A program made the position numbers and the translations under genes. Below, piece by piece: positions 1-64,000 of a DNA stretch of 64,000 bases. The number at the start of each line of letters is the position of its first letter. Positions within the stretch are counted from its first letter, which is position 1. The notes beneath the pieces were generated by a model that saw only the letters and a program-made list of their open reading frames with translations, made no database searches and was not told the DNA's origin. Source of the DNA: Chloroflexota bacterium (GTDB taxonomy: Bacteria; Chloroflexota; Dehalococcoidia; Lucifugimonadales; GCA-002723415); assembly GCA_002721445.1 (NCBI GenBank), contig PBKN01000005.1, positions 1 to 64,000 on the forward strand, in the 5' to 3' direction.

Positions 1-1
1 A

Positions 2-103
2 GATGATGAACCTGAACCAGATGATGAACCTGAACCAGATGATGAACCTGAACCAGATGATGAATCTGAATCAGATGATGAATCTGAATCTACTAGGAAT
101 TAA
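2..103 (+). CDS. C-terminal acidic repeat tail of an unknown protein (partial)
   Basis: This is the last 33 codons of a gene that begins before the window, ending at the TAA at 101-103. The reading frame is three copies of the hexapeptide DDEPEP, then two copies of DDESES/DDESES-like units, then TRN. At DNA level this is an 18-base tandem repeat whose last two units carry Pro-to-Ser codon changes (cct/cca to tct/tca). The tail is extremely acidic and must be disordered. Nothing of the functional part of the protein is visible, so no function can be given. Repeats of this kind expand and contract by replication slippage, so tail length probably varies between strains. A coding reading is favoured because the repeat unit is a multiple of three and the frame stays open to a stop. 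Confidence 0.6.
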   Translation, partial: DDEPEPDDEPEPDDEPEPDDESESDDESESTRN

Positions 104-223
104 AATAATATAATAAGTAATAATTATTTTCATTCACATGTGAAGAGTTATACTTTCAAGTAAATTATTTTATTTGTCTTATTTAGGATCCCTGTAGTAC
201 GTACCTTTAGATTTAAATGTAAT

Positions 224-406
224 ATGATCTTGTCATTATGCATCCAGGAGGTATTTATAGAAGGATGGTCTTTATTGGTTGTAATCGAAACCTTTATGGA
301 TTTTGTTTTTGGAGGGTTAGGAATACTAGCATTATTCCGTGTTGAAAAATTAATCAAAACTTTAAAAGGAAAAGGAATCCTTGAACATAATCACAAAGAA
401 AAATAA
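224..406 (+). CDS. Possible small single-span membrane protein
   Basis: This is the only plausible gene in the roughly 360-base gap between the acidic-tail gene and the ComB-like gene. The open frame encodes a hydrophobic stretch ending in GGLGILALF, followed by a basic amphipathic tail with VEKLIKTLKGKG. That is a typical layout for a small inner-membrane protein with a cytoplasmic C terminus. The ATG at 224 has no Shine-Dalgarno sequence. A TTG at 275 lies nine bases after AAGGA (261-265), and an ATG at 296 would leave 36 residues, so the real start is probably 275 or 296. I do not recognise a family. An AGGAGGT at 246-252 is a perfect ribosome-binding sequence but sits awkwardly for any long frame. 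The rest of the gap shows no RNA gene or terminator. Confidence 0.35.
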   Translation: MILSLCIQEVFIEGWSLLVVIETFMDFVFGGLGILALFRVEKLIKTLKGKGILEHNHKEK

Positions 407-463
407 CTCTTTTTAATATTCAAGTTGCACACCCTGTTCTTTTTTATATACTTAAATTTGATC

Positions 464-1156
464 TTAATGGGTGTCAACAGGAGAAGCAATCAACAAACCA
501 TCTATTTTTTTAACTTTAATTGCAAATGGAATAGAATTGATCTGAAGAGCTAATTCTCTATCTTGAGGGTGAAAATGAGTCAGTGTTGAATCATCAAATT
601 TATCTGATTCATTTCCTGTAAGTATCAATTTTTTCACGGCTGCTATATCGGGCAGCCTACCTTCTAGTAAATTTCTTAAATATAACGCACATTGTTCATC
701 TTCATCAGTCCGAAATTCACCTCCGCTTCCCATAGCAATAATATCTATAATTTGAGGTTTAGATTTTTTTATACTTTTTACTGTTGCTTCAGCAATTACT
801 AAAGAGCCTAAATAAATATCATCTGCATTTTTTGCTGCCACAACTCCCGCAGTTCCTGCCATAGTAGATTGAATTAATACTTTACCTTCTATATTAGAAT
901 TTGAAATTTCATAAGGAGAATTACCAAAATCAAAACCATTTGGTTTAATTCCATCTACTTCTCCAAAACAAATATCTCCATAACCTTTCTTTTTTAATTC
1001 TAATGCTTTTTGTGCTCCATCTACTAAAATTATTTTCTCCGCACCTCCAACAAAAGCAAATGCTGCAGTTGAGAAAGCTCTAAATACATCAATTATGATT
1101 ACAGTCCCTCTAGCATTTTTAGCACCACTTAATAAGCTGTTAATATAAATTTTCAT
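464..1156 (-). CDS. ComB-like 2-phosphosulfolactate phosphatase family protein
   Basis: The 230-residue protein matches the ComB family (2-phosphosulfolactate phosphatase). It carries DVFRAFST at about 23-30, GEVDGIKPNGFDFGNSP at 65-81, STMAGT at 97-102 and an acidic GSGGEFRTDEDEQCA segment near 143-157, which are the conserved blocks of that family. In methanogens ComB removes phosphate from 2-phosphosulfolactate during coenzyme M synthesis. In bacteria the family is widespread without coenzyme M, and its substrate is usually unproven. Full length is preserved. It lies 30 bases downstream of ispH on the same strand and is probably co-transcribed with it. No ComA or ComC homologue is in the window, so the sulfolactate role is an inference only. 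Confidence 0.85.
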   Translation of the reverse strand: MKIYINSLLSGAKNARGTVIIIDVFRAFSTAAFAFVGGAEKIILVDGAQKALELKKKGYGDICFGEVDGIKPNGFDFGNSPYEISNSNIEGKVLIQSTMAGTAGVVAAKNADDIYLGSLVIAEATVKSIKKSKPQIIDIIAMGSGGEFRTDEDEQCALYLRNLLEGRLPDIAAVKKLILTGNESDKFDDSTLTHFHPQDRELALQINSIPFAIKVKKIDGLLIASPVDTH

Positions 1157-1186
1157 ATATCAATTCATCTCCATTAAACATTATAA

Positions 1187-2086
1187 TTACTTAAATTCAT
1201 CCGGTAAAACAAAACTAACATTTTCATCAGTTATTTTTACTTCAACAACTTCATCAGGATTCAGAAAATTAATTACTTCATCTACTAGTAAATCAGGAGT
1301 AGAAGCGCCAGAAGTAATACCAATTTTATCAATATCTTTTACCCAATCTAAATCTAAATCTTTAGATCCATTTATAAGGTAAGATTGAACTCCATTATCA
1401 ATTGCTACATCTCTTAATCTATTACAATTAGAACTTTCAGATGACCCAATTACTAATATAAGATCAACCTTCTTAGCTAGCACTTTTACTGATTCTTGCC
1501 TATTAGTAGTTGCATAACAAAGATCATTTTTGACTACTACATTTTTGAAATTATCTGTTATAGATTTAATAGATTTTTCAGTATCATCTACCGATAAAGT
1601 TGTTTGAGTTAATACAACTACAGGGTCTTCCTTATTCCAACTAGGTAATTCTTTATCTTCTCTGTCATCAAATAATTCCATTGGTTCTTGACCCATAGTC
1701 CCAATGACTTCTTGATGCCCTTTATGTCCAATTAAAATTATTTTCCTACCATCTTTCGAATATTTATGAGCTTCATTATGTACTTTAGTAACTAAGGGGC
1801 AAGTGCCATCAATAACTTTTAAATTCCTAGATCTAGCTATTTCATAATCTTCAGGAGGAGAACCATGTGCTGAAAAAACTACATTTGAACCCATTGGAAC
1901 ATCAGATACATTTTCTACAGTTATCGCACCTAATTCATCGAGTGAATTTACAACAAATTGGTTGTGTACTATTTGGTGCTTAACATATATAGGAGGACCA
2001 AATTTTTTTAATGCTAATTGAACAATATCAATTGCACGCACAACACCTGCACAAAAACCTCTTGGAACAGCTAAATATACTTTCAC
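1187..2086 (-). CDS. ispH: 4-hydroxy-3-methylbut-2-enyl diphosphate reductase (IspH/LytB)
   Basis: IspH makes IPP and DMAPP in the last step of the non-mevalonate isoprenoid pathway, using a [4Fe-4S] cluster. The family motifs are all present: PRGFCAG, HQIVHN, SAHG, DGTCPLVTKVH, GHKGHQEVIGTMGQ and DLCYATTNRQ. The three cluster cysteines fall in PRGFCAG, DGTCP and DLCYA, and the acid/base glutamate is in HQEVIGT. An open frame reaches a TTG at 2104, but I favour the GTG at 2086. It is preceded by CGGAG with seven-base spacing, and the protein then starts MKVYLAVPRG as is normal for the family (about 299 residues). It is divergent from the aminotransferase gene, and the shared promoter region carries a long perfect inverted repeat. 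Confidence 0.95.
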   Translation of the reverse strand: MKVYLAVPRGFCAGVVRAIDIVQLALKKFGPPIYVKHQIVHNQFVVNSLDELGAITVENVSDVPMGSNVVFSAHGSPPEDYEIARSRNLKVIDGTCPLVTKVHNEAHKYSKDGRKIILIGHKGHQEVIGTMGQEPMELFDDREDKELPSWNKEDPVVVLTQTTLSVDDTEKSIKSITDNFKNVVVKNDLCYATTNRQESVKVLAKKVDLILVIGSSESSNCNRLRDVAIDNGVQSYLINGSKDLDLDWVKDIDKIGITSGASTPDLLVDEVINFLNPDEVVEVKITDENVSFVLPDEFK

Positions 2087-2106
2087 AAAATCACTCCGAT
2101 GCAATT

Positions 2107-2140
2107 TATGTTAAAATTTGAATATAATAATTTTAACATA
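2107..2140. promoter_or_regulatory. 12-bp perfect inverted repeat enclosing a TATAAT box
   Basis: The arms TATGTTAAAATT (2107-2118) and AATTTTAACATA (2129-2140) are exact reverse complements separated by ten bases. The spacer contains TATAAT (2123-2128) on the plus strand. The element sits between the divergent ispH and aminotransferase genes, about 20 bases upstream of the ispH translation start and 40 before the aminotransferase start. Symmetry of this length is unlikely by chance even in AT-rich DNA. The position, over a -10-like box, suggests an operator. No regulator gene in the window is an obvious partner. Confidence 0.5.
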
Positions 2141-2181
2141 CAAAAACTAATTTATTTGTAACAAATATCATGAGGAAAAAA

Positions 2182-3345
2182 ATGAAATTAGCAAAAAGAA
2201 TGAATAGGCTAGGAACTGAAACTGCATTTGAAGTATTAGCCAAAGCAAAAATACTTGAAGCTGAAGGTGTAGATGTCATACATCTTGAAATAGGAGAACC
2301 CGATTTTGACACCCCTGAAAATATTATTAATGCCGGATCCTCTGCCCTATCATCAGGTTATACTCATTACGGACCTTCCCCTGGATTACCTGAACTTAGA
2401 GAAAAAATTGCTGAAGAAATTTCTTCAACACGTAAAATACCTATCTCTTCAGAAAATGTTGTAGTAACACCTGGAGGTAAACCTATAATGTTTTTTTGTA
2501 TTCTTGCATTAATTGAACAAGGTGACGAAGTTTTATATCCAAACCCAGGATTCCCTATATATGAATCTATGATCAATTTTGCTGGTGGAACGCCTATTCC
2601 TATGAAATTACATGAGGAATTAGATTTTAGTTTTAATATCGATGAAATAATTAATCAAATCACTGATAATACTAAAATGATAATAATTAATTCACCAAAT
2701 AACCCCTGTGGTAGTATTATTCCTGATTCTGACCTTGAAGCCTTAGCAAAGATAGCAATTGATAAAGATTTAATTATTTTATCTGACGAAATATATTGTA
2801 GATACTTATATGAAGGTTCCCATCAAAGTATAACTAAATTCCCTGGCTTACAAGAAAGAACTATAATATTAGATGGATTCTCTAAAACTTATGCAATGAC
2901 TGGCTGGCGAATAGGTTACGGGATAATGCCGATCCCATTGGTAGAGCCAATTTCTAGATTAATGACAAATAGTGTCTCATGTACTGCTAGCTTCACTCAA
3001 ATTGCTGCTAAAGAAGCATTAACTGGTTCGCAAGATGAAGCAAACAAAATTGTATCAGAATTCAAAAAACGTAGAGATATAATTGTAAATGGGTTAAACA
3101 ATATTAATGGTATATCTTGTAAAACTCCAAAAGGTGCCTTTTATGTATTCCCAAATATAAAAGAAACAGGTATATCAAGTAAAAAGTTTGCAGATGATCT
3201 ATTGCAAAATGCTGGAGTCGCATCCTTAAATGGTGAATCTTTTGGGAAGTTCGGTAAAGATTATGTTAGATTCTCTTTTGCAAATTCTACAGAAAATATC
3301 TTAGAAGCTTTAAATAGAATTGAATCATTTGTCCAAAAAATTTAA
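2182..3345 (+). CDS. Class I/II PLP-dependent aminotransferase (aspartate aminotransferase type)
   Basis: This is a fold-type I aminotransferase of about 387 residues. Visible motifs are HLEIGEPDFDTP near the N terminus, SPNNPCG, SDEIYCRYLYEG, and GFSKTYAMTGWRIGYG containing the lysine that forms the PLP aldimine (about residue 239 counted from the upstream start). This pattern fits the aspartate/aromatic or alanine-type aminotransferases of subgroup I; the amino-acid specificity cannot be read from sequence. The frame extends to an ATG at 2170, but the ATG at 2182 has GAGG six bases upstream and is the better start. The gene heads a plus-strand operon with nadE (18-base gap) and the luciferase-like oxidoreductase. 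Confidence 0.9.
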   Translation: MKLAKRMNRLGTETAFEVLAKAKILEAEGVDVIHLEIGEPDFDTPENIINAGSSALSSGYTHYGPSPGLPELREKIAEEISSTRKIPISSENVVVTPGGKPIMFFCILALIEQGDEVLYPNPGFPIYESMINFAGGTPIPMKLHEELDFSFNIDEIINQITDNTKMIIINSPNNPCGSIIPDSDLEALAKIAIDKDLIILSDEIYCRYLYEGSHQSITKFPGLQERTIILDGFSKTYAMTGWRIGYGIMPIPLVEPISRLMTNSVSCTASFTQIAAKEALTGSQDEANKIVSEFKKRRDIIVNGLNNINGISCKTPKGAFYVFPNIKETGISSKKFADDLLQNAGVASLNGESFGKFGKDYVRFSFANSTENILEALNRIESFVQKI

Positions 3346-3363
3346 TTTAAAGATGTTCATTAT

Positions 3364-5085
3364 ATGAATAACTTCAGAATAAGCTTGGCTCAAATTAACA
3401 CAACTGTAGGAGATTTAGATCTAAATACTGAAAAAATTATCTCCAATATTGAACTCGCTAAATCACAAGATTCAGACTTAGTAATATTTCCTGAATTATC
3501 TATTACTGGATATCCACCTGAAGACTTATTATTAAAACCTCAATTTATACAAGATAATATAATACAACTAGAAAAAATCATTCCAGTAACTGAAAAAATA
3601 TCAGCAATAATCGGGTTCGTTGATGCTAAATCAGATATATTTAATTCTGCAGCGCTAATTTCAAATAAAAAATTAGAGGGAGTACACCATAAAGCTCTCC
3701 TTCCTAATTATGGAGTATTTGATGAATTAAGATATTTCAAGCCTGGAGAAAACCCAACTATATTTAATATTAATGGCATATTTATAGGTATTAATATATG
3801 TGAAGATATTTGGCATAATAATGGCCCATTTGTAAAACAACGTGAAATGGGAGCACAAATCATAATTAATATAAATGCATCTCCATTCGAAATTGGTAAA
3901 AGAAAAATACGTGAATCAATGCTCATAGATAGAGCACAATCAAATAATTTATATATTGCATATATAAATTTAGTTGGAGGGCAAGATGAATTGATTTTTG
4001 ATGGATATAGTACTGTGTTAAACCCTAAAGGAGATATCATTGCACAGGCAAAAAGTTTCCAAGAAGATTTAATAACTATTGATTTAGATATATTAACAAA
4101 TAAATATATTAATAAACCTACAATTGTAAGCAATAATTATATTCCAAATAACAATAAAGTTAGTAAAGTAAATAAAAATAATATTGATAATTTATTAGAT
4201 ACTAATGAAATTAAAGACTTATACCAAGCCTTGATAATGGGGACAAAAGATTATGTAGAAAAATGTAATTTCGATAGCGTTATTATAGCTATGTCTGGGG
4301 GAATAGATTCTAGTCTAGTTAGTACAATTGCTACTGATGCATTAGGTAAAGATAATGTATATGGGATATCAATGCCATCCAGGTTTAATTCTAAAACAAC
4401 TATAAATGATACTAAAGAACTTGCAATTAACTTAGGTATTAAACTACATACTATACCAATTGAAGAAATATTCAACCACTATGAAAAAATTTTAAAAAAT
4501 GATGTTCCAAATTGGGAATCAAATTTGGTCGCAGAAAATATCCAAGCACGAATAAGAGCAAACATCATTATGGCATTATCAAATCAAGAAAATTTACTTA
4601 TATTAGCAACGGGGAATAAAAGTGAAATAGCTACAGGATATACTACTATTTATGGAGATATGGTAGGAGGGTTTTCAATTATAAAAGATGTATATAAAAC
4701 AAACGTCTATAAGCTTGCTAATTACAGAAATTCTTTATCAAAAAAGAATATAATTCCACAATCAATCATTCAAAGACCTCCTAGTGCTGAATTACGCCCT
4801 AATCAAACTGATCAAGATTCTTTGCCAGAATATATAGAATTAGATTCTATACTAAATTTATATATAGAAAATGACAATAATGTTAATGAAATCATAAATA
4901 AAGGACATGATAAAAATACAGTCAAAGATATTATAAAATTAGTAGACAAAAATGAATATAAAAGAAGGCAATCAGCTCCTGGAATAAAAGTTACGTCAAA
5001 AAACTTTGGAAGAGATAGGCGAATGCCCATTGCAAACAATTATACAAAATTTATTTTTAATAATATACATAAAGGAAATAAATGA
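3364..5085 (+). CDS. nadE: Glutamine-dependent NAD+ synthetase
   Basis: The 573-residue, two-domain enzyme converts deamido-NAD to NAD using glutamine. The N-terminal nitrilase-fold glutaminase shows the Glu-Lys-Cys triad in FPELSITGYPPEDL (E44), HKALLPNYGVFDE (K110) and GINICEDIW (C146). The C-terminal synthetase domain has the ATP-pyrophosphatase P-loop SGGIDSS near residue 311 and the conserved ATGNKSE and RPPSAELRPNQTDQDSLP segments. Length and domain order match glutamine-hydrolysing NadE rather than the short ammonia-dependent form. Its stop codon overlaps the start of the downstream oxidoreductase (ATGA), which indicates translational coupling between NAD synthesis and a redox enzyme. 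Confidence 0.96.
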   Translation: MNNFRISLAQINTTVGDLDLNTEKIISNIELAKSQDSDLVIFPELSITGYPPEDLLLKPQFIQDNIIQLEKIIPVTEKISAIIGFVDAKSDIFNSAALISNKKLEGVHHKALLPNYGVFDELRYFKPGENPTIFNINGIFIGINICEDIWHNNGPFVKQREMGAQIIININASPFEIGKRKIRESMLIDRAQSNNLYIAYINLVGGQDELIFDGYSTVLNPKGDIIAQAKSFQEDLITIDLDILTNKYINKPTIVSNNYIPNNNKVSKVNKNNIDNLLDTNEIKDLYQALIMGTKDYVEKCNFDSVIIAMSGGIDSSLVSTIATDALGKDNVYGISMPSRFNSKTTINDTKELAINLGIKLHTIPIEEIFNHYEKILKNDVPNWESNLVAENIQARIRANIIMALSNQENLLILATGNKSEIATGYTTIYGDMVGGFSIIKDVYKTNVYKLANYRNSLSKKNIIPQSIIQRPPSAELRPNQTDQDSLPEYIELDSILNLYIENDNNVNEIINKGHDKNTVKDIIKLVDKNEYKRRQSAPGIKVTSKNFGRDRRMPIANNYTKFIFNNIHKGNK

Positions 5086-5954
5086 ATTTCGGAGTAGTTT
5101 TTCCTCAAACTGAAATCGGAACAGATATATATTTAATTAAAGAATATATCCAAGAAGCTGAACACCTAAAATATAATCACATACTTGCTTACGATCATAT
5201 TTTAGGTGCAAATTTAGATACTAGACCAGGATGGACTGGCCCATATAACAATAAACATATGTTTTTTGAGCCTTTTATATTATTTTCATATATGGCTAGC
5301 ATTACTAAGAATATTGAATTTGCAACAGGAATAATAATATTACCTCAAAGACAAACTGCACTTGTAGCTAAACAAGCTGCAACATTAGATGTTCTAAGTG
5401 AAGGTAGACTTAGATTAGGAATAGGTACAGGTTGGAATAATATTGAATATGAAGCATTAAATGAAAACTTTTCTAATCGTGGCGTACGATCTGTAGAGCA
5501 AATTAAATTAATGAAAGAACTCTGGCAAAATGAATCTCTTACTTTTTCAGGTAAATGGCATAAAATAAATAATGCTGGAATAAACCCTTTACCAATAAAT
5601 AAATCAATCCCTATATGGTTTGGAGGGTATCATGAAAATGTATTTAAAAGAGTAGGAGAACTTGGGGATGGATGGATTGGATTTTTTAAAACAATTAAAG
5701 AAGGGTTACAAATAATAAACGCTATAAAATCTTATGCAGAAATAAATAAAAGAAATTCAAAAGATATAGGAATAGAAGTACCTCTATCAATCCAAAACAA
5801 TTTTAATGCATCAGATATATCAAAAAAAATCACTCAACTTAATAAAATAGGAGTAACTCATATATCAATTAACACTATGAATATGGGATTAAAATCAAAT
5901 GCAGATCACATAAAAGTTATAAAAGATTTCAAAAAAATTATTGATAACTTATAA
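5082..5954 (+). CDS. LLM-class (luciferase-like) F420-type oxidoreductase
   Basis: The 290-residue protein has the luciferase-like monooxygenase fold. It starts with MNFGVVFPQTEIG, has a YDHILG segment near residue 45, EFATGIIILPQR, the AKQAATLDVLSEGRLRLGIGTGW block and IPIWFGG. These are hallmarks of the probable F420-dependent branch of the family, in which deazaflavin F420 replaces FMN. The substrate is unknown. The start overlaps the nadE stop by four bases. An F420 reductase (NpdG-like) is encoded at 30360-31004, which supports F420 use by this organism, but FMN cannot be excluded from sequence. The gene ends tail-to-tail with ftsH only 11 bases away, with no visible terminator. Confidence 0.87.
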   Translation: MNFGVVFPQTEIGTDIYLIKEYIQEAEHLKYNHILAYDHILGANLDTRPGWTGPYNNKHMFFEPFILFSYMASITKNIEFATGIIILPQRQTALVAKQAATLDVLSEGRLRLGIGTGWNNIEYEALNENFSNRGVRSVEQIKLMKELWQNESLTFSGKWHKINNAGINPLPINKSIPIWFGGYHENVFKRVGELGDGWIGFFKTIKEGLQIINAIKSYAEINKRNSKDIGIEVPLSIQNNFNASDISKKITQLNKIGVTHISINTMNMGLKSNADHIKVIKDFKKIIDNL

Positions 5955-5965
5955 AATATACAAAT

Positions 5966-7768
5966 TTAACTTGCTAATAAGTCTTTTAATTCATCACCTT
6001 CAATAGATTCATGAATCATTAAATGTTGAGCTAGTTTTTCTAATACATCTTGATGATCTTTAATAACTTTAGTTGCTAATTTATGAGCCTTATCAATAAG
6101 AACAGCTATTTCTTTATCAATTGATTCTGCTATAGCATCACTATAATCTCTTTGTTCATTTATTTCTTTACCCAGAAAAACCATTTCTTCTCTTTTACCA
6201 AACGTTCTAGGTCCTAATTTATTACTCATACCATATCTTGTAATCATCGTTTTAGCGATATTGGTAGCTTGTTCAAGATCATTACTAGCACCAGTAGTAA
6301 TTTCTTTAAATATTATCTCTTCTGCAACTCTTCCTCCAATTGCTGCGGCCATCATGTCTTCAAATTGATTCCTTGACCAAAGTTTCCTGTCTTCTTCTGG
6401 TAAATACCTAGTGTGTCCTCCGCTCATACCTCTAGCAACTATCGTAACTTTATAAGGATTATCTGCATTCTTTAAGAAGAACCCTACTAAAGCATGCCCT
6501 CCTTCATGGTATGCAGTTATTTCTTTTTCTTTTTTATTAATAACTCTACTTTTTCTCTCAGGACCAGCAACAACTCTATCAATAGATTCTGCATATTCTT
6601 CAAAAGATGCACGTTCTTTTTTTCTACGTGCTGCTAATATAGCTGATTCATTAACTAAGTTAGCCAAATCCGCACCGCTAAAGCCAGTAGTCTGTTTTGC
6701 AACAACTTCAAAATTTACATCTTCTTCTAGAGGTTTACCTTTAGCATGTACTCTAAGAATTTCTTCTCTTCCTTTAACATCTGGATTATCTAGTATTACT
6801 CGTCTATCAAATCTTCCTGGTCTTAAAAGAGCAGGATCTAATATGTCTGGCCGATTTGTAGCAGCTAAAACTATCACATTAATATTTCTATCAAATCCGT
6901 CCATTTCAACTAAAATCTGATTCAATGTCTGTTCTCTTTCATCATGTCCGCCTCCTAAACCTGCACCTCTATGTCGTCCAACAGCATCAATTTCATCAAC
7001 AAATACTATACAAGGAGAATTTCTTTTTGCTTGATCAAAAAGGTCTCTAACTCTAGAAGCACCCACTCCAACAAACATTTCAACAAATTCACTTCCACTT
7101 ATTGAAAAGAAAGGGACTCCAGCTTCTCCAGAAACTGCTCTTGCAAGTAAAGTTTTACCTGTACCAGGAGGACCAATTAATAGCACTCCACGGGGAATCT
7201 TTGCACCTAAAGATAAAAACCTATCAGGATACTTAAGAAACTCAACAACTTCTTGTAAATCTTCTTTTGCTTCCTCTACTCCTGCAACATCTGCAAAACT
7301 AACAGTAGGGCTATCTCCAACGAACATTTTTGCTTTACTACGACCAAAACTAAAAGTTTGACTAGCATTTCCTTGAGCTTGGCGTAACATGAAAAACAGA
7401 ATTGAACCAAATATTATTAATGGTAAAAATGATATTAATATACTAAAAAGACTACTTAAGCCACTAGAACCCTTAACGCTTACTTTAACCTTACTAGTTA
7501 AAGGGTCCAAACCTGAAGATTCAAGTATTTGTACTATACTTGCTTCCTTTTCCTTTCGAGAAATAACCTTTTCACCATCAACTGTCATTGCAGTTAATTT
7601 TTCTCCATTAATTTCTATAGTATCTAATTGCCCTTTGATAGCCATAGATATTAATTGACTTAAGGGTATCTCTTGATTCCCCTGTAAAGAAGGAGAAAGT
7701 ATAGTAAAAAATATAGTTATTCCAGCTATAGCTATCAACAAATATATAAAGCTATTTCGAATGACCAT
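5966..7768 (-). CDS. ftsH: ATP-dependent zinc metalloprotease FtsH
   Basis: FtsH is the membrane-anchored AAA+ protease that degrades misassembled membrane proteins and some regulators. The 600 residues show two N-terminal membrane spans (about 8-25 and 106-128) flanking a periplasmic domain. Then come Walker A GPPGTGKT (199-206), Walker B VDEID (257-261), the second region of homology with RPGRFDR, and the zinc site HEGGH (421-425). The third ligand lies in the [12 protein letters not shown] segment. All catalytic features are intact. It is transcribed alone on the minus strand between two plus-strand operons. Confidence 0.97.
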
Positions 7769-7866
7769 ACAACCTCGCCTGTATAAAATATATCAACATA
7801 AATAATTATACCAAATAATATGCTATAAATACCAATATTTAACAAATATTCTTTTTTAAATAAGAA

Positions 7867-7895
7867 TTGATCTGTAATAATAGATAATATAAAAT
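7867..7895 (+). promoter_or_regulatory. Candidate promoter of the glycine cleavage operon
   Basis: TTGATC (7867-7872) and TAAAAT (7890-7895) are separated by 17 bases and lie about 40 bases upstream of the gcvT ATG at 7938. They match the sigma-70 consensus at four and five of six positions. The 169-base gap between ftsH and gcvT is very AT-rich and shows no glycine riboswitch. Confidence 0.4.
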
Positions 7896-7937
7896 AAAAG
7901 TTAATATATTTAATAAAAAAATAACTAATATGAAAAT

Positions 7938-9035
7938 ATGAAAAATGATTTAAAAAGAACAGCTCTCTATAATTCCCATATTAAACAAAATGCAAAAATG
8001 GTGGATTTTGGAGGCTGGTCTATGCCAATACAGTACAATAGCATTTTATCTGAATCTAAGTCTGTACGAACAAAGTCAGGTATTTTTGATGTTTCCCACA
8101 TGGGTAGAATAGAGATATCTGGTATTGACTCTTCTAAAATTTTAAACCAAATTCTTAGTGTAGATATCGAAAAAATAGAAATTGGAAAAGCCAAGTACAA
8201 CTTAATATGCAATAAAGAAGGTGGCATTATAGATGACTGTATAATCTATAAAACAAACAAACAAAACTTTTTATTAATCCCAAATGCTTCTAATTCTAAA
8301 GTGGTTTTAGAATGGATAGATTCATTTGTTTCAAATAATTCTAATATATTAATAAATGACATTACCTCTAACACAGTTATGATAGCTTACCAAGGACCAG
8401 ACTCAATTAAATTATTACAAAATATTACATTGTCAAATTTGGAACAAATAAAACCTTTTAACATACAAAATATTAATATAGATAAAATCAAGGTGTCTAT
8501 TGCCAGAACTGGTTATACAGGTGAAGATGGTTTTGAAATAATTGCTGATAAAAAAGATGGTCATAATTTATGGGAAAAATTAATTAGTATCGGCGCAACT
8601 CCTTGTGGCTTAGGAGCACGAGATATTTTAAGACTTGAAGCTAGCTTACCATTACATGGTAATGAAATTAACTTGTCAACAAATCCTTATGAAGCTAATT
8701 TAGGCAAATTTATTTATAGTGACAAAAATGGTTATATAGCAAAAAATGCCTTAGAGGCTATTGCAAATAAAGGACCTAAAAGGAAACTAGTGGGTTTAGA
8801 AGTTATGGATAGAATAATACCTAGAAAAGGACATGAAATTATTATCAACAATAAAATTATCGGTAATATAACAAGCGGAGGATATTCTTCAACATTGAAT
8901 AAGCCTATAGCACTCGGGTATGTACCTATAGAATTTTCTGATTTGAATACAAAAATCCAAATAAAAATTAGAGAAAAATTAGTAGAATCATATATATGTA
9001 AAATTCCGTTTTATAAAAGGAGGAAAGCCAAATGA
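7938..9035 (+). CDS. gcvT: Glycine cleavage system T protein (aminomethyltransferase)
   Basis: GcvT transfers the aminomethyl carbon from lipoylated H protein to tetrahydrofolate, giving methylene-THF and ammonia. The 365 residues begin with KRTALYNSHIKQNAKMVDFGGWSMPIQY, written here only in part as MVDFGGWSMPIQY. They include FDVSHMGR, ARTGYTGEDGFEI, CGLGARDILRLEA and the C-terminal barrel ending GYVPIEF. These are the normal motifs, including the folate-binding aspartate/arginine regions. The stop overlaps the gcvH start by four bases (ATGA). It is the first gene of gcvT-H-PA-PB. Confidence 0.96.
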   Translation: MKNDLKRTALYNSHIKQNAKMVDFGGWSMPIQYNSILSESKSVRTKSGIFDVSHMGRIEISGIDSSKILNQILSVDIEKIEIGKAKYNLICNKEGGIIDDCIIYKTNKQNFLLIPNASNSKVVLEWIDSFVSNNSNILINDITSNTVMIAYQGPDSIKLLQNITLSNLEQIKPFNIQNINIDKIKVSIARTGYTGEDGFEIIADKKDGHNLWEKLISIGATPCGLGARDILRLEASLPLHGNEINLSTNPYEANLGKFIYSDKNGYIAKNALEAIANKGPKRKLVGLEVMDRIIPRKGHEIIINNKIIGNITSGGYSSTLNKPIALGYVPIEFSDLNTKIQIKIREKLVESYICKIPFYKRRKAK

Positions 9036-9412
9036 ATCCAAAAGAACTAAAATACTCCAAAGACCATGAATGGGTAAAAACAGAAGGTAATGATTCTGCT
9101 TTGATTGGTATTACAGAATTTGCAACTGACAGTTTAGGGGATGTTGTATTTATAGAATTACCTGATATAGGTACTAAAATCACACAGTTTGAAAAAATTG
9201 GAGAAATAGAATCAGTAAAAGCCGTATCAGACATATTCACCCCAATAAGTGGAAAAATCATTGAACAAAACAATGAACTTATAAATAACCCAGAACTTAT
9301 TAACAATTCCCCATTTGAAGATGGCTGGATGTTTAAAGTGGAAAATATAAATACTGATGAACTTGACAACTTAATGAACTCTGATGAATATGATCAACTT
9401 ATAAAGGAATAA
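9032..9412 (+). CDS. gcvH: Glycine cleavage system H protein (lipoyl carrier)
   Basis: This is a 126-residue lipoyl carrier that shuttles the methylamine group between the P, T and L proteins. The modified lysine is K63 in the ESVKAVSD motif, within the standard GDVVFIELPDIG and FEKIGEIESVKA context. The start overlaps gcvT, and AGGAGGAAAG-like sequence just upstream gives a strong ribosome-binding site. Its lipoyl group can be made by the lipoyl synthase encoded at 35658-36548. Confidence 0.97.
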   Translation: MNPKELKYSKDHEWVKTEGNDSALIGITEFATDSLGDVVFIELPDIGTKITQFEKIGEIESVKAVSDIFTPISGKIIEQNNELINNPELINNSPFEDGWMFKVENINTDELDNLMNSDEYDQLIKE

Positions 9413-9417
9413 ATGAT

Positions 9418-10749
9418 TTGAATACTCATGAAGATTTAGGATACATTTCCCCATATATACCAAACACCGATTTAGATAGAAAAAATATGTTAAATAAAAT
9501 TGGTGTTAGCAGTATTGATGAATTATTTAAAGATATTCCAGATAAATATCGTAACCCTAATTTAAATTTAACAAAACCACTAAGCGAATTTGAATTAAAA
9601 AAATATATAGACGAAATATGCTCAATGAATATTGTCCCTGGCGATTATTCATGTTTCTTAGGAGGAGGATCTTATCAACACCACATACCTGCGATAGTAA
9701 ACCAATTAAGCACTCGCAGTGAGTATATGACATCGTATACTCCTTATCAACCTGAAGTTTCACAAGGTACTCTTCAAACTGAATATGAATTTCAATCTTT
9801 GTGCTGCTTATTAACAAATATGGAAGTAGCCAATGCTGGTATGTACGATGGATCAACTTCATTAGCAGAAGCAGCATTAATGTCAGCACGTATAAATAAG
9901 AAAAGTAAAATAGCTATATTAAATACTGTATCCCCTACATATATTGAAATTTTAAAAACATACACTCAATATCAAGGGCTTTCAATATATATGATAGAAG
10001 AAAATCAAACTAAATTGGAGGATGACACGACATGTCTTATTGTCCAAAATCCGAACTTCTATGGAAATATAGATGATATGAATAAATTTGCAGATATTGC
10101 CCATAAACATGAAGCACTCTTAGTTGCATATACAGATGCAATGTCATTAGGGATGTTTATTCCTCCTGGAGATTATGATGCAGATATAGCTGTTGCTGAA
10201 GGGCAAACTTTAGGAGTTCCAACTTCATTTGGAGGTCCTTATGTAGGAATTTTTACATGTAAAAAGAAGTATATTCGCCAAATGCCAGGTAGAATTGTTG
10301 GAGCAACAGAAGATACAAAAGGTAATACTGCTTATGTTCTAACTCTTCAAACACGTGAACAACATATACGTAGAGAAAATGCAACTTCTAATATATGTAC
10401 TTCAGTAGCACTAATTGCTCTGATGTCTACTATATATATGGCTAGTTTAGGAAAATCAGGTATTAAACATATAGCAGAACTATGTTATCAAAAAGCACAC
10501 TATGCTTCTAACTTGATTAATAAAATCCCAGGATATAGTTTATTATCTGACAAAGTATTTTTTAGGGAATTTGGAATAATATGCCCTAGACCACCAAAAG
10601 AAATTAATAAAATCCTTCTAGAGAAAAAAATTATCGGGGGACTAGATATTAGCGATAAAGTCGAAAATGGAATGTTAATATCAATAACCGAACTAAATTC
10701 AAAAGAAGAAATAGACCTCCTTGTATCAGCACTTTCGGAAATAAAATAG
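9418..10749 (+). CDS. gcvPA: Glycine dehydrogenase (decarboxylating) subunit 1
   Basis: This is the N-terminal half of the split P protein, 443 residues, which with GcvPB forms the PLP-dependent glycine decarboxylase. Motifs include SCFLGGGSYQHHIPA, TSYTPYQPEVSQGTLQTEYEFQ, NAGMYDGSTSLAEA and PTSFGGPYVGIF, with RREKATSNICT-like RRENATSNICT. Translation starts at a TTG (9418) placed eight bases after AAGGA. The nearby ATG at 9413 runs straight into a stop (ATG ATT TGA), so TTG is the real start. The gap to gcvH is five bases. Confidence 0.96.
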   Translation: MNTHEDLGYISPYIPNTDLDRKNMLNKIGVSSIDELFKDIPDKYRNPNLNLTKPLSEFELKKYIDEICSMNIVPGDYSCFLGGGSYQHHIPAIVNQLSTRSEYMTSYTPYQPEVSQGTLQTEYEFQSLCCLLTNMEVANAGMYDGSTSLAEAALMSARINKKSKIAILNTVSPTYIEILKTYTQYQGLSIYMIEENQTKLEDDTTCLIVQNPNFYGNIDDMNKFADIAHKHEALLVAYTDAMSLGMFIPPGDYDADIAVAEGQTLGVPTSFGGPYVGIFTCKKKYIRQMPGRIVGATEDTKGNTAYVLTLQTREQHIRRENATSNICTSVALIALMSTIYMASLGKSGIKHIAELCYQKAHYASNLINKIPGYSLLSDKVFFREFGIICPRPPKEINKILLEKKIIGGLDISDKVENGMLISITELNSKEEIDLLVSALSEIK

Positions 10750-10761
10750 AAAGATATTTAT

Positions 10762-12237
10762 ATGAATACAAAAATTAATGATATCAATAGAAAATTATTA
10801 ATGGACAGAAGCTCTCCTGGTAGAGTTGGAGCAACATTACCTCCATCAGATGTACCAAAGCAAAAATTACCTCCAGATAAATACCTTAGAGAAAATATTA
10901 ACCTTCCTGAATTAAGTGAAAGTGAATTAGTAAGATATTTTTCAAAATTAAGCCAATTTAATTTTTCAATTGACCATAATTTTTATCCATTAGGCAGTTG
11001 CACAATGAAATACAACCCAAAAATCAATGATGAAATCGCATCAATTAAAGGACTATCAAATTTACACCCATTACAAGATGAATCTACAGTTCAAGGTGCT
11101 TTAAAATTAATGTTCGAATTGCAAAATTCACTCTGCGAAATAACTGGAATGGATGATATATCATTAGCTCCAATGGCAGGTGCGGACGGTGAACTTGCGG
11201 GTATGTTAATGACTAAAGCATACCATTTGGCTAATGAAGAGCCTCAAAGAAAAAAAATCTTAATACCAGACAGTGCCCATGGGACAAACCCTGCATCAGC
11301 TGCAATGGCCGGATTTGAAGTAATAACCTTGCCATCAGATCATAATGGAAATGCTGATATAGAAGCACTAAAATCATCCGTAGATGAAACATTAGCAGGA
11401 TTAATGATTACTTTACCAAGTACTCTCGGTTTATTTGATACAAACATTTTAGATGTATGTAGAATAGTTCACAATGCAGGTGGGATAGTATATGGAGATG
11501 GAGCAAATCTAAATTCTCTATTAGGTAGAGTTAAATTAGGTGAATTAGGATTTGACATTATACACTCTAATTTACATAAAACTTTTACTCAACCTCATGG
11601 CGGAGGTGGCCCTGGCGCAGGTCCTGTAATCATCAAAGATTTTTTATCTGATTACCTCCCATCTCCAGTTGTAAGACTAAATCAAAAAGACAATTCATAT
11701 TCATTGTATTCTCCTAAAAATACTGTTGGAAAAATGGGAGCGTTTCATGGTAATTTTGGAGCTTTAGTTAGAGCTTATTCATATATAAAAACTTTAGGAG
11801 AACCTGGTATTAATCAAATTAGCCAAAATGCAGTAATAAACGCAAATTACATACGTAGCCAATTAAAAGATTATTACGATTTACCTTTCAATAGAACCTG
11901 TATGCATGAAGTAGTATTTTCAGCAAAGAATTATAAACAAGAATACGGTATAAGCGCTCTTGATATTGCAAAAAGGTTAATCGATTATGGAATACATCCG
12001 CCCACAATGTACTTCCCCTTAATAGTTGATGAAGCTTTATTAATAGAGCCAACTGAAACAGAATCTAAAGATACTCTTGATTATTTTATTGAAGTAATGA
12101 AAGTAATTAGTAAAGAAGCAAAAGACAATCCTGAATTACTTCGTAATGCACCTCACAATACTACTAACAGTAGAGTAGATGAAGCTAAAGCTGCTCGAAA
12201 TCCTAATTTAAGATGGTCGCCAATAAATAATACCTAA
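10762..12237 (+). CDS. gcvPB: Glycine dehydrogenase (decarboxylating) subunit 2
   Basis: This is the C-terminal half of the split P protein, 491 residues, carrying the PLP site. The aldimine lysine is K273 in HSNLHKTFTQPHGGGGPG. FYPLGSCTMKYNP near residue 75 and DSAHGTNPASAAM at 170-182 are also diagnostic. It follows gcvPA by 12 bases and is followed after 15 bases by the UGA-containing peroxiredoxin gene. This closes a complete T-H-PA-PB operon; the L protein (dihydrolipoyl dehydrogenase) is not in the window. Confidence 0.97.
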   Translation: MNTKINDINRKLLMDRSSPGRVGATLPPSDVPKQKLPPDKYLRENINLPELSESELVRYFSKLSQFNFSIDHNFYPLGSCTMKYNPKINDEIASIKGLSNLHPLQDESTVQGALKLMFELQNSLCEITGMDDISLAPMAGADGELAGMLMTKAYHLANEEPQRKKILIPDSAHGTNPASAAMAGFEVITLPSDHNGNADIEALKSSVDETLAGLMITLPSTLGLFDTNILDVCRIVHNAGGIVYGDGANLNSLLGRVKLGELGFDIIHSNLHKTFTQPHGGGGPGAGPVIIKDFLSDYLPSPVVRLNQKDNSYSLYSPKNTVGKMGAFHGNFGALVRAYSYIKTLGEPGINQISQNAVINANYIRSQLKDYYDLPFNRTCMHEVVFSAKNYKQEYGISALDIAKRLIDYGIHPPTMYFPLIVDEALLIEPTETESKDTLDYFIEVMKVISKEAKDNPELLRNAPHNTTNSRVDEAKAARNPNLRWSPINNT

Positions 12238-12252
12238 GTATAAAGGAATTTA

Positions 12253-12720
12253 ATGATGGTAAATATAGGAGATGTAGCACCTAATTTTACTTTAAATTCT
12301 CATCAGGATGAAAAAATATCGCTAAGTAAATATATAGGTGTAAAAAATATAATCCTTTCTTTTTATGTATATTCATTTACTGAAGGATGAGCCTTTCAAA
12401 TTTCTAAATTCAGACAAAGAATGCCTGAATTACAAGAAATAAACACCCAAGTTTTGGGTATAAGTACAGACCCTTCTCCATCTCAAAAAGCTTTTTCTAT
12501 GTCTTTAGGAAATATTTCATATCCATTATTATCAGATTTTCATCCTAAGGGTAAAATTTCAAAACTATATAAAGTATTTAATAATAATAAAGGGACTTCC
12601 AAAAGAGCCATAATAATAATCAATAAAAATGGAATTATAAAGTTTAAAAAAATTTATTTAGATGTATCCGAATTAGATATGGAGCAAATATTTACAGAAT
12701 TATCTAAATTAAAAAATTAA
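12253..12720 (+). CDS. AhpE-like peroxiredoxin, probable selenoprotein (UGA = Sec46)
   Basis: Reading from the ATG at 12253 (AGGA five bases upstream), the frame is a complete 155-residue peroxiredoxin if the TGA at 12388-12390 is read through. Before the TGA it encodes VGDVAPNF-like IGDVAPNFTLNS and then FYVYSFTEG. After it come AFQISKFRQRMPEL, VLGISTDPSPSQKAF, YPLLSDFHPKG and KRAIIIINKNG, which are ordinary AhpE/Bcp-family blocks. The TGA falls exactly at the peroxidatic cysteine (T-x-x-C motif), and no other cysteine exists in the protein, so selenocysteine would be its only catalytic residue. The arginine in KRAII matches the conserved active-site Arg; the usual motif Pro is Val. A hairpin sits at 12407-12431. 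Sec-containing peroxiredoxins are known in marine bacteria. Gene finders will report only the 12421-12720 fragment. The alternative, a pseudogene with a stop, is much less likely because both halves are conserved in frame. Confidence 0.85.
12407..12431 (+). promoter_or_regulatory. Candidate bacterial SECIS hairpin
   Basis: AATTCAG (12407-12413) pairs perfectly with CTGAATT (12425-12431) around an 11-base loop. The loop begins 24 bases after the UGA at 12388-12390. That is inside the 16-37 base range described for bacterial SECIS elements. If the closing G-C pair opens, the loop starts with the G that the consensus expects. The hairpin lies inside the coding sequence, as bacterial SECIS elements do. 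Confidence 0.5.
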
Positions 12721-13937
12721 ATAAAATAAGATTCAAAATTTTTAATATCTAATTGATGTGAATATCTGCTGTCAGCTAAATCCAAATAATTCGAATTTAA
12801 TATTGGAGATTTGAAATTTATCTCATTATAATCGAAATTAAATAAATCTTTCGAATCAACAATATTTGTATTCATTTCTTGTAATACCACTTTAAAACCT
12901 CCTAATCCCTGAGGTTTTACTAATTCCATAATTGCTATACGATTTTTATAATATTCATATTGTGATAAATCAGATTTAGATAAATCATATAAAATTTTTT
13001 TAATACCTAAATTATTTAAGTATGTACTTTGCAACATATAGGATAAAGTTTTCAAACCATATAAATTCCCACTCTCAATTATAGAAGTAAAATCTACATG
13101 AGCAGTAATATCTTGCTTACCAATTTTAGTAAAAAGATTATTTGAATTTATATGTTGATAATATGTCTGTAGTGTACCTCGAGACCTAAATTGAGAATAT
13201 AATTCTGACCTAATATCTCCGTAGTCGATTGTCAAAACAAAGCCTTTCAAAAGTGATTTAGATATAGTTCTAATCCAATCTTCAATTTTTAAATTAACTT
13301 CTCCTTCGAATCCATCTGGTAAATAATTAACATAAGGCTCAATTTGTTTGATAATAGCATCACTGCTAGCTTCATCAATCACCTCTTTAATTTCACCTCT
13401 GTTATCAATGCTTACATATATTTCATAAATTTTCTTATCTAATATTTTAAATCTATGTACTGGGAAAGAATCGACAAGTTCATTAGAAATAAAGCATCCA
13501 ACAATATTTTTTAAAGGTATAGAATTTGTCAAAATATGCTCGATTGATTCATAATCTTCTGTGAATTTTGAATCACTAACATATCTATCTAAAGATAAAT
13601 ATCTAAATGACATAGCAAAATCATTACAAATAATATTCGCAAATTTAGATATTTCATGTCCAAGATGACCAGTTCCTGAACCCATTTCAATAACCCAAAA
13701 TTCATCTGGAGAACCTAAAATTTTCCACATCTGCCTAAATTGAATAGTAAGCAAGTAAGCAAATGATGGATGTAATACTGAACTAGTAAAGTAATCCCCT
13801 TGGCTGGATATATTATTCGAACTATTATAATAACCTTTTGGATGATACAAAGCAGTTTCCATAAAATCTGCAAACGTTATTTTTGAATAAATTCTTATTT
13901 TATTCAGTATATCTAATTCAGGAGATTCAATAATCAA
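12717..13937 (-). CDS. MidA-family SAM-dependent methyltransferase
   Basis: The 406-residue protein belongs to the MidA/NDUFAF7 family of class I methyltransferases. It has FADFMETALYHPKGYY near the N terminus, GDYFTSSVLHPSFAYLL, and a SAM-binding glycine motif VIEMGSGTGHLGHEI, followed by LVDSFPVHRF-like sequence and LTIDYGD. In mitochondria the family methylates an arginine of a complex I subunit; bacterial targets are unproven. The 3' end overlaps the peroxiredoxin gene tail-to-tail by four bases, so there is no room for separate terminators. Confidence 0.85.
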   Translation of the reverse strand: MIIESPELDILNKIRIYSKITFADFMETALYHPKGYYNSSNNISSQGDYFTSSVLHPSFAYLLTIQFRQMWKILGSPDEFWVIEMGSGTGHLGHEISKFANIICNDFAMSFRYLSLDRYVSDSKFTEDYESIEHILTNSIPLKNIVGCFISNELVDSFPVHRFKILDKKIYEIYVSIDNRGEIKEVIDEASSDAIIKQIEPYVNYLPDGFEGEVNLKIEDWIRTISKSLLKGFVLTIDYGDIRSELYSQFRSRGTLQTYYQHINSNNLFTKIGKQDITAHVDFTSIIESGNLYGLKTLSYMLQSTYLNNLGIKKILYDLSKSDLSQYEYYKNRIAIMELVKPQGLGGFKVVLQEMNTNIVDSKDLFNFDYNEINFKSPILNSNYLDLADSRYSHQLDIKNFESYFI

Positions 13938-13952
13938 ACTAAAATAAGGTCT

Positions 13953-14168
13953 TTAATTTTCATCAGATTTTTCAGATTTTTCAGATTTGTCAGATTTTTC
14001 AGATTTCCCTGCACCAGGGCCCCTATCCCATCCACTACCTTGTACTGAATTTTTAAATTCAGAATTTTGGCCACAATTTTTGCATTTTCCATAACTAACA
14101 GGTCCATTTGGCTTTTCTATTACCCAATGATGTACACATTCAGAATTCGTTTGAATCTCATCACTCAT
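13953..14168 (-). CDS. Zinc-ribbon-like microprotein with KSEKSD tail
   Basis: This is a 71-residue protein. Its first 45 residues contain CVHHWVIEKPNGPVSYGKCKNCG: a Cys-His-His cluster, then CxxC. This looks like a small metal-binding ribbon, probably zinc. The tail is a low-complexity Lys/Ser/Glu/Asp repeat encoded by about five tandem copies of a roughly nine-base TCAGATTTT unit. Similar short HHW...C..CG proteins of unknown role occur in Actinobacteria and Chloroflexi, from memory only. It is 15 bases upstream of the MidA gene and 15 downstream of citrate synthase, so it is transcribed with them. Function is unknown. Confidence 0.7.
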   Translation of the reverse strand: MSDEIQTNSECVHHWVIEKPNGPVSYGKCKNCGQNSEFKNSVQGSGWDRGPGAGKSEKSDKSEKSEKSDEN

Positions 14169-14183
14169 TATAAAGAAACCTTC

Positions 14184-15323
14184 TCAAGATCGCTTTTTAA
14201 TAGGTACATAATCTATATCTAACAATCCATCGTACAATAATCTAGGCCTAATCAATATATTCTTTTCAAATTGCTCCATAACTTGCGCAGTCCATCCGGG
14301 AATTCTACCCATAGTAAATATTGATGTATAAAGATCTTCGGATATTCCCATTAAATAATATATAGCACCAGAAAAGAAATCTACATTCTGACAAATGCCT
14401 TTTTTTGCATATGGAACCATTAATTCAGCTATTGATTCTAATATTGAATACCATTTAGTCTGATTTTTTCTTTCACCTAATTTTTTTGCATCATCTCTTA
14501 AGTGGATAGCCCTTGGATCAACTGACTTATAAACTCTATGCCCAAAGCCCATCACTCTTCCTCTATTATTAAGCAAATTTTTAATATATTCTTCTGTATT
14601 ATCAGGTTCACCTATATCCATAGCCATTTTCATAACTGATTCTGCAGCACCACCATGAGATGGTCCTTTCAAAATACCTACTCCAGTGGTAACAGCACTA
14701 TGTAGATCAGATTGAGTAGAGGCAGTAATTCTAGCTCCAAAAGAAGATGCATTTAATCCATGCTCAGCATGAAGCAAAAAATCTTTGTCTAATAATTTAC
14801 CATCTTCTTTATCTGGTATTTCTCCAGTTAAAGTATATAAAAAATTAGATGCATGTGAAAGATTTTCATCCGGAGGAATTACATTTTCGCCTCTTCTTAT
14901 TCTATCATGAGCAGCTACAATAGCAGGCGATTGAGCAGTAAGCCTTATACCTTTACGCAAGTTAGCTTCTCGAGAATTATCATTCACATCAACATCAAAA
15001 GCTGATAGAGCAGAAATAGATGTTCTTAAAACATCCATAGGATGAGAAGACTGTACATTTCTAATAATTTCAATTACTTTATCTGGTAGTTTTCTAGCTG
15101 ATTTTAATTCAGAATCAAATTTTTCTAATTCTCTTTCATTAGGTAATTCACCATGCATTAATAAATAAGAAGTTTCTTCAAATGTTGAATTGTTAGCTAA
15201 TTGATTTATGTCATAACCTCTATAAAATAAACGGCCATTTTTACCATCTATGTAACTTGACTTAGTCGTGTCAATATATATATCTTTAAGACCTCGTTTA
15301 ATTTCTAGGTCATCATTAGTCAA
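14184..15323 (-). CDS. gltA: Citrate synthase
   Basis: The enzyme condenses acetyl-CoA with oxaloacetate. The 379 residues are the length of the smaller bacterial/archaeal type. Catalytic residues are visible as H223 in GPSHGGAAES, H262 in GFGHRVYKSVDPRA and D315 in NVDFFSG. A 2-methylcitrate synthase is hard to exclude by sequence, but adjacency to acetyl-CoA synthetase favours citrate. The start is TTG (15321-15323), with AAAGGA about ten bases upstream. A consensus promoter lies 47-75 bases upstream of the start, so the gene can be transcribed independently of acs. Confidence 0.93.
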   Translation of the reverse strand: MTNDDLEIKRGLKDIYIDTTKSSYIDGKNGRLFYRGYDINQLANNSTFEETSYLLMHGELPNERELEKFDSELKSARKLPDKVIEIIRNVQSSHPMDVLRTSISALSAFDVDVNDNSREANLRKGIRLTAQSPAIVAAHDRIRRGENVIPPDENLSHASNFLYTLTGEIPDKEDGKLLDKDFLLHAEHGLNASSFGARITASTQSDLHSAVTTGVGILKGPSHGGAAESVMKMAMDIGEPDNTEEYIKNLLNNRGRVMGFGHRVYKSVDPRAIHLRDDAKKLGERKNQTKWYSILESIAELMVPYAKKGICQNVDFFSGAIYYLMGISEDLYTSIFTMGRIPGWTAQVMEQFEKNILIRPRLLYDGLLDIDYVPIKKRS

Positions 15324-15369
15324 TGTTCTAAATTCCTTTCATATAAAATCACAATATGGGCTATGCAAA

Positions 15370-15398
15370 AGTCTAGCATCGAGTGTAAATAGTGTCAA
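15370..15398 (-). promoter_or_regulatory. Sigma-70-type promoter upstream of citrate synthase
   Basis: On the minus strand a perfect TTGACA (15398-15393) is followed after 17 bases by TAGACT (15375-15370), preceded by TGC as an extended -10. It lies in the 97-base gap between acs and the citrate synthase start and points toward citrate synthase. Confidence 0.55.
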
Positions 15399-15420
15399 TA
15401 ATTATAAATTTATTAACCTT

Positions 15421-17529
15421 TTAATTCTCTCCAAATCTCTTAATTTCTTCTATCATCTCAGGAGTTACACTTTTAGGAACTGCATCTAGTTTAATTTTTT
15501 CATTTTGAACACTATTTTTTATTTCTTCTACAACTTCAGGATTAGCTAAAGTTGTAATATCTCCAACATCTACAAAATTAGAAATAGAAGCTATTACCCT
15601 TCTCATTATCTTACCTGACCTTGTCTTAGGTAGATCACTAGCAACCCACACATGAGCAGGTCGAGCAATTGGACCTATAATTGAACGTAATGCTTGGATA
15701 ACTTCCTTAGAAATTTTATCATGGTCAGACACATCTGATTTAACCGCAATATACATTTCAGGAACCCTACCTCTAATATCATCAAATGCAGGTACTGCAG
15801 CAGCTTCCGCAACTCCATCAACTGTCAAAGCAGCAGATTCTAATTCTTTAGTACCTAATCTATGGCCAGCCACATTAATAACATCATCTACCCTCCCAAG
15901 TATCCTGAAATAACCATCCTCTGCTTCCATTGCACCATCGCCAGCAAAATATGGCCAATCTCTCCAGTCAGTACTTTTCGAATCTTTACAATACTTACTA
16001 TAATAAGTCTCAACAAATCTATCAGGATCCCCCCAGATTGTCTGCATGATACCAGGCCAAGGATTTTTTATACAAATATTTCCTGCTTTACCTTCTCCTG
16101 GACTTACTTCATTACCATCTTCATCTAGAATAACAGGATTGATACCTAAAGTTCCTGGGCCACAACTACCTGGTTTCATTGGCTGTAATGCAGGTAAACT
16201 TGAACCCAAAAAACCCCCCGTCTCAGTTTGCCACCAAGTATCTACAATTACAGCTTCTTTTTTGCCTACAAATTCATAATACCATTTCCAAACTTCGGGC
16301 TCTATTGGTTCACCAACAGTGGTCATGTGTTTAAAATGGTAATTGTGTTTCGCAGGTTCATCTGGGCCAGCATTTCTCAACATTCTAATAGTAGTAGGAG
16401 CAGTATGAAATATATTAACACCCAATCTTTCGGCTATTCTCCACGGCCTACCAGCATCTGGTTCAGCTGGAGCTCCTTCATACATCACACTTGTGGCTCC
16501 AACTGATAAAGGTCCATATACTATATAAGAATGGCCAGTAATCCATCCTATATCAGCAAAACACCAATATACATCTTCTGGTTGAATATCTTGATAATAC
16601 TTTGAAGTACCTGCTACATAGGATAAATACCCTCCTGTACTATGTTGTATTCCTTTAGGTTTAGCAGTAGTGCCACTAGTATACATAATGAAAAGAGGAG
16701 ATTCAGATGCCATAGCAACAGGCTTGATTCTTTCTCCCCTATATTTTTTCAATAAGTCATATACTAAATAATCTCTTCCGTCTACCAAGTCTACATTAGA
16801 TTCTTTTTCTGGATATCTATTCCAAATCAATACCTTGTCTACTTTTACACCAGATTGAGCTGCTTTTTCAACTGCTTCATCTGCTTTTGATTTATGTTCA
16901 AGTAGCTTACCTGCTCGCCAATAAGAATCCATAGTGATTAAAATATTACTTTCTGAATCAACTATTCTATCTCCACATGCAGATCCACTAAATCCTCCAA
17001 ACACTTGGGAATGAATAGCTCCAAGTCTAGCGCAAGCTAACATAGCAATGGGTAACTCAGGCATCATTGGCATATGCAATGTAACTCTATCACCAGCTTT
17101 AACTCCAGCAAAATCCTGCAACAAAGCTGCAAATTCATTTACTTTAACGTATAAATCCTGATAAGTTAAAACTCTGTCAGGTTCTGATTCTACTTCAGAA
17201 ACCCATATAAATGCTGCCTTATTTCCATATTTTTTCAAATGACGATCTACACAATTATAAGAAGCATTCAATTTGCCTCCAACAAACCATTTCCAGAAAG
17301 GAGCATTTGAAGTATCCAATATTGTATGCCAATACTGATCCCAATCGAGTAAGTCTCCATATTCTCGATAACAGTCAGGAAAATTTTCTAAAGAAAACCT
17401 TTCAAATATTTCCGGATCAGCTGCATTAGCTTGAGATATGAATTTTGTATTAGGGAATATCCTATCTTCTTCACGCCAGTGTACAGCTATTTGAGATTCG
17501 CTAATTTCATCCTTTGACTTATCTTCCAT
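15421..17529 (-). CDS. acs: Acetyl-CoA synthetase (acetate-CoA ligase)
   Basis: This is a 702-residue AMP-forming acetyl-CoA synthetase, slightly longer than the usual 640-660. It has the adenylate P-loop YTSGTTAKPKGIQHSTGGYL, the ADIGWITGHSYIVYGPL block, DTWWQTETGG, and the C-terminal KTRSGKIMRR. The lysine of that last motif is essential and is the known acetylation site. It activates acetate for the TCA cycle, matching citrate synthase just downstream. There is a 107-base gap to atpC upstream. Confidence 0.96.
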   Translation of the reverse strand: MEDKSKDEISESQIAVHWREEDRIFPNTKFISQANAADPEIFERFSLENFPDCYREYGDLLDWDQYWHTILDTSNAPFWKWFVGGKLNASYNCVDRHLKKYGNKAAFIWVSEVESEPDRVLTYQDLYVKVNEFAALLQDFAGVKAGDRVTLHMPMMPELPIAMLACARLGAIHSQVFGGFSGSACGDRIVDSESNILITMDSYWRAGKLLEHKSKADEAVEKAAQSGVKVDKVLIWNRYPEKESNVDLVDGRDYLVYDLLKKYRGERIKPVAMASESPLFIMYTSGTTAKPKGIQHSTGGYLSYVAGTSKYYQDIQPEDVYWCFADIGWITGHSYIVYGPLSVGATSVMYEGAPAEPDAGRPWRIAERLGVNIFHTAPTTIRMLRNAGPDEPAKHNYHFKHMTTVGEPIEPEVWKWYYEFVGKKEAVIVDTWWQTETGGFLGSSLPALQPMKPGSCGPGTLGINPVILDEDGNEVSPGEGKAGNICIKNPWPGIMQTIWGDPDRFVETYYSKYCKDSKSTDWRDWPYFAGDGAMEAEDGYFRILGRVDDVINVAGHRLGTKELESAALTVDGVAEAAAVPAFDDIRGRVPEMYIAVKSDVSDHDKISKEVIQALRSIIGPIARPAHVWVASDLPKTRSGKIMRRVIASISNFVDVGDITTLANPEVVEEIKNSVQNEKIKLDAVPKSVTPEMIEEIKRFGEN

Positions 17530-17637
17530 ATCATAGGCTCCATTTCTACATAACTATAAAAAAATAATTATTTTTCTAAAATTAAATAATATCTTGAACA
17601 GCATACCAAGATAAATTAAGTCTTTCAATATCAATAA

Positions 17638-18078
17638 TCAACTAGAAGAAACATTAGGTTTACCAGGTCTGTTTTTTCGTCTTTTATTCACTAAATTTAA
17701 TCTAATTTGAGATTTTCTGATTGATGCTAAAACTCTTTCAAAATCAACATCAGAGTCCTTAGAATTTAATTTTTGCTGAGCTTTTACTAATGATTCTTGA
17801 GCTCTTTCCTGATCAATTTCTTCTAATCTTTCAACTGTATCAGCTAAAATAGTAACTTTATTTTGCATTACTTCTAAAAATCCACCACTAACAACCATAA
17901 AAGTTTCTTCATTATTAATAACAACACGGATCTCTCCACTATCAATCATAGTAAGAAAAGGAGCATGATTAGGTAACACTCCAATCTCTCCACTATGAGC
18001 TGGAGCAGTTAATGAATCGACTTCACCTGAAAAAACTGACTTTTCAGCTGTAACTATCTCTAATTTTAATTTACTCAT
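17638..18078 (-). CDS. atpC: ATP synthase epsilon subunit
   Basis: The 146-residue epsilon subunit links the rotor to F1 and damps ATP hydrolysis. It has the beta-sandwich start LEIVTAEKSVFSGEVDSL, the GEIGVLPNHAPFLT segment, and a C-terminal helical domain with an unusually basic end (KRRKNRPGKPN). It is the last gene of the ATP synthase operon, four bases after atpD. Confidence 0.95.
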   Translation of the reverse strand: MSKLKLEIVTAEKSVFSGEVDSLTAPAHSGEIGVLPNHAPFLTMIDSGEIRVVINNEETFMVVSGGFLEVMQNKVTILADTVERLEEIDQERAQESLVKAQQKLNSKDSDVDFERVLASIRKSQIRLNLVNKRRKNRPGKPNVSSS

Positions 18079-18082
18079 AAAA

Positions 18083-19495
<1,413 letters not shown>

Positions 19496-19499
19496 TCAT

Positions 19500-20366
19500 T
19501 CATTCTACGGCCGCTACTCCTCCAACTATATCGAGTAACTCCCCTGTAATTGACTCTTGCCTAACTTTATTCATTACCAAAGTAAGGTCTTCAACCATTT
19601 CATTTGCATTATCTGTGGCATTACGCATAGCAACCATTCTTGCAGATTGTTCACTAGCAATACTTTCTAATAAAGCATGAAACACTTGCATTTCTACAAA
19701 TCTTGGTAGCAATTTAGAAAAAATCTCTGCAGGAGAAGGTTCAAATATATAGCCTAAAGCTTCATTATTATTAAGAACTGATGAATCAATAGGTAAAATA
19801 GGTTCGACTACCGGTTTCTGATTAGTAGTATTAATAAATTTTGCATAAGCTATATATATAGAATCAATTTTCTTATTTTGAAAATTGTCTATCGCTATAC
19901 TTACTGGTGGTGTAATATCCAGTAAAGAAGGCTTATCACTAATACCTATAATTTCAGCCTTAAGGTTAAAATTCAAATTGCTAACAAAATCTCTACCCTT
20001 TTTACCAATTGCCATAGTATCTACTTGTATATTATTTTTTTTCTTCAAACTGGCAAACTCTGCAACAGCTCTGTTTATATTAGAATTTAATCCCCCTGTA
20101 AGGCCTCTATCAGGTGATAGTATAATTAAATTCGCTACTTTCTCTTCTCTAACTTCTAATAAAGGATGGGAATAGTCATCATCACCCATCTGAGATATTA
20201 TATCTGACATTAACGCAATCATATTTTCAGAATAAGGACGACCCTCCAAAGCAGCTTCTTGAGTTCTTCTCATTTTTGACGCAGCTATCATAGACATAGC
20301 TTTAGTTATTTTAGATGTGTTTTGTACACTTCTTATGCGTCTTTTTATTTGTCTTACACTTGGCAT
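19500..20366 (-). CDS. atpG: ATP synthase gamma subunit
   Basis: The 288-residue central stalk begins MPSVRQIKRRIRSVQNTSKITKAM in the usual way (partly quoted as KRRIRSVQNTSKITKAM). It has LSPDRGLTGGLN and the C-terminal coiled helix ARMVAMRNATDNANEM. It follows atpA by two bases. Confidence 0.96.
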   Translation of the reverse strand: MPSVRQIKRRIRSVQNTSKITKAMSMIAASKMRRTQEAALEGRPYSENMIALMSDIISQMGDDDYSHPLLEVREEKVANLIILSPDRGLTGGLNSNINRAVAEFASLKKKNNIQVDTMAIGKKGRDFVSNLNFNLKAEIIGISDKPSLLDITPPVSIAIDNFQNKKIDSIYIAYAKFINTTNQKPVVEPILPIDSSVLNNNEALGYIFEPSPAEIFSKLLPRFVEMQVFHALLESIASEQSARMVAMRNATDNANEMVEDLTLVMNKVRQESITGELLDIVGGVAAVE

Positions 20367-20368
20367 AT

Positions 20369-21898
20369 TTAATCGTTTCTAAATCCACTTTTTTTAAAAT
20401 CATTAATTGCATTTTCTAGAGAAGACTCAAGATCTTTACCTATATCTTTTGAATCTGCAATTTTATTCAACAAATCTGAATGATTTGAAGCCATATAGAC
20501 ATGAAAATCTCTTTCGAAATTTTGTATTTCTGAGACTTCGACATCGTCCATCAATCCCTTAGTTAAAGCAAATAAGATTGTAACTTGCTGCTCTAAGGTT
20601 AATGGTGCATTTTGAACTTGTTTCAATATCTCTGTAGCTCTTTGCCCTCTCTCTAACTGATTCCTTGTTGCATCATCTAAGTCAGAAGTCCCAAATTGAG
20701 CAAAAGTGACTAATTCACTATATTGCGCTAATTCAAGCCGTAACCTACCTGCCACACCTTTCATAGCTTTTGTTTGAGCAGAACTACCCACTCTTGAAAC
20801 TGACAAACCTGCATTAACAGCTGGCCTAATACCAGCATTGAAAAGTTCTGGCTCCAAATAAATTTGTCCATCTGTAATAGATATAACGTTAGTAGGCACA
20901 TATGCCGAAACATCTCCTGCTAAAGTTTCTATTATTGGCAATGCAGTTATTGAACCTCCACCATGCTCGTCATCAAGCCTAGCAGATCGTTCAAGTAATC
21001 GACTATGTAAATAAAAAACATCCCCGGGATATGCTTCACGACCTGGAGGGCGTCTTAACAAAAGGGACATCTGTCGATATGCCCATGCATGCTTAGATAA
21101 ATCATCATATACAATTAGCACATCTTGCCCTTTATGCATAAAATATTCGCCCATAGCACAACCAGAATATGGAGATAAATATTGCATTGGAGCAGGATCA
21201 GATGCATTGGCTGCAATTACTATAGTATGATCCATAGCACCATGAGATTCAAGTAAGCCTACAGTTTGAGCTACTTTACCAGCTTTCTGCCCAATAGCAA
21301 CATATATACAAACAACATCTTCACTTTTTTGATTAATAATTGCATCAACAGCAACTGATGTTTTACCAGTAGACCTGTCTCCAATTATCAATTCTCTTTG
21401 ACCTCTTCCTACCGGAACCATAGCATCAATCGATTTAATGCCTGTTTGCAAAGGAGTATCGACTGATTTTCTTATAGCTACATTTGGGGCAACTAATTCA
21501 ATTTCTCTAGACACAGAAGATTCTACACTACCTTTGCCGTCTATAGGCTCCCCAAGAGCATTAACTACTCTTCCTATTAATCCTTCCCCAACAGGAACTT
21601 CAACTACCCTACCTGTACCTCTAACTTCAGTTCCCTCCTTGATACCTTTAGGATCTCCCAATATAACAATCCCAACACCATCTTCTTCTAAATTTAACGC
21701 CATCCCGTAAGCCCCTCCATCAAATTCAACTAATTCATTGAATCCTACCCCTGAAAGACCATGGACCTGAGCAATTCCATCTCCTACCTCAACTACCACT
21801 CCACTATCAACCATAGATAATTCTTTATTAAATTCAACTATTTTCTGCTTTATAACAGAAGATATTTCTTCACCTTTTGATCCCATAAATGCCTCCAT
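20369..21898 (-). CDS. atpA: ATP synthase alpha subunit
   Basis: This is the 509-residue non-catalytic nucleotide-binding F1 subunit. Walker A is GDRSTGKTS, with [29 protein letters not shown] and [13 protein letters not shown] downstream (the first of these quoted in part: [15 protein letters not shown]). It has the N-terminal helix that binds delta. All key blocks are intact. Confidence 0.97.
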
Positions 21899-21919
21899 TG
21901 GCTATATAAAAATTATTAA

Positions 21920-22453
21920 TTAATTCTTGATCATCCTATCCATTTTAATTAAAGAAGATTTTGCACTTGCATCTAAAATCCTATCACCTATTTTAGCGAC
22001 AAAACCAGCTATTAAAGCTGGATCAACTGAAGTTGAAACTTCGATTTTTTTATTTATAGAATTTTCTAATTTACTCTTTATATTATTAATTGATTTTTGG
22101 TCCAATTTAACAGCAGTGATTATTTCAGCTATTTCAATCTGAAGAGAATCATAAACCATTAATTTATAAGAATTATATATTGAAGAAAAATATTTAAAAT
22201 CTTTATTTTCTGCCAACACATATAGCAGCTTAAGAATAGATTCATCAATTTTTTTTCTGAAGATATCATCAATAAGTTTAACTTTTTCTGATATCTTCAA
22301 TTTAGGGGAATCCAACAAGTACACTAATTTTTCTTCTTTCAAAGATTCGTTAACTTTTTCCATATCCTCAAGGAGAATTTTTACATTATCCTCCTCAGCT
22401 CCAATTTGAAAAAGAGCTTGTGCATACCTCCTAGATGAAGATTTCTTTGCCAT
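21920..22453 (-). CDS. atpH: ATP synthase delta subunit
   Basis: The 177-residue peripheral stalk subunit starts MAKKSSSRRYAQALFQIG, an OSCP/delta signature, and ends with the conserved DPALIAGFVAKIGDRILDAS block. The position between atpF and atpA is canonical. Sequence conservation in this family is low, but context is decisive. Confidence 0.94.
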   Translation of the reverse strand: MAKKSSSRRYAQALFQIGAEEDNVKILLEDMEKVNESLKEEKLVYLLDSPKLKISEKVKLIDDIFRKKIDESILKLLYVLAENKDFKYFSSIYNSYKLMVYDSLQIEIAEIITAVKLDQKSINNIKSKLENSINKKIEVSTSVDPALIAGFVAKIGDRILDASAKSSLIKMDRMIKN

Positions 22454-22500
22454 ATTAATTAAATTTCTCCATTAAATTAATTCTCATAAATAATTCGCGG

Positions 22501-22995
22501 CTATAATGATTTTTTCAAAACTTTCTCTATAACCTCATCATGAGACTTATCATCCAAAGATTTATCAATTACCTTTTCAGCAGCAGTAATTACTAATCCT
22601 GCAAAATTCTTCCTGACTTCATCAATAGCTGCATTTTTTTCTCTTTGTATTTCAGATCTAGCTTTAAGCCATTCTGTCTCAATATCGGTTTTAGCTTTAC
22701 TCATTTCATCTTCTCTAAATTTAGCTGCTGCTTCTTTTGCATCAACAATCATCTGTCGTCTCTCATTTTTAGCTTCTTCTAAACTATCCTGAATTGACTC
22801 TTCACTCTTTGCAATATCTTGCTTAGCTTTCTCAGCTGCATCTAAATTATCTTTTATCTTTGCTGATCTTTGATCCAACATATTTATAACTGGCTGATAA
22901 AGTAATTTATACAAGATAGTAAAAAGAATTATAAAGCTTATTATCTGAGTAATTAAGCCTGATAAATTTAAACCCAAAGGGGTTAAAGCGCTCAT
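22501..22995 (-). CDS. atpF: ATP synthase b subunit
   Basis: This is a 164-residue peripheral stalk protein. It has one N-terminal membrane helix (about 13-32), then the AKIKDNLDAAEKAKQD region and a long charged coiled coil. Only a single b gene is present, so the stalk is probably a homodimer. Confidence 0.94.
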   Translation of the reverse strand: MSALTPLGLNLSGLITQIISFIILFTILYKLLYQPVINMLDQRSAKIKDNLDAAEKAKQDIAKSEESIQDSLEEAKNERRQMIVDAKEAAAKFREDEMSKAKTDIETEWLKARSEIQREKNAAIDEVRKNFAGLVITAAEKVIDKSLDDKSHDEVIEKVLKKSL

Positions 22996-23039
22996 AATAA
23001 TCCTGCTTTCTAAAAATTAATAATACAAATAAATATTTA

Positions 23040-23318
<279 letters not shown>

Positions 23319-23339
23319 TTATTTAATAATTATTTAAAA

Positions 23340-24437
23340 TCAGTGGCCTTCATCACCATGACTTACAGTAGCCATAGATGCAAAAACCAATGTAAGCACA
23401 GAAAAAATTAAAGCCTGTATCAACCCCACAAAAAGTTCCAATCCTAAAAATGGAATTATCCCAATAAGCGGTAACAAAAAAGCCATTGCAAACAATAAAA
23501 CTTCTCCAGCAAATATATTTCCAAAAAGCCTAAATGTAAAGCTTATTATCCTAGCAAATTCACTAATACCTTCTAATATTCCAACAAAAAACCCAACTGG
23601 ACCAGATTTGAAATTAATAAATTTAGACAAATGGGACCCAAATCCTAAAATTGAAAATCCCCAAAAGTGAACTAATACCATAGCAACAATAGCTATAGCC
23701 AAAGTAGTATTAAGGTCTGTATTGGCACTTCTAAAATATGGAATTAAAAGTCCTTCCTGTTTTCCTTTTTCTACAGCTTTATGCTTGTGCTCGTCAGATT
23801 TATGATCAGAACTATGGTCATCATGATCTTTAACATTCCTAATAGAACCAATTGGCAAAAGACCAAAGGACCCTTCTCCATCAAATATAATAGTGTGAAC
23901 ATCTGACTCATGGAATTTCTTACCTTGAATCTCAGCTAAATCTTGTGCATGATGAATAGCATCTTCACGGCTTTCAATTTTACCGATTGTACCAAAACCA
24001 GGTAATATACCTAACCAATTTGAAGTCAATACAAATAAAAATATTGTTAACACCAAAGGCAAAAACTTTCTTGCCTTTTCAGGACTTGTCATACTTTCAG
24101 CAAGATTGAGAAAGAATTCAACAATTATTTCAGCTATTGATTGCAATCTTCCAGGAACATCAGAAATACTTTTTTTTACGAAAAGCGAAAGTAATAACAA
24201 TACAAATATTGACAACCAAGTAGCTATCACAGTATTGGTCAAAGCATATTTGTACCCATCAGTAATTTTAATCTTAGTAACAGTTTCAGCAGAAATTTGT
24301 ATATGCGCCAAAGGAGCACCTAAAAACCCTCCTCCAAACTGATTTCCTAGGGCACCTCCTAAAATACTAATAATAAAAACAGTTATTGAAATAATTATAA
24401 CTAAAATTAGCTTAGTATTGCGAAAAACTACCGACAT
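23340..24437 (-). CDS. atpB: ATP synthase a subunit with His-rich insertion
   Basis: This is the stator channel subunit, with the essential arginine in SFTFRLFGNIFAGEVLL. The frame opens at a TTG (24470), but the ATG at 24437 is preferred. It starts MSVVFRN, lies seven bases after the end of the upstream atpZ-like gene, and has AGAGGA upstream. From that start it is 365 residues, longer than the roughly 240-270 of typical bacterial subunits. The extra length includes a charged loop between membrane segments carrying at least nine histidines (coding about 23750-23963, densest at KDHDDHSSDHKSDEHKHK), plus a HGDEGH C terminus. The role of the insertion is unknown. Confidence 0.95.
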   Translation of the reverse strand: MSVVFRNTKLILVIIISITVFIISILGGALGNQFGGGFLGAPLAHIQISAETVTKIKITDGYKYALTNTVIATWLSIFVLLLLSLFVKKSISDVPGRLQSIAEIIVEFFLNLAESMTSPEKARKFLPLVLTIFLFVLTSNWLGILPGFGTIGKIESREDAIHHAQDLAEIQGKKFHESDVHTIIFDGEGSFGLLPIGSIRNVKDHDDHSSDHKSDEHKHKAVEKGKQEGLLIPYFRSANTDLNTTLAIAIVAMVLVHFWGFSILGFGSHLSKFINFKSGPVGFFVGILEGISEFARIISFTFRLFGNIFAGEVLLFAMAFLLPLIGIIPFLGLELFVGLIQALIFSVLTLVFASMATVSHGDEGH

Positions 24438-24444
24438 TATAAAA

Positions 24445-24672
24445 TCATCTTCCTCTTGAATTTTTTTCAATAAATGATCGTATCATTAAACCTACACCTA
24501 AGAAAGCGAGTACAGCCCCTAAAATAGTGAAAAGTATAGTAAATATAGGGAAATTATAATTCACCTTTCCATCAATTAAATTTCCCAAAAAAACTCCTCC
24601 CATTAGACAAATTACTACATACCATCCGATTCCAAGAAATCGAAAAACACTATTTAAAGGACTTAAATCCAT
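24445..24672 (-). CDS. AtpZ/AtpI-like small ATP synthase assembly protein
   Basis: This is a 75-residue protein with two predicted membrane helices (about 14-33 and 43-66). GGVFLGNLIDG lies between them, and the C terminus is basic. This is the usual layout of the AtpZ-type gene 1 protein that heads ATP synthase operons and has a proposed role in Fo assembly or ion transport. It begins the atp operon, 48 bases after the DegT aminotransferase gene. Confidence 0.82.
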   Translation of the reverse strand: MDLSPLNSVFRFLGIGWYVVICLMGGVFLGNLIDGKVNYNFPIFTILFTILGAVLAFLGVGLMIRSFIEKNSRGR

Positions 24673-24720
24673 ATAATCCTCTCAAATAATATTAACAGCC
24701 AAATAAATACCTGGTCAATC

Positions 24721-25920
24721 CTAAGATGAGTAAATTTTAGCGACTTTTTCAACTGCTTTAGCGATATCTTTCAAGTCGTCAAATGTTAAACCAGGATGTA
24801 ATGGCAGAATCACCAATTCTCTTTTAATCTTTTCAGCCACAGGAGCATTTACCGGACCACAAATTTCACGAAACATCGTATGGTCTGGAGGGTATTCATC
24901 CAACCTATCTATGCAATTTATTCCTTCAGCATTCAAGGCTGAAACTATATCAGATATACTAACCTTCATATTTTCTTCTTTAAATCTAACAGGATAATTT
25001 GAATTACCATGTTCGATATGTTCGTTGATTTTTGGAATAGTAATATTTGGTATAGTCGTGATTTCTGAATCAAGATAATCTTTAAAAATTTTTCTTTTAT
25101 GTAAAAATCGGTCTACTTTTTTTAATTGCGCAATTCCAAATGCTGCATGTATTTCAGAAAGTCTATAATTATTACCTTGCCTAATTATATTGTATGGAAG
25201 AGTTGAATCTGATAGATTACCTTTATCTTTACCATGATCCCTCACAGATTCAGCAATCAAAGCTAAATTTTCATCATTCGTAATCAACATTCCACCATCA
25301 CCAGCCGAAGTAATAGTTTTAGTTTCTTGCAAACTCCAGCAAGACATATTTCCAAGTGTACCAACATTTTTTCCTTTATATTTTGAACCAAAGCCATGAG
25401 CACAATCTTCAATAACCATTAATTTGTTTTCTCTAGCAATATTCATTACTTTATCCATATCAGCAGGATAACCAAACCAATGAACAGGAACTATAGCCTT
25501 AGTTTTATCAGTAATCGCATTTTTAATTTTTTCTGGATTAAGTGTAATAGAATTGTCATCAACATCTACAAATACAGGTTTAGCACCAGCTAAAGTAACT
25601 GTGTATGCTGTAGAAACAAATGTTAATGGAGGAACAATTACTTCATCACCCTCACCTACTCCTGCTGCAACCAAAGACGCATGCTGTGCTGTTGTACCAG
25701 AGCTAAAAGACAAAGCATATTTTACACCAATATATTCAGCAAATAACTTCTCAAACTCTTTTACTTTTGAAGCTCTTGGGTCAACAGAACAAAATACTTC
25801 ATTTTGAAAAACTTCCAATACTTGACTTAATTCTTCATAACCATAATTTACTTTAGCCATTCTCAATAAATTTTTTCTTATTGGTTTCCCACCATCAACA
25901 GCTAACTTATCTTCCATCAT
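24721..25920 (-). CDS. DegT/DnrJ/EryC1/StrS-family aminotransferase
   Basis: The 399-residue PLP enzyme has SFSSGTTAQHASLVAAGV, VIVPPLTFVSTAYTV, VIEDCAHGFGSKYKGKNVGTLG, and the PLP lysine K201 in LQETKTITSAGDGG. The family usually transfers an amino group to a keto-sugar nucleotide in cell-surface or natural-product sugar synthesis, but some members act on other keto compounds. No sugar-nucleotide genes are adjacent. It sits between an ABC importer operon and the ATP synthase operon, 22 bases after the binding-protein gene, so a role linked to the imported substrate is possible. Confidence 0.88.
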   Translation of the reverse strand: MMEDKLAVDGGKPIRKNLLRMAKVNYGYEELSQVLEVFQNEVFCSVDPRASKVKEFEKLFAEYIGVKYALSFSSGTTAQHASLVAAGVGEGDEVIVPPLTFVSTAYTVTLAGAKPVFVDVDDNSITLNPEKIKNAITDKTKAIVPVHWFGYPADMDKVMNIARENKLMVIEDCAHGFGSKYKGKNVGTLGNMSCWSLQETKTITSAGDGGMLITNDENLALIAESVRDHGKDKGNLSDSTLPYNIIRQGNNYRLSEIHAAFGIAQLKKVDRFLHKRKIFKDYLDSEITTIPNITIPKINEHIEHGNSNYPVRFKEENMKVSISDIVSALNAEGINCIDRLDEYPPDHTMFREICGPVNAPVAEKIKRELVILPLHPGLTFDDLKDIAKAVEKVAKIYSS

Positions 25921-25942
25921 TGTACCTCTTGATCATACTAAG

Positions 25943-26986
25943 CTACCTTTTTAAATCAAGTTTATTACTACTATCACTATAGACTTCCTCAAGTATAGAA
26001 GTAGTATAAACTTTGTTGATATCTATATCTTTTCCCAAAGCGCCCCATTCATTCAAATATTTATAAAAACTATTCCATTGATTATCTGACATCCATCCTA
26101 ATCCATTTTCCTTAGTAATTGTGCTCCAAGCATCTTTAATTTCAGACCTGAGCATATAAATTTGATGTGATTTATCTTCATTTTGTGCATACTTCATAAT
26201 CATTTCTATAGATTGATCTTCATTATCAACGATGAAATATAGAGCTCTCACTACAGCACGCAAAAACTTAGTTATACTTTCTGAATCTTCATTTAATGTA
26301 TCTTGATGAGTAACATAATTCAGGCCTAGCACAGGTAAATCATAGTCAAAAGGCGACCATATTGTTACTGGGTAACCTAGTTTACTTTCAATTATATTCG
26401 GCTCATTCGATCTAAATACTGATAAAATATCTACATCACCATTTGTTAAAACAGCAGGATTATACCCTACTCTAACTTCATCTATTTTCGACCTATCTAC
26501 TTGATTAGCTTTTAAAATAGCTAAATATTCTGGTGGAGGTGAACCTTTATATCCTAAGACTTTACCCTCCCAATCTTTAGGTGAATTTATATTTGATTTT
26601 TCTAAAGATACAAATGATTGTTGTCCAACCTGCCCTATTAGAGCAAATGAAGTTAATGGAATATCTTGATCTGAAACAAATTTAACAAGATTTGCAGCAT
26701 CACTTGTTGTTATATCTATTGTCTTTGAAGCAAGTAAACTTAATGTCCCACCTGAAGCAGAATGCCTAATTTCAACATCTAAATTTTCTTCAGTAAAATA
26801 ACCCATTTCTTGAGCCACATAAACAGCAGCAAATGGTAAATTAGCTTGAGCTTTGAAACCTGCCATAAATACGACTTCATCTTTTGTATTATTTGCAATA
26901 GTTTGGTCAGGAGAACAACTAATTACGATTAATAAAGTACTAAATAAAGTAAAAAAGATTGTTCTTAATCTATTATAATTCATCAA
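25943..26986 (-). CDS. NMT1/THI5-like substrate-binding lipoprotein of an ABC importer
   Basis: The 347-residue protein has a lipoprotein signal: a hydrophobic segment ending in LLIVISC with the lipidated cysteine at about 24. The mature part shows GFKAQANLPFAAVYVAQEMGYF and SGGTLSLLASKTIDITTSDAANLVKF-type blocks (quoted in part), typical of the TauA/SsuA/ThiY fold. Family ligands include HMP-type thiamin precursors, taurine, alkanesulfonates and nitrate. The sequence alone does not choose between them. It is the last gene of the transport operon, 38 bases after the permease. Confidence 0.87.
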   Translation of the reverse strand: MMNYNRLRTIFFTLFSTLLIVISCSPDQTIANNTKDEVVFMAGFKAQANLPFAAVYVAQEMGYFTEENLDVEIRHSASGGTLSLLASKTIDITTSDAANLVKFVSDQDIPLTSFALIGQVGQQSFVSLEKSNINSPKDWEGKVLGYKGSPPPEYLAILKANQVDRSKIDEVRVGYNPAVLTNGDVDILSVFRSNEPNIIESKLGYPVTIWSPFDYDLPVLGLNYVTHQDTLNEDSESITKFLRAVVRALYFIVDNEDQSIEMIMKYAQNEDKSHQIYMLRSEIKDAWSTITKENGLGWMSDNQWNSFYKYLNEWGALGKDIDINKVYTTSILEEVYSDSSNKLDLKR

Positions 26987-27024
26987 AACTCCTATAATTC
27001 ATCAAAACTCCTTCAATTTATTAT

Positions 27025-27810
27025 TCAAGAATAATCTAAAAATGTCCACCTTACCATTTTTTTTTCAATATAATTAAGGCATAAAATTAAAATTAAAGAA
27101 ATTACAGCTAAAATTAGAGCACATGAAAATAAGGTATCTAAATCTAATCCATAATTTGCTACAAAAATTAAACTTCCAAGCCCCTTGTCTCCTCCAGAAA
27201 AATATTCTCCAATAGTTGCCCCAACAATTGCCATAGGCAATGTTACACGAAATGCCGCAAAAACATATGGAAGAGAATTAGGCATTCTAAGTTTAATTAA
27301 CATTTCGAAATTTGATGCACTGATTGAATCAAAAAAATCTTTAGTATCCTGATCAACTAATTTCAATCCATTTATAGCATTAATCAAAACAGGAAAAAAC
27401 ACAATTAAAGCTGAAATTATAATCTTAGGTAATACACCAAAACCGAACCATATCACTAATAATGGAGCATAAGCAATTATAGGAGTTACTTTTATTAAAA
27501 TTGCTAAAGGCAGTAATATCCTTTCTAAGTTTCTATTAAATAAAATTAATATAGCTAATAACATACCCAATATAGAACCTAGTAAAAACCCAACTACTGA
27601 TTCAAATAGAGTATAAAATGCATTCAACGAAAAATGTTTAAAATTTAAAAATATATTTGATATTACTTCCGTAGGCTTAGGTATCAAATATTCCGGAATA
27701 CCAATATATTTTATACCAAATTCCCAAAGCAAAAAAATAGTTAAAAAACTAAAAAAAGGATAAACTAATGAGTTCATATCTTTAAAGAAACTCCATTTAA
27801 ATTTCAACAC
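27025..27810 (-). CDS. ABC importer permease (TauC/SsuC/ThiX type)
   Basis: This is a 261-residue BPD_transp_1 permease with about six membrane helices. It has the EAA-like coupling loop around MLIKLRMPNSLPYVFAAFRV and the downstream GATIGEYFSGGDKGLG motif. That motif is characteristic of the taurine/nitrate/HMP permease group. It pairs with the binding protein downstream and the ATPase at 29574-30350, from which it is separated by two unrelated-looking ABC-2 genes. Confidence 0.89.
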   Translation of the reverse strand: MLKFKWSFFKDMNSLVYPFFSFLTIFLLWEFGIKYIGIPEYLIPKPTEVISNIFLNFKHFSLNAFYTLFESVVGFLLGSILGMLLAILILFNRNLERILLPLAILIKVTPIIAYAPLLVIWFGFGVLPKIIISALIVFFPVLINAINGLKLVDQDTKDFFDSISASNFEMLIKLRMPNSLPYVFAAFRVTLPMAIVGATIGEYFSGGDKGLGSLIFVANYGLDLDTLFSCALILAVISLILILCLNYIEKKMVRWTFLDYS

Positions 27811-27845
27811 TATTTTTTACCCTAATAATTAAATATATATTATTG

Positions 27846-28652
27846 TTAAGTCCTAATATCACGTCTATTAAATATAAAAATTGCTATAGATACTATTAAG
27901 ACAGAGAATAACGAAATACTAATAAACTCTACAATATCTATTCTAGTTGATGAAGGTTTTATTCCAGAATAATAATAAAAAAAAGAAATACTTTTTGTAT
28001 TTTCTATTTCTTGGACTAAACCTGCGAGACCATTCCATAAATATGAAAAAACAGTTATGGAGTATGTTATACCAATACTCATGCTCTTATTACCAGTTGC
28101 TGTAGCTAAGGCAAAACCTATAGATGATAAACATAATGCCAAAGCAAAAAGTTCTATGCCTGCAATTATTATTAATATTGGTTTAAATTCTAAACCAAAT
28201 AAGCCTTTAAATATAATTATAAAAGTGGAAAATGGAATAATTATAAGTAACAACCCTAATACCAATGAAAAATATTTTTCATAAGCTAATTGTATTCTAG
28301 TAATTGGTAAAGTAACTAATAATTCTAGGGTCCCATTTTTTTCTTCTCCAGCTATAGCATTTATTCCATTTGTAACGCCATAAATAATCAATCCAAATGG
28401 AAAAATCAAACTATACAACTCCATACTAAGAAAGCCTATAGGAGTCGTAATACTTTGTACTGCACCGCCATATAAAAGTTCCACCATTTCATTAGGTAAT
28501 GATTTAATAGTTTGGTCTAAAGCATCTCCAGACAATTTAATAGAAGGATACATAGACATTATTAATAAAGAAATCCCTATAAATCCTAAATTCCAAAAAC
28601 CTAAAGAAAGTTTCTGGTCATATATAACTTTTGTCCATATTTTTTTTAACAT
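27846..28652 (-). CDS. ABC-2 type permease
   Basis: The 268-residue protein has about six membrane helices and the ABC-2 signature region INAIAGEEKNGTLELLVTLPITR. This is typical of efflux or bacitracin/multidrug-type permeases that work with a separate ATPase, here the gene immediately upstream (12-base gap). The transported compound is unknown. Confidence 0.87.
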   Translation of the reverse strand: MLKKIWTKVIYDQKLSLGFWNLGFIGISLLIMSMYPSIKLSGDALDQTIKSLPNEMVELLYGGAVQSITTPIGFLSMELYSLIFPFGLIIYGVTNGINAIAGEEKNGTLELLVTLPITRIQLAYEKYFSLVLGLLLIIIPFSTFIIIFKGLFGLEFKPILIIIAGIELFALALCLSSIGFALATATGNKSMSIGITYSITVFSYLWNGLAGLVQEIENTKSISFFYYYSGIKPSSTRIDIVEFISISLFSVLIVSIAIFIFNRRDIRT

Positions 28653-28664
28653 AAATTAATCATT

Positions 28665-29543
28665 CTAATAGTAATTCATAAACAATTCTTCCAATGTTGG
28701 ATCTTGGGTTGTTAAATCAATTATTTCATACTTACTTATGACTTTAATTATTTCATCTATTGGGCCAAAGATATTTAACTTGACAACATTTTTATTTGTT
28801 TCAATTAAATTTACATTTTTTATATTATCAAACAAGTTTAACGGTATTGTTTCTTTAAAATATATAACAATAGATTTCATGGCATTAGATTTTAAAATTT
28901 CTAAACTCTCTTCAACAATTAACTTTCCTTCTTTAACAAAACCTACTCTTTCGGCTACTTTATCAATCTCAGAAAATATATGAGAAGAAAGAAAAATTGT
29001 AGATCCATTCAGTCTAGCTTCTTGAATAAGTTCAATAGTAATTTGTTGCATTAATGGATCTAACCCACTACTGGGTTCATCTAAAATTAACAATTCTGGT
29101 TTGTGCATAAACGCTAAAATTAATCCTAATTTTTGTTTGTTACCTTTAGACAATTCTTTAATATATTTATTTGGATCATAATCTAAACGTTCAATTAGGT
29201 TTCTTATATATTGATCATCATCAATATTCCTCAAACTACTAAAAAACTTCAACACTTCATTGCCGGTCAATTTCTGATAAGTAGATAATTCACCAGGTAA
29301 ATATCCCATATTTTTAAATATTTTTACATTTTTTTGCGTAGGTCTTTTACCTAACACTTCTACGTAGCCTTCACTAGGATTCAGTATACCTAACATTAAA
29401 CGAATAGCTGTACTTTTACCTGCTCCATTAGGGCCTATCAATGCATATATTTGATTTTCTTCTACATTGAGCGTTAATGAAGATAAAGCTTTAAACTTAC
29501 CATAATATTTAGATACATTATGCATTTTAATAATATTTTTCAA
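28665..29543 (-). CDS. ABC transporter ATP-binding protein (ABC-2 exporter partner)
   Basis: The 292-residue ATPase has Walker A GPNGAGKS and the signature ELSKGNKQKLGL (a degenerate LSGGQ as in CcmA/NatA-type exporters). It also has Walker B LLILDEPSSGLDPLM and a C-terminal extension of about 80 residues seen in exporter ATPases. It is paired with the ABC-2 permease gene downstream. Confidence 0.91.
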   Translation of the reverse strand: MKNIIKMHNVSKYYGKFKALSSLTLNVEENQIYALIGPNGAGKSTAIRLMLGILNPSEGYVEVLGKRPTQKNVKIFKNMGYLPGELSTYQKLTGNEVLKFFSSLRNIDDDQYIRNLIERLDYDPNKYIKELSKGNKQKLGLILAFMHKPELLILDEPSSGLDPLMQQITIELIQEARLNGSTIFLSSHIFSEIDKVAERVGFVKEGKLIVEESLEILKSNAMKSIVIYFKETIPLNLFDNIKNVNLIETNKNVVKLNIFGPIDEIIKVISKYEIIDLTTQDPTLEELFMNYY

Positions 29544-29573
29544 AACTTACTCCATTTATTAATTTAAACAGAA

Positions 29574-30350
29574 CTATTTATCATTATAAATTATATTCTT
29601 TAATCTACTTACATAATTTAATACTTTTGAAGAATATTCTATTTCTGGAATTCTTGGACGTGGTAAATTTATTTTTACATTCTCAATAAAATTTTTAGAT
29701 TTATCTGACAAGATAAATACCTTATCAGATAAAATTACTGACTCAAAAATATTATGCGTAGAAAAAATTATAGTCGGCTTATATTTTTGATGAAGTGCCA
29801 AAATTTCATACCTTATTTGATCTCTTGTGAATTCATCTAGAGCACTTAGGGGTTCATCCATTATTAATAATTCAGGGTTATAAATAATAGATCTTGCTAT
29901 GGAGACTCTCTGTTTCATTCCTCCAGACAATTGATCTGGATAATAATTTTCTATTCCTTCTAATTTAATAAATTTTAACATATCTTTAACTTTATCATCA
30001 TCATTAAATTGATTAGTATGTCTATTTATTTTTAAAGCAAGATTTATATTTTCCTCCACATTACTCCAAGGTAAAAGAGCTGGATTCTGTGAAACAAAAC
30101 CCAATTTCTTATTACGCTTATAAGAATTAGGAGAAGTATTATTGATAGATATATAACCTGCCGAAGGCTCTATTAAGCCTGATAATAACTTTAATAAAGT
30201 TGTTTTCCCAGATCCACTTGCACCAATAATTGAAACAAACTCACCTTGTTTTAACTGAAAATTCAGATTTTTTAAAACAACATTAGAAGAATTACCAACC
30301 AAAAAATTTTTAGATAACTGATTTGCGATTATATGTAAATTTGAATTCAT
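29574..30350 (-). CDS. ABC importer ATP-binding protein (TauB/SsuB/ThiZ type)
   Basis: This 258-residue importer ATPase has Walker A GASGSGKTT, the signature LSGGMKQRVSIARS and Walker B LLIMDEPLSALDE, all intact. The LSGGMKQR form and DEFTR segment are typical of the taurine/nitrate/HMP importer group. It lies nine bases downstream of the F420 reductase gene, so the importer and redox genes are likely one transcript. Confidence 0.91.
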   Translation of the reverse strand: MNSNLHIIANQLSKNFLVGNSSNVVLKNLNFQLKQGEFVSIIGASGSGKTTLLKLLSGLIEPSAGYISINNTSPNSYKRNKKLGFVSQNPALLPWSNVEENINLALKINRHTNQFNDDDKVKDMLKFIKLEGIENYYPDQLSGGMKQRVSIARSIIYNPELLIMDEPLSALDEFTRDQIRYEILALHQKYKPTIIFSTHNIFESVILSDKVFILSDKSKNFIENVKINLPRPRIPEIEYSSKVLNYVSRLKNIIYNDK

Positions 30351-30359
30351 ATTTCAAAA

Positions 30360-31004
30360 TCATATACCCGTAATTTGAACTGCAGAATTAACTTTATTTA
30401 CTTTATTAATATTCACTAATAAACAAGTTAAATTTTCAATATATATTGAATTATACAAACTACCAGCATCTATAGCTCTCAAACCATTCATACGGTTAAT
30501 TAATTCAGCAACAGATCGCTTAGAAATTAAATCATCTCCACAAACGATCACATCGCTGGTAACTTTTACTTCTAAATCAATTAATTGATCAGAGCTTATA
30601 GTTTGAAAAGCTGCAATAACAAATGAATTAGTTAATATGTTTTTTGCTTCTAATGCAGCAGATCCATCCGTAACGCTACTTAAAAAGACTTTAGAATTTT
30701 TAAATATTAATGGAACTACAGTATTAATCACAATTTTATTAGCTAGCTCAGACTTGATCTCGTTTAAAATATTTTTTTGTGAATTATATGGAACAGTTAT
30801 AATTACTAATTCAGAATTTTGGGCCGCATTAAAGTTACTCATGCCTTTAATCTTAAATTTGCTAGATTTTGATCTTATATTTTCAGCAACAGCTTTAGCC
30901 TTAGCTTCATCTCTAGATCCGATTATAACTTCATCTCCAATTGAAGCAAGCCTTACAGCTAATGCCTTACCTTCAGATCCAGTTCCGCCAATAATTCCTA
31001 TCAC
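30360..31004 (-). CDS. npdG: NADPH-dependent F420 reductase (F420H2:NADP oxidoreductase)
   Basis: This 214-residue protein exchanges hydride between NADP(H) and coenzyme F420. It has the N-terminal Rossmann motif IGIIGGTGSEGKALA, GSRDEAKAKAVAE (an NADP-binding SR pair), and the VVPLIF and AAFQT blocks of the family. The start is GTG, with GAGGTGAT seven bases upstream. It supports F420 being made or acquired by this organism and could supply reduced F420 to the luciferase-like enzyme at 5082-5954. In the operon it links the amidohydrolase and ETF genes to the transporter. Confidence 0.87.
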   Translation of the reverse strand: MIGIIGGTGSEGKALAVRLASIGDEVIIGSRDEAKAKAVAENIRSKSSKFKIKGMSNFNAAQNSELVIITVPYNSQKNILNEIKSELANKIVINTVVPLIFKNSKVFLSSVTDGSAALEAKNILTNSFVIAAFQTISSDQLIDLEVKVTSDVIVCGDDLISKRSVAELINRMNGLRAIDAGSLYNSIYIENLTCLLVNINKVNKVNSAVQITGI

Positions 31005-31041
31005 GTAGTTATCACCTCAAAAAATTGTAAATTGCAGATAA

Positions 31042-32163
31042 TTAATTAATTGTCATTAATTCACTCATTGTACCACCACAAATCATTGAAATATCATTAT
31101 CTGACAAAACTTCTCGTCCATATATATATATTTGATCTAAACATTGTTTATAAGTAAAAAATCTCATCACCATTGGTATATCTGTTCCCCAAATCAGCCT
31201 ATCCGAACCAATTCTATTATTTAATTCTTTTAAAGTAGGCAATACTTGTTTCATTGGATAATCCCATATATCTCCTAGTAAAACAGGAAATAGTAATTGA
31301 AGATAAAAATTTGAGCTGTCAGTAGGCATAGATTTATAAATTAATTCTGGGATTTTCATTTCATCGCCTCTAACAAATAACCTCCAAGCCAAACCATGAG
31401 TCCAAACAACTTTTACGGAAGGATATTTCTTCATCCACTTCTCAAGTTTAATCAACTCATTACTTAAATTTTCTATTAGATCACTTGTACCTTGTAATGA
31501 ATTGTAACCTGGAGTAATAAATAGAGGAACGTTTAAATCTGCAAAAGCATCCCAGAATGGTTTGAATACTGGACTATCCCAATTTTCTTCTTTACCATAA
31601 AGAGTCATATGGTCTGGTAAAAATTGAAGACCTTTCATATTTAATTTAGTAATCGCATATACCAAATTATCAATAGATTGATCTAATTTTTCAAATATTT
31701 CCCATTCTGGAACATGAGCCAACCCCTGTAATCTATCAGGAAAATGTTGAACACAATCATAAATATATTTGTTTCCTATACCCAGATATGGTGTTCTATG
31801 TAATAAAGCCATATCTACACCTGCATAATCCATTTCAGCAATAAGATCTTCAGGCATATATTCCATATTTGCTACAGAAGGAGGCATATATTGTTTAACA
31901 TACTTAACACCTTTATCTGTCCATTCATATCTACCTCTATGAGCTGGATTAAAATCAATATCTTTGGCTGATTTAATATACCATTTATCGGCTGGTTTGA
32001 TTTTTGATACGTCTTTAATAATTTTTCTATCAATATCTGACCAAACAGGTTGGAAATGCTGAGAAATAGCAATTTGTTGATGTTTATTAAAGGTCTTAAA
32101 ATCATTAAAGCCTCCTAAACCATTAAGGTTTGGGAAACAATAAGCATGCCCATCATATATCAT
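31042..32163 (-). CDS. Amidohydrolase-family metal-dependent hydrolase (amidohydrolase_2 type)
   Basis: The 373-residue TIM-barrel enzyme has the N-terminal DGHAYCFPNL (in place of the more common DxHxH), DYAGVDMALLH, KVVWTHGLAWRLF and a C-terminal IWGTDIPMV with the metal-ligand aspartate. This group includes decarboxylases such as the ACMSD/gamma-resorcylate type and hydrolases. The altered first motif (H-A-Y) means one usual metal ligand may be missing. The substrate is unknown. Neighbours (ETF, F420 reductase, importer) suggest a catabolic role. Confidence 0.78.
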   Translation of the reverse strand: MIYDGHAYCFPNLNGLGGFNDFKTFNKHQQIAISQHFQPVWSDIDRKIIKDVSKIKPADKWYIKSAKDIDFNPAHRGRYEWTDKGVKYVKQYMPPSVANMEYMPEDLIAEMDYAGVDMALLHRTPYLGIGNKYIYDCVQHFPDRLQGLAHVPEWEIFEKLDQSIDNLVYAITKLNMKGLQFLPDHMTLYGKEENWDSPVFKPFWDAFADLNVPLFITPGYNSLQGTSDLIENLSNELIKLEKWMKKYPSVKVVWTHGLAWRLFVRGDEMKIPELIYKSMPTDSSNFYLQLLFPVLLGDIWDYPMKQVLPTLKELNNRIGSDRLIWGTDIPMVMRFFTYKQCLDQIYIYGREVLSDNDISMICGGTMSELMTIN

Positions 32164-32211
32164 AAATAAGCTCCAAAATTTATATAAATTTATAGAAAAA
32201 CTTAATATTTA

Positions 32212-32490
32212 TCAGGGTTCAATTCTAGGTCTTACATTAATATCTACTTCTATATCGGATGTGTCAGCATATAGATCCCATGGTGTAAATGATTCAACAA
32301 AAGTTTTAGCTTCTTCCAGAGTTGACATACCTTTTTGAGCTCTTCCTGGATCATACCCAAAAGTTTTCGCAAAAGCATCAAAACCTCTTTTTGTTTCTCT
32401 TACTCCACCTATTTCTTCTTCGTAGGATTCATCATCTTTTATCAGAACTAGACGCTGCCCTCGTCTAGTCTCTCTCCAAAATACTTGCAT
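32212..32490 (-). CDS. Conserved-looking 92-residue protein of unknown function
   Basis: I do not recognise a family. The protein is soluble and charged, begins MQVFWRETRRGQRLVLIKDD and contains GFDAFAKTFGYDPGRAQKG, then a helical EEAKTFVESFTPWDLY and a short acidic/beta end. There are no cysteines and no membrane span. It lies 21 bases after etfA and 48 before the amidohydrolase gene, with a start at a good ribosome site (AGGAG upstream). A small partner or regulator of the ETF/amidohydrolase pathway is an inference from position only. Confidence 0.65.
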   Translation of the reverse strand: MQVFWRETRRGQRLVLIKDDESYEEEIGGVRETKRGFDAFAKTFGYDPGRAQKGMSTLEEAKTFVESFTPWDLYADTSDIEVDINVRPRIEP

Positions 32491-32511
32491 ATAATTCTCC
32501 TAAATAAATAT

Positions 32512-33498
32512 TTAATTAAGTTCTCTTACTGCTTCTAAAAAAGCCGGCAAAATTGCATTCCAATCACCAACAACTCCATAATTTGCTGAATTAAATATAT
32601 TTGCATTAGGATCTTTATTTATGGCAACTATATTTTTCGAACTAGAACATCCTGCCATGTGTTGACTAGCGCCAGATATCCCTACCGTAATATATAAATC
32701 TGGAGTTATTGTTTTTCCAGTCAAGCCTACTTGATATTCATGATCAAGCCAACCTGCATCACATACTGCTCTAGAAGCACCTACTGCTCCTCCTAATATT
32801 TCGGCTAACTCTCTCAATAAATCAAAATTTTTAGCATCTCCTAATCCTCTTCCCCCTGCGACTACTACTTTCGCACTTTCTAATGGAATTCCTTCAGACT
32901 CTTTTACAACTTCTTCTATAAATTTGGTCTTAATCAATTTTTCATCTAACTCAATATTTAGCTCAACCACCTCTCCCTTGCTATTTTCTGTTGGAGTAAT
33001 AGGTTCAAAAACCTTAGGTCTTACAATAACTATTTGAGTCTCAACATCTTCAAATACCAAAGTAGCTATTGCACTACCCCCGTATACCGGTCTAGTCACC
33101 ATAACTTTTTTTGTATCTTGATCAATTCCTAAATCAATACAATCTTGAGCTACAGGAACACCTAATTTAAATGCTAATCTTGGAGCAACATCTCTACCCA
33201 AATCAGTTTTAGCAAAGAGAACAATTTCAGGGTTGAATTTATCAAACACTTCTTTTGATGCAATTATAAACGCATCTGTATTAGATCTACTTAAAAGCTC
33301 ATTTTTCACTAGACACACAGTTTCTGCTCCATAGGAAAATAAATTCTCATATGATTCAGGAATGACTTCTGATAATAAAGCTACTACTATTTTATCATCT
33401 TCATTAAACTTTAGTTTATTAGCAGCAGAAATAAGTTCATATGTAATAGAACTTATTTCTTTATCAGAAACTTCTCCAAATAATAATATATTAGCCAC
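32512..33498 (-). CDS. etfA: Electron transfer flavoprotein alpha subunit
   Basis: The 328 residues contain the C-terminal FAD-binding domain: VVAGGRGLGD, LGGAVGASRAVCDAGWL, QVGLTGKTITPDLYITVGISGASQH and AINKDPNANIF. This is the alpha signature. With EtfB it passes electrons from flavin dehydrogenases to the quinone pool. The usual dehydrogenase partner is not in the window. Gap to etfB is ten bases. Confidence 0.94.
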   Translation of the reverse strand: MANILLFGEVSDKEISSITYELISAANKLKFNEDDKIVVALLSEVIPESYENLFSYGAETVCLVKNELLSRSNTDAFIIASKEVFDKFNPEIVLFAKTDLGRDVAPRLAFKLGVPVAQDCIDLGIDQDTKKVMVTRPVYGGSAIATLVFEDVETQIVIVRPKVFEPITPTENSKGEVVELNIELDEKLIKTKFIEEVVKESEGIPLESAKVVVAGGRGLGDAKNFDLLRELAEILGGAVGASRAVCDAGWLDHEYQVGLTGKTITPDLYITVGISGASQHMAGCSSSKNIVAINKDPNANIFNSANYGVVGDWNAILPAFLEAVRELN

Positions 33499-33508
33499 AA
33501 ATTTCTCC

Positions 33509-34303
33509 TTAAATTAATTTAGCTTCTCTCAATTTAAGAGCTAAGTTCCTTCCAGTTTCTTCATCATCACCACCTTCTATAATTTCACACTGTTTATCAG
33601 TAATTGGAATTTTAAGATCGATTAATTTTAATTTAGGAATCAAAGTTTCCAAATCTAAATCCAAGTCTTTAGAATTCCAAATCGTAGGAATTTTTCTACT
33701 TGCAGCCATTATTCCTTTTAAATTAGGATACCTTGGGTCTCCAAGTTCATTAGTGACTGTAACAAGTGCAGGCAGTGAAGATTCAACTATTTCATAACCA
33801 TTAGATAGAGTTCTTTGTACTATCAACCCTTGGTCAACAATTTCTATTTTTTGACCAATGGTAATGCACGGAAAGTCTAACATCTCACTCAAGCCCAGAG
33901 GAACAAGAGCATTATCCCAATCTGAAGCTTGTCTGCCACATAGTATCAAATCAAAACTGCCTAACTTTTGTATTGCAGCTCTAAGTACATTCACTGTGGA
34001 TAAAGGATCAAGATTTTCAAATTCAGGACCTTCAATCAATATTAATTCATCTGCTCCCATAGATAATGGCTTTTTCATAACCTCTGTTACAAACTTATTC
34101 CCTATAGATAAAATTGTAATATTTGCATCACTAACATCTTTAATCCTCAAAGCTGCCTCGACAGCATTTTCACAAAACCCATTAATTACTGGAGGAATAC
34201 CATCAGGCTCTTCAACTTTTTTTGAACTAGTGTTTATACTGAATGCAGAAGAAGGCATTTCTGGATCAATTACTTGCTTTATACAAACTAAAATATTTAA
34301 CAA
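33509..34303 (-). CDS. etfB: Electron transfer flavoprotein beta subunit
   Basis: The 264-residue beta subunit begins MLNILVCIKQVIDPEMP and has the ADELILIEGPE and LILCGRQASDWDNALVP segments, the latter being the nucleotide-binding region. The C-terminal recognition loop is present. The start is TTG with AGGAG six bases upstream. It is the first gene of the long minus-strand run and is divergent from the metF-like gene. The GRQASDWDN and DPEMP details suggest a FixA-like rather than mitochondrial-type beta subunit, without certainty. Confidence 0.93.
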   Translation of the reverse strand: MLNILVCIKQVIDPEMPSSAFSINTSSKKVEEPDGIPPVINGFCENAVEAALRIKDVSDANITILSIGNKFVTEVMKKPLSMGADELILIEGPEFENLDPLSTVNVLRAAIQKLGSFDLILCGRQASDWDNALVPLGLSEMLDFPCITIGQKIEIVDQGLIVQRTLSNGYEIVESSLPALVTVTNELGDPRYPNLKGIMAASRKIPTIWNSKDLDLDLETLIPKLKLIDLKIPITDKQCEIIEGGDDEETGRNLALKLREAKLI

Positions 34304-34430
34304 TTTTTACTCCTATGTGAATAAGGTATAATATTATATATCATAGATAATCATAATAATTATTATATATAAGATAAAGCAAAACATAAATATATTATTA
34401 GAGATATTAATTATGAGCAATAGGTGAACA

Positions 34431-35297
34431 TTGCTAAAAATTACTGAATTACATAAACAAAGAGACACAAATTCTATATTTATAGTGGATTTCTCTCCTC
34501 CCAAATCTGTAAATACAAATTTTCTTAAAGATGCAAAAGAACTAAATGCTGATTATATTTCTGTAGCATATAACCCATCTAAATCAATAAAGATATTTTC
34601 TATGATTGTTGCACAACAAATTAAAGAAAAAACTAATAAAAAAGTCGTTTTCAGCTTAGCTACTAGAGATATGAATAAATTATCAACTCAAAGCATATTA
34701 AAAGGTGCTCAACTATTAGGCTTAAATAACTTAATTGTTTTTAAGGGTGACAATTTTAACGAAAAAGATTTATCTATACAAGTAGATGATTATACTCCTA
34801 CTACTTTAATCAAAGATATTAAAAAAATGAACCAAGAAAAAGACTTAAAAAATGATAAAATTTCCACTGACACAGACTTTTGCATTGGAGCGGCAGTTAA
34901 CACATCTTCGATTTCAAATAATGAAATCAAATTAACTAAAAATAAAATAGATGCTGGAGCACATTATCTTATTTCACAACCTTCTGATAAACCTGATAAT
35001 TTTTTAAGATTCCATTCAAAGTATATTAAAAAATATAAAAAAAAAATAAATATACCTATATTTCATGGGATACTTATGGTAAATCAAAATAGCCTTCATT
35101 ATGACAACATATCTAAATCATTAACTCAAGACTATACTCAAAAAGATTCAGATGGAATAGAAAAAACTGTAAGTATTATTGAGACTTTTTTAAAAAATGG
35201 AATTAATTCTTTCTATTTAATTCCACCAATTTATAAAAAAGGGGAACGTGATTATAAATTAGCAAATTCAGTTATTGCAAAGATAAAAAATAATTGA
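34431..35297 (+). CDS. Methylenetetrahydrofolate reductase (MetF)-like protein
   Basis: The 288-residue TIM-barrel protein has DFSPPKS in place of the usual EvxPPrG. It also has LATRDMNKLSTQSILKGAQLLG, NLIVFKGDNF, FCIGAAVN, and KIDAGAHYLISQP, all recognisable MetF blocks. It probably reduces methylene-THF to methyl-THF, supplying the methionine/SAM cycle encoded at 45-51 kb. The sequence is diverged and lysine-rich, so cofactor (FAD or another) is open. The start is TTG with TAGGTG six bases upstream. It leads a plus-strand group with two desulforedoxin-like genes. Confidence 0.8.
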   Translation: MLKITELHKQRDTNSIFIVDFSPPKSVNTNFLKDAKELNADYISVAYNPSKSIKIFSMIVAQQIKEKTNKKVVFSLATRDMNKLSTQSILKGAQLLGLNNLIVFKGDNFNEKDLSIQVDDYTPTTLIKDIKKMNQEKDLKNDKISTDTDFCIGAAVNTSSISNNEIKLTKNKIDAGAHYLISQPSDKPDNFLRFHSKYIKKYKKKINIPIFHGILMVNQNSLHYDNISKSLTQDYTQKDSDGIEKTVSIIETFLKNGINSFYLIPPIYKKGERDYKLANSVIAKIKNN

Positions 35298-35345
35298 CTC
35301 AATAAAATTCAATATATATAATCAACTTTTAATAAAGAGGTTAAA

Positions 35346-35462
35346 TTGAGTAGCAAAACTGGAAAAAGATATATTTGTAAAAAATGTAATGCTGAATTCG
35401 TTGTCACTAAAGGTGGTGAGGGTGACTTAGAATGCTGCAACAGCCTATTAGAATTAAAATAA
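35346..35462 (+). CDS. Desulforedoxin-like iron microprotein 1
   Basis: This is a 38-residue protein too short for ordinary gene finding. It starts at TTG (35346) with AGAGG five bases upstream and ends at TAA 35460-35462. It reads ICKKCNAEF, then TKGGEGDLECCN. Cysteines at 11, 14, 30 and 31 give C-x2-C-x15-CC. This is the exact spacing of desulforedoxin, where four cysteines hold one iron. GGEG matches the glycine-rich turn of that family. It is probably a rubredoxin-like electron carrier or a homodimeric metal site; zinc is an alternative. A second copy follows 24 bases later. Confidence 0.72.
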   Translation: MSSKTGKRYICKKCNAEFVVTKGGEGDLECCNSLLELK

Positions 35463-35486
35463 ATGCTTTTATCTTGAGGTAAAATA

Positions 35487-35630
35487 GTGCCAACTAAATT
35501 AGGAAAAAGATATCAATGTTCTGTATGTGGAGCAATTGCACTTTGCACAAAAGCTGGTGAAGGAGATCCTAAGTGCTGTAATACGATACTGGAAGTACAA
35601 GAGCCAAGAAACCTACCATCATCTGACTAA
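35487..35630 (+). CDS. Desulforedoxin-like iron microprotein 2
   Basis: This 47-residue paralogue of the preceding gene starts at GTG (35487) with GAGG seven bases upstream and ends at TAA 35628-35630. It shares GKRY and the CSVCG / KAGEGDPKCCN pattern with cysteines at 11, 14, 30 and 31 (C-x2-C-x15-CC), plus an extra cysteine at 20 and a C-terminal extension ending LPSSD. The pair probably arose by tandem duplication and may form a heterodimer or serve different partners. It ends 27 bases from the convergent lipoyl synthase gene. Confidence 0.75.
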   Translation: MPTKLGKRYQCSVCGAIALCTKAGEGDPKCCNTILEVQEPRNLPSSD

Positions 35631-35657
35631 AAGTATTTTTTGTTTTGATAAAACCTT

Positions 35658-36548
35658 TTACTTTACCTTAGTTAATACAGATTCATGTTGTTCATCTGCA
35701 TGGTACGAGCTCCTAACTAGAGGTCCAGATGCTACGTTATCAAAACCCAAATCCAATGCTATTTCTGACAACTCTTGAAATTCTACAGGAGTATACCATT
35801 TTGCTAATGCAATATGTTTCTTCGATGGTCTCAAATATTGGCCAATAGTTAACAAATTACATCCTACGGATCTAAGATTTTTCATCGTCTGAGTAATCTC
35901 ATCTAAAGTTTCACCTAGTCCAACCATAATACCTGACTTAGTAACCATTTGAGGGCTTAATTTTTTGGTACGTTCAAGTAATTCCAAAGATAATTTATAA
36001 TCACCTTTTGCTCTTATTCTATGAAAAATCCTCTCTACAGTTTCAATATTATGATTAAGTGTATCAGGCTTTGCATCTATAACTCTTTTTAGAGAATCCC
36101 AATTGCCACAAAAATCAGGAATTAAAACTTCAACTTTGCAATTTGGCAACTTGATACGAATTTTTTTTATACATTGAGAAAATATAAATGAACCTCCGTC
36201 TGGCAAATCATCTCTATTGACTGAAGTAATAACTGCATATTTGAGTCCTAGTTTTTCTACTGTTTCAGCTAATCGATTCGGTTCATCTAAATCTAGACCT
36301 GTGGGCATACCAGTACTAACTGCACAATATGAGCAAGCTCTAGTACAAATGTCACCTAATATCATGAATGTAGCAGTTTTCCTCTCCCAGCAATCACCTA
36401 TATTAGGACACATAGCTTCTTCACACACAGTATGTAACTTTGCAGATTTTAATTTCTTCTTTAAATCAGTATATACAGGACCACCCGGCATAGGAACTTT
36501 CATCCATACAGGTAACCTTCTTTGTATAACCATAATACTCCTAAACAA
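35658..36548 (-). CDS. lipA: Lipoyl synthase
   Basis: This radical-SAM enzyme inserts sulfur into octanoyl-protein. It has both iron-sulfur sites: C42, C47 and C53 in VCEEAMCPNIGDCW, and the radical-SAM C68-x3-C72-x2-C75 in ICTRACSYC. The C-terminal RSSYHAD serine ligand motif is also present. The length of 296 residues is normal. It modifies GcvH (9032-9412) and 2-oxoacid dehydrogenases. Translation may begin at the ATG encoding MVIQRRLP rather than the upstream ATG. Confidence 0.96.
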   Translation of the reverse strand: MFRSIMVIQRRLPVWMKVPMPGGPVYTDLKKKLKSAKLHTVCEEAMCPNIGDCWERKTATFMILGDICTRACSYCAVSTGMPTGLDLDEPNRLAETVEKLGLKYAVITSVNRDDLPDGGSFIFSQCIKKIRIKLPNCKVEVLIPDFCGNWDSLKRVIDAKPDTLNHNIETVERIFHRIRAKGDYKLSLELLERTKKLSPQMVTKSGIMVGLGETLDEITQTMKNLRSVGCNLLTIGQYLRPSKKHIALAKWYTPVEFQELSEIALDLGFDNVASGPLVRSSYHADEQHESVLTKVK

Positions 36549-36623
36549 ATTAATATTAATAATATCAAAATTTATTAATATATAGAAGCTAAATTTTTTA
36601 TTAAAATAGAGCTGTATAAAAGG

Positions 36624-36629
36624 TATAAT
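36624..36629 (+). promoter_or_regulatory. TATAAT box immediately before a start codon (possible leaderless mRNA)
   Basis: A perfect TATAAT at 36624-36629 lies six bases before the ATG at 36636, so transcription would start at or near the A of the ATG. The only purine-rich tract (AAAAGG) is too far upstream for a normal ribosome-binding site. A weak TTAAAA at 36601-36606 is at -35 spacing. Confidence 0.4.
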
Positions 36630-36635
36630 ATATAT

Positions 36636-37853
36636 ATGGATATAGGAAAAATATTTAAGCCTACAGTAAATATTGAAAAAATAGACAATTTAGAATTGCT
36701 TGGTATTACTAGCAATGGTGATACTTATGCAAATTATAAAAATGAAACTATTAATGTATTCGGCGGAATCCCTGGTGAAACTGTTTCAATATATTATCAT
36801 AAATTTAATAAAGGCAAAAAACAGATAATATCTGGTTTCGTTGAAAAAGTCATTAAAGAATCTCCTTATAGAATAACTGCACCATGTAATTATTTTGGGC
36901 AATGCACAGGATGTCAATGGCAGCATATAGAATATTCTCACCAATTAACTCTAAAAAAAGAAATTATATTAAATGAAATTAATAAATACCCTGCATTAGC
37001 AAAAACTAAAATATCTGATGTGATACCTAGTGAATCTGAATTTAATTACCGTAACCATGCTAGGTTTACTATTAGAGACAAAGGGTCCATAGGATTTATT
37101 AATAGGATATCTAGAAGATTTATAAAAATTGAAAACTGCCAATTAATGAATAATTGGATTAATAAAACAATTTCACAGCTACAAAATAAAGTTCAAGAAA
37201 CATCTCAGATGAGTATAAGGTATGGCACAAATTCGAATGACTGGCTTATACAACCTAAATTAAATTCAAATCGAATAAATTTATCTACCGGTCAAAGTCA
37301 TTATACTGAAAAATTACTTGATAAAACTTTTAGAATTGGATCCCCTTCATTCTTTCAAGTAAACACCACACAGGCTGAAAAGCTAATATCACTTGTAATA
37401 TCAAAACTAAACACAAATACAAATTTAATTATCGATGCATATGCTGGAGTTGGTACGTTTGCAATAACCTTATCTGAATTTGCGAAAAATATTATAGCAA
37501 TAGAGGAATCTAAATCTGCATTAAAAGATGCTATTGAAAATATAAATAATATTGAAAACATCGAATTTATTCAAGGCAAAACTGAAGATATACTAGCAAG
37601 TTTAGATGTTCAAGTTGATACCTTAATATTAGACCCTCCTAGAGCTGGTTGCCATGTCGACACCTTAAAAGGAATAATTAATAATCCACCAGAAAAAATA
37701 ATCTATGTTTCTTGCGATCCAAAAACTCTAATGAGAGACTTAGAATTATTAACTCAATCAAACTTTAAACTAATTTCATTAGACCCAATAGATATGTTTC
37801 CTCAGACTCATCATGTAGAATGTGTAGCAACATTATTAAAAATAAAAAATTAA
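36636..37853 (+). CDS. RlmD/TrmA-family RNA (uracil-5-)-methyltransferase
   Basis: The 405-residue enzyme methylates C5 of uridine in rRNA or tRNA using SAM. It has an N-terminal TRAM-like beta domain and an iron-sulfur motif PCNYFGQCTGCQWQH with a fourth cysteine in IENCQLM. The catalytic part has DAYAGVGTFAITLS, LDPPRAGCH and the nucleophile in YVSCDPKTLMRDL. The cluster cysteines fit RlmD/RumA-type enzymes, but which uridine is modified cannot be decided here. It may be translated without a leader. The tatA gene follows after 27 bases. Confidence 0.9.
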   Translation: MDIGKIFKPTVNIEKIDNLELLGITSNGDTYANYKNETINVFGGIPGETVSIYYHKFNKGKKQIISGFVEKVIKESPYRITAPCNYFGQCTGCQWQHIEYSHQLTLKKEIILNEINKYPALAKTKISDVIPSESEFNYRNHARFTIRDKGSIGFINRISRRFIKIENCQLMNNWINKTISQLQNKVQETSQMSIRYGTNSNDWLIQPKLNSNRINLSTGQSHYTEKLLDKTFRIGSPSFFQVNTTQAEKLISLVISKLNTNTNLIIDAYAGVGTFAITLSEFAKNIIAIEESKSALKDAIENINNIENIEFIQGKTEDILASLDVQVDTLILDPPRAGCHVDTLKGIINNPPEKIIYVSCDPKTLMRDLELLTQSNFKLISLDPIDMFPQTHHVECVATLLKIKN

Positions 37854-37880
37854 ATAACAAAGATACTTTGGTAAATTAAA

Positions 37881-38195
37881 ATGAATATTTTAGGTATGGG
37901 TAGTTTCGAATTATTAATAATCTTATTAGTTGCATTTATATTTTTGGGTCCTGCAAAAATGATAGAAACAGCAAAAAACATTGGGAAACTTCTTAAAAAT
38001 GCTAAAGATATGGCAAGAGATATGCAAGAAATTATTATTGATGAAGAAAATTCAAATTCAAAAGATGATCAACTCGATACTCCTAATTCTAAAAATATAA
38101 ATGATTTGAATCCAGTTAAATTTAACACTAATGATCAAGAAATAAAGACTATACCTAAAAATGATATAGAGAATGAAGACAATAAAATTGAATGA
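37881..38195 (+). CDS. tatA: TatA/TatB-family translocase subunit
   Basis: The 104-residue protein has the Tat A/B layout: an N-terminal helix MGSFELLIILLVAFIFLGP, the FxxG hinge-like FLGP, an amphipathic helix and a polar tail rich in Asn and Asp. The GSFELL start is typical. It overlaps tatC, supporting a role in twin-arginine export. A TatB role is possible because the second tat protein at 40675-40911 is a more typical TatA. Confidence 0.87.
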   Translation: MNILGMGSFELLIILLVAFIFLGPAKMIETAKNIGKLLKNAKDMARDMQEIIIDEENSNSKDDQLDTPNSKNINDLNPVKFNTNDQEIKTIPKNDIENEDNKIE

Positions 38196-38937
38196 TAATC
38201 CTATTCCAATAAGCGATCATTTAAAAGAATTAAGAAAAAGAATTACATGGTCAGTAATAGTAATAATTCTATCAACGACAATAGCTTTTATATTTCATCA
38301 ACAAATACTTGAAACATTAATGAATCCAGCTCAACAGTTCTCGGAAATACCCAATCAAAAACCAGTATACACTGAATTGACTGAATATATTGGAGTAGCT
38401 ATGAAAGTATCTTTACTATCTGGTTTCTCTATATCATTACCATTTTTGTTATATCAATTAACTATGTTTTTATCACCAGGTTTATCTTCAAAAGAAAAAA
38501 AATATTTATATATTTTATTACCTATAAGTATACTTGCTTTTATATGTGGAGCTTTATTTGGATACCGTATATTATTTCCACCAGCAATAAATTTTTTATT
38601 AAATTTCGGGAATGATGTTGCAACTCCATACATAAGAATTGGAAATTATACAAGCTTAATGTTGTCATTATTGTTTTGGATGGGCATAGTTTTTGAAACC
38701 CCTATAGTTCTTTTTTTCTTAGCTAAATTAGGTATAGTAACTAGCAGTTTTCTAGCTAAACAAAGAAGGTTTGCAATAGTTATTGCTTTTATATTAGGAG
38801 CTATAATCACTCCAACTTTTGACCCTGTAAATCAAACGCTAGTAGCTATTCCTATAATAATATTATATGAAATAGGTATATGGACTTCAAAATTTGCAAA
38901 AAATGATAAGAAAAAGTTAAAAAATTTAAATAAATAA
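38173..38937 (+). CDS. tatC: Sec-independent translocase subunit TatC
   Basis: This 254-residue protein has six membrane helices and the family motifs ISDHLKELRKRITWSV near the N terminus and FETPIVLFFLAKLGIVTS later. It recognises twin-arginine signal peptides. The ATG at 38173 overlaps tatA by 23 bases; a TTG at 38188 would reduce the overlap to eight. It ends tail-to-tail with the CocE-type hydrolase gene, 10 bases apart. Confidence 0.95.
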   Translation: MKTIKLNDNPIPISDHLKELRKRITWSVIVIILSTTIAFIFHQQILETLMNPAQQFSEIPNQKPVYTELTEYIGVAMKVSLLSGFSISLPFLLYQLTMFLSPGLSSKEKKYLYILLPISILAFICGALFGYRILFPPAINFLLNFGNDVATPYIRIGNYTSLMLSLLFWMGIVFETPIVLFFLAKLGIVTSSFLAKQRRFAIVIAFILGAIITPTFDPVNQTLVAIPIIILYEIGIWTSKFAKNDKKKLKNLNK

Positions 38938-38947
38938 ATCCCGATAT

Positions 38948-40636
38948 TTAATTAGGAATAATTGGAATAATTAGACGAGAAGGATATTTAGAGTTATGGA
39001 AAATTTTTTGATTAGCAATTTGAATATCCATATCATCTGCTGGATGCATACCTGTATTTAAATTCCTATCAAATCTGGGATGATTGCTACTAGAAACTTC
39101 CAATCTGATTTTATGGCCTACTTTAAACAAATTACTAGTTTCCCACATATCTATATGATATTCATAAACTTCTTCCGGATCTATTAAATTTGGTATTTCA
39201 ATTGAATCTCTAAATCTAGCACGAATTAACCCTTCACATATTATTATAGATTTACCATCAGGATGTACATCAATCAATGTACCTGTGAAATCTGTATCAT
39301 AGCAACTTGAAGAAGCATATAAAATAAGTTTAATTGGACCCGTAACTTCTATATCACTCAAAAGTTCTTCACTAGTATATATCAATATATCCTTTCTAGA
39401 GTAAATAGGCCTACGATCCAATGGACCCGATGTAGTATTCATCATTTCATAAAAAGCTTTAGAAGCCATAATTTGCCCACCTAGTGATGGAACAGGATTA
39501 TCTGGATCATAAGTATAATTATCAGTAGGTTCGTCTTCAGGAAAAGTAAGCGATAAGTTACCATCTCCATCAATTGTATTTGCACCATAAAAACTGTGCA
39601 AATAGAAAGAAGTATATTTCGTGTTTACAAGTGGCCATGAATTTGAAAATTTCCAAATATTTTGTCCCATTAAAAAATAATGAATTGGAGGTTCATTATC
39701 TATTCCATTATCAATATTTTTCAATCTGGAATCATACCACCGCATATGTTCTTCAGCGAAGTCCATTTTAGAATTTGGACCAAATTCAATATCTCCAAAA
39801 GGCTCAGCAGAACCAATATTACCATGAGACCATGGACCAATTAATATTTTTGTTAAATTTCTTGCTTTTAAAGATTTACTTTTAGTTGTCCAACCTTTAA
39901 AAAGTTTAAATGTTTCATGAACTAAATTGTCATACCAACCAGAAACAAATAAAGCAGGGGTTTCAACTTGATCATATTTATATCTCAAACTATAATTTTT
40001 CCAAAATTCATCAAAAGTATTATGCCTAATTGCATCACGAATAAATTCAGAATCAAAAACACCATCTCCAGAAGATATTAAGGGAAGTCGTTTAGTAATT
40101 TCATAAGAATTAGACATATCTGGATTATCACCAATAGCCCTAGCCCATAATATTAAACAAGTAGCTGGAACATGTAATTGAAGTGCTCCATTTATATACC
40201 AGTGACCAAAATTATCCTGTTGTGATACTGTCGGAACAGGGGCTTTCAAGTATTCACTTCTAAGTGGGGCAGTTAGGGATTGAGTATACCCGTCGTAAGA
40301 AGACCCAAACATGCCAATCCCTCCATCACACCAAGATTGCTGTCCAATCCATTCTTGACAATCATACCCATCGTTAGCCTCATTTATGTAGGGTTCCCAT
40401 TTCCCTTCTGAACTATATTTACCTCTACAGTCTTGAATAACGACCGCATAACCTCTTTCAATAAATCTAGGAATCCAATCAATAAAATGTCTCTGTGTTT
40501 TATCATATATTGTACGCATTAATAAAACAGGATAAGAATCTTTAATTTCTGGTAAATACACATCTGTAGATAAATTAACACCATCTCTCATAGGTACTAA
40601 AATGTCACGTTTTATATCTATTCCAACATTTCCCAT
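38948..40636 (-). CDS. CocE/NonD-family hydrolase (peptidase S15 type)
   Basis: This is a 562-residue alpha/beta hydrolase. RDGVNLSTDVYLP opens the family domain. The nucleophile is S113 in GSSYDGYTQ (GxSYxG), RGYAVVIQDCRGKYSSEGKW gives the oxyanion region, and a C-terminal jelly-roll with HKIRLEVSSSNHPRFDRN is typical. The substrate could be an ester, an amide or an X-Pro peptide. No signal peptide is visible, so it is probably cytoplasmic. Confidence 0.88.
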   Translation of the reverse strand: MGNVGIDIKRDILVPMRDGVNLSTDVYLPEIKDSYPVLLMRTIYDKTQRHFIDWIPRFIERGYAVVIQDCRGKYSSEGKWEPYINEANDGYDCQEWIGQQSWCDGGIGMFGSSYDGYTQSLTAPLRSEYLKAPVPTVSQQDNFGHWYINGALQLHVPATCLILWARAIGDNPDMSNSYEITKRLPLISSGDGVFDSEFIRDAIRHNTFDEFWKNYSLRYKYDQVETPALFVSGWYDNLVHETFKLFKGWTTKSKSLKARNLTKILIGPWSHGNIGSAEPFGDIEFGPNSKMDFAEEHMRWYDSRLKNIDNGIDNEPPIHYFLMGQNIWKFSNSWPLVNTKYTSFYLHSFYGANTIDGDGNLSLTFPEDEPTDNYTYDPDNPVPSLGGQIMASKAFYEMMNTTSGPLDRRPIYSRKDILIYTSEELLSDIEVTGPIKLILYASSSCYDTDFTGTLIDVHPDGKSIIICEGLIRARFRDSIEIPNLIDPEEVYEYHIDMWETSNLFKVGHKIRLEVSSSNHPRFDRNLNTGMHPADDMDIQIANQKIFHNSKYPSRLIIPIIPN

Positions 40637-40674
40637 ATGCGTGGCCTTATTTATTTAAATGAGCCTGTAAAAAC

Positions 40675-40911
40675 TTATCCGGAATTAACTTCATCTTTTT
40701 TTATATCAGAATCTTCATTAATTGAACTAGTAGTATCATCTTTGGAATCAGGGGATTGAACTTTTCTAAATTCTCTTATAGCTTTTCCAAGTGCTCCACC
40801 TACTTCAGGTAATCTACCTACACCAAATACAATCATAACCAATACTAATATAATTAGTAATTCGGGAATACCAATGCCTCTTGTAAACGGCATATTTACC
40901 TCCATAAACAT
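40675..40911 (-). CDS. tatA: TatA/E-family translocase subunit
   Basis: This is a 78-residue Tat pore-type subunit. It has the [36 protein letters not shown] pattern, quoted here as [20 protein letters not shown], with the FGxxxLPExG amphipathic transition. The polar tail is Asp/Ser-rich. The natural start is probably the ATG encoding MPFTRG at residue 7 (40893). It sits apart from tatC and has its own strand, so the organism has two A/B-type subunits. Confidence 0.9.
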
Positions 40912-40949
40912 TTAGTATTTTTTGATTAGTTAAAAACTAACCAAATTTA

Positions 40950-42299
40950 TTATACCATTTTTGATAATTGATCGATAATTTTATCTAATTTCCCGACTAA
41001 ATAATCTACTTCTTGCTCATTAATGCATAGTGGAGGAGCTATAGGTATAATATCCGCAGCTCTACCTAATAATTGGTTCTCCGACATTAATGATTCAAGT
41101 TTAGATACTAAATCGCTATCTTTAGAAAATTTTTCTTTAGTATCTCTATTTTTCACTAATTCAACTGCTGCAATAAGACCTTTACCACCCCTTATATCTC
41201 CAACAATTTCATGGTTATACAAGGATTGTAATTTTTCATATAAATAATCACCCATTTTTGCAGAATTTTCCACCATATTTTCTGTTTCCATAATCTTTAT
41301 ATTAGCCAAGCCTGCAGCCGAAGAAGCCGGATTTCCTCCAAAAGTAATAAGATGCTTAAATGCTAAGTCTTCATCTCCAATAAAAGCATCAGAAATTTTT
41401 TTACTTGCCACAGTAGCACCAATAGGGAGATACCCACTAGTTAAACCTTTAGCAATTGTAAATATATCAGGTTTTATACCCCAGTGTTCAGTTGCAAACA
41501 TTTTCCCAGTCCTGCCAAATCCAGTTATGACTTCATCACATATCAATAAAACATTATGCTTATTACAAATATCTCTTATAGTCGGCCAATAATCTGGATG
41601 TGGTATATGAATTCCTGCAGCAGCAGAAATTGGCTCTCCAATAAATGCTGCAACTGTAGAAGCTCCTTCATGCTCAATAACCTTATCTAGTTCATAAGCA
41701 CATTGAAGATTACAATTTTTGTTTTCAGAACATGTATTAGGCTGAGATATGTGTATATTCCCTGGCATTGGTGGCCCAAAGTTATAAGTTGCGCTAGCGA
41801 CGGCGCCCCCAAGACTCATACATGCATGCGTTGAACCATGGTAGGAACCTCTTCTACTTATTATTTTCCATTTATTGGAATCCCCATTATTTAAATGATA
41901 ATTTTTTGCCATCTTTAAAGCTGTTTCTACTGCTTCAGATCCACCGCTAACAAAATATACTCTCGATTGTTTATCAGGAGATAAACTAGCAATTTTAGCT
42001 GCAAGCTTGACTGTAACTGGACTTACTGTACTAATTGGAGAAAAAGTAATCTCTTTCATCTGATTATAAACAGCCTCAATAATTTCATCTCGTCCATAAC
42101 CAACATTTTTCAACCATAAACCAGATAAAACATCAATCCATTTATTCCCTTCCACATCTCCGACCCAAACCCCTTTTGCATCATTTACAAACTTGATAGA
42201 TCTCAATGGAGAAACTTGCCCTGCAAGTCTACCATGTGGCCAAAAATGAGCTTCAGAATGAGATTTTAATTCTTCTATTTCTTCACCATTAAGATCCAT
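40950..42299 (-). CDS. Class III PLP-dependent aminotransferase
   Basis: The 449-residue enzyme has GNKWIDVLSGLW, FVSGGSEAVETALKMA, RRGSYHGSTHACMS, LLICDEVITGFGRTGK (PLP aspartate) and the aldimine lysine K284 in IFTIAKGLTSGYLPIGA. These match omega-aminotransferases such as those acting on beta-alanine, taurine, putrescine or 4-aminobutyrate, usually with pyruvate as acceptor. Specificity is not readable. It is divergent from the oxalyl-CoA-synthetase-like gene across a palindromic promoter region. Confidence 0.91.
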   Translation of the reverse strand: MDLNGEEIEELKSHSEAHFWPHGRLAGQVSPLRSIKFVNDAKGVWVGDVEGNKWIDVLSGLWLKNVGYGRDEIIEAVYNQMKEITFSPISTVSPVTVKLAAKIASLSPDKQSRVYFVSGGSEAVETALKMAKNYHLNNGDSNKWKIISRRGSYHGSTHACMSLGGAVASATYNFGPPMPGNIHISQPNTCSENKNCNLQCAYELDKVIEHEGASTVAAFIGEPISAAAGIHIPHPDYWPTIRDICNKHNVLLICDEVITGFGRTGKMFATEHWGIKPDIFTIAKGLTSGYLPIGATVASKKISDAFIGDEDLAFKHLITFGGNPASSAAGLANIKIMETENMVENSAKMGDYLYEKLQSLYNHEIVGDIRGGKGLIAAVELVKNRDTKEKFSKDSDLVSKLESLMSENQLLGRAADIIPIAPPLCINEQEVDYLVGKLDKIIDQLSKMV

Positions 42300-42319
42300 A
42301 TATATGTATACCTTCTATG

Positions 42320-42345
42320 TTGATTATATTATCTAGTATAATCAA
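42320..42345. promoter_or_regulatory. 9-bp perfect inverted repeat in a divergent promoter
   Basis: TTGATTATA (42320-42328) and TATAATCAA (42337-42345) are exact reverse complements around an eight-base spacer, so each strand reads a TATAAT in its own arm. It lies 20 bases upstream of the class III aminotransferase start, in the 146-base divergent gap. An operator covering the -10 of the aminotransferase promoter is the simplest reading. Confidence 0.45.
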
Positions 42346-42387
42346 TACAGCATTAAAACTATAAAAACAAGTTGCAAATCAATATAT

Positions 42388-42416
42388 TTGACACATTAAG
42401 TGACAGTAAGTATCCT
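42388..42416 (+). promoter_or_regulatory. Candidate promoter of the acyl/oxalyl-CoA ligase gene
   Basis: A perfect TTGACA (42388-42393) is followed after 17 bases by TATCCT (42411-42416), 30 bases before the ATG at 42446. A second TGACA occurs 12 bases downstream of the first, and a TATAAT at 42419-42424 is an alternative -10 with poor spacing. Confidence 0.4.
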
Positions 42417-42445
42417 TTTATAATTCTATAAGGAATTAATTAATC

Positions 42446-43978
42446 ATGACAAAAAACAACTCATCTTCTTTAATAAATATACTCAAAAATGACAATCCTA
42501 ACAATAATGCCATAGTTGTACCTAATGGAAATAGCTTTACTTACGCAGAACTCATAGAAAATGTTAATTTATTAATAAAACAATTAATTACTTTTGGGAT
42601 ACAAAAAAATGATAGGATAGCGATTTATTTAACTAATAAACCAGAGACCATTATTACATTTCTTGCAATTTCTGAAATAGCTACAGCAGCACCATTAAAC
42701 CCTTCTTATACTGCAAATGAAGTCAAGTTTTATATGGAAGATACAAATGCTAAATATCTGATAACTTCTGATGAAGCTAATGATAATGAAGCACTCTTAG
42801 GCTGTCCAGAAACTGCTAATCAAATAACGATCAAATATGATGAAGGTAAATTTAATTTAATTCCAAAAAATAAATTAAACAACAAGTCAAATAATAAAAA
42901 TTTATCTAAAAATAATAATCCTAATGATATAGCACTTATACTGCATACCAGCGGAACAACAAGTAAGCCTAAAAGAGTACCTCTTTCTCACAAAAATATA
43001 AATATTTCAATAAATAATATATCAAACACTTATCAATTAACATCTGGAGATATATCCTTATGTATTATGCCATTATTTCATATACATGGATTAGTAGCAT
43101 CTACGTTATCTACATTATCTACTGGAGGTACAATAATACTCCCTGAAAAATTTAATGCTTTAAATTTTTGGGAAATAATTAAATCTTATAAAGTTACATG
43201 GTTATCAGCAGTTCCTGCAATACATCAAACAGCATTAACAAGAATAAAAAACAATTCTAATCCTAAAGAATATACAAAAACCTTAAGGTTTATACGATCA
43301 TGTAGTTCTCCATTAAGTCCTCAAACAATGTTAGAAATGGAAAACATTCTAAATATACCCGTATTAGAAGCATACGGTATGACAGAAGCAGCTCATCAAA
43401 TGTCTTCAAACCCACTCGCACCTGGGAAAAGAGTCCCTGGCTCTGTTGGTAAAGGAACAAATGTAGACATATCTATTATGGATTCTGAAGGAAATATGCT
43501 TTCAAATTATGAACAAGGCGAAATTGTAATTAAAGGAGATAATGTAATTAATGGATATGAAGATAATCCAGAAGCAAATGCCTCTTCATTTTCAAATGGA
43601 TGGTTTAGAACAGGTGATGAAGGAATAATAGACAATGAAGGTTATATAAAAATAGTGGGCAGAATAAAAGAATTAATCAATAAAGGCGGAGAAAAAATTT
43701 CCCCAGTAGAAATAGACGAAACATTGCTACTTCACCCATCAGTTTCAGAAGCTGTATCATTTGCCATACCTCATAAAACTTACGGAGAAGAACCTTCAGC
43801 TGCAGTTGTTATAAAATCTCCCGTAACAGAAAAAGAATTGATTAATCATTGTAAAAAGAGCTTAGCTCTATTCAAATGCCCTAGATCTATCAAAATTGTA
43901 GATTCAATTCCTCGTACAGCAACTGGTAAAATACAAAGAAGAATAGTAGCTGAAAAATTTTCAAAAATACCTGAATAG
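42446..43978 (+). CDS. AMP-forming CoA ligase resembling oxalate-CoA ligase (PCS60/AAE3 type)
   Basis: This is a 510-residue adenylate-forming enzyme with LHTSGTTSKPKRVPLSHKN, CIMPLFHIHGLVASTLSTL, TWLSAVPAIHQ, LRFIRSCSSPLSPQ, VLEAYGMTEAAHQMSSNPL, GRIKELINKGGEKISPVE and the C-terminal RTATGKIQRR. The run of VMPLFHVHG, SAVPAIHQ, RFIRSCS and MTEAxHQMSSNPL closely matches yeast PCS60 and plant AAE3 oxalyl-CoA synthetases, as remembered. General fatty-acid or malonate activation cannot be excluded. It is followed after 14 bases by a ketopantoate-reductase-like gene. Confidence 0.85.
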   Translation: MTKNNSSSLINILKNDNPNNNAIVVPNGNSFTYAELIENVNLLIKQLITFGIQKNDRIAIYLTNKPETIITFLAISEIATAAPLNPSYTANEVKFYMEDTNAKYLITSDEANDNEALLGCPETANQITIKYDEGKFNLIPKNKLNNKSNNKNLSKNNNPNDIALILHTSGTTSKPKRVPLSHKNINISINNISNTYQLTSGDISLCIMPLFHIHGLVASTLSTLSTGGTIILPEKFNALNFWEIIKSYKVTWLSAVPAIHQTALTRIKNNSNPKEYTKTLRFIRSCSSPLSPQTMLEMENILNIPVLEAYGMTEAAHQMSSNPLAPGKRVPGSVGKGTNVDISIMDSEGNMLSNYEQGEIVIKGDNVINGYEDNPEANASSFSNGWFRTGDEGIIDNEGYIKIVGRIKELINKGGEKISPVEIDETLLLHPSVSEAVSFAIPHKTYGEEPSAAVVIKSPVTEKELINHCKKSLALFKCPRSIKIVDSIPRTATGKIQRRIVAEKFSKIPE

Positions 43979-43992
43979 TAAAGTGTATTAAT

Positions 43993-44964
43993 ATGAAATT
44001 TGCAATTATAGGATCAGGTGCAATTGGTGGTTTCATAGCCTTAAAACTTCACCTTATAAACGAAGAAGTCCATTTAATAGCACGTGGTAAAACTTTTGAT
44101 GTAATCAAAAATAATGGGATCAAGATTATTAGTGAAAATGAAACTATAGAAGGATATCCGTATATTACTAATAATTTTAATAGTATTGGCGTAGTAGATT
44201 ATTTATTTCTGACTGTGAAAGCACATAATATTGCCGAAATTGGACCAAAACTAGCTCCATTAATTGATAAAAATACTTCAATAATATCCACACAAAATGG
44301 AATCCCATGGTGGTACTTTCATTATACAAATTCAAAATATGAAAATTTAAATTTGTCATCATTAAATCCAAAAGGAATCATAGATTCGTGGATCCCAAAA
44401 TCTCAAATAATCGGAAGTATTATATACCCATCAGTTATTGTAAATAAAACAGGAATATTAGAACATATTGAGGGCAATAGAATATCAATTGGTAAAATAG
44501 ATAATCTAAAAACCAAAAGCACCTTGGACCTTGCAACAATACTTAATAAAGCAGGTTTTAAAACGCGTATTCAAAATGATATAAGAAATGAATTATGGTT
44601 AAAATTATTAGGTAATATATTCTTTAACCCCGTAAGTGCGTTAACTAATTCAACTTTAGAAGATATTGTAAAGTATAAGCTTACAAATGAGTTAGCATAT
44701 AAAGTTATGGATGAAGCATATAGTATTGCAAATAATTTAGATGTAAAAATCCCTGTAAGTATTAGTAAAAGAATAGAAGGTGCAGGAAAAGTTGGTAAAC
44801 ATAAAACATCAATGCTACAAGATTTAGAAACTAATCGTTCTATGGAAATAGAACCTATATTAGGATCTGTAATTGAATTGGCCCAATTAATGCAAATCAA
44901 AACGCCATATATAGAAACTCTTTATGCATGTATAAAGCTATTAGATAAAAATAATACTAAATAA
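43993..44964 (+). CDS. 2-dehydropantoate 2-reductase family (PanE/ApbA) protein
   Basis: The 323-residue NADP-dependent reductase has FAIIGSGAIGGFIALKL at the N terminus, FLTVKAH, ISTQNGIPWW and the C-terminal ELWLKLLGNIFFNPVSALT with the catalytic lysine region. PanE makes pantoate for coenzyme A. ApbA-like paralogues act on other keto acids. The pairing with a CoA ligase could mean either. I did not find panB or panC in the window. Confidence 0.84.
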   Translation: MKFAIIGSGAIGGFIALKLHLINEEVHLIARGKTFDVIKNNGIKIISENETIEGYPYITNNFNSIGVVDYLFLTVKAHNIAEIGPKLAPLIDKNTSIISTQNGIPWWYFHYTNSKYENLNLSSLNPKGIIDSWIPKSQIIGSIIYPSVIVNKTGILEHIEGNRISIGKIDNLKTKSTLDLATILNKAGFKTRIQNDIRNELWLKLLGNIFFNPVSALTNSTLEDIVKYKLTNELAYKVMDEAYSIANNLDVKIPVSISKRIEGAGKVGKHKTSMLQDLETNRSMEIEPILGSVIELAQLMQIKTPYIETLYACIKLLDKNNTK

Positions 44965-45039
44965 GTAATAACTTATATATTTTTATATTATACTAAAATG
45001 ATTTAAATAAATTAATTTTTAATATTAGGTGAAATAAAA

Positions 45040-46104
45040 TTGATAGCTGATGACTTCAGACCAATTAAATGGCTTAATCAAAAAGTTGAATTAATCGATC
45101 AAACATTATTACCACTTCAGGAAAAATGGATAAAAATTACTAATTATTCTCAAATGATTAATGCTATAAAAAGTATGCAGATCAGAGGAGCTCCAGCTAT
45201 TGGAATTGCTGGAGCATATGGACTTGCTCTAGGTGCAATAGAGATTTATAAAAATAAAGAATCAAAATCATTAGAAAATCTCCTCAAGCATTTAAACTTG
45301 ATCGCTTTAAAATTAATCAACTCTAGACCCACTGGATCAAATTTAAAATGGGCAATAGATAGAATGATGAAAGTTGCAAATAATATTGAAAACATCTCAT
45401 TAATAACTGAATCCCTAATCAAAGAAGCTATAAAAATTCATAATGAAGATATACAATCGAATCATAATATTGGAAAATTAGGCGCAAAGCTACTTAGCCA
45501 GAACACAAAAATACTAACTCATTGTAATGCTGGGGCTCTTGCAACAGGCGGATATGGAACTGCACTTGGAGTTATTAAATATGCTAACTATCAAGGAAAA
45601 ATATCCAAAGTTTATTCAACTGAAACTAGACCTTTGTTACAAGGATCAAGGTTAACAATATGGGAATTAATAAATTCTAATATTGATGCATGTTCAATTC
45701 CTGATTCAGCTGCTGGCCACCTTATGAAGCTAAACGAAATCAACACGATTATTGTAGGTGCTGATAGAATAACATCAAATGGAGACGTAGCTAATAAAAT
45801 TGGAACTTATACTTTAGCAATACTAGCTAAAATTCATAATATTAATTTTTATGTAGCAGCTCCAACTAGTACTATAGATATGAAACTTACTAATGGATCA
45901 CAAATACCAATTGAAGAAAGAGGAAGAACAGAATTAGCAAGAATAAACAATATTAAAATTATCCAAGATGACATAAAAATATATAATCCTGCATTTGATG
46001 TCACTCCAAATAAATTTATAAAATCTATAATAACTGAAAAAGGAATCATATCTCCTCCATACGGTTTAAATATAAAAAAGTTAATGAAAGGTAATAATGA
46101 GTGA
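45040..46104 (+). CDS. mtnA: Methylthioribose-1-phosphate isomerase
   Basis: The 354-residue enzyme converts MTR-1-P to methylthioribulose-1-phosphate in the methionine salvage pathway. It has MQIRGAPAIGIAGAYGLALG, THCNAGALATGGYGTALGVI, ETRPLLQGSRLT (catalytic Cys region in HCNAG) and GADRITSNGDVANKIGTY. The eIF2B-like family is large, but these blocks are the MtnA signature. Start TTG with AGGTGA upstream. It overlaps mtnP by eight bases. Confidence 0.93.
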   Translation: MIADDFRPIKWLNQKVELIDQTLLPLQEKWIKITNYSQMINAIKSMQIRGAPAIGIAGAYGLALGAIEIYKNKESKSLENLLKHLNLIALKLINSRPTGSNLKWAIDRMMKVANNIENISLITESLIKEAIKIHNEDIQSNHNIGKLGAKLLSQNTKILTHCNAGALATGGYGTALGVIKYANYQGKISKVYSTETRPLLQGSRLTIWELINSNIDACSIPDSAAGHLMKLNEINTIIVGADRITSNGDVANKIGTYTLAILAKIHNINFYVAAPTSTIDMKLTNGSQIPIEERGRTELARINNIKIIQDDIKIYNPAFDVTPNKFIKSIITEKGIISPPYGLNIKKLMKGNNE

Positions 46105-46957
46105 TACATCGATCGCATTTATAGGTGGATCTGGTCTTTATAATATTGAAGGAATATCTGCCATAGAAAAGCTAAATGTTAATACTCCATTTGGTAAACC
46201 TAGTTCTACAATAACAATAGGTAAATTAAATAATTTAAAAGTCGCATTTCTACCTAGGCATGGAATTAACCATGAGCTAAACCCTTCTGAAATACCTACA
46301 AAAGCTAATATATATGCATTAAAATCCATTGGAGTAAAAAGAATAATATCTATAAGTGCAGTAGGAAGTTTGCAAAAAGAAATAGAGCCTTTACACTTGG
46401 TGATACCAGATCAAATTATTGACCGAACAAAATCTAGGCCCTCAACTTTTTTTGAAAAAGGTATAGTTGCTCATGTTTCATTTGCAAACCCATTTTGCAA
46501 AAGCTTAAACAAATTGTTATTTAAAACAGGAAAGAATTTGAATATACCTCTACATAAAAACAAAACTTATTTAGCTATGGAAGGTCCTCAATTTTCTACA
46601 AAAGCAGAATCAGAATTATACCGTATGTGGGGAGCTGATATAATAGGAATGACTGCCATACCAGAAGCAAAATTAGCTCGTGAAGCAGAAATATGTTATT
46701 CAACAATTGCTATGGTAACAGATTATGATTGCTGGCATGAAAATGAAGAAGATGTATCAGTAGAATTAGTTATACAAAATTTAAAGAAAAATATCAATAC
46801 AAGTAAAAAAATGATCTATAAAATAAGTACCTCAGTAAATTTAGATTATGATTGTGAATGTTCTAATGCTCTTAAAAATGCTATCATTACTAATATAGAT
46901 TCAATTCCAAAAGAAATTGATGACAAACTTTCTTTATTTACCAAAAAATATTTATAG
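46097..46957 (+). CDS. mtnP: S-methyl-5'-thioadenosine phosphorylase
   Basis: The 286-residue purine nucleoside phosphorylase-like enzyme cleaves MTA to adenine and MTR-1-P, the substrate of MtnA. It has IGGSGLYNIEGI, FLPRHGINHELNPSEIP, ISISAVGSLQ and MEGPQFSTKAES, and DYDCWHENEEDVS, all MtnP signatures. The overlapping start with mtnA implies coupled translation. Confidence 0.94.
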   Translation: MSDTSIAFIGGSGLYNIEGISAIEKLNVNTPFGKPSSTITIGKLNNLKVAFLPRHGINHELNPSEIPTKANIYALKSIGVKRIISISAVGSLQKEIEPLHLVIPDQIIDRTKSRPSTFFEKGIVAHVSFANPFCKSLNKLLFKTGKNLNIPLHKNKTYLAMEGPQFSTKAESELYRMWGADIIGMTAIPEAKLAREAEICYSTIAMVTDYDCWHENEEDVSVELVIQNLKKNINTSKKMIYKISTSVNLDYDCECSNALKNAIITNIDSIPKEIDDKLSLFTKKYL

Positions 46958-46966
46958 GAGCATTTG

Positions 46967-47320
46967 ATGCCAACACAAGTACCAGGAGAACCATATCAGC
47001 GAATTTCTGTAGATGAAGCTTCTAAAATGTACGACTCTTCAGATACAGTATTCATTGATGTAAGAAGAGAAGATGAATATAATAATGGGCATATTAAAGA
47101 TGCTTTATTGATACCTGTAGATGATATTTTGTCAAGAATTGGTGAATTACCAGAAGATAAAAAATTAATCTTCATTTGTGCTGCAGGAGTAAGAAGCGGA
47201 TTAGCATGCGAAATGTCGGCTGCAATGGGGATAAATTCAAGTTTATTATATTCAATAACTGAAGGAACAGATACTTGGATAGAAAAAGGAAATCCTACAA
47301 GTTATGGATCAGAAAAATAA
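46967..47320 (+). CDS. Rhodanese-like sulfurtransferase domain protein
   Basis: This is a single-domain rhodanese of about 117 residues with FIDVRREDEYNNGHIKDALLIP and the active cysteine in FICAAGVRSGLA. The true start is the ATG at 46967 with TAGGAG six bases upstream; the frame also opens at a TTG at 46964. It could transfer sulfane sulfur or simply bind a partner. It lies inside the SAM/methionine salvage cluster, where its role is not established. Confidence 0.88.
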   Translation: MPTQVPGEPYQRISVDEASKMYDSSDTVFIDVRREDEYNNGHIKDALLIPVDDILSRIGELPEDKKLIFICAAGVRSGLACEMSAAMGINSSLLYSITEGTDTWIEKGNPTSYGSEK

Positions 47321-47326
47321 TCAATT

Positions 47327-48271
47327 ATGTCACTACTAGTAATAGGCACAGTTGCCTACGATTCTGTAAAAACACCTAGCGGGACTGTTGAAGAAGCTCT
47401 TGGAGGCTCAGCAACATATTTTTCTTTCTCTAGCAACCATTTCAAAAAAACTGAATTGATTGCTGCAATAGGTGAAGATTTTAAAAAAACCGATATCCAT
47501 CTATTTGAAAAATATGGTATAGGCATTAGCGGTTTGCAAACATATCCTGGAAAAACATTTCGTTGGAGTGGTTTATATCATTCAGATAATTTAAATAAAC
47601 GTGACACTATAAAAACAGATCTAAATGTATTAGCTAATTTTAATCCTGAAATAAAATCTCCTAATAATTCTGCTGAACATTTATTTTTAGCTAATATAGA
47701 TCCAGAATTACAAATAAACGTTTTAGAACAAATGAAACCACGCCCGAAATTAATTGGGATTGATAGTATGGATTTTTGGATTAAATCAAAAAAAATTCAA
47801 CTTGAAAAACTTTTCACAATGGTAGATGTATTATTTTTAGACGAAAATGAAGCTAAAATGGTAACAGGAAAACCAAACCTATTCACATCTGCAGAATCAT
47901 TATCTAAAAAAGGAGCAAAAATTGTAATCATTAAACGTGGAGAATTTGGTTCAATAGTTTTTTACAATGACTCAATCTTTTATTGTCCAGCTTATCCAAT
48001 AAAAACACCTATAGATCCTACTGGAGCTGGAGACTCTTTTGCTGGTGGAGTAATGGGTTATTTAGCAAGTTGTAAAAATATAAATAATGAAAACATAAGA
48101 AAAGCTTCTATATTTGGTTCAGTAATGGGATCATTTGCTGTTGAAAGTTTTAGTATTAATCAACTTGAATCTATAACAAAGGATGAAATTATTAATAGAT
48201 TTGAATTCTTATACAAATCTGCAAAATTTTCAAAACTAAATACTAAAGAAATTGAAAAAATATTATACTAA
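47327..48271 (+). CDS. PfkB-family kinase (candidate adenosine/nucleoside kinase)
   Basis: The 314-residue ribokinase-fold protein has LGGSATYFSFSS near the N terminus and the C-terminal catalytic/anion-hole motif DPTGAGDSFAGGVMGYL with the base aspartate. Sequence alone gives only the family. The neighbours, ahcY (makes adenosine) and mtnP (makes adenine and MTR-1-P), suggest adenosine kinase that pulls the reversible SAH hydrolase reaction. An MTR kinase is unnecessary because MtnP already gives the phosphate. Confidence 0.83.
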   Translation: MSLLVIGTVAYDSVKTPSGTVEEALGGSATYFSFSSNHFKKTELIAAIGEDFKKTDIHLFEKYGIGISGLQTYPGKTFRWSGLYHSDNLNKRDTIKTDLNVLANFNPEIKSPNNSAEHLFLANIDPELQINVLEQMKPRPKLIGIDSMDFWIKSKKIQLEKLFTMVDVLFLDENEAKMVTGKPNLFTSAESLSKKGAKIVIIKRGEFGSIVFYNDSIFYCPAYPIKTPIDPTGAGDSFAGGVMGYLASCKNINNENIRKASIFGSVMGSFAVESFSINQLESITKDEIINRFEFLYKSAKFSKLNTKEIEKILY

Positions 48272-48339
48272 AGTCTGTACTCAGTTAATATAAAAATATA
48301 CAATATATAAAAATACTACTAAATTATGGGAGAATAAAC

Positions 48340-49611
48340 TTGAATCCGAAAAACCTAACAGGAGATGTTAAAGACACATCTTTAACACAAAAAGGAATTA
48401 ATCGAATTGAATGGGCAGCAAGAGAAATGCCTGTCTTAAATCAGATTAGAAAACGCTTTACTAAAGATAAACCATTAAATGGTCTAATTTTAAGTGCTTG
48501 CCTACATGTAACTTCCGAAACTGCAAATTTAGCATTAACTTTGAGAGATGGCGGAGCACAAGTAGCCTTATGCGCAAGCAACCCCCTAAGTACTCAAGAT
48601 GATATAGCAGCTGCATTGACAAGTCATTATGGAATACCTACATTTGCAATTAAAGGTGAAGATGATTCAACATATTATCAACACTTGAATTCCGTATTAG
48701 ATTTTAATCCAAATATTACATTAGATGATGGAGCTGACCTTGTAGCATTATTACATACTGAAAGAACAGATGCACTTACAAATATCATTGGAGGATGTGA
48801 AGAAACTACTACAGGAGTAATTAGATTAAAGAGTTTATCAACTTCAGGTGAATTAAAATATCCTATAGTAGCAGTAAATGATGCCGATACTAAACATTTT
48901 TTTGATAATAGATATGGAACTGGACAAAGTACTCTTGATGGGATTACAAGAGCTACAAATGTATTGTGGGCTGGTAAAAAAGTTGTTGTAATAGGATACG
49001 GGTGGTGTGGCAGAGGAGTAGCTACAAGAGCAAAAGGAATGGGCGCACAAACAATTATTACTGAAGTCGATCCAATTAAAGCTTTAGAAGCAGCTATGGA
49101 TGGCCATGAAGTAATGAAAATGGAAGAAGCTTCAAAAACAGGAGATATATTTATTAGCTTAACAGGTGGATTAAATGCTGTTAATACAGAACATATAAAT
49201 TCAATGAAAGATGGTGCTTTAATAGCAAATAGTGGCCACTTTAATGTTGAAATAAATATTGATGCGTTAGATAAATTATCTGTAAAAAAACAACGGGTTA
49301 AAGACTTTGTTGATGAATATACATTAAAAGACGGTAGAAAAGTTTACCTTCTAGGGGAGGGGAGATTAGTCAACCTAGCTGCAGCTGAAGGCCACCCCTC
49401 CGCTGTAATGGATATGAGCTTTGCAAACCAAGCATTATCTACAGAATATATGTATAAAAATGCTTCATCATTGAAAGCTGAAGTATATCCTGTACCAAAA
49501 TCAATAGATAAAGAGGTAGGAAAATTAAAACTAATGTCTATGGGAATAGATATTGACACACTAACGGATGAGCAAGAAAAATACTTAGCAAGTTGGGAAA
49601 TTGGAACCTAA
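48340..49611 (+). CDS. ahcY: Adenosylhomocysteinase (S-adenosylhomocysteine hydrolase)
   Basis: This 423-residue NAD-dependent enzyme splits SAH into adenosine and homocysteine. It has [32 protein letters not shown], the Rossmann motif [20 protein letters not shown] and [21 protein letters not shown]. The NRYGTGQST form and missing insertions resemble the shorter, archaeal/thermophile-type SAH hydrolase. The start is TTG with GGGAG about seven bases upstream. Confidence 0.95.
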
Positions 49612-49640
49612 CCACGCAATTATAAAAAGGAGAAAAATCT

Positions 49641-50852
49641 ATGGCGTTCAGTTTTATAGACTCGAAATCTTATCTATATACTTCAGAATCTGTAACTGAA
49701 GGGCACCCAGATAAATTATGTGACCAAGTTTCTGACAGTATATTAGATGCAATTTACAAGCAAGACCCTTTAGCTAGAGTTGCATGCGAAACTGCTACAA
49801 CTACGAACTTAGTAGTTATAATAGGTGAGATAACAACTACTGCCAAAGTTGATTATGAAGAAATAGCTAGAAAAACAATTAAAGATATAGGCTATAACAA
49901 TCCTAATACAGGTATAGACTGGCAAACATGTGAGGTAGTAGTAAAAATACATGAACAATCTCCAAATATAAATGCTGCTGTATCTACTGCGTTAGAACAT
50001 AGAAATACTAACTCTATAGATAATACTGAAGTAGATGCTACCGGGGCAGGTGATCAAGGAATGATGGTAGGATTCGCATGTAATGAAACTCCTGAACTTA
50101 TGCCAATGACTATGTCATTATCTCATCAATTAACTCAAAGATTAACTTATGTTCGTAAAAACAAAATAATTCCATATTTAGGACCAGATGGTAAATCTCA
50201 AGTAACTATTGAATATGAATTTGGAAAACCCAAAAAAGTTCACACAATAATTATTAGTACTCAGCATGATGAAAACACATCTATTGAAACTATATCATCG
50301 GATATTACAAAGCATGTAATTACGCCAGTGATACCGGATAATTTATTTGATAAATCTACTCGAGTTTTAATTAATCCTTCAGGTAAATTTGTTATAGGTG
50401 GTCCGCATGGAGATGCAGGGCTTACAGGAAGAAAAATACTTGTTGACACTTATGGAGGAGTTGCTAGGCATGGTGGTGGAGCCTTTTCAGGTAAAGACCC
50501 CACTAAAGTTGATCGATCAGCAGCTTATGCAGCAAGATATGTTGCAAAAAATATAGTTGCAGCAAAGATAGCTGACCGTTGTGAAGTACAAGTTTCTTAT
50601 GCTATTGGAGTATCTTCTCCAATATCAATTTCTGTTGAAACATTTGGCACTGGTCATATTCCTGATGACAATATAGTTCAATTAGTCGACAAGCACTTTG
50701 ACTTACGTCCAGGAGCTATAATACGAGATTTGAACTTAAGGGAACCAATTTACCAGAAAACAGCAGCCTACGGCCATTTTGGCAGATTAGACATTGAATT
50801 CCCCTGGGAAAGAACTGATAAATCTGAGATATTAAAACAAGAAGCCTTTTAG
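49641..50852 (+). CDS. metK: S-adenosylmethionine synthetase
   Basis: The 403-residue enzyme makes SAM from methionine and ATP. It has [31 protein letters not shown], the P-loop-like [14 protein letters not shown] and [18 protein letters not shown]. All catalytic blocks are intact. A Shine-Dalgarno AAAAGGAG precedes the ATG. It completes the SAM cycle genes and is followed after three bases by the phosphohexomutase. No SAM riboswitch fits in the 29-base gap upstream. Confidence 0.97.
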
Positions 50853-50855
50853 AAA

Positions 50856-52295
50856 ATGCCTATAAAATTTGGTACAGATGGATGGCGTGCAATTATTGCT
50901 AAAGATTACACTTTTGCAAATGTTCAAATATGTGCTCAAGCAATTTGTAATTTATTAAAATCAAATAAAGAAGAATCTAAAGGTATTGTAATAGGTTATG
51001 ATACAAGGTTTTTATCAAGAGAATTTGCACAATCTGTAGCTCAAGTAACTACAGCAAATAATATTACAACTTATCTATGTGATAGATCAGCTCCAACTCC
51101 AGTAATAGCTCATAACGTAACATCAAAAAAAGCTGCAGGAGGAATAGTTATTACAGCTAGCCATAATCCTCCAAATTGGAACGGCTTTAAATATAAACCA
51201 GATTATGGAGGTAGTGCATCTACTGAAATAGTAAAAGCAATAGAAAAAGAAATATTTAAAATAAATTCAACAGATTTAGTAAAGTCCTTATCTTTAAATG
51301 AATTAGAATCTAATCCATATCTAAAATATTTCAACCCTAATCCAAGCTATATTAAGCATATATCATCTCTAGTAGACTTAGAAATAATTAAAAATTCTGG
51401 ATTGTCCATAGCTATTGATTCTATGTATGGTTCAGGTTCAGGATATTTATCCACTATTTTAGCTGGAGGATCAACTAAGACATCTGAAATAAATAATGAA
51501 TTTAATCCTTCCTTTCCTACCATTAAACAGCCTGAACCAATTAAACAAAATCTTAATAATTTAATAAGCCTAATAAAATCGAATACAAATATAGATATAG
51601 GTTTAGCCACCGACGGTGATGCAGATAGGCTTGGTGTTATTAATGAAAAAGGAGAATATATTTCTACTTTAGAAGTCTTTTCTTTAATAGCTTTATATAA
51701 ATTAAAAATATTGAATCAAAGAGGACCAATAGTTAAATCAATAACAATGACTAACATGATTAATAAATTAGGGAATATATATAAAGTTCCTATATATGAA
51801 ACTCCAGTAGGGTTTAAGCACTTAGGTAAAGTAATGATGGAAAAAGACGCCTTATTAGCAGGAGAAGAAAGTGGAGGTTATGCTTTCAAGGGCAATATAC
51901 CTGAAAGAGATGGAATATTAAGTGCGTTAATATTTCTTGAAATGTTAGTACGAATGAAAAAGACTCCTTCTGATTTAGTTAAAATGTTATTTAAAGAAGT
52001 TGGAAAACACGTTTATCAAAGAATCGATTTAGAAATTAACGAAAAAGACAAAACATTATTATATGACCGCATAAAATCTTGGAACCCTACTAAAATTGGA
52101 TCTTTATTTGTAACAAACAAGGAAAACAAAGATGGCTACAAATATATATTGGAGGAAGGTTACTGGGCTTTGGTCAGATTTTCAGGAACTGAACCTCTAT
52201 TAAGGCTACATGTAGAAGGAAAATCTGATAGTCATATTAAACAAATCTTAGAAGAAATTAATAGTATACTATTTAATAAAAAAGTTGTTACCTAA
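50856..52295 (+). CDS. Alpha-D-phosphohexomutase (phosphoglucomutase/phosphomannomutase family)
   Basis: The 479-residue enzyme has the phosphoserine loop ITASHNPPNWNGFKYKP, the metal-binding DGDADRLG, the sugar loop EESGGY and the C-terminal phosphate-binding RFSGTEPLLRLH. The family interconverts hexose 1- and 6-phosphates; specificity among glucose, mannose and glucosamine is not readable. It has only three bases between it and metK, so it is co-transcribed with the SAM genes. Confidence 0.91.
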   Translation: MPIKFGTDGWRAIIAKDYTFANVQICAQAICNLLKSNKEESKGIVIGYDTRFLSREFAQSVAQVTTANNITTYLCDRSAPTPVIAHNVTSKKAAGGIVITASHNPPNWNGFKYKPDYGGSASTEIVKAIEKEIFKINSTDLVKSLSLNELESNPYLKYFNPNPSYIKHISSLVDLEIIKNSGLSIAIDSMYGSGSGYLSTILAGGSTKTSEINNEFNPSFPTIKQPEPIKQNLNNLISLIKSNTNIDIGLATDGDADRLGVINEKGEYISTLEVFSLIALYKLKILNQRGPIVKSITMTNMINKLGNIYKVPIYETPVGFKHLGKVMMEKDALLAGEESGGYAFKGNIPERDGILSALIFLEMLVRMKKTPSDLVKMLFKEVGKHVYQRIDLEINEKDKTLLYDRIKSWNPTKIGSLFVTNKENKDGYKYILEEGYWALVRFSGTEPLLRLHVEGKSDSHIKQILEEINSILFNKKVVT

Positions 52296-52326
52296 CTAAT
52301 AATTAAAAATCAGCCAAACACAAAAT

Positions 52327-55131
52327 ATGAATTCAAATTTAAAAGAATTAATTATTTTAATGGATGGACATGCGTTAGTCCATCGTGCTTGGCACGGAAT
52401 TCAACAACCATTAACACTTAGTTCTACAGGTGAAGAAGTAGGTGCAATATACGGATTTTTAAATAGTTTATTTCGTACATTAAATGATTACCAACCAAAA
52501 TATTGCGCAATCACATTTGACCTTCCATATCCTACTTTTAGACATGAAATGTTTAAAGAATATAAAGCTCATAGACCTCCAACTCCTCAAGAATTAATTA
52601 ACCAATTTGATAAAGTAAAAGAAGCAATTAAAGCTTTAAATATACCTATATTTGAAATCCAAGGATATGAAGGAGATGATGTATTAGGTGCATTAAGTAT
52701 GCAAGCTGAAAAAAAAGAAGTAGAATGTTTAGTTCTAACTGGAGATACTGATACGCTTCAATTAGTTTCCCCTTTAGTCAAAGTATTATTATCTCATGGG
52801 TCTCAAAAAAAGACTTTATATGATGAAGAAAAAGTCGAGGAAAGATATGATGGTCTTGGGCCTGGATTTATACCTGAAATAAAAGCTTTACAAGGTGATT
52901 CTTCTGACAATATACCTGGTGTCCCTGGTGTAGGTGCTAAAACAGCTATTAAATTATTGAAGGAATTTGGTTCAATTAACGGCATATATGAAAATATTCC
53001 TAATATACCTACAGGGAAAATACGTAATTCTCTAATTGAAAATAAAGAATTAGCATATAAGTGCAAAACACTTACTACAATTGAAAAAAAAGTCCCAATA
53101 ACTTTAAATTTAGATGAAGCAGTTTTTTGGACTTTTAAAAAAGAGAAAATCATAGAATTCTTAAATAATTTAGAATTTTATAGTTTAATCTCTAGAATAC
53201 CAAGAATATCTAACTCTATAGAAAATGACTTGGATATACCTAATAAAAAATCAAAATATTCATTCAATGGGGCCAACAATATAATAATAACTAATGAAGA
53301 AAAGCTTAAAAGCATGTGTGATGAATTATCAAATTTGGATAATTTTTCATTTGATACAGAAACTACATCAACTGACCCCATATCTGCGATATTAGTTGGA
53401 ATATCATTTGCAAGCCCTAATGGTAAAACTTGGTATCTACCTCTAAGACATAAAGATCAGAGTCAACAAATTGATTTGAATATTAGTTTAGACCATATAA
53501 AAATACTACTCGAAAATGAAAACATTAAAAAAAATGTGCATAATGGTTATTATGATGCTTCAGTCTTATTAAATGACAATATAAATGTTAGTAATATTGC
53601 ATTTGATTCTATGATTGCCGCACATCTTTTAGGAAAACGTTCCATTGGATTGAAACCATTAGTTTTAGAATATTTTAAACATGAAATGATAGATATAACA
53701 CAATTAATTGGAAAAGGTAAAAGTCAAACAACTATAGATAATATAAGTATTGAAAATACTTCAGAATATGCTATGGCTGATTCATATTTTACTCAAAAAT
53801 TAAGTGAAATTTTTTATAAAGAATTAGATGATAATAATTTGTTAAAATTATATACAGAAATTGAAATTAAACTTATCAGTTTACTAATAGATATGCAACG
53901 TACAGGGATATCTATTAATCAATCAGTATTAAAAAATCTATCTGATGAATTAGCAGATAGATTAATAAATATTACTAATAACATATATTTAATTGTAGGA
54001 CATGAATTCAATCTAAACTCACCTCAACAATTAAGTTCAATTTTATTTGATGAACTCAACCTACCTACTACAAAGAAAAACAAATTAGGGTATTCTACAA
54101 ATGCCTCTGAACTCGAAAATCTTAGAACACAATTAAGTAAATCAATATCAGACAAAATAAATCCTAAATCAATTGAAGTACTAGATTACATATTAGAATT
54201 TCGTCAATTATCAAAACTTAAATCAACTTATGCAGATGCACTTCCATTAATTGTTAATTTAAATACAAAAAAAGTGCATCCTAATTACAACCAAACTGGT
54301 ACTACTACTGGTAGGCTATCTAGTAATGATCCTAATATACAAAATATTCCTATAAGAACTTCAATAGGAAGAAGAGTTCGACAAGCATTTATTGCTGACA
54401 ATTACCCTGAAAATTTACTATTATCTGCGGATTACTCACAAATAGAACTTAGGATATTGGCACATATATCAGAAGACCCTAGTTTAATAAAAGCATTTAA
54501 GGAAAATGAAGATATTCACTCATCTACAGCATCTTCAGTTTATAATGTCCCTGTAAATTCAGTTACAAGCGAAATGCGAAGAATTGCTAAGATAATGAAT
54601 TTTGGGGTTTTATATGGTTTAAGTCCTTATGGTATAAGTCAACAGACTGACTTAACTCCTACTCAAGGGTCTGAATTTATAAATTCATATTTTAATAAAT
54701 ATCCAAAAATAAAAATGTATATAGAAAATACAAAAAATCATGTGAAAGAATTTGGGTATGTACAAACACTTTTAGGTAGAAAAAGATATATACCTGAAAT
54801 CGGTGCGCCAAACCATTTAGTTAGAGCTTCAGCTGAAAGAATGGCAATAAATTTACCTATTCAAGGAACTGCTGCAGATATGATTAAAATTGCAATGATA
54901 AATATAAATGAATATCTAATCAATAGTCAAATGAAAACAAAAATGATTATACAAGTCCATGATGAACTGATCTTTCAGGTACCTAAAGAAGAACTTGATC
55001 AAACTACAAAGTTAGTTATTACACAAATGGAATCAGCTATGAAAATCAAAGTACCTATATATGTTGATGTAAAAACCGGGCCAAATTGGGGAGAATTATA
55101 TGATTTAAAATCTAAATATAATCATATTTAG
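52327..55131 (+). CDS. polA: DNA polymerase I
   Basis: The 934-residue enzyme has all three domains. The 5'-3' exonuclease shows MDGHALVHRAW and the QGDSSDNIPGVPGVGAKTA helix-hairpin-helix. The 3'-5' proofreading domain keeps its acidic residues: SFDTETTSTDP, HNGYYDASVL and YAMADSYF. The polymerase domain has SADYSQIELRILAH (motif A), RRIAKIMNFGVLYGLSPYG (motif B) and VHDELIFQVP (motif C). Proofreading appears active. Confidence 0.97.
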   Translation: MNSNLKELIILMDGHALVHRAWHGIQQPLTLSSTGEEVGAIYGFLNSLFRTLNDYQPKYCAITFDLPYPTFRHEMFKEYKAHRPPTPQELINQFDKVKEAIKALNIPIFEIQGYEGDDVLGALSMQAEKKEVECLVLTGDTDTLQLVSPLVKVLLSHGSQKKTLYDEEKVEERYDGLGPGFIPEIKALQGDSSDNIPGVPGVGAKTAIKLLKEFGSINGIYENIPNIPTGKIRNSLIENKELAYKCKTLTTIEKKVPITLNLDEAVFWTFKKEKIIEFLNNLEFYSLISRIPRISNSIENDLDIPNKKSKYSFNGANNIIITNEEKLKSMCDELSNLDNFSFDTETTSTDPISAILVGISFASPNGKTWYLPLRHKDQSQQIDLNISLDHIKILLENENIKKNVHNGYYDASVLLNDNINVSNIAFDSMIAAHLLGKRSIGLKPLVLEYFKHEMIDITQLIGKGKSQTTIDNISIENTSEYAMADSYFTQKLSEIFYKELDDNNLLKLYTEIEIKLISLLIDMQRTGISINQSVLKNLSDELADRLINITNNIYLIVGHEFNLNSPQQLSSILFDELNLPTTKKNKLGYSTNASELENLRTQLSKSISDKINPKSIEVLDYILEFRQLSKLKSTYADALPLIVNLNTKKVHPNYNQTGTTTGRLSSNDPNIQNIPIRTSIGRRVRQAFIADNYPENLLLSADYSQIELRILAHISEDPSLIKAFKENEDIHSSTASSVYNVPVNSVTSEMRRIAKIMNFGVLYGLSPYGISQQTDLTPTQGSEFINSYFNKYPKIKMYIENTKNHVKEFGYVQTLLGRKRYIPEIGAPNHLVRASAERMAINLPIQGTAADMIKIAMININEYLINSQMKTKMIIQVHDELIFQVPKEELDQTTKLVITQMESAMKIKVPIYVDVKTGPNWGELYDLKSKYNHI

Positions 55132-55162
55132 ACTAAATATATTTATTAATTTATAAATTCAC

Positions 55163-55171
55163 TGGTATAAT
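55163..55171 (+). promoter_or_regulatory. Extended -10 promoter of tRNA-Gly
   Basis: TGGTATAAT (55163-55171) is a perfect extended -10 box ending 15 bases before the tRNA. Transcription would start about 55178, leaving a leader of about nine bases. The -35 region is only a poor match, as is common with an extended -10. Confidence 0.55.
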
Positions 55172-55186
55172 AATTACAAAACTTAT

Positions 55187-55261
55187 GCGGGAGTAACTCA
55201 GCGGTAGAGTTCCTGCCTTCCAAGCAGGGTGTCGCCGGTTCGAATCCGGTCTCCCGCTCCA
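55187..55261 (+). tRNA. tRNA-Gly (anticodon TCC)
   Basis: The cloverleaf is clear. The acceptor GCGGGAG (55187-55193) pairs with CTCCCGC (55251-55257). The anticodon stem CCTGC/GCAGG encloses the loop CTTCCAA with TCC at 55219-55221. The T arm reads GCCGGTTCGAATCCGGT. CCA is encoded (55259-55261). It reads GGA glycine codons (and GGG by wobble), the main glycine codon of this AT-rich genome. Confidence 0.98.
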
Positions 55262-55288
55262 ATAATTATATAAACACTGGGAAAAAGG

Positions 55289-56452
55289 CTAAATAGAAGT
55301 ATATTTAATATCAAGGTGAGGAGTAGGAACCTTAATATTCCCCATATATTTTGATTTCAACAAGGAATCTAATGCTCCACTAACTAATAAAGTACGTTCA
55401 ACAGGATATTGTGCTTTATTAGTAATAAATAAAGATTCGATATTAAGTGCTAAATTTCTAAAAGCTTCACTGTTATCAGAAGATTGATTAAATGCAGTAG
55501 ATTTAATTTTTCCATTAATGTAACATGCATACCCAAAACCTTTTAAGTATTTATCCATCATTAAAGTAGCAGCTTTAAATCCATCATTATATTCTAATAA
55601 AAATAATATCGGATTGTTTGACAAATCAGTAATTAAACCATCTTCTTTATTTTTAATATTATATTCAGCTGCTAAAGCTAATTCTTTAGACCATAGTCCC
55701 TCTTGAGCTGAATTCCAAACATCTTTTCCTTCTAAACATTGAACTGATTTAATTCCACTTTCTCCTCCAATCCTTCTTTCTACCATACACTGCAAAGCTT
55801 CTAATGCATGAAAACCATATGATTCTAAGGCATTTATATATGAATGAAAAAATCCTATAGATACTGCTTCTTGAATATTATCTCCTAAGGAATGTACCAA
55901 ATATGGAGTTCTGTTACTAACAGGTAAAGCAGAACCAGCCATTAAAGGTATATCTAATTCCTTAGCACGTGAATACATCCAAATACAATCTTCCCAGTTG
56001 TAAGACAAATGCTTATCATTAAAAACAGGTACTACTCTATTAGAGGTCGATATGACACCACATACTTGTTCAAAAAAATATCTTCTTGGATATAATTGCC
56101 TATTATATTCATTACTTGAATAATCACCATGTTCACCTATTATAATTACCCCATCTACAGATAAATCACCCTTATCCCAGATCTTTGAAGTTGGCCAATG
56201 CCCAGCTGATGGGAGCATTAATGTTAAAGCACCGCGAATACTAGGATACACTTTAATATTATATTTTTTAGCTATATTTATTCCGATATCACTCCAATGA
56301 ATTTGGTCAATATATAGCGAAGCTATTCTTACTTGAGTTGTTTGGTAGTTAGAATTAATTAATGACTCGTCAACAAAATTGGAGAGTAATAAATCTGCAT
56401 GAGATTCAGAAAAATAAGTTGTAACAATTGCCGCAATATTCTTTTGAAGCAT
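55289..56452 (-). CDS. Conserved protein of unknown function (387 residues)
   Basis: I cannot assign a family. The protein is soluble, with no signal peptide. It starts with a Rossmann-like NIAAIVTTYFSESHADLLL. Visible segments include VDGVIIIGEHGDYSSNEYNRQLYPRRYFFEQV, quoted as GEHGDYSSNE and LYPRRYFFEQ, then CIWMYSRAKELDIPLMAGSALPV and GFHALEALQCMVERR. The central IGEHGDY and GSALPV blocks suggest a metal- or cofactor-binding enzyme with a Gfo/Idh-like N terminus, but this is weak. Similar unannotated proteins occur in several bacterial phyla, by memory only. It is 23 bases downstream of ffh. Confidence 0.75.
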   Translation of the reverse strand: MLQKNIAAIVTTYFSESHADLLLSNFVDESLINSNYQTTQVRIASLYIDQIHWSDIGINIAKKYNIKVYPSIRGALTLMLPSAGHWPTSKIWDKGDLSVDGVIIIGEHGDYSSNEYNRQLYPRRYFFEQVCGVISTSNRVVPVFNDKHLSYNWEDCIWMYSRAKELDIPLMAGSALPVSNRTPYLVHSLGDNIQEAVSIGFFHSYINALESYGFHALEALQCMVERRIGGESGIKSVQCLEGKDVWNSAQEGLWSKELALAAEYNIKNKEDGLITDLSNNPILFLLEYNDGFKAATLMMDKYLKGFGYACYINGKIKSTAFNQSSDNSEAFRNLALNIESLFITNKAQYPVERTLLVSGALDSLLKSKYMGNIKVPTPHLDIKYTSI

Positions 56453-56475
56453 TATGTAATATTAGATTTCATAGA

Positions 56476-57807
56476 TTATTTAAACATATTCATCATATTC
56501 TTAGGCATTTTACCAGAAGCTACTTGTTTCATTAGTTTTTGAGCTTGTTTAAATTGATTTAATAATTGGTTTACATCTTGAGGATTAGTACCACTACCCA
56601 ATGAAATACGTCTTCTCCTACTACCAGAAATAATTTCAGGCTTTTGGCGTTCTTCTTTTGTCATAGAATAAATAATTGCTTCAGTTTTTTTAAAATGATT
56701 ATCATCTAAAGTGTTTGAATCAATATTACCTTTAAATTTAGATATACCAGGAACCATATCGAGCATTTGAGAAAAAGAACCCATTTTTTTAATCTGCTGC
56801 ATTTGTTTCAAAAAATCATCTAAATCAAACTGCGATTTCTTAATTTTATTTTTTAAATCAACTAAATCATTAGTATCAATAACATTTTGCGATTTTTCGA
56901 TTAATGTTAACACATCACCCATACCTAATATTCTCGATGCTAACCTCTCTGGATAAAACACTTCTAAATCGGAAAATTTTTCTCCAGTACCAATAAACTT
57001 TACAGGCACATTAGTAATTGAAGATATTGATAATGCCGCACCACCTCTTGCGTCTCCATCTAGTTTTGATAAGATTGTTCCAGTAATACCAATTTTTTCA
57101 TTAAACGATTTTGCAACATTAACTGCATCTTGGCCAGTCATAGAATCAACAATAAGTAATGTTTCAACGGGAGATAATTCTTTTTTAATATTATCAAGCT
57201 CCATCATTAGTTCTTCATCAATCTGAAACCTTCCAGCAGTATCAAAAATAACACAATCAAATTGAGAAGTTTTTGCATATTCTATAGAAGCTGATACTAT
57301 ATCTAATACTGATTTATAATTTTCTAAACTAAATACTGGTACATTGATTTGCTTTCCTAAAATTTTTAATTGATCAATAGCAGCAGGTCTATAAATATCT
57401 CCAGCTACTAACAAGGGAGATTTATTATCTTGTTTTAAATTCCATGCTAATTTAGCTGCAGTTGTAGTTTTACCTGAACCATTTAATCCAACTAGTAAAA
57501 TAACAGAAGGACTTTGTTCACTAAATAATATTTTATGATTTGTTTTTCCAAGTATATTAGTAAATTCTTCATGGGTTATTTTAATAATCTGTTGACCAGG
57601 AGTAATATTATTTAATAAATCAGCATTTAAAGATTTCTCCCTAATATTATTCATTAAATCTCGAGCAACTTTAAAGTTAACATCAGCTTCTAATAAAGCT
57701 AATCTGACTTCTCTCAAAGCACTATCAATATCTTGTTCGGTAATTCGCCCTTTAGACGTCAATTTATTTAAAACGGATGTGATTTTAGAAGATAAGTTAT
57801 CAAACAT
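56476..57807 (-). CDS. ffh: Signal recognition particle protein Ffh (SRP54)
   Basis: The 443-residue GTPase has the N domain, G1 GLNGSGKTTTAAKLAW near 104-119, FDTAGRFQ, LSKLDGDARGGAALS and the C-terminal methionine-rich M domain with SGSRRRRISLGSG and the MKQVASGKMPKNMMNMF end. It binds 4.5S RNA and signal peptides for membrane targeting. It lies 19 bases downstream of hrcA on the same strand. Confidence 0.96.
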   Translation of the reverse strand: MFDNLSSKITSVLNKLTSKGRITEQDIDSALREVRLALLEADVNFKVARDLMNNIREKSLNADLLNNITPGQQIIKITHEEFTNILGKTNHKILFSEQSPSVILLVGLNGSGKTTTAAKLAWNLKQDNKSPLLVAGDIYRPAAIDQLKILGKQINVPVFSLENYKSVLDIVSASIEYAKTSQFDCVIFDTAGRFQIDEELMMELDNIKKELSPVETLLIVDSMTGQDAVNVAKSFNEKIGITGTILSKLDGDARGGAALSISSITNVPVKFIGTGEKFSDLEVFYPERLASRILGMGDVLTLIEKSQNVIDTNDLVDLKNKIKKSQFDLDDFLKQMQQIKKMGSFSQMLDMVPGISKFKGNIDSNTLDDNHFKKTEAIIYSMTKEERQKPEIISGSRRRRISLGSGTNPQDVNQLLNQFKQAQKLMKQVASGKMPKNMMNMFK

Positions 57808-57826
57808 TAATTAACCTTAATATATC

Positions 57827-58858
57827 TTAAAAATGAAGAGTAGACTGCATTGACTCACTCATTGCAGAAGCCATAAATTGTACACCATCAATAGTTTTAC
57901 GATATTGCATACGAGTTGGCCCAATGGCACATAATGAACCAGTAACATAGTTAGGAATACCATAATTAGCAATAACTAAACTCAAAGGTAATACATCATC
58001 TTTTCTTATTTCTTGACCTATAATTACTTTTACAACTTCTGTAGAATCAGATATTTCTGCTAAAACTGATCGTACTAATGTACCATTTTCTATTTCTTGA
58101 AGAATTGTGCGAAACATTGTGTTTTCAGTAAATTCAGGTTGGTTAATTAAATTTAATAATCCATCTATTTTATGGTCATATGATTTAGCTAGTTCCTCTT
58201 CTTTCAAAATATCTATTACATCAGATATTATTAAATTAGAAATATTATCAATTAAAATTTCTTTACTTTTAATTTCTTTTAAAGTTAACCCAATCAAATA
58301 ATTATTCAAAGTATTAGATATTAATTGTAAGTTAATAGAATCAACAACACTGTTTAAACGAACTAGTTTTTGTCTGACATCATTATGCTCCAAAACTAGT
58401 ACTAATACAACAAAAACTCCTTTTAAAGGTATCAATTGCAAATATTGAATTTTAGGGACTTTATATTTAGGTATAGTAACAATTGCCATATTACCAACTA
58501 AACCAGCTAATGTTTCAACAGAATAAGCTACAAAAGTTTCTAAATCCTGAGAAGCTTGTGATAGTTGATTAAGTACAAAATTTTTTTCATCCGAAGTAAT
58601 TGATTGCTTAAGAGAAAGTTTTTCAGCATTTTCAACATAAAACCTATATCCTTTATCTAAAGGAATACTTCCTGCAGAAGTATGAGGGCGAGTAATATAT
58701 CCATTTGATTCTAATTCAATTAATTCTTTACGAATAGTTGCAGGACTAACATTTAATTTTGCATTTTGAGCAATATATTCAGAACCAACAGGTAAAACTG
58801 TATTAGTATATTGAATAATAATAAACTTCAAAATATTCTGTTGTCTAATACTTAACAA
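57827..58858 (-). CDS. hrcA: Heat-inducible transcription repressor HrcA
   Basis: The 343-residue HrcA has the N-terminal winged helix (RQQNILKFIIIQYTNTVLPVGS, seen at 5-26 in part; LNVSPATIRKELIELESNGYI) and IRPHTSAGSIPLDKGYRFYV-like THSAGS region, here RPHTSAGSIPLDKGYRFYV. It normally represses groE and dnaK operons through the CIRCE element. The start is TTG with AGGGG upstream. There is no grpE-dnaK-dnaJ neighbour and no CIRCE sequence in the window; here it is linked to ffh. Confidence 0.94.
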   Translation of the reverse strand: MLSIRQQNILKFIIIQYTNTVLPVGSEYIAQNAKLNVSPATIRKELIELESNGYITRPHTSAGSIPLDKGYRFYVENAEKLSLKQSITSDEKNFVLNQLSQASQDLETFVAYSVETLAGLVGNMAIVTIPKYKVPKIQYLQLIPLKGVFVVLVLVLEHNDVRQKLVRLNSVVDSINLQLISNTLNNYLIGLTLKEIKSKEILIDNISNLIISDVIDILKEEELAKSYDHKIDGLLNLINQPEFTENTMFRTILQEIENGTLVRSVLAEISDSTEVVKVIIGQEIRKDDVLPLSLVIANYGIPNYVTGSLCAIGPTRMQYRKTIDGVQFMASAMSESMQSTLHF

Positions 58859-58927
58859 TATAATACCCCTAATAGGAATTAATTAAGTATTTTAACACAC
58901 AAAATGGATACGACCAAATTTAATAAT

Positions 58928-60082
58928 TTATTTTTTTCTATAAATCCGATAACAAATAATAAAAAGAATAGGACTAATTAAAAAGAATAAATTTACGGCA
59001 CCAGTTGTAATTGATAAATCACCATTAGTACTAAAGCAACCACCAGAATCTAAAGGAACAGGAGTAGGATTATTTGATTCAGGAGTTGCAGTAACAACTA
59101 ATACTATTGGTGTAGGAGGAATAGGTGTAATAGTAGGAGTAGGAGTAGGAGTATTTGTAGGAATTGGTGTCGATGTAGGAGGCAAAGGAGTAGGAGTAAC
59201 TATAATTGTTTTAATAATTGGAGGAACAGGGGTAGGAGTAACCGTGGGTATAACAACAGGAATAGCAGTAGCAGGAACAGGCGTTGCTGTTGCTTCAGGT
59301 ATAGCTGTAAATAAAAGAGGAAAGGCTAAATTAAATGACCCATTCTTAAAAACATCTGTAGTTAACGATTTATATCCGTTTAAGTAAAATTCGATCTTCA
59401 TTCCTTCAAAAATAATATCAGAAGGATTTAATATTAGATTTTTATAAGAATCAGAATCAATTAGAGCTGGTGGAGATGTATAAGGTCCAATTTTAGCGAC
59501 TAAAACAGCGTTCGCTGGAGGTTCACTAGCACCAGAGATAATTAAAGAGCCAGAATAAACAGAAGGTTGTGCAATAACAGGAGTAGGAGTCATTGTAGGA
59601 ATAGGCGTAGGTGTAGGATCAGGAAGTTTAGGAAAAGTTAATTTGTAATCAAATGTAACACTTGGTAAAAAAGCAGCTTTAAAAACTTCAGTTTGATCAG
59701 CAGGTACATCGTATATATAAAAATAAATAGGTAAATTATTATATGTCGAATCAGGTGGGCCAACAGACAATGCAGTAAAAATTCCATTTTTAATAGGAAC
59801 AGATGCTGTAACCCAATTTCCAACCTGAGCATGCAAGCAATACGTAACACATATTAACTCACCATAAGTCGTAGGATTAACAGGAGATCCAAATTCATCA
59901 ACTTCGGTATCAATTTCCATCACACTATTAACTATAGCCTCACCAGCGACCTCAACAGTACCTGAATATATGAAAGGCATTGGAGGAACAGCAAAAGCAC
60001 TATCAATAGTAATAAATAACAATATTAAGGAAGAAAAAATAGCAATAAATATATTTTTATTTTTTATAGAATTAATAATCAT
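58928..60082 (-). CDS. Surface protein with duplicated domain, Pro/Thr spacers and C-terminal anchor
   Basis: The 384-residue protein has a signal peptide ending AFA (about residue 31). Two related domains follow, each opening with YSG (FIYSGTVEVAGE near 39 and SVYSGSLIISGA near 172). Long spacers of TPTPIPT-type repeats lie at about 153-167 and 265-335. The C terminus (DSGGCFSTNGD, a hydrophobic helix, then YRIYRKK) is a membrane anchor with a positive stop-transfer end. It is probably displayed outside the cytoplasmic membrane. It lies directly downstream of the S-layer-like gene and a 16-bp hairpin. Confidence 0.75.
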   Translation of the reverse strand: MIINSIKNKNIFIAIFSSLILLFITIDSAFAVPPMPFIYSGTVEVAGEAIVNSVMEIDTEVDEFGSPVNPTTYGELICVTYCLHAQVGNWVTASVPIKNGIFTALSVGPPDSTYNNLPIYFYIYDVPADQTEVFKAAFLPSVTFDYKLTFPKLPDPTPTPIPTMTPTPVIAQPSVYSGSLIISGASEPPANAVLVAKIGPYTSPPALIDSDSYKNLILNPSDIIFEGMKIEFYLNGYKSLTTDVFKNGSFNLAFPLLFTAIPEATATPVPATAIPVVIPTVTPTPVPPIIKTIIVTPTPLPPTSTPIPTNTPTPTPTITPIPPTPIVLVVTATPESNNPTPVPLDSGGCFSTNGDLSITTGAVNLFFLISPILFIICYRIYRKK

Positions 60083-60100
60083 AAATCAGTTCCTTACATT

Positions 60101-60137
60101 GAAAGACCTCCCTATCAAATAGATGGGGAGGTCTTTC
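60101..60137 (-). terminator. Strong hairpin between two surface-protein genes
   Basis: GAAAGACCTCCC (60101-60112) pairs with GGGAGGTCTTTC (60126-60137) over 12 perfect base pairs. Four more inner pairs, one a wobble, close a five-base AAATA loop. It lies 29 bases after the S-layer-like stop and 19 before the next ATG. No U-run follows on the minus strand, so it may be a partial terminator, an attenuator or an RNA end-stabiliser. The ribosome site AAGGAA of the next gene follows directly. Confidence 0.6.
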
Positions 60138-60165
60138 ATATTAGCCTTTAATCTCTAAGCTAGAC

Positions 60166-63100
60166 TTACGGTACTAATGTACCAGCAGCTTTCAAGAATA
60201 ACCAGTAACCTTGACCGATACTTATATCAGTATCATCACTATTGCTAGCATCTGGCAAAATACTTGTGAATGCATTAGTGGTGTTGGAGTAGCTATAAGC
60301 TCTTGACCAACTTAATCCAGCAAAGTATTCATCAGCATCTCTTGTAGTCTGAGTAAGAGTCAAAGTACCCGCAGATACTAAGTTCCAACCAGCTACTAAT
60401 GAGAAGCTAGGCGGTAATGTACTAGCACCAGCAGTCAATCCAGGAATATCAACTTTAATTGGATCGAATGTACTAGTGTGTACCCAGTAACCTTTACCAG
60501 CTACAACATTTGTCAAAGTACCTTCTAATTGACCAGCAGCATTTCTAACAGCTGTAGTCCAGCTACCCGCAACAGTTGGGTCGTAACTTATTACTGTATC
60601 AATATCAGCATCAGTAATTACTGTGTTAACAGCTGAATCTGTTGGATCACCAGGTAATGAAATTAAGTTCCAACCAGGTCTTAGAGAAATACTATATAAA
60701 TCTCTAGCCGCAACTGTAAAGCTGCTAGTTGAATCAGTAATCTTATTACCAGCTGTGTCTGTACCACTAATCTTCAATGTATATTTACCAAGAGCTAGGT
60801 CAGAAGCAGCCCAGATATATTCAGCATTGTCACTAGTAACAAATTTAGTTAATAGATCTTCTACTGAAGCATCAGGCTTAGTAACCTCCGCTTTAGTAAG
60901 CGTTACAGTCTTATAGCTATCACCAGGATACTCATCTTCATCAAAAGTTATAGTGATGTAAGGTGAGGAAACCTTAATAGTACTAGCATTAGCTGGAAGA
61001 TATGTAATTGTTGGAGCTGAATGGTCAACTTCAAATGTATTAGTTGTGTACTTATATGAAACAGTAGCTGTTTCTGAAGTACCAAAATTTGAACCAAATG
61101 TTATTGTTCCAGCGCTCGCATCAACAGCAGTAATAGCAGATGATGTTTGAGAACTAGTAGCAAATGTAATTGAAGTTATATCAGATGCATTAATCACACC
61201 ATCAAAGTTAGAGTCAGCTATAGGTGTCTTAGCAACAGTAACAACTGCACCACTAATTTTAGCTGAAGCAACAGCTTCTGCTGTAACAGCAGTTAAGTTA
61301 TCTTTTGTATTAGCTCCTAAGTCAGTAGCTTGTACAGATACTCCATATTTACCAGTTAAGTCACCAGTAGCAGCAGTAAATGAACCTGTACTTTGTTTAG
61401 GTGTTGGCGCACTTATAGTTGCCTTACCAGCATTTGATGCACCACTAGGACCATGGATTGAAATAATCGTTCCATCAGTTCCAAGTTTTTCTGTTGTATC
61501 AGCAGTTACAGTAGTTTTACCTGCAGCAATTAATAGATCACTACTAACAGCAACTGTTAATCCTGGCTTTAAGCCATCTGTAGCTGTAGCTGAATAATCA
61601 CCAGCAGTAGTAGAAGCAGTATTAACTGCATTTCCACCAATGTCAGTTACTGAACCAGTTACAGCAACAACAGGCCTGGCATCAGGATCTTGAGCAGCAA
61701 CAGTTAAGTAAATTATATTCTTGTAACCAGTAGTAGAACCTACTACAGCAGCCGTAGGAGCAACTCCCCCAACTGTAAAGTCAGTAGCTTGTACTGAAGA
61801 TGAAAGTATATTCTCACTTAAAGTTACTTTTACGGAAGTGTTACTTTCAGCCGTACCTTCAGCAGCGGTATCAGTACTCCAACTAGTACCTGTTACAGCA
61901 GAGCTAACAGTAGGCTTAGTAGTATCAATTGTTAAATCTAAACTGCTTCCATGTAGTCTCTTTGTATTCTTAGCTACGTCAGTTGCAACGATAGTCCATG
62001 TAAATGCAGTACTATCAGCAACACTATAACTAGTCACCCAAGAAGAACCTGAAGCGAATATCACTCTAAATCCATTAGTAATTGCTTGGAATGAAGGTGA
62101 AGTTGAAGTTATATCAGTTCCATTAATATTAATTGATATATCAGTTGACACATTTGTTGAACTAATACCTGAACCTGTGTCAGTCACATCAAATTGAACT
62201 GTTGGATTAACAACGTTCTGAGTTGACCCATCAGCAGGTGAAATATTAGAAATTGTAGGAACAACAGCATCAACAGTTACAGTATCAGTATCTATAGCAG
62301 TACCTGAAGAATTCAAATAAGTTATAGTTACAGTGTCTCCATCTTGAACCCAGATACCATCACTATTAGTACCCTGTGCAGATGCATTTGATGACAATTG
62401 TAAATCTCCACGATACAAATCTGAAGTTGCACTACTTACTGAAGACTGATAGTAAACAGTAGTAGTCGCTGTAGTTGTTTGCGCAGTAGCAAAGGTAATA
62501 GCACCAGTACTTGGGTTAACACTAGCTATACTAGAAGAAGCTAAAGTTATATCAGCATTATTGTATTCAATAACTACTGTTACATCTCCTCCATCAACAG
62601 TTCCATTACCATCTCTATCAACAATTGTTCCTCTACCATCAACATTATCAAGACTTGTAATAAGACCAGAACCAGTTATTGCGTTTCCTGTTGAAGTCGC
62701 ATGGATCCTATAAGTTCCATCAAGTCCTTCACCCATAGCACCTGGACCAAAGTCTTCATTAATAGTTATGTACTCACCAGAAGGATCAGAAGTACTTGTA
62801 ACCTTCGCTCTCCTTAGGCTTGTACTTGTTCCATAATAAAGGTCTTGTATATGGTAAGTGAACGTAGCTGTAGTTGTTGTATAACCAGCATATGCAGCAC
62901 CTAGTGTAAACTGACCATCAGTATCAAAACCAGTTACCAACTTAGTAACTCCACCAACTTTCACAGTAGGTGCAGCTGTCAAAGGAGTCTTAGTTGCATT
63001 AGATGCATTATAATGTGTAGCAGTAATATAATGCTGAGAAGAAGTTACTACCTCTTGCCCAGTTTCAGTAGCTGCTAAACCACCAGTTCCTATATTCCAA

Positions 63101-63372
63101 GATGCACCAACTGCGGCTGGACCATTCTTTCTAGCAGTTGGATACCATCTGGCTACACCAGTCTTAGTTGTTTCTAGGTCTGAATCATTAACCCAGAAAA
63201 CACCAACGGTATCAGGCTTAACATGAGTTACAGCCTCACCATCTTGGTTTGTCCATTCAGCGGTATTATCCGCAACGGAAACCGTAGCAGCAGCAGCAGG
63301 AAGGATACCGAATGCTCCAACCAGCAAGCTCATCACGGTTATTATGCTTAAAATTTTTAATTTGTTCTTCAC
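60166..63372 (-). CDS. S-layer-like secreted multidomain surface protein
   Basis: The 1068-residue protein has a signal peptide (positive start MKNKLKILS, cleavage near PAAAA at about 29) and a mature region very rich in Thr, Ser, Ala and Val, with no cysteine that I can find. Tandem Ig-like beta domains are suggested by VKVTLSENILSSS and IKVSSPYITITFDEDEYPGD. Two Ca-binding dockerin-like loops are DRDGNGTVDGGD and DSNFDGVINASD. The end has two copies of a GWNL-S...GYW module (GWNLISLPG...GKGYWV and GWNLVSAG...GQGYWLFL). It is probably the S-layer or major surface protein. The start is GTG with AAGGGGGT upstream. The coding sequence is visibly less AT-rich than its neighbours, as expected for a highly expressed gene. 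Confidence 0.8.
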   Translation of the reverse strand: MKNKLKILSIITVMSLLVGAFGILPAAAATVSVADNTAEWTNQDGEAVTHVKPDTVGVFWVNDSDLETTKTGVARWYPTARKNGPAAVGASWNIGTGGLAATETGQEVVTSSQHYITATHYNASNATKTPLTAAPTVKVGGVTKLVTGFDTDGQFTLGAAYAGYTTTTATFTYHIQDLYYGTSTSLRRAKVTSTSDPSGEYITINEDFGPGAMGEGLDGTYRIHATSTGNAITGSGLITSLDNVDGRGTIVDRDGNGTVDGGDVTVVIEYNNADITLASSSIASVNPSTGAITFATAQTTTATTTVYYQSSVSSATSDLYRGDLQLSSNASAQGTNSDGIWVQDGDTVTITYLNSSGTAIDTDTVTVDAVVPTISNISPADGSTQNVVNPTVQFDVTDTGSGISSTNVSTDISININGTDITSTSPSFQAITNGFRVIFASGSSWVTSYSVADSTAFTWTIVATDVAKNTKRLHGSSLDLTIDTTKPTVSSAVTGTSWSTDTAAEGTAESNTSVKVTLSENILSSSVQATDFTVGGVAPTAAVVGSTTGYKNIIYLTVAAQDPDARPVVAVTGSVTDIGGNAVNTASTTAGDYSATATDGLKPGLTVAVSSDLLIAAGKTTVTADTTEKLGTDGTIISIHGPSGASNAGKATISAPTPKQSTGSFTAATGDLTGKYGVSVQATDLGANTKDNLTAVTAEAVASAKISGAVVTVAKTPIADSNFDGVINASDITSITFATSSQTSSAITAVDASAGTITFGSNFGTSETATVSYKYTTNTFEVDHSAPTITYLPANASTIKVSSPYITITFDEDEYPGDSYKTVTLTKAEVTKPDASVEDLLTKFVTSDNAEYIWAASDLALGKYTLKISGTDTAGNKITDSTSSFTVAARDLYSISLRPGWNLISLPGDPTDSAVNTVITDADIDTVISYDPTVAGSWTTAVRNAAGQLEGTLTNVVAGKGYWVHTSTFDPIKVDIPGLTAGASTLPPSFSLVAGWNLVSAGTLTLTQTTRDADEYFAGLSWSRAYSYSNTTNAFTSILPDASNSDDTDISIGQGYWLFLKAAGTLVP

Positions 63373-63441
63373 TATTTACCCCCTTAGGTTTTTAGCGTTT
63401 TTTTGGCTATTCCAAAAATTTTTTTATATTTTCAACAACAT

Positions 63442-63468
63442 AAAGCCCCCCCTTTTTCTGGGGACTTT
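63442..63468 (-). promoter_or_regulatory. GC-rich hairpin in the leader of the S-layer-like mRNA
   Basis: On the minus strand AAAGTCCCC (63468-63460) pairs with GGGGGCTTT (63450-63442), nine pairs including one G-U, with a nine-base loop. It begins about 20 bases after the predicted transcription start and 70 before the GTG. There is no following U-run, so a stabilising leader hairpin is likelier than a rho-gene terminator. Confidence 0.5.
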
Positions 63469-63497
63469 TAAAGCTAATTTCTTTTATGCAAGTTAAA

Positions 63498-63526
63498 TTT
63501 TTACACTAGACTAGATTCTTTGTCAA
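63498..63526 (-). promoter_or_regulatory. Promoter of the S-layer-like gene
   Basis: A perfect TTGACA (63526-63521) and TAAAAA (63503-63498), 17 bases apart on the minus strand, are preceded by TG two bases upstream of the -10. Predicted start is near 63491, giving a leader of about 118 bases. The rest of the 290-base rho to S-layer gap shows only a five-base-pair hairpin at 63582-63596. Confidence 0.55.
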
Positions 63527-63662
63527 GACTTTATTTGAATGTTTTCTGTGTCATTACAGGCACTCTCCCAAAAAGTAATGCGTTCATTTTTTGAACAATT
63601 AGCTTAGAGATTTTATTTTCTTTAATAATAACAATATTTTCCATCATATTAAGTTAATATAA

Positions 63663-64000
63663 TCATTTAGAACGAGTAAGATTTTTCAAAAAATCTTCGT
63701 TCGTTTTGGTCTTCTTGATCTGCTCTAATACTTTCTCAGTTGCCTCAGTCCCTTTTATTGAATCGGAACTAATCATGCTAACCATTCGTCTTAATAGCCA
63801 AATCTGCCTTAGTTGATCCTCTGGAATTAATAATTCTTCTCGCCTAGTTCCACTTCTTGAAATATCAATTGCAGGGAACACTCTTGCTTCAGACAAATTT
63901 CTATCTAAATGAACTTCCATATTGCCAGTACCTTTAAATTCTTCATATATAACATCATCCATTCTGCTACCAGTCTCTACAAGGCATGCAGCCAATACTG
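63663..64000 (-). CDS. rho: Transcription termination factor Rho (C-terminal part)
   Basis: This is the last 112 or so codons; the gene continues beyond position 64000. LVETGSRMDDVIYEEFKGTGN, VHLDRNLSEARVFPAIDISRSGTRREELL and the terminal helix with LLRRMVSMISS are the Rho C-terminal ATPase/RNA-translocation region, including the R-loop and the arginine-finger area. It is upstream of the S-layer-like gene on the same strand, 290 bases away. Rho-dependent termination may explain the scarcity of intrinsic terminators here. Confidence 0.95.
   Translation of the reverse strand, partial: VLAACLVETGSRMDDVIYEEFKGTGNMEVHLDRNLSEARVFPAIDISRSGTRREELLIPEDQLRQIWLLRRMVSMISSDSIKGTEATEKVLEQIKKTKTNEDFLKNLTRSK

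Follow-up and report, generated by a model that had tools for sequence, protein, structure and literature searches.

A peroxiredoxin gene on the forward strand of the window—the whole 64,000-nucleotide stretch of DNA analyzed here—carries an in-frame UGA where a catalytic cysteine would be expected, and the question is whether this codon is read as selenocysteine (Sec), stops translation, or reflects a decayed or misread gene. Comparison with related genes and genomes makes it highly probable, in our judgment, that the gene encodes a Sec-containing, AhpE-like peroxiredoxin of the 1-Cys type, with UGA codon 46 read as Sec via SelB, tRNA-Sec, and a downstream hairpin.

The reading frame and the active site

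The gene (12253 to 12720, + strand) spans 155 codons, of which codon 46 is the Sec codon. As the initial annotation had claimed, read-through translation yields a complete frame from 12253 to 12720 broken by the TGA at 12388 to 12390 (+) alone, and the 155-residue product contains no other cysteine. Relatives begin at the second methionine, which makes the ATG at 12256 a likelier start than 12253, a small correction to the earlier assignment; a probable ribosome-binding site, AAGGA (12243 to 12247, +), lies 5 nt before 12253 and 8 nt before 12256. Translation table 11 lists only the fragment from 12421 to 12720 (99 aa), the outcome that had been foreseen for standard annotation, and the SAR202 peroxiredoxin is thus easily missed, its gene truncated and its active site lost. 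General reassignment of UGA was considered and rejected: when the window was scanned for genes that stay open across a single TGA, this peroxiredoxin was the sole convincing case, and the remaining window genes are normal under table 11.

The read-through product matches the Pfam AhpC-TSA family (PF00578) with 104 bits (cut-off, 26), and its closest solved proteins by sequence are the Mycobacterium tuberculosis AhpE entries (E 6e-27). In the homologue alignments the UGA falls on the catalytic cysteine of FTGIC in M. tuberculosis AhpE, which bears out its assignment to the peroxidatic position. An AlphaFold2 model of the protein (pLDDT 94.9) leads to the same neighbors, with M. tuberculosis AhpE entries as the top Foldseek matches (TM about 0.93). 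Across the alignment of relatives, the columns of Thr43, residue 46 (Cys or Sec), and Arg118 are invariant, and the proline of the PxxxTxxC motif is absent: the window gene has V39, and the position is mostly I, V, or L across the SAR202-type clade, Cys members included. The missing proline weakens the claim to a canonical peroxiredoxin, not the claim to a peroxiredoxin-like way of working, and the protein, judged by its sequence and predicted fold, is AhpE-like with one defining motif position changed. With AhpE of M. tuberculosis (Rv2238c), a 1-Cys peroxiredoxin, it shares the catalytic column, the threonine, and the lack of a second cysteine; it differs in having Sec for Cys and V39 for the motif proline.

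The predicted cycle would run as follows: SelB and tRNA-Sec, together with the hairpin just 3′ of the UGA, would insert Sec at codon 46; the selenolate, positioned by Thr43 and Arg118, would attack the peroxide; and the oxidized selenium site would be recycled by an external thiol system. The alternative that survives best accepts the selenoprotein and disputes the chemistry, taking the lost motif proline and the absence of a second cysteine as marks of an AhpC/TSA-superfamily protein that is not chiefly a peroxidase and catalyzes another selenol reaction. The replacement of the proline throughout the clade, even in members with cysteine, fits this reading, but the invariant Thr43, Cys/Sec, and Arg118 columns and the standing of AhpE as nearest solved protein by both sequence and fold argue for a peroxidase, and we regard the alternative as unlikely.

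Conservation of the UGA and the selenocysteine machinery

The source genome (1.71 Mb, 99% complete) is that of a marine bacterium of SAR202, within the Dehalococcoidia; SAR202 is an abundant deep-ocean group. Of the 197 genomes searched in the order, 195 have matches to the peroxiredoxin, and the strong matches almost all contain a single TGA. This TGA occupies the same column in 29 of the 30 strongest loci, window included, the remaining one having TGC; over 110 loci, a set that repeats some genomes, the codon at the catalytic column is TGA in 89, TGC in 14, and TGT in 7. The window gene therefore shares its UGA at the catalytic column with dozens of related genes, and the named genomes of these relatives fall in SAR202/Dehalococcoidia. 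One paralogue with an apparent TAA (L025) was set aside: it is a PrxQ/Bcp-type gene of the ordinary Cys kind, and its match had run on beyond the gene's own stop. Relatives were also sought with an alignment query of genome contigs, a single-protein query having given no matches; a family-level genome search returned the window's own genome alone, and phage matches were partial only, at <60% identity.

The initial annotation had proposed looking for selA, selB, selC, and selD in the genome, and all four are present. A single contig carries selA (524 bits), selD (359 bits, with an in-frame TGA of its own), and tRNA-Sec (selC; above the gathering score, anticodon UCA), and selB lies in the same genome. 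Within the order, selA exceeds the cut-off in 170 of 197 genomes. Two smaller observations concern this machinery: selD (L019:1471-2532) encodes a selenoprotein in its own right (SGGUASKY), an arrangement already known, and a thioredoxin-like gene (L007:1609-1932) adjoins the tRNA-Sec gene.

Against this background, a pseudogene, or a base error at a codon whose true or ancestral form is TGC or TGT, is very improbable. TGA is one base away from a Cys codon and the window gene is long-branched, as such a history would have it, but TGA recurs in the same column across many families and independent assemblies, the frame is open on both sides, and the genome holds the complete Sec machinery. Random stops elsewhere in the gene, named beforehand as a sign that would count against Sec, are not seen in relatives; the same-column TGA in relatives from other families speaks against a base error at 12388 to 12390. 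Just as improbable is a true stop at the UGA followed by a functional, N-terminally truncated protein from the ATG at 12421: the table 11 ORF does begin there, but all relatives examined conserve the protein sequence that precedes it, and the shortened protein would have neither the catalytic residue nor the opening strands and helix of the fold. Returning to the Sec reading, the gene sequences indicate that nearly the whole order almost certainly makes a selenium peroxiredoxin like that of the window bacterium; if true, an order-wide selenoenzyme for peroxide defense would help make SAR202 bacteria selenium-dependent.

Pairing constraint downstream of the UGA

The initial annotation had placed a bacterial SECIS after the UGA. 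Folding and fixed-register pairing on the + strand give a two-part hairpin, with an outer stem formed by 12400 to 12405 and 12435 to 12440, an inner stem formed by 12407 to 12413 and 12425 to 12431, and an apical region (12414 to 12424) in which folding allows two further possible pairs. Its folding energy (−9.2 to −9.9 kcal/mol) is modestly better than chance against dinucleotide shuffles (z −1.97), and 17.5% of synonymous shuffles fold equally well, so that the window hairpin is not significant alone. A strict model of the bacterial SECIS calls for a spacing of 16 to 37 nt, a minimum free energy of at most −7.5, and a G among the first two loop nucleotides (PMC13188914); the spacing and energy of the window hairpin lie within this model, but in its best fold neither of these two nucleotides is a G. 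The weight of the window hairpin comes instead from its relatives, which share its register: locus L028 has the same two-part hairpin as the window in the same register.

RNAalifold returned no consensus structure for a 34-sequence alignment, and we therefore held the register fixed and compared pairing with that in synonymous shuffles. Because covariation at third codon positions (C-G versus U-A) may reflect genome GC, plain shuffle counts were not relied on; the synonymous shuffles use each gene's own codons and thereby control for this confound. In 36 SAR202-type Sec genes we found 11.9 pairs per gene against 9.2 expected (z 9.5; 0 of 600 shuffles), and 22 other Sec genes also showed an excess (z 5.4), although kinship of the sequences within a clade means that these z values overstate independence. 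Cys genes showed no pairing excess, neither the 5 from SAR202 (z −0.5) nor 15 others (z −0.3). Folding energy against synonymous shuffles follows the same division, with mean z values of −2.05 and −2.44 for Sec genes versus −0.03 for Cys genes, and control stretches gave −0.5 and −0.3. Likewise, 69% of cells are paired in the fixed register, compared to 41 to 50% when the register is slid. The hairpin exists, and the pairing signal appears in genes with Sec and not in those with Cys, which supports the SECIS claim comparatively; these data support selection on the hairpin in the Sec gene family.

Gene order, the cysteine genus, and known selenoperoxiredoxins

The peroxiredoxin gene was said to follow the glycine cleavage operon directly, and it does: gcvT, gcvH, gcvPA, and gcvPB (7938 to 12237, +; names from the initial annotation and the ORF sequences, with synteny) end 15 nt upstream. 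Among 12 families sampled, gcvPB lies directly upstream in 9, the Cys genus included, and the gap is estimated at 19 to 189 bases; it was not seen in this place in f34, f33, and f20, and f34 is the best-sampled family. From this gene order, co-transcription with gcv and a link to glycine oxidation are plausible. On the other side, a convergent PF02636 methyltransferase gene (window 12717 to 13937) runs into the last bases of ahpE; many relatives have a TrmI-like methyltransferase gene, missing in the window, after the peroxiredoxin and before the PF02636 gene.

One genus (f24) has TGC or TGT in place of TGA. It nests within the Sec clade of the tree on a long branch, a type of placement that is uncertain and that also applies to the window row, which is long-branched and of unusual composition. 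Of the five f24 genomes listed without the stop, four keep selA, and the Cys genes of this genus carry no SECIS pairing signal. The simplest reading is a reversal from Sec to Cys. At the Cys-genus loci L047, L081, L083, L085, L090, and L091, the residues SS and EE, whose codons form the outer SECIS stem where the gene has Sec, have also drifted. With selA mostly kept and no SECIS pairing, this genus offers a natural experiment on the benefit of Sec in a peroxiredoxin and on the limits that the RNA signal sets to the protein sequence. Taken further, the SAR202-type clade might be a peroxiredoxin type of its own: selenium chemistry relaxed the otherwise conserved PxxxTxxC active site, the conserved gcv-ahpE order ties the enzyme to glycine oxidation, and one genus went from Sec to Cys with loss of the SECIS; we offer this as a tentative proposal that may well prove wrong.

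Sec peroxiredoxins as such are already known, and what is less expected here is the missing motif proline and the gcv gene order. Prx figures among the known selenoproteins in a 2026 review, which describes its PxxxTxxU motif as highly conserved (PMC13188914). In two metagenomic reports, TxxU Sec peroxiredoxins are the second most abundant known selenoprotein family of the Sargasso Sea set (43 sequences; PMC1088965) and number 253 sequences in the GOS data (PMC2398784). These marine proteins (PF00578/COG1225) share with ours the AhpC/TSA family, the TxxU motif, marine origin, and a bacterial SECIS; the relevant passages of the two reports give no SAR202 assignment, and the sets may well contain SAR202 genes. 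A search of the open-access literature, with subscription papers outside its scope, found no paper mentioning both SAR202 and selenoprotein, and of the three papers that mention AhpE, selenocysteine, and selenoprotein together none was, by title, on such a gene.

Two further groups can be compared. PrxU (selenocysteine peroxiredoxin, NF040737) belongs to the same superfamily but is distant, our protein scoring 65.5 bits against a family cut-off of 270. The Sec peroxiredoxins of Bacillales, Anaerolineales, and Acidobacteriota (PLDWTPVU type) are AhpE-like and share the TGA column and a SECIS pairing signal, but they keep the motif proline and lie on the opposite side of the tree from the SAR202 type. 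Proline-keeping AhpE-like Sec peroxiredoxins (PLDWTPVU and similar; L095-L103, L105-L109, and others) occur in these three groups and in Nitrospirota, Eremiobacterota, and SAR324. At one locus (L092; 3398-3865 and 4001-4459), the proline-less Sec copy has as its neighbor a canonical Cys AhpE that retains the motif proline (FFPGAFTGVC).
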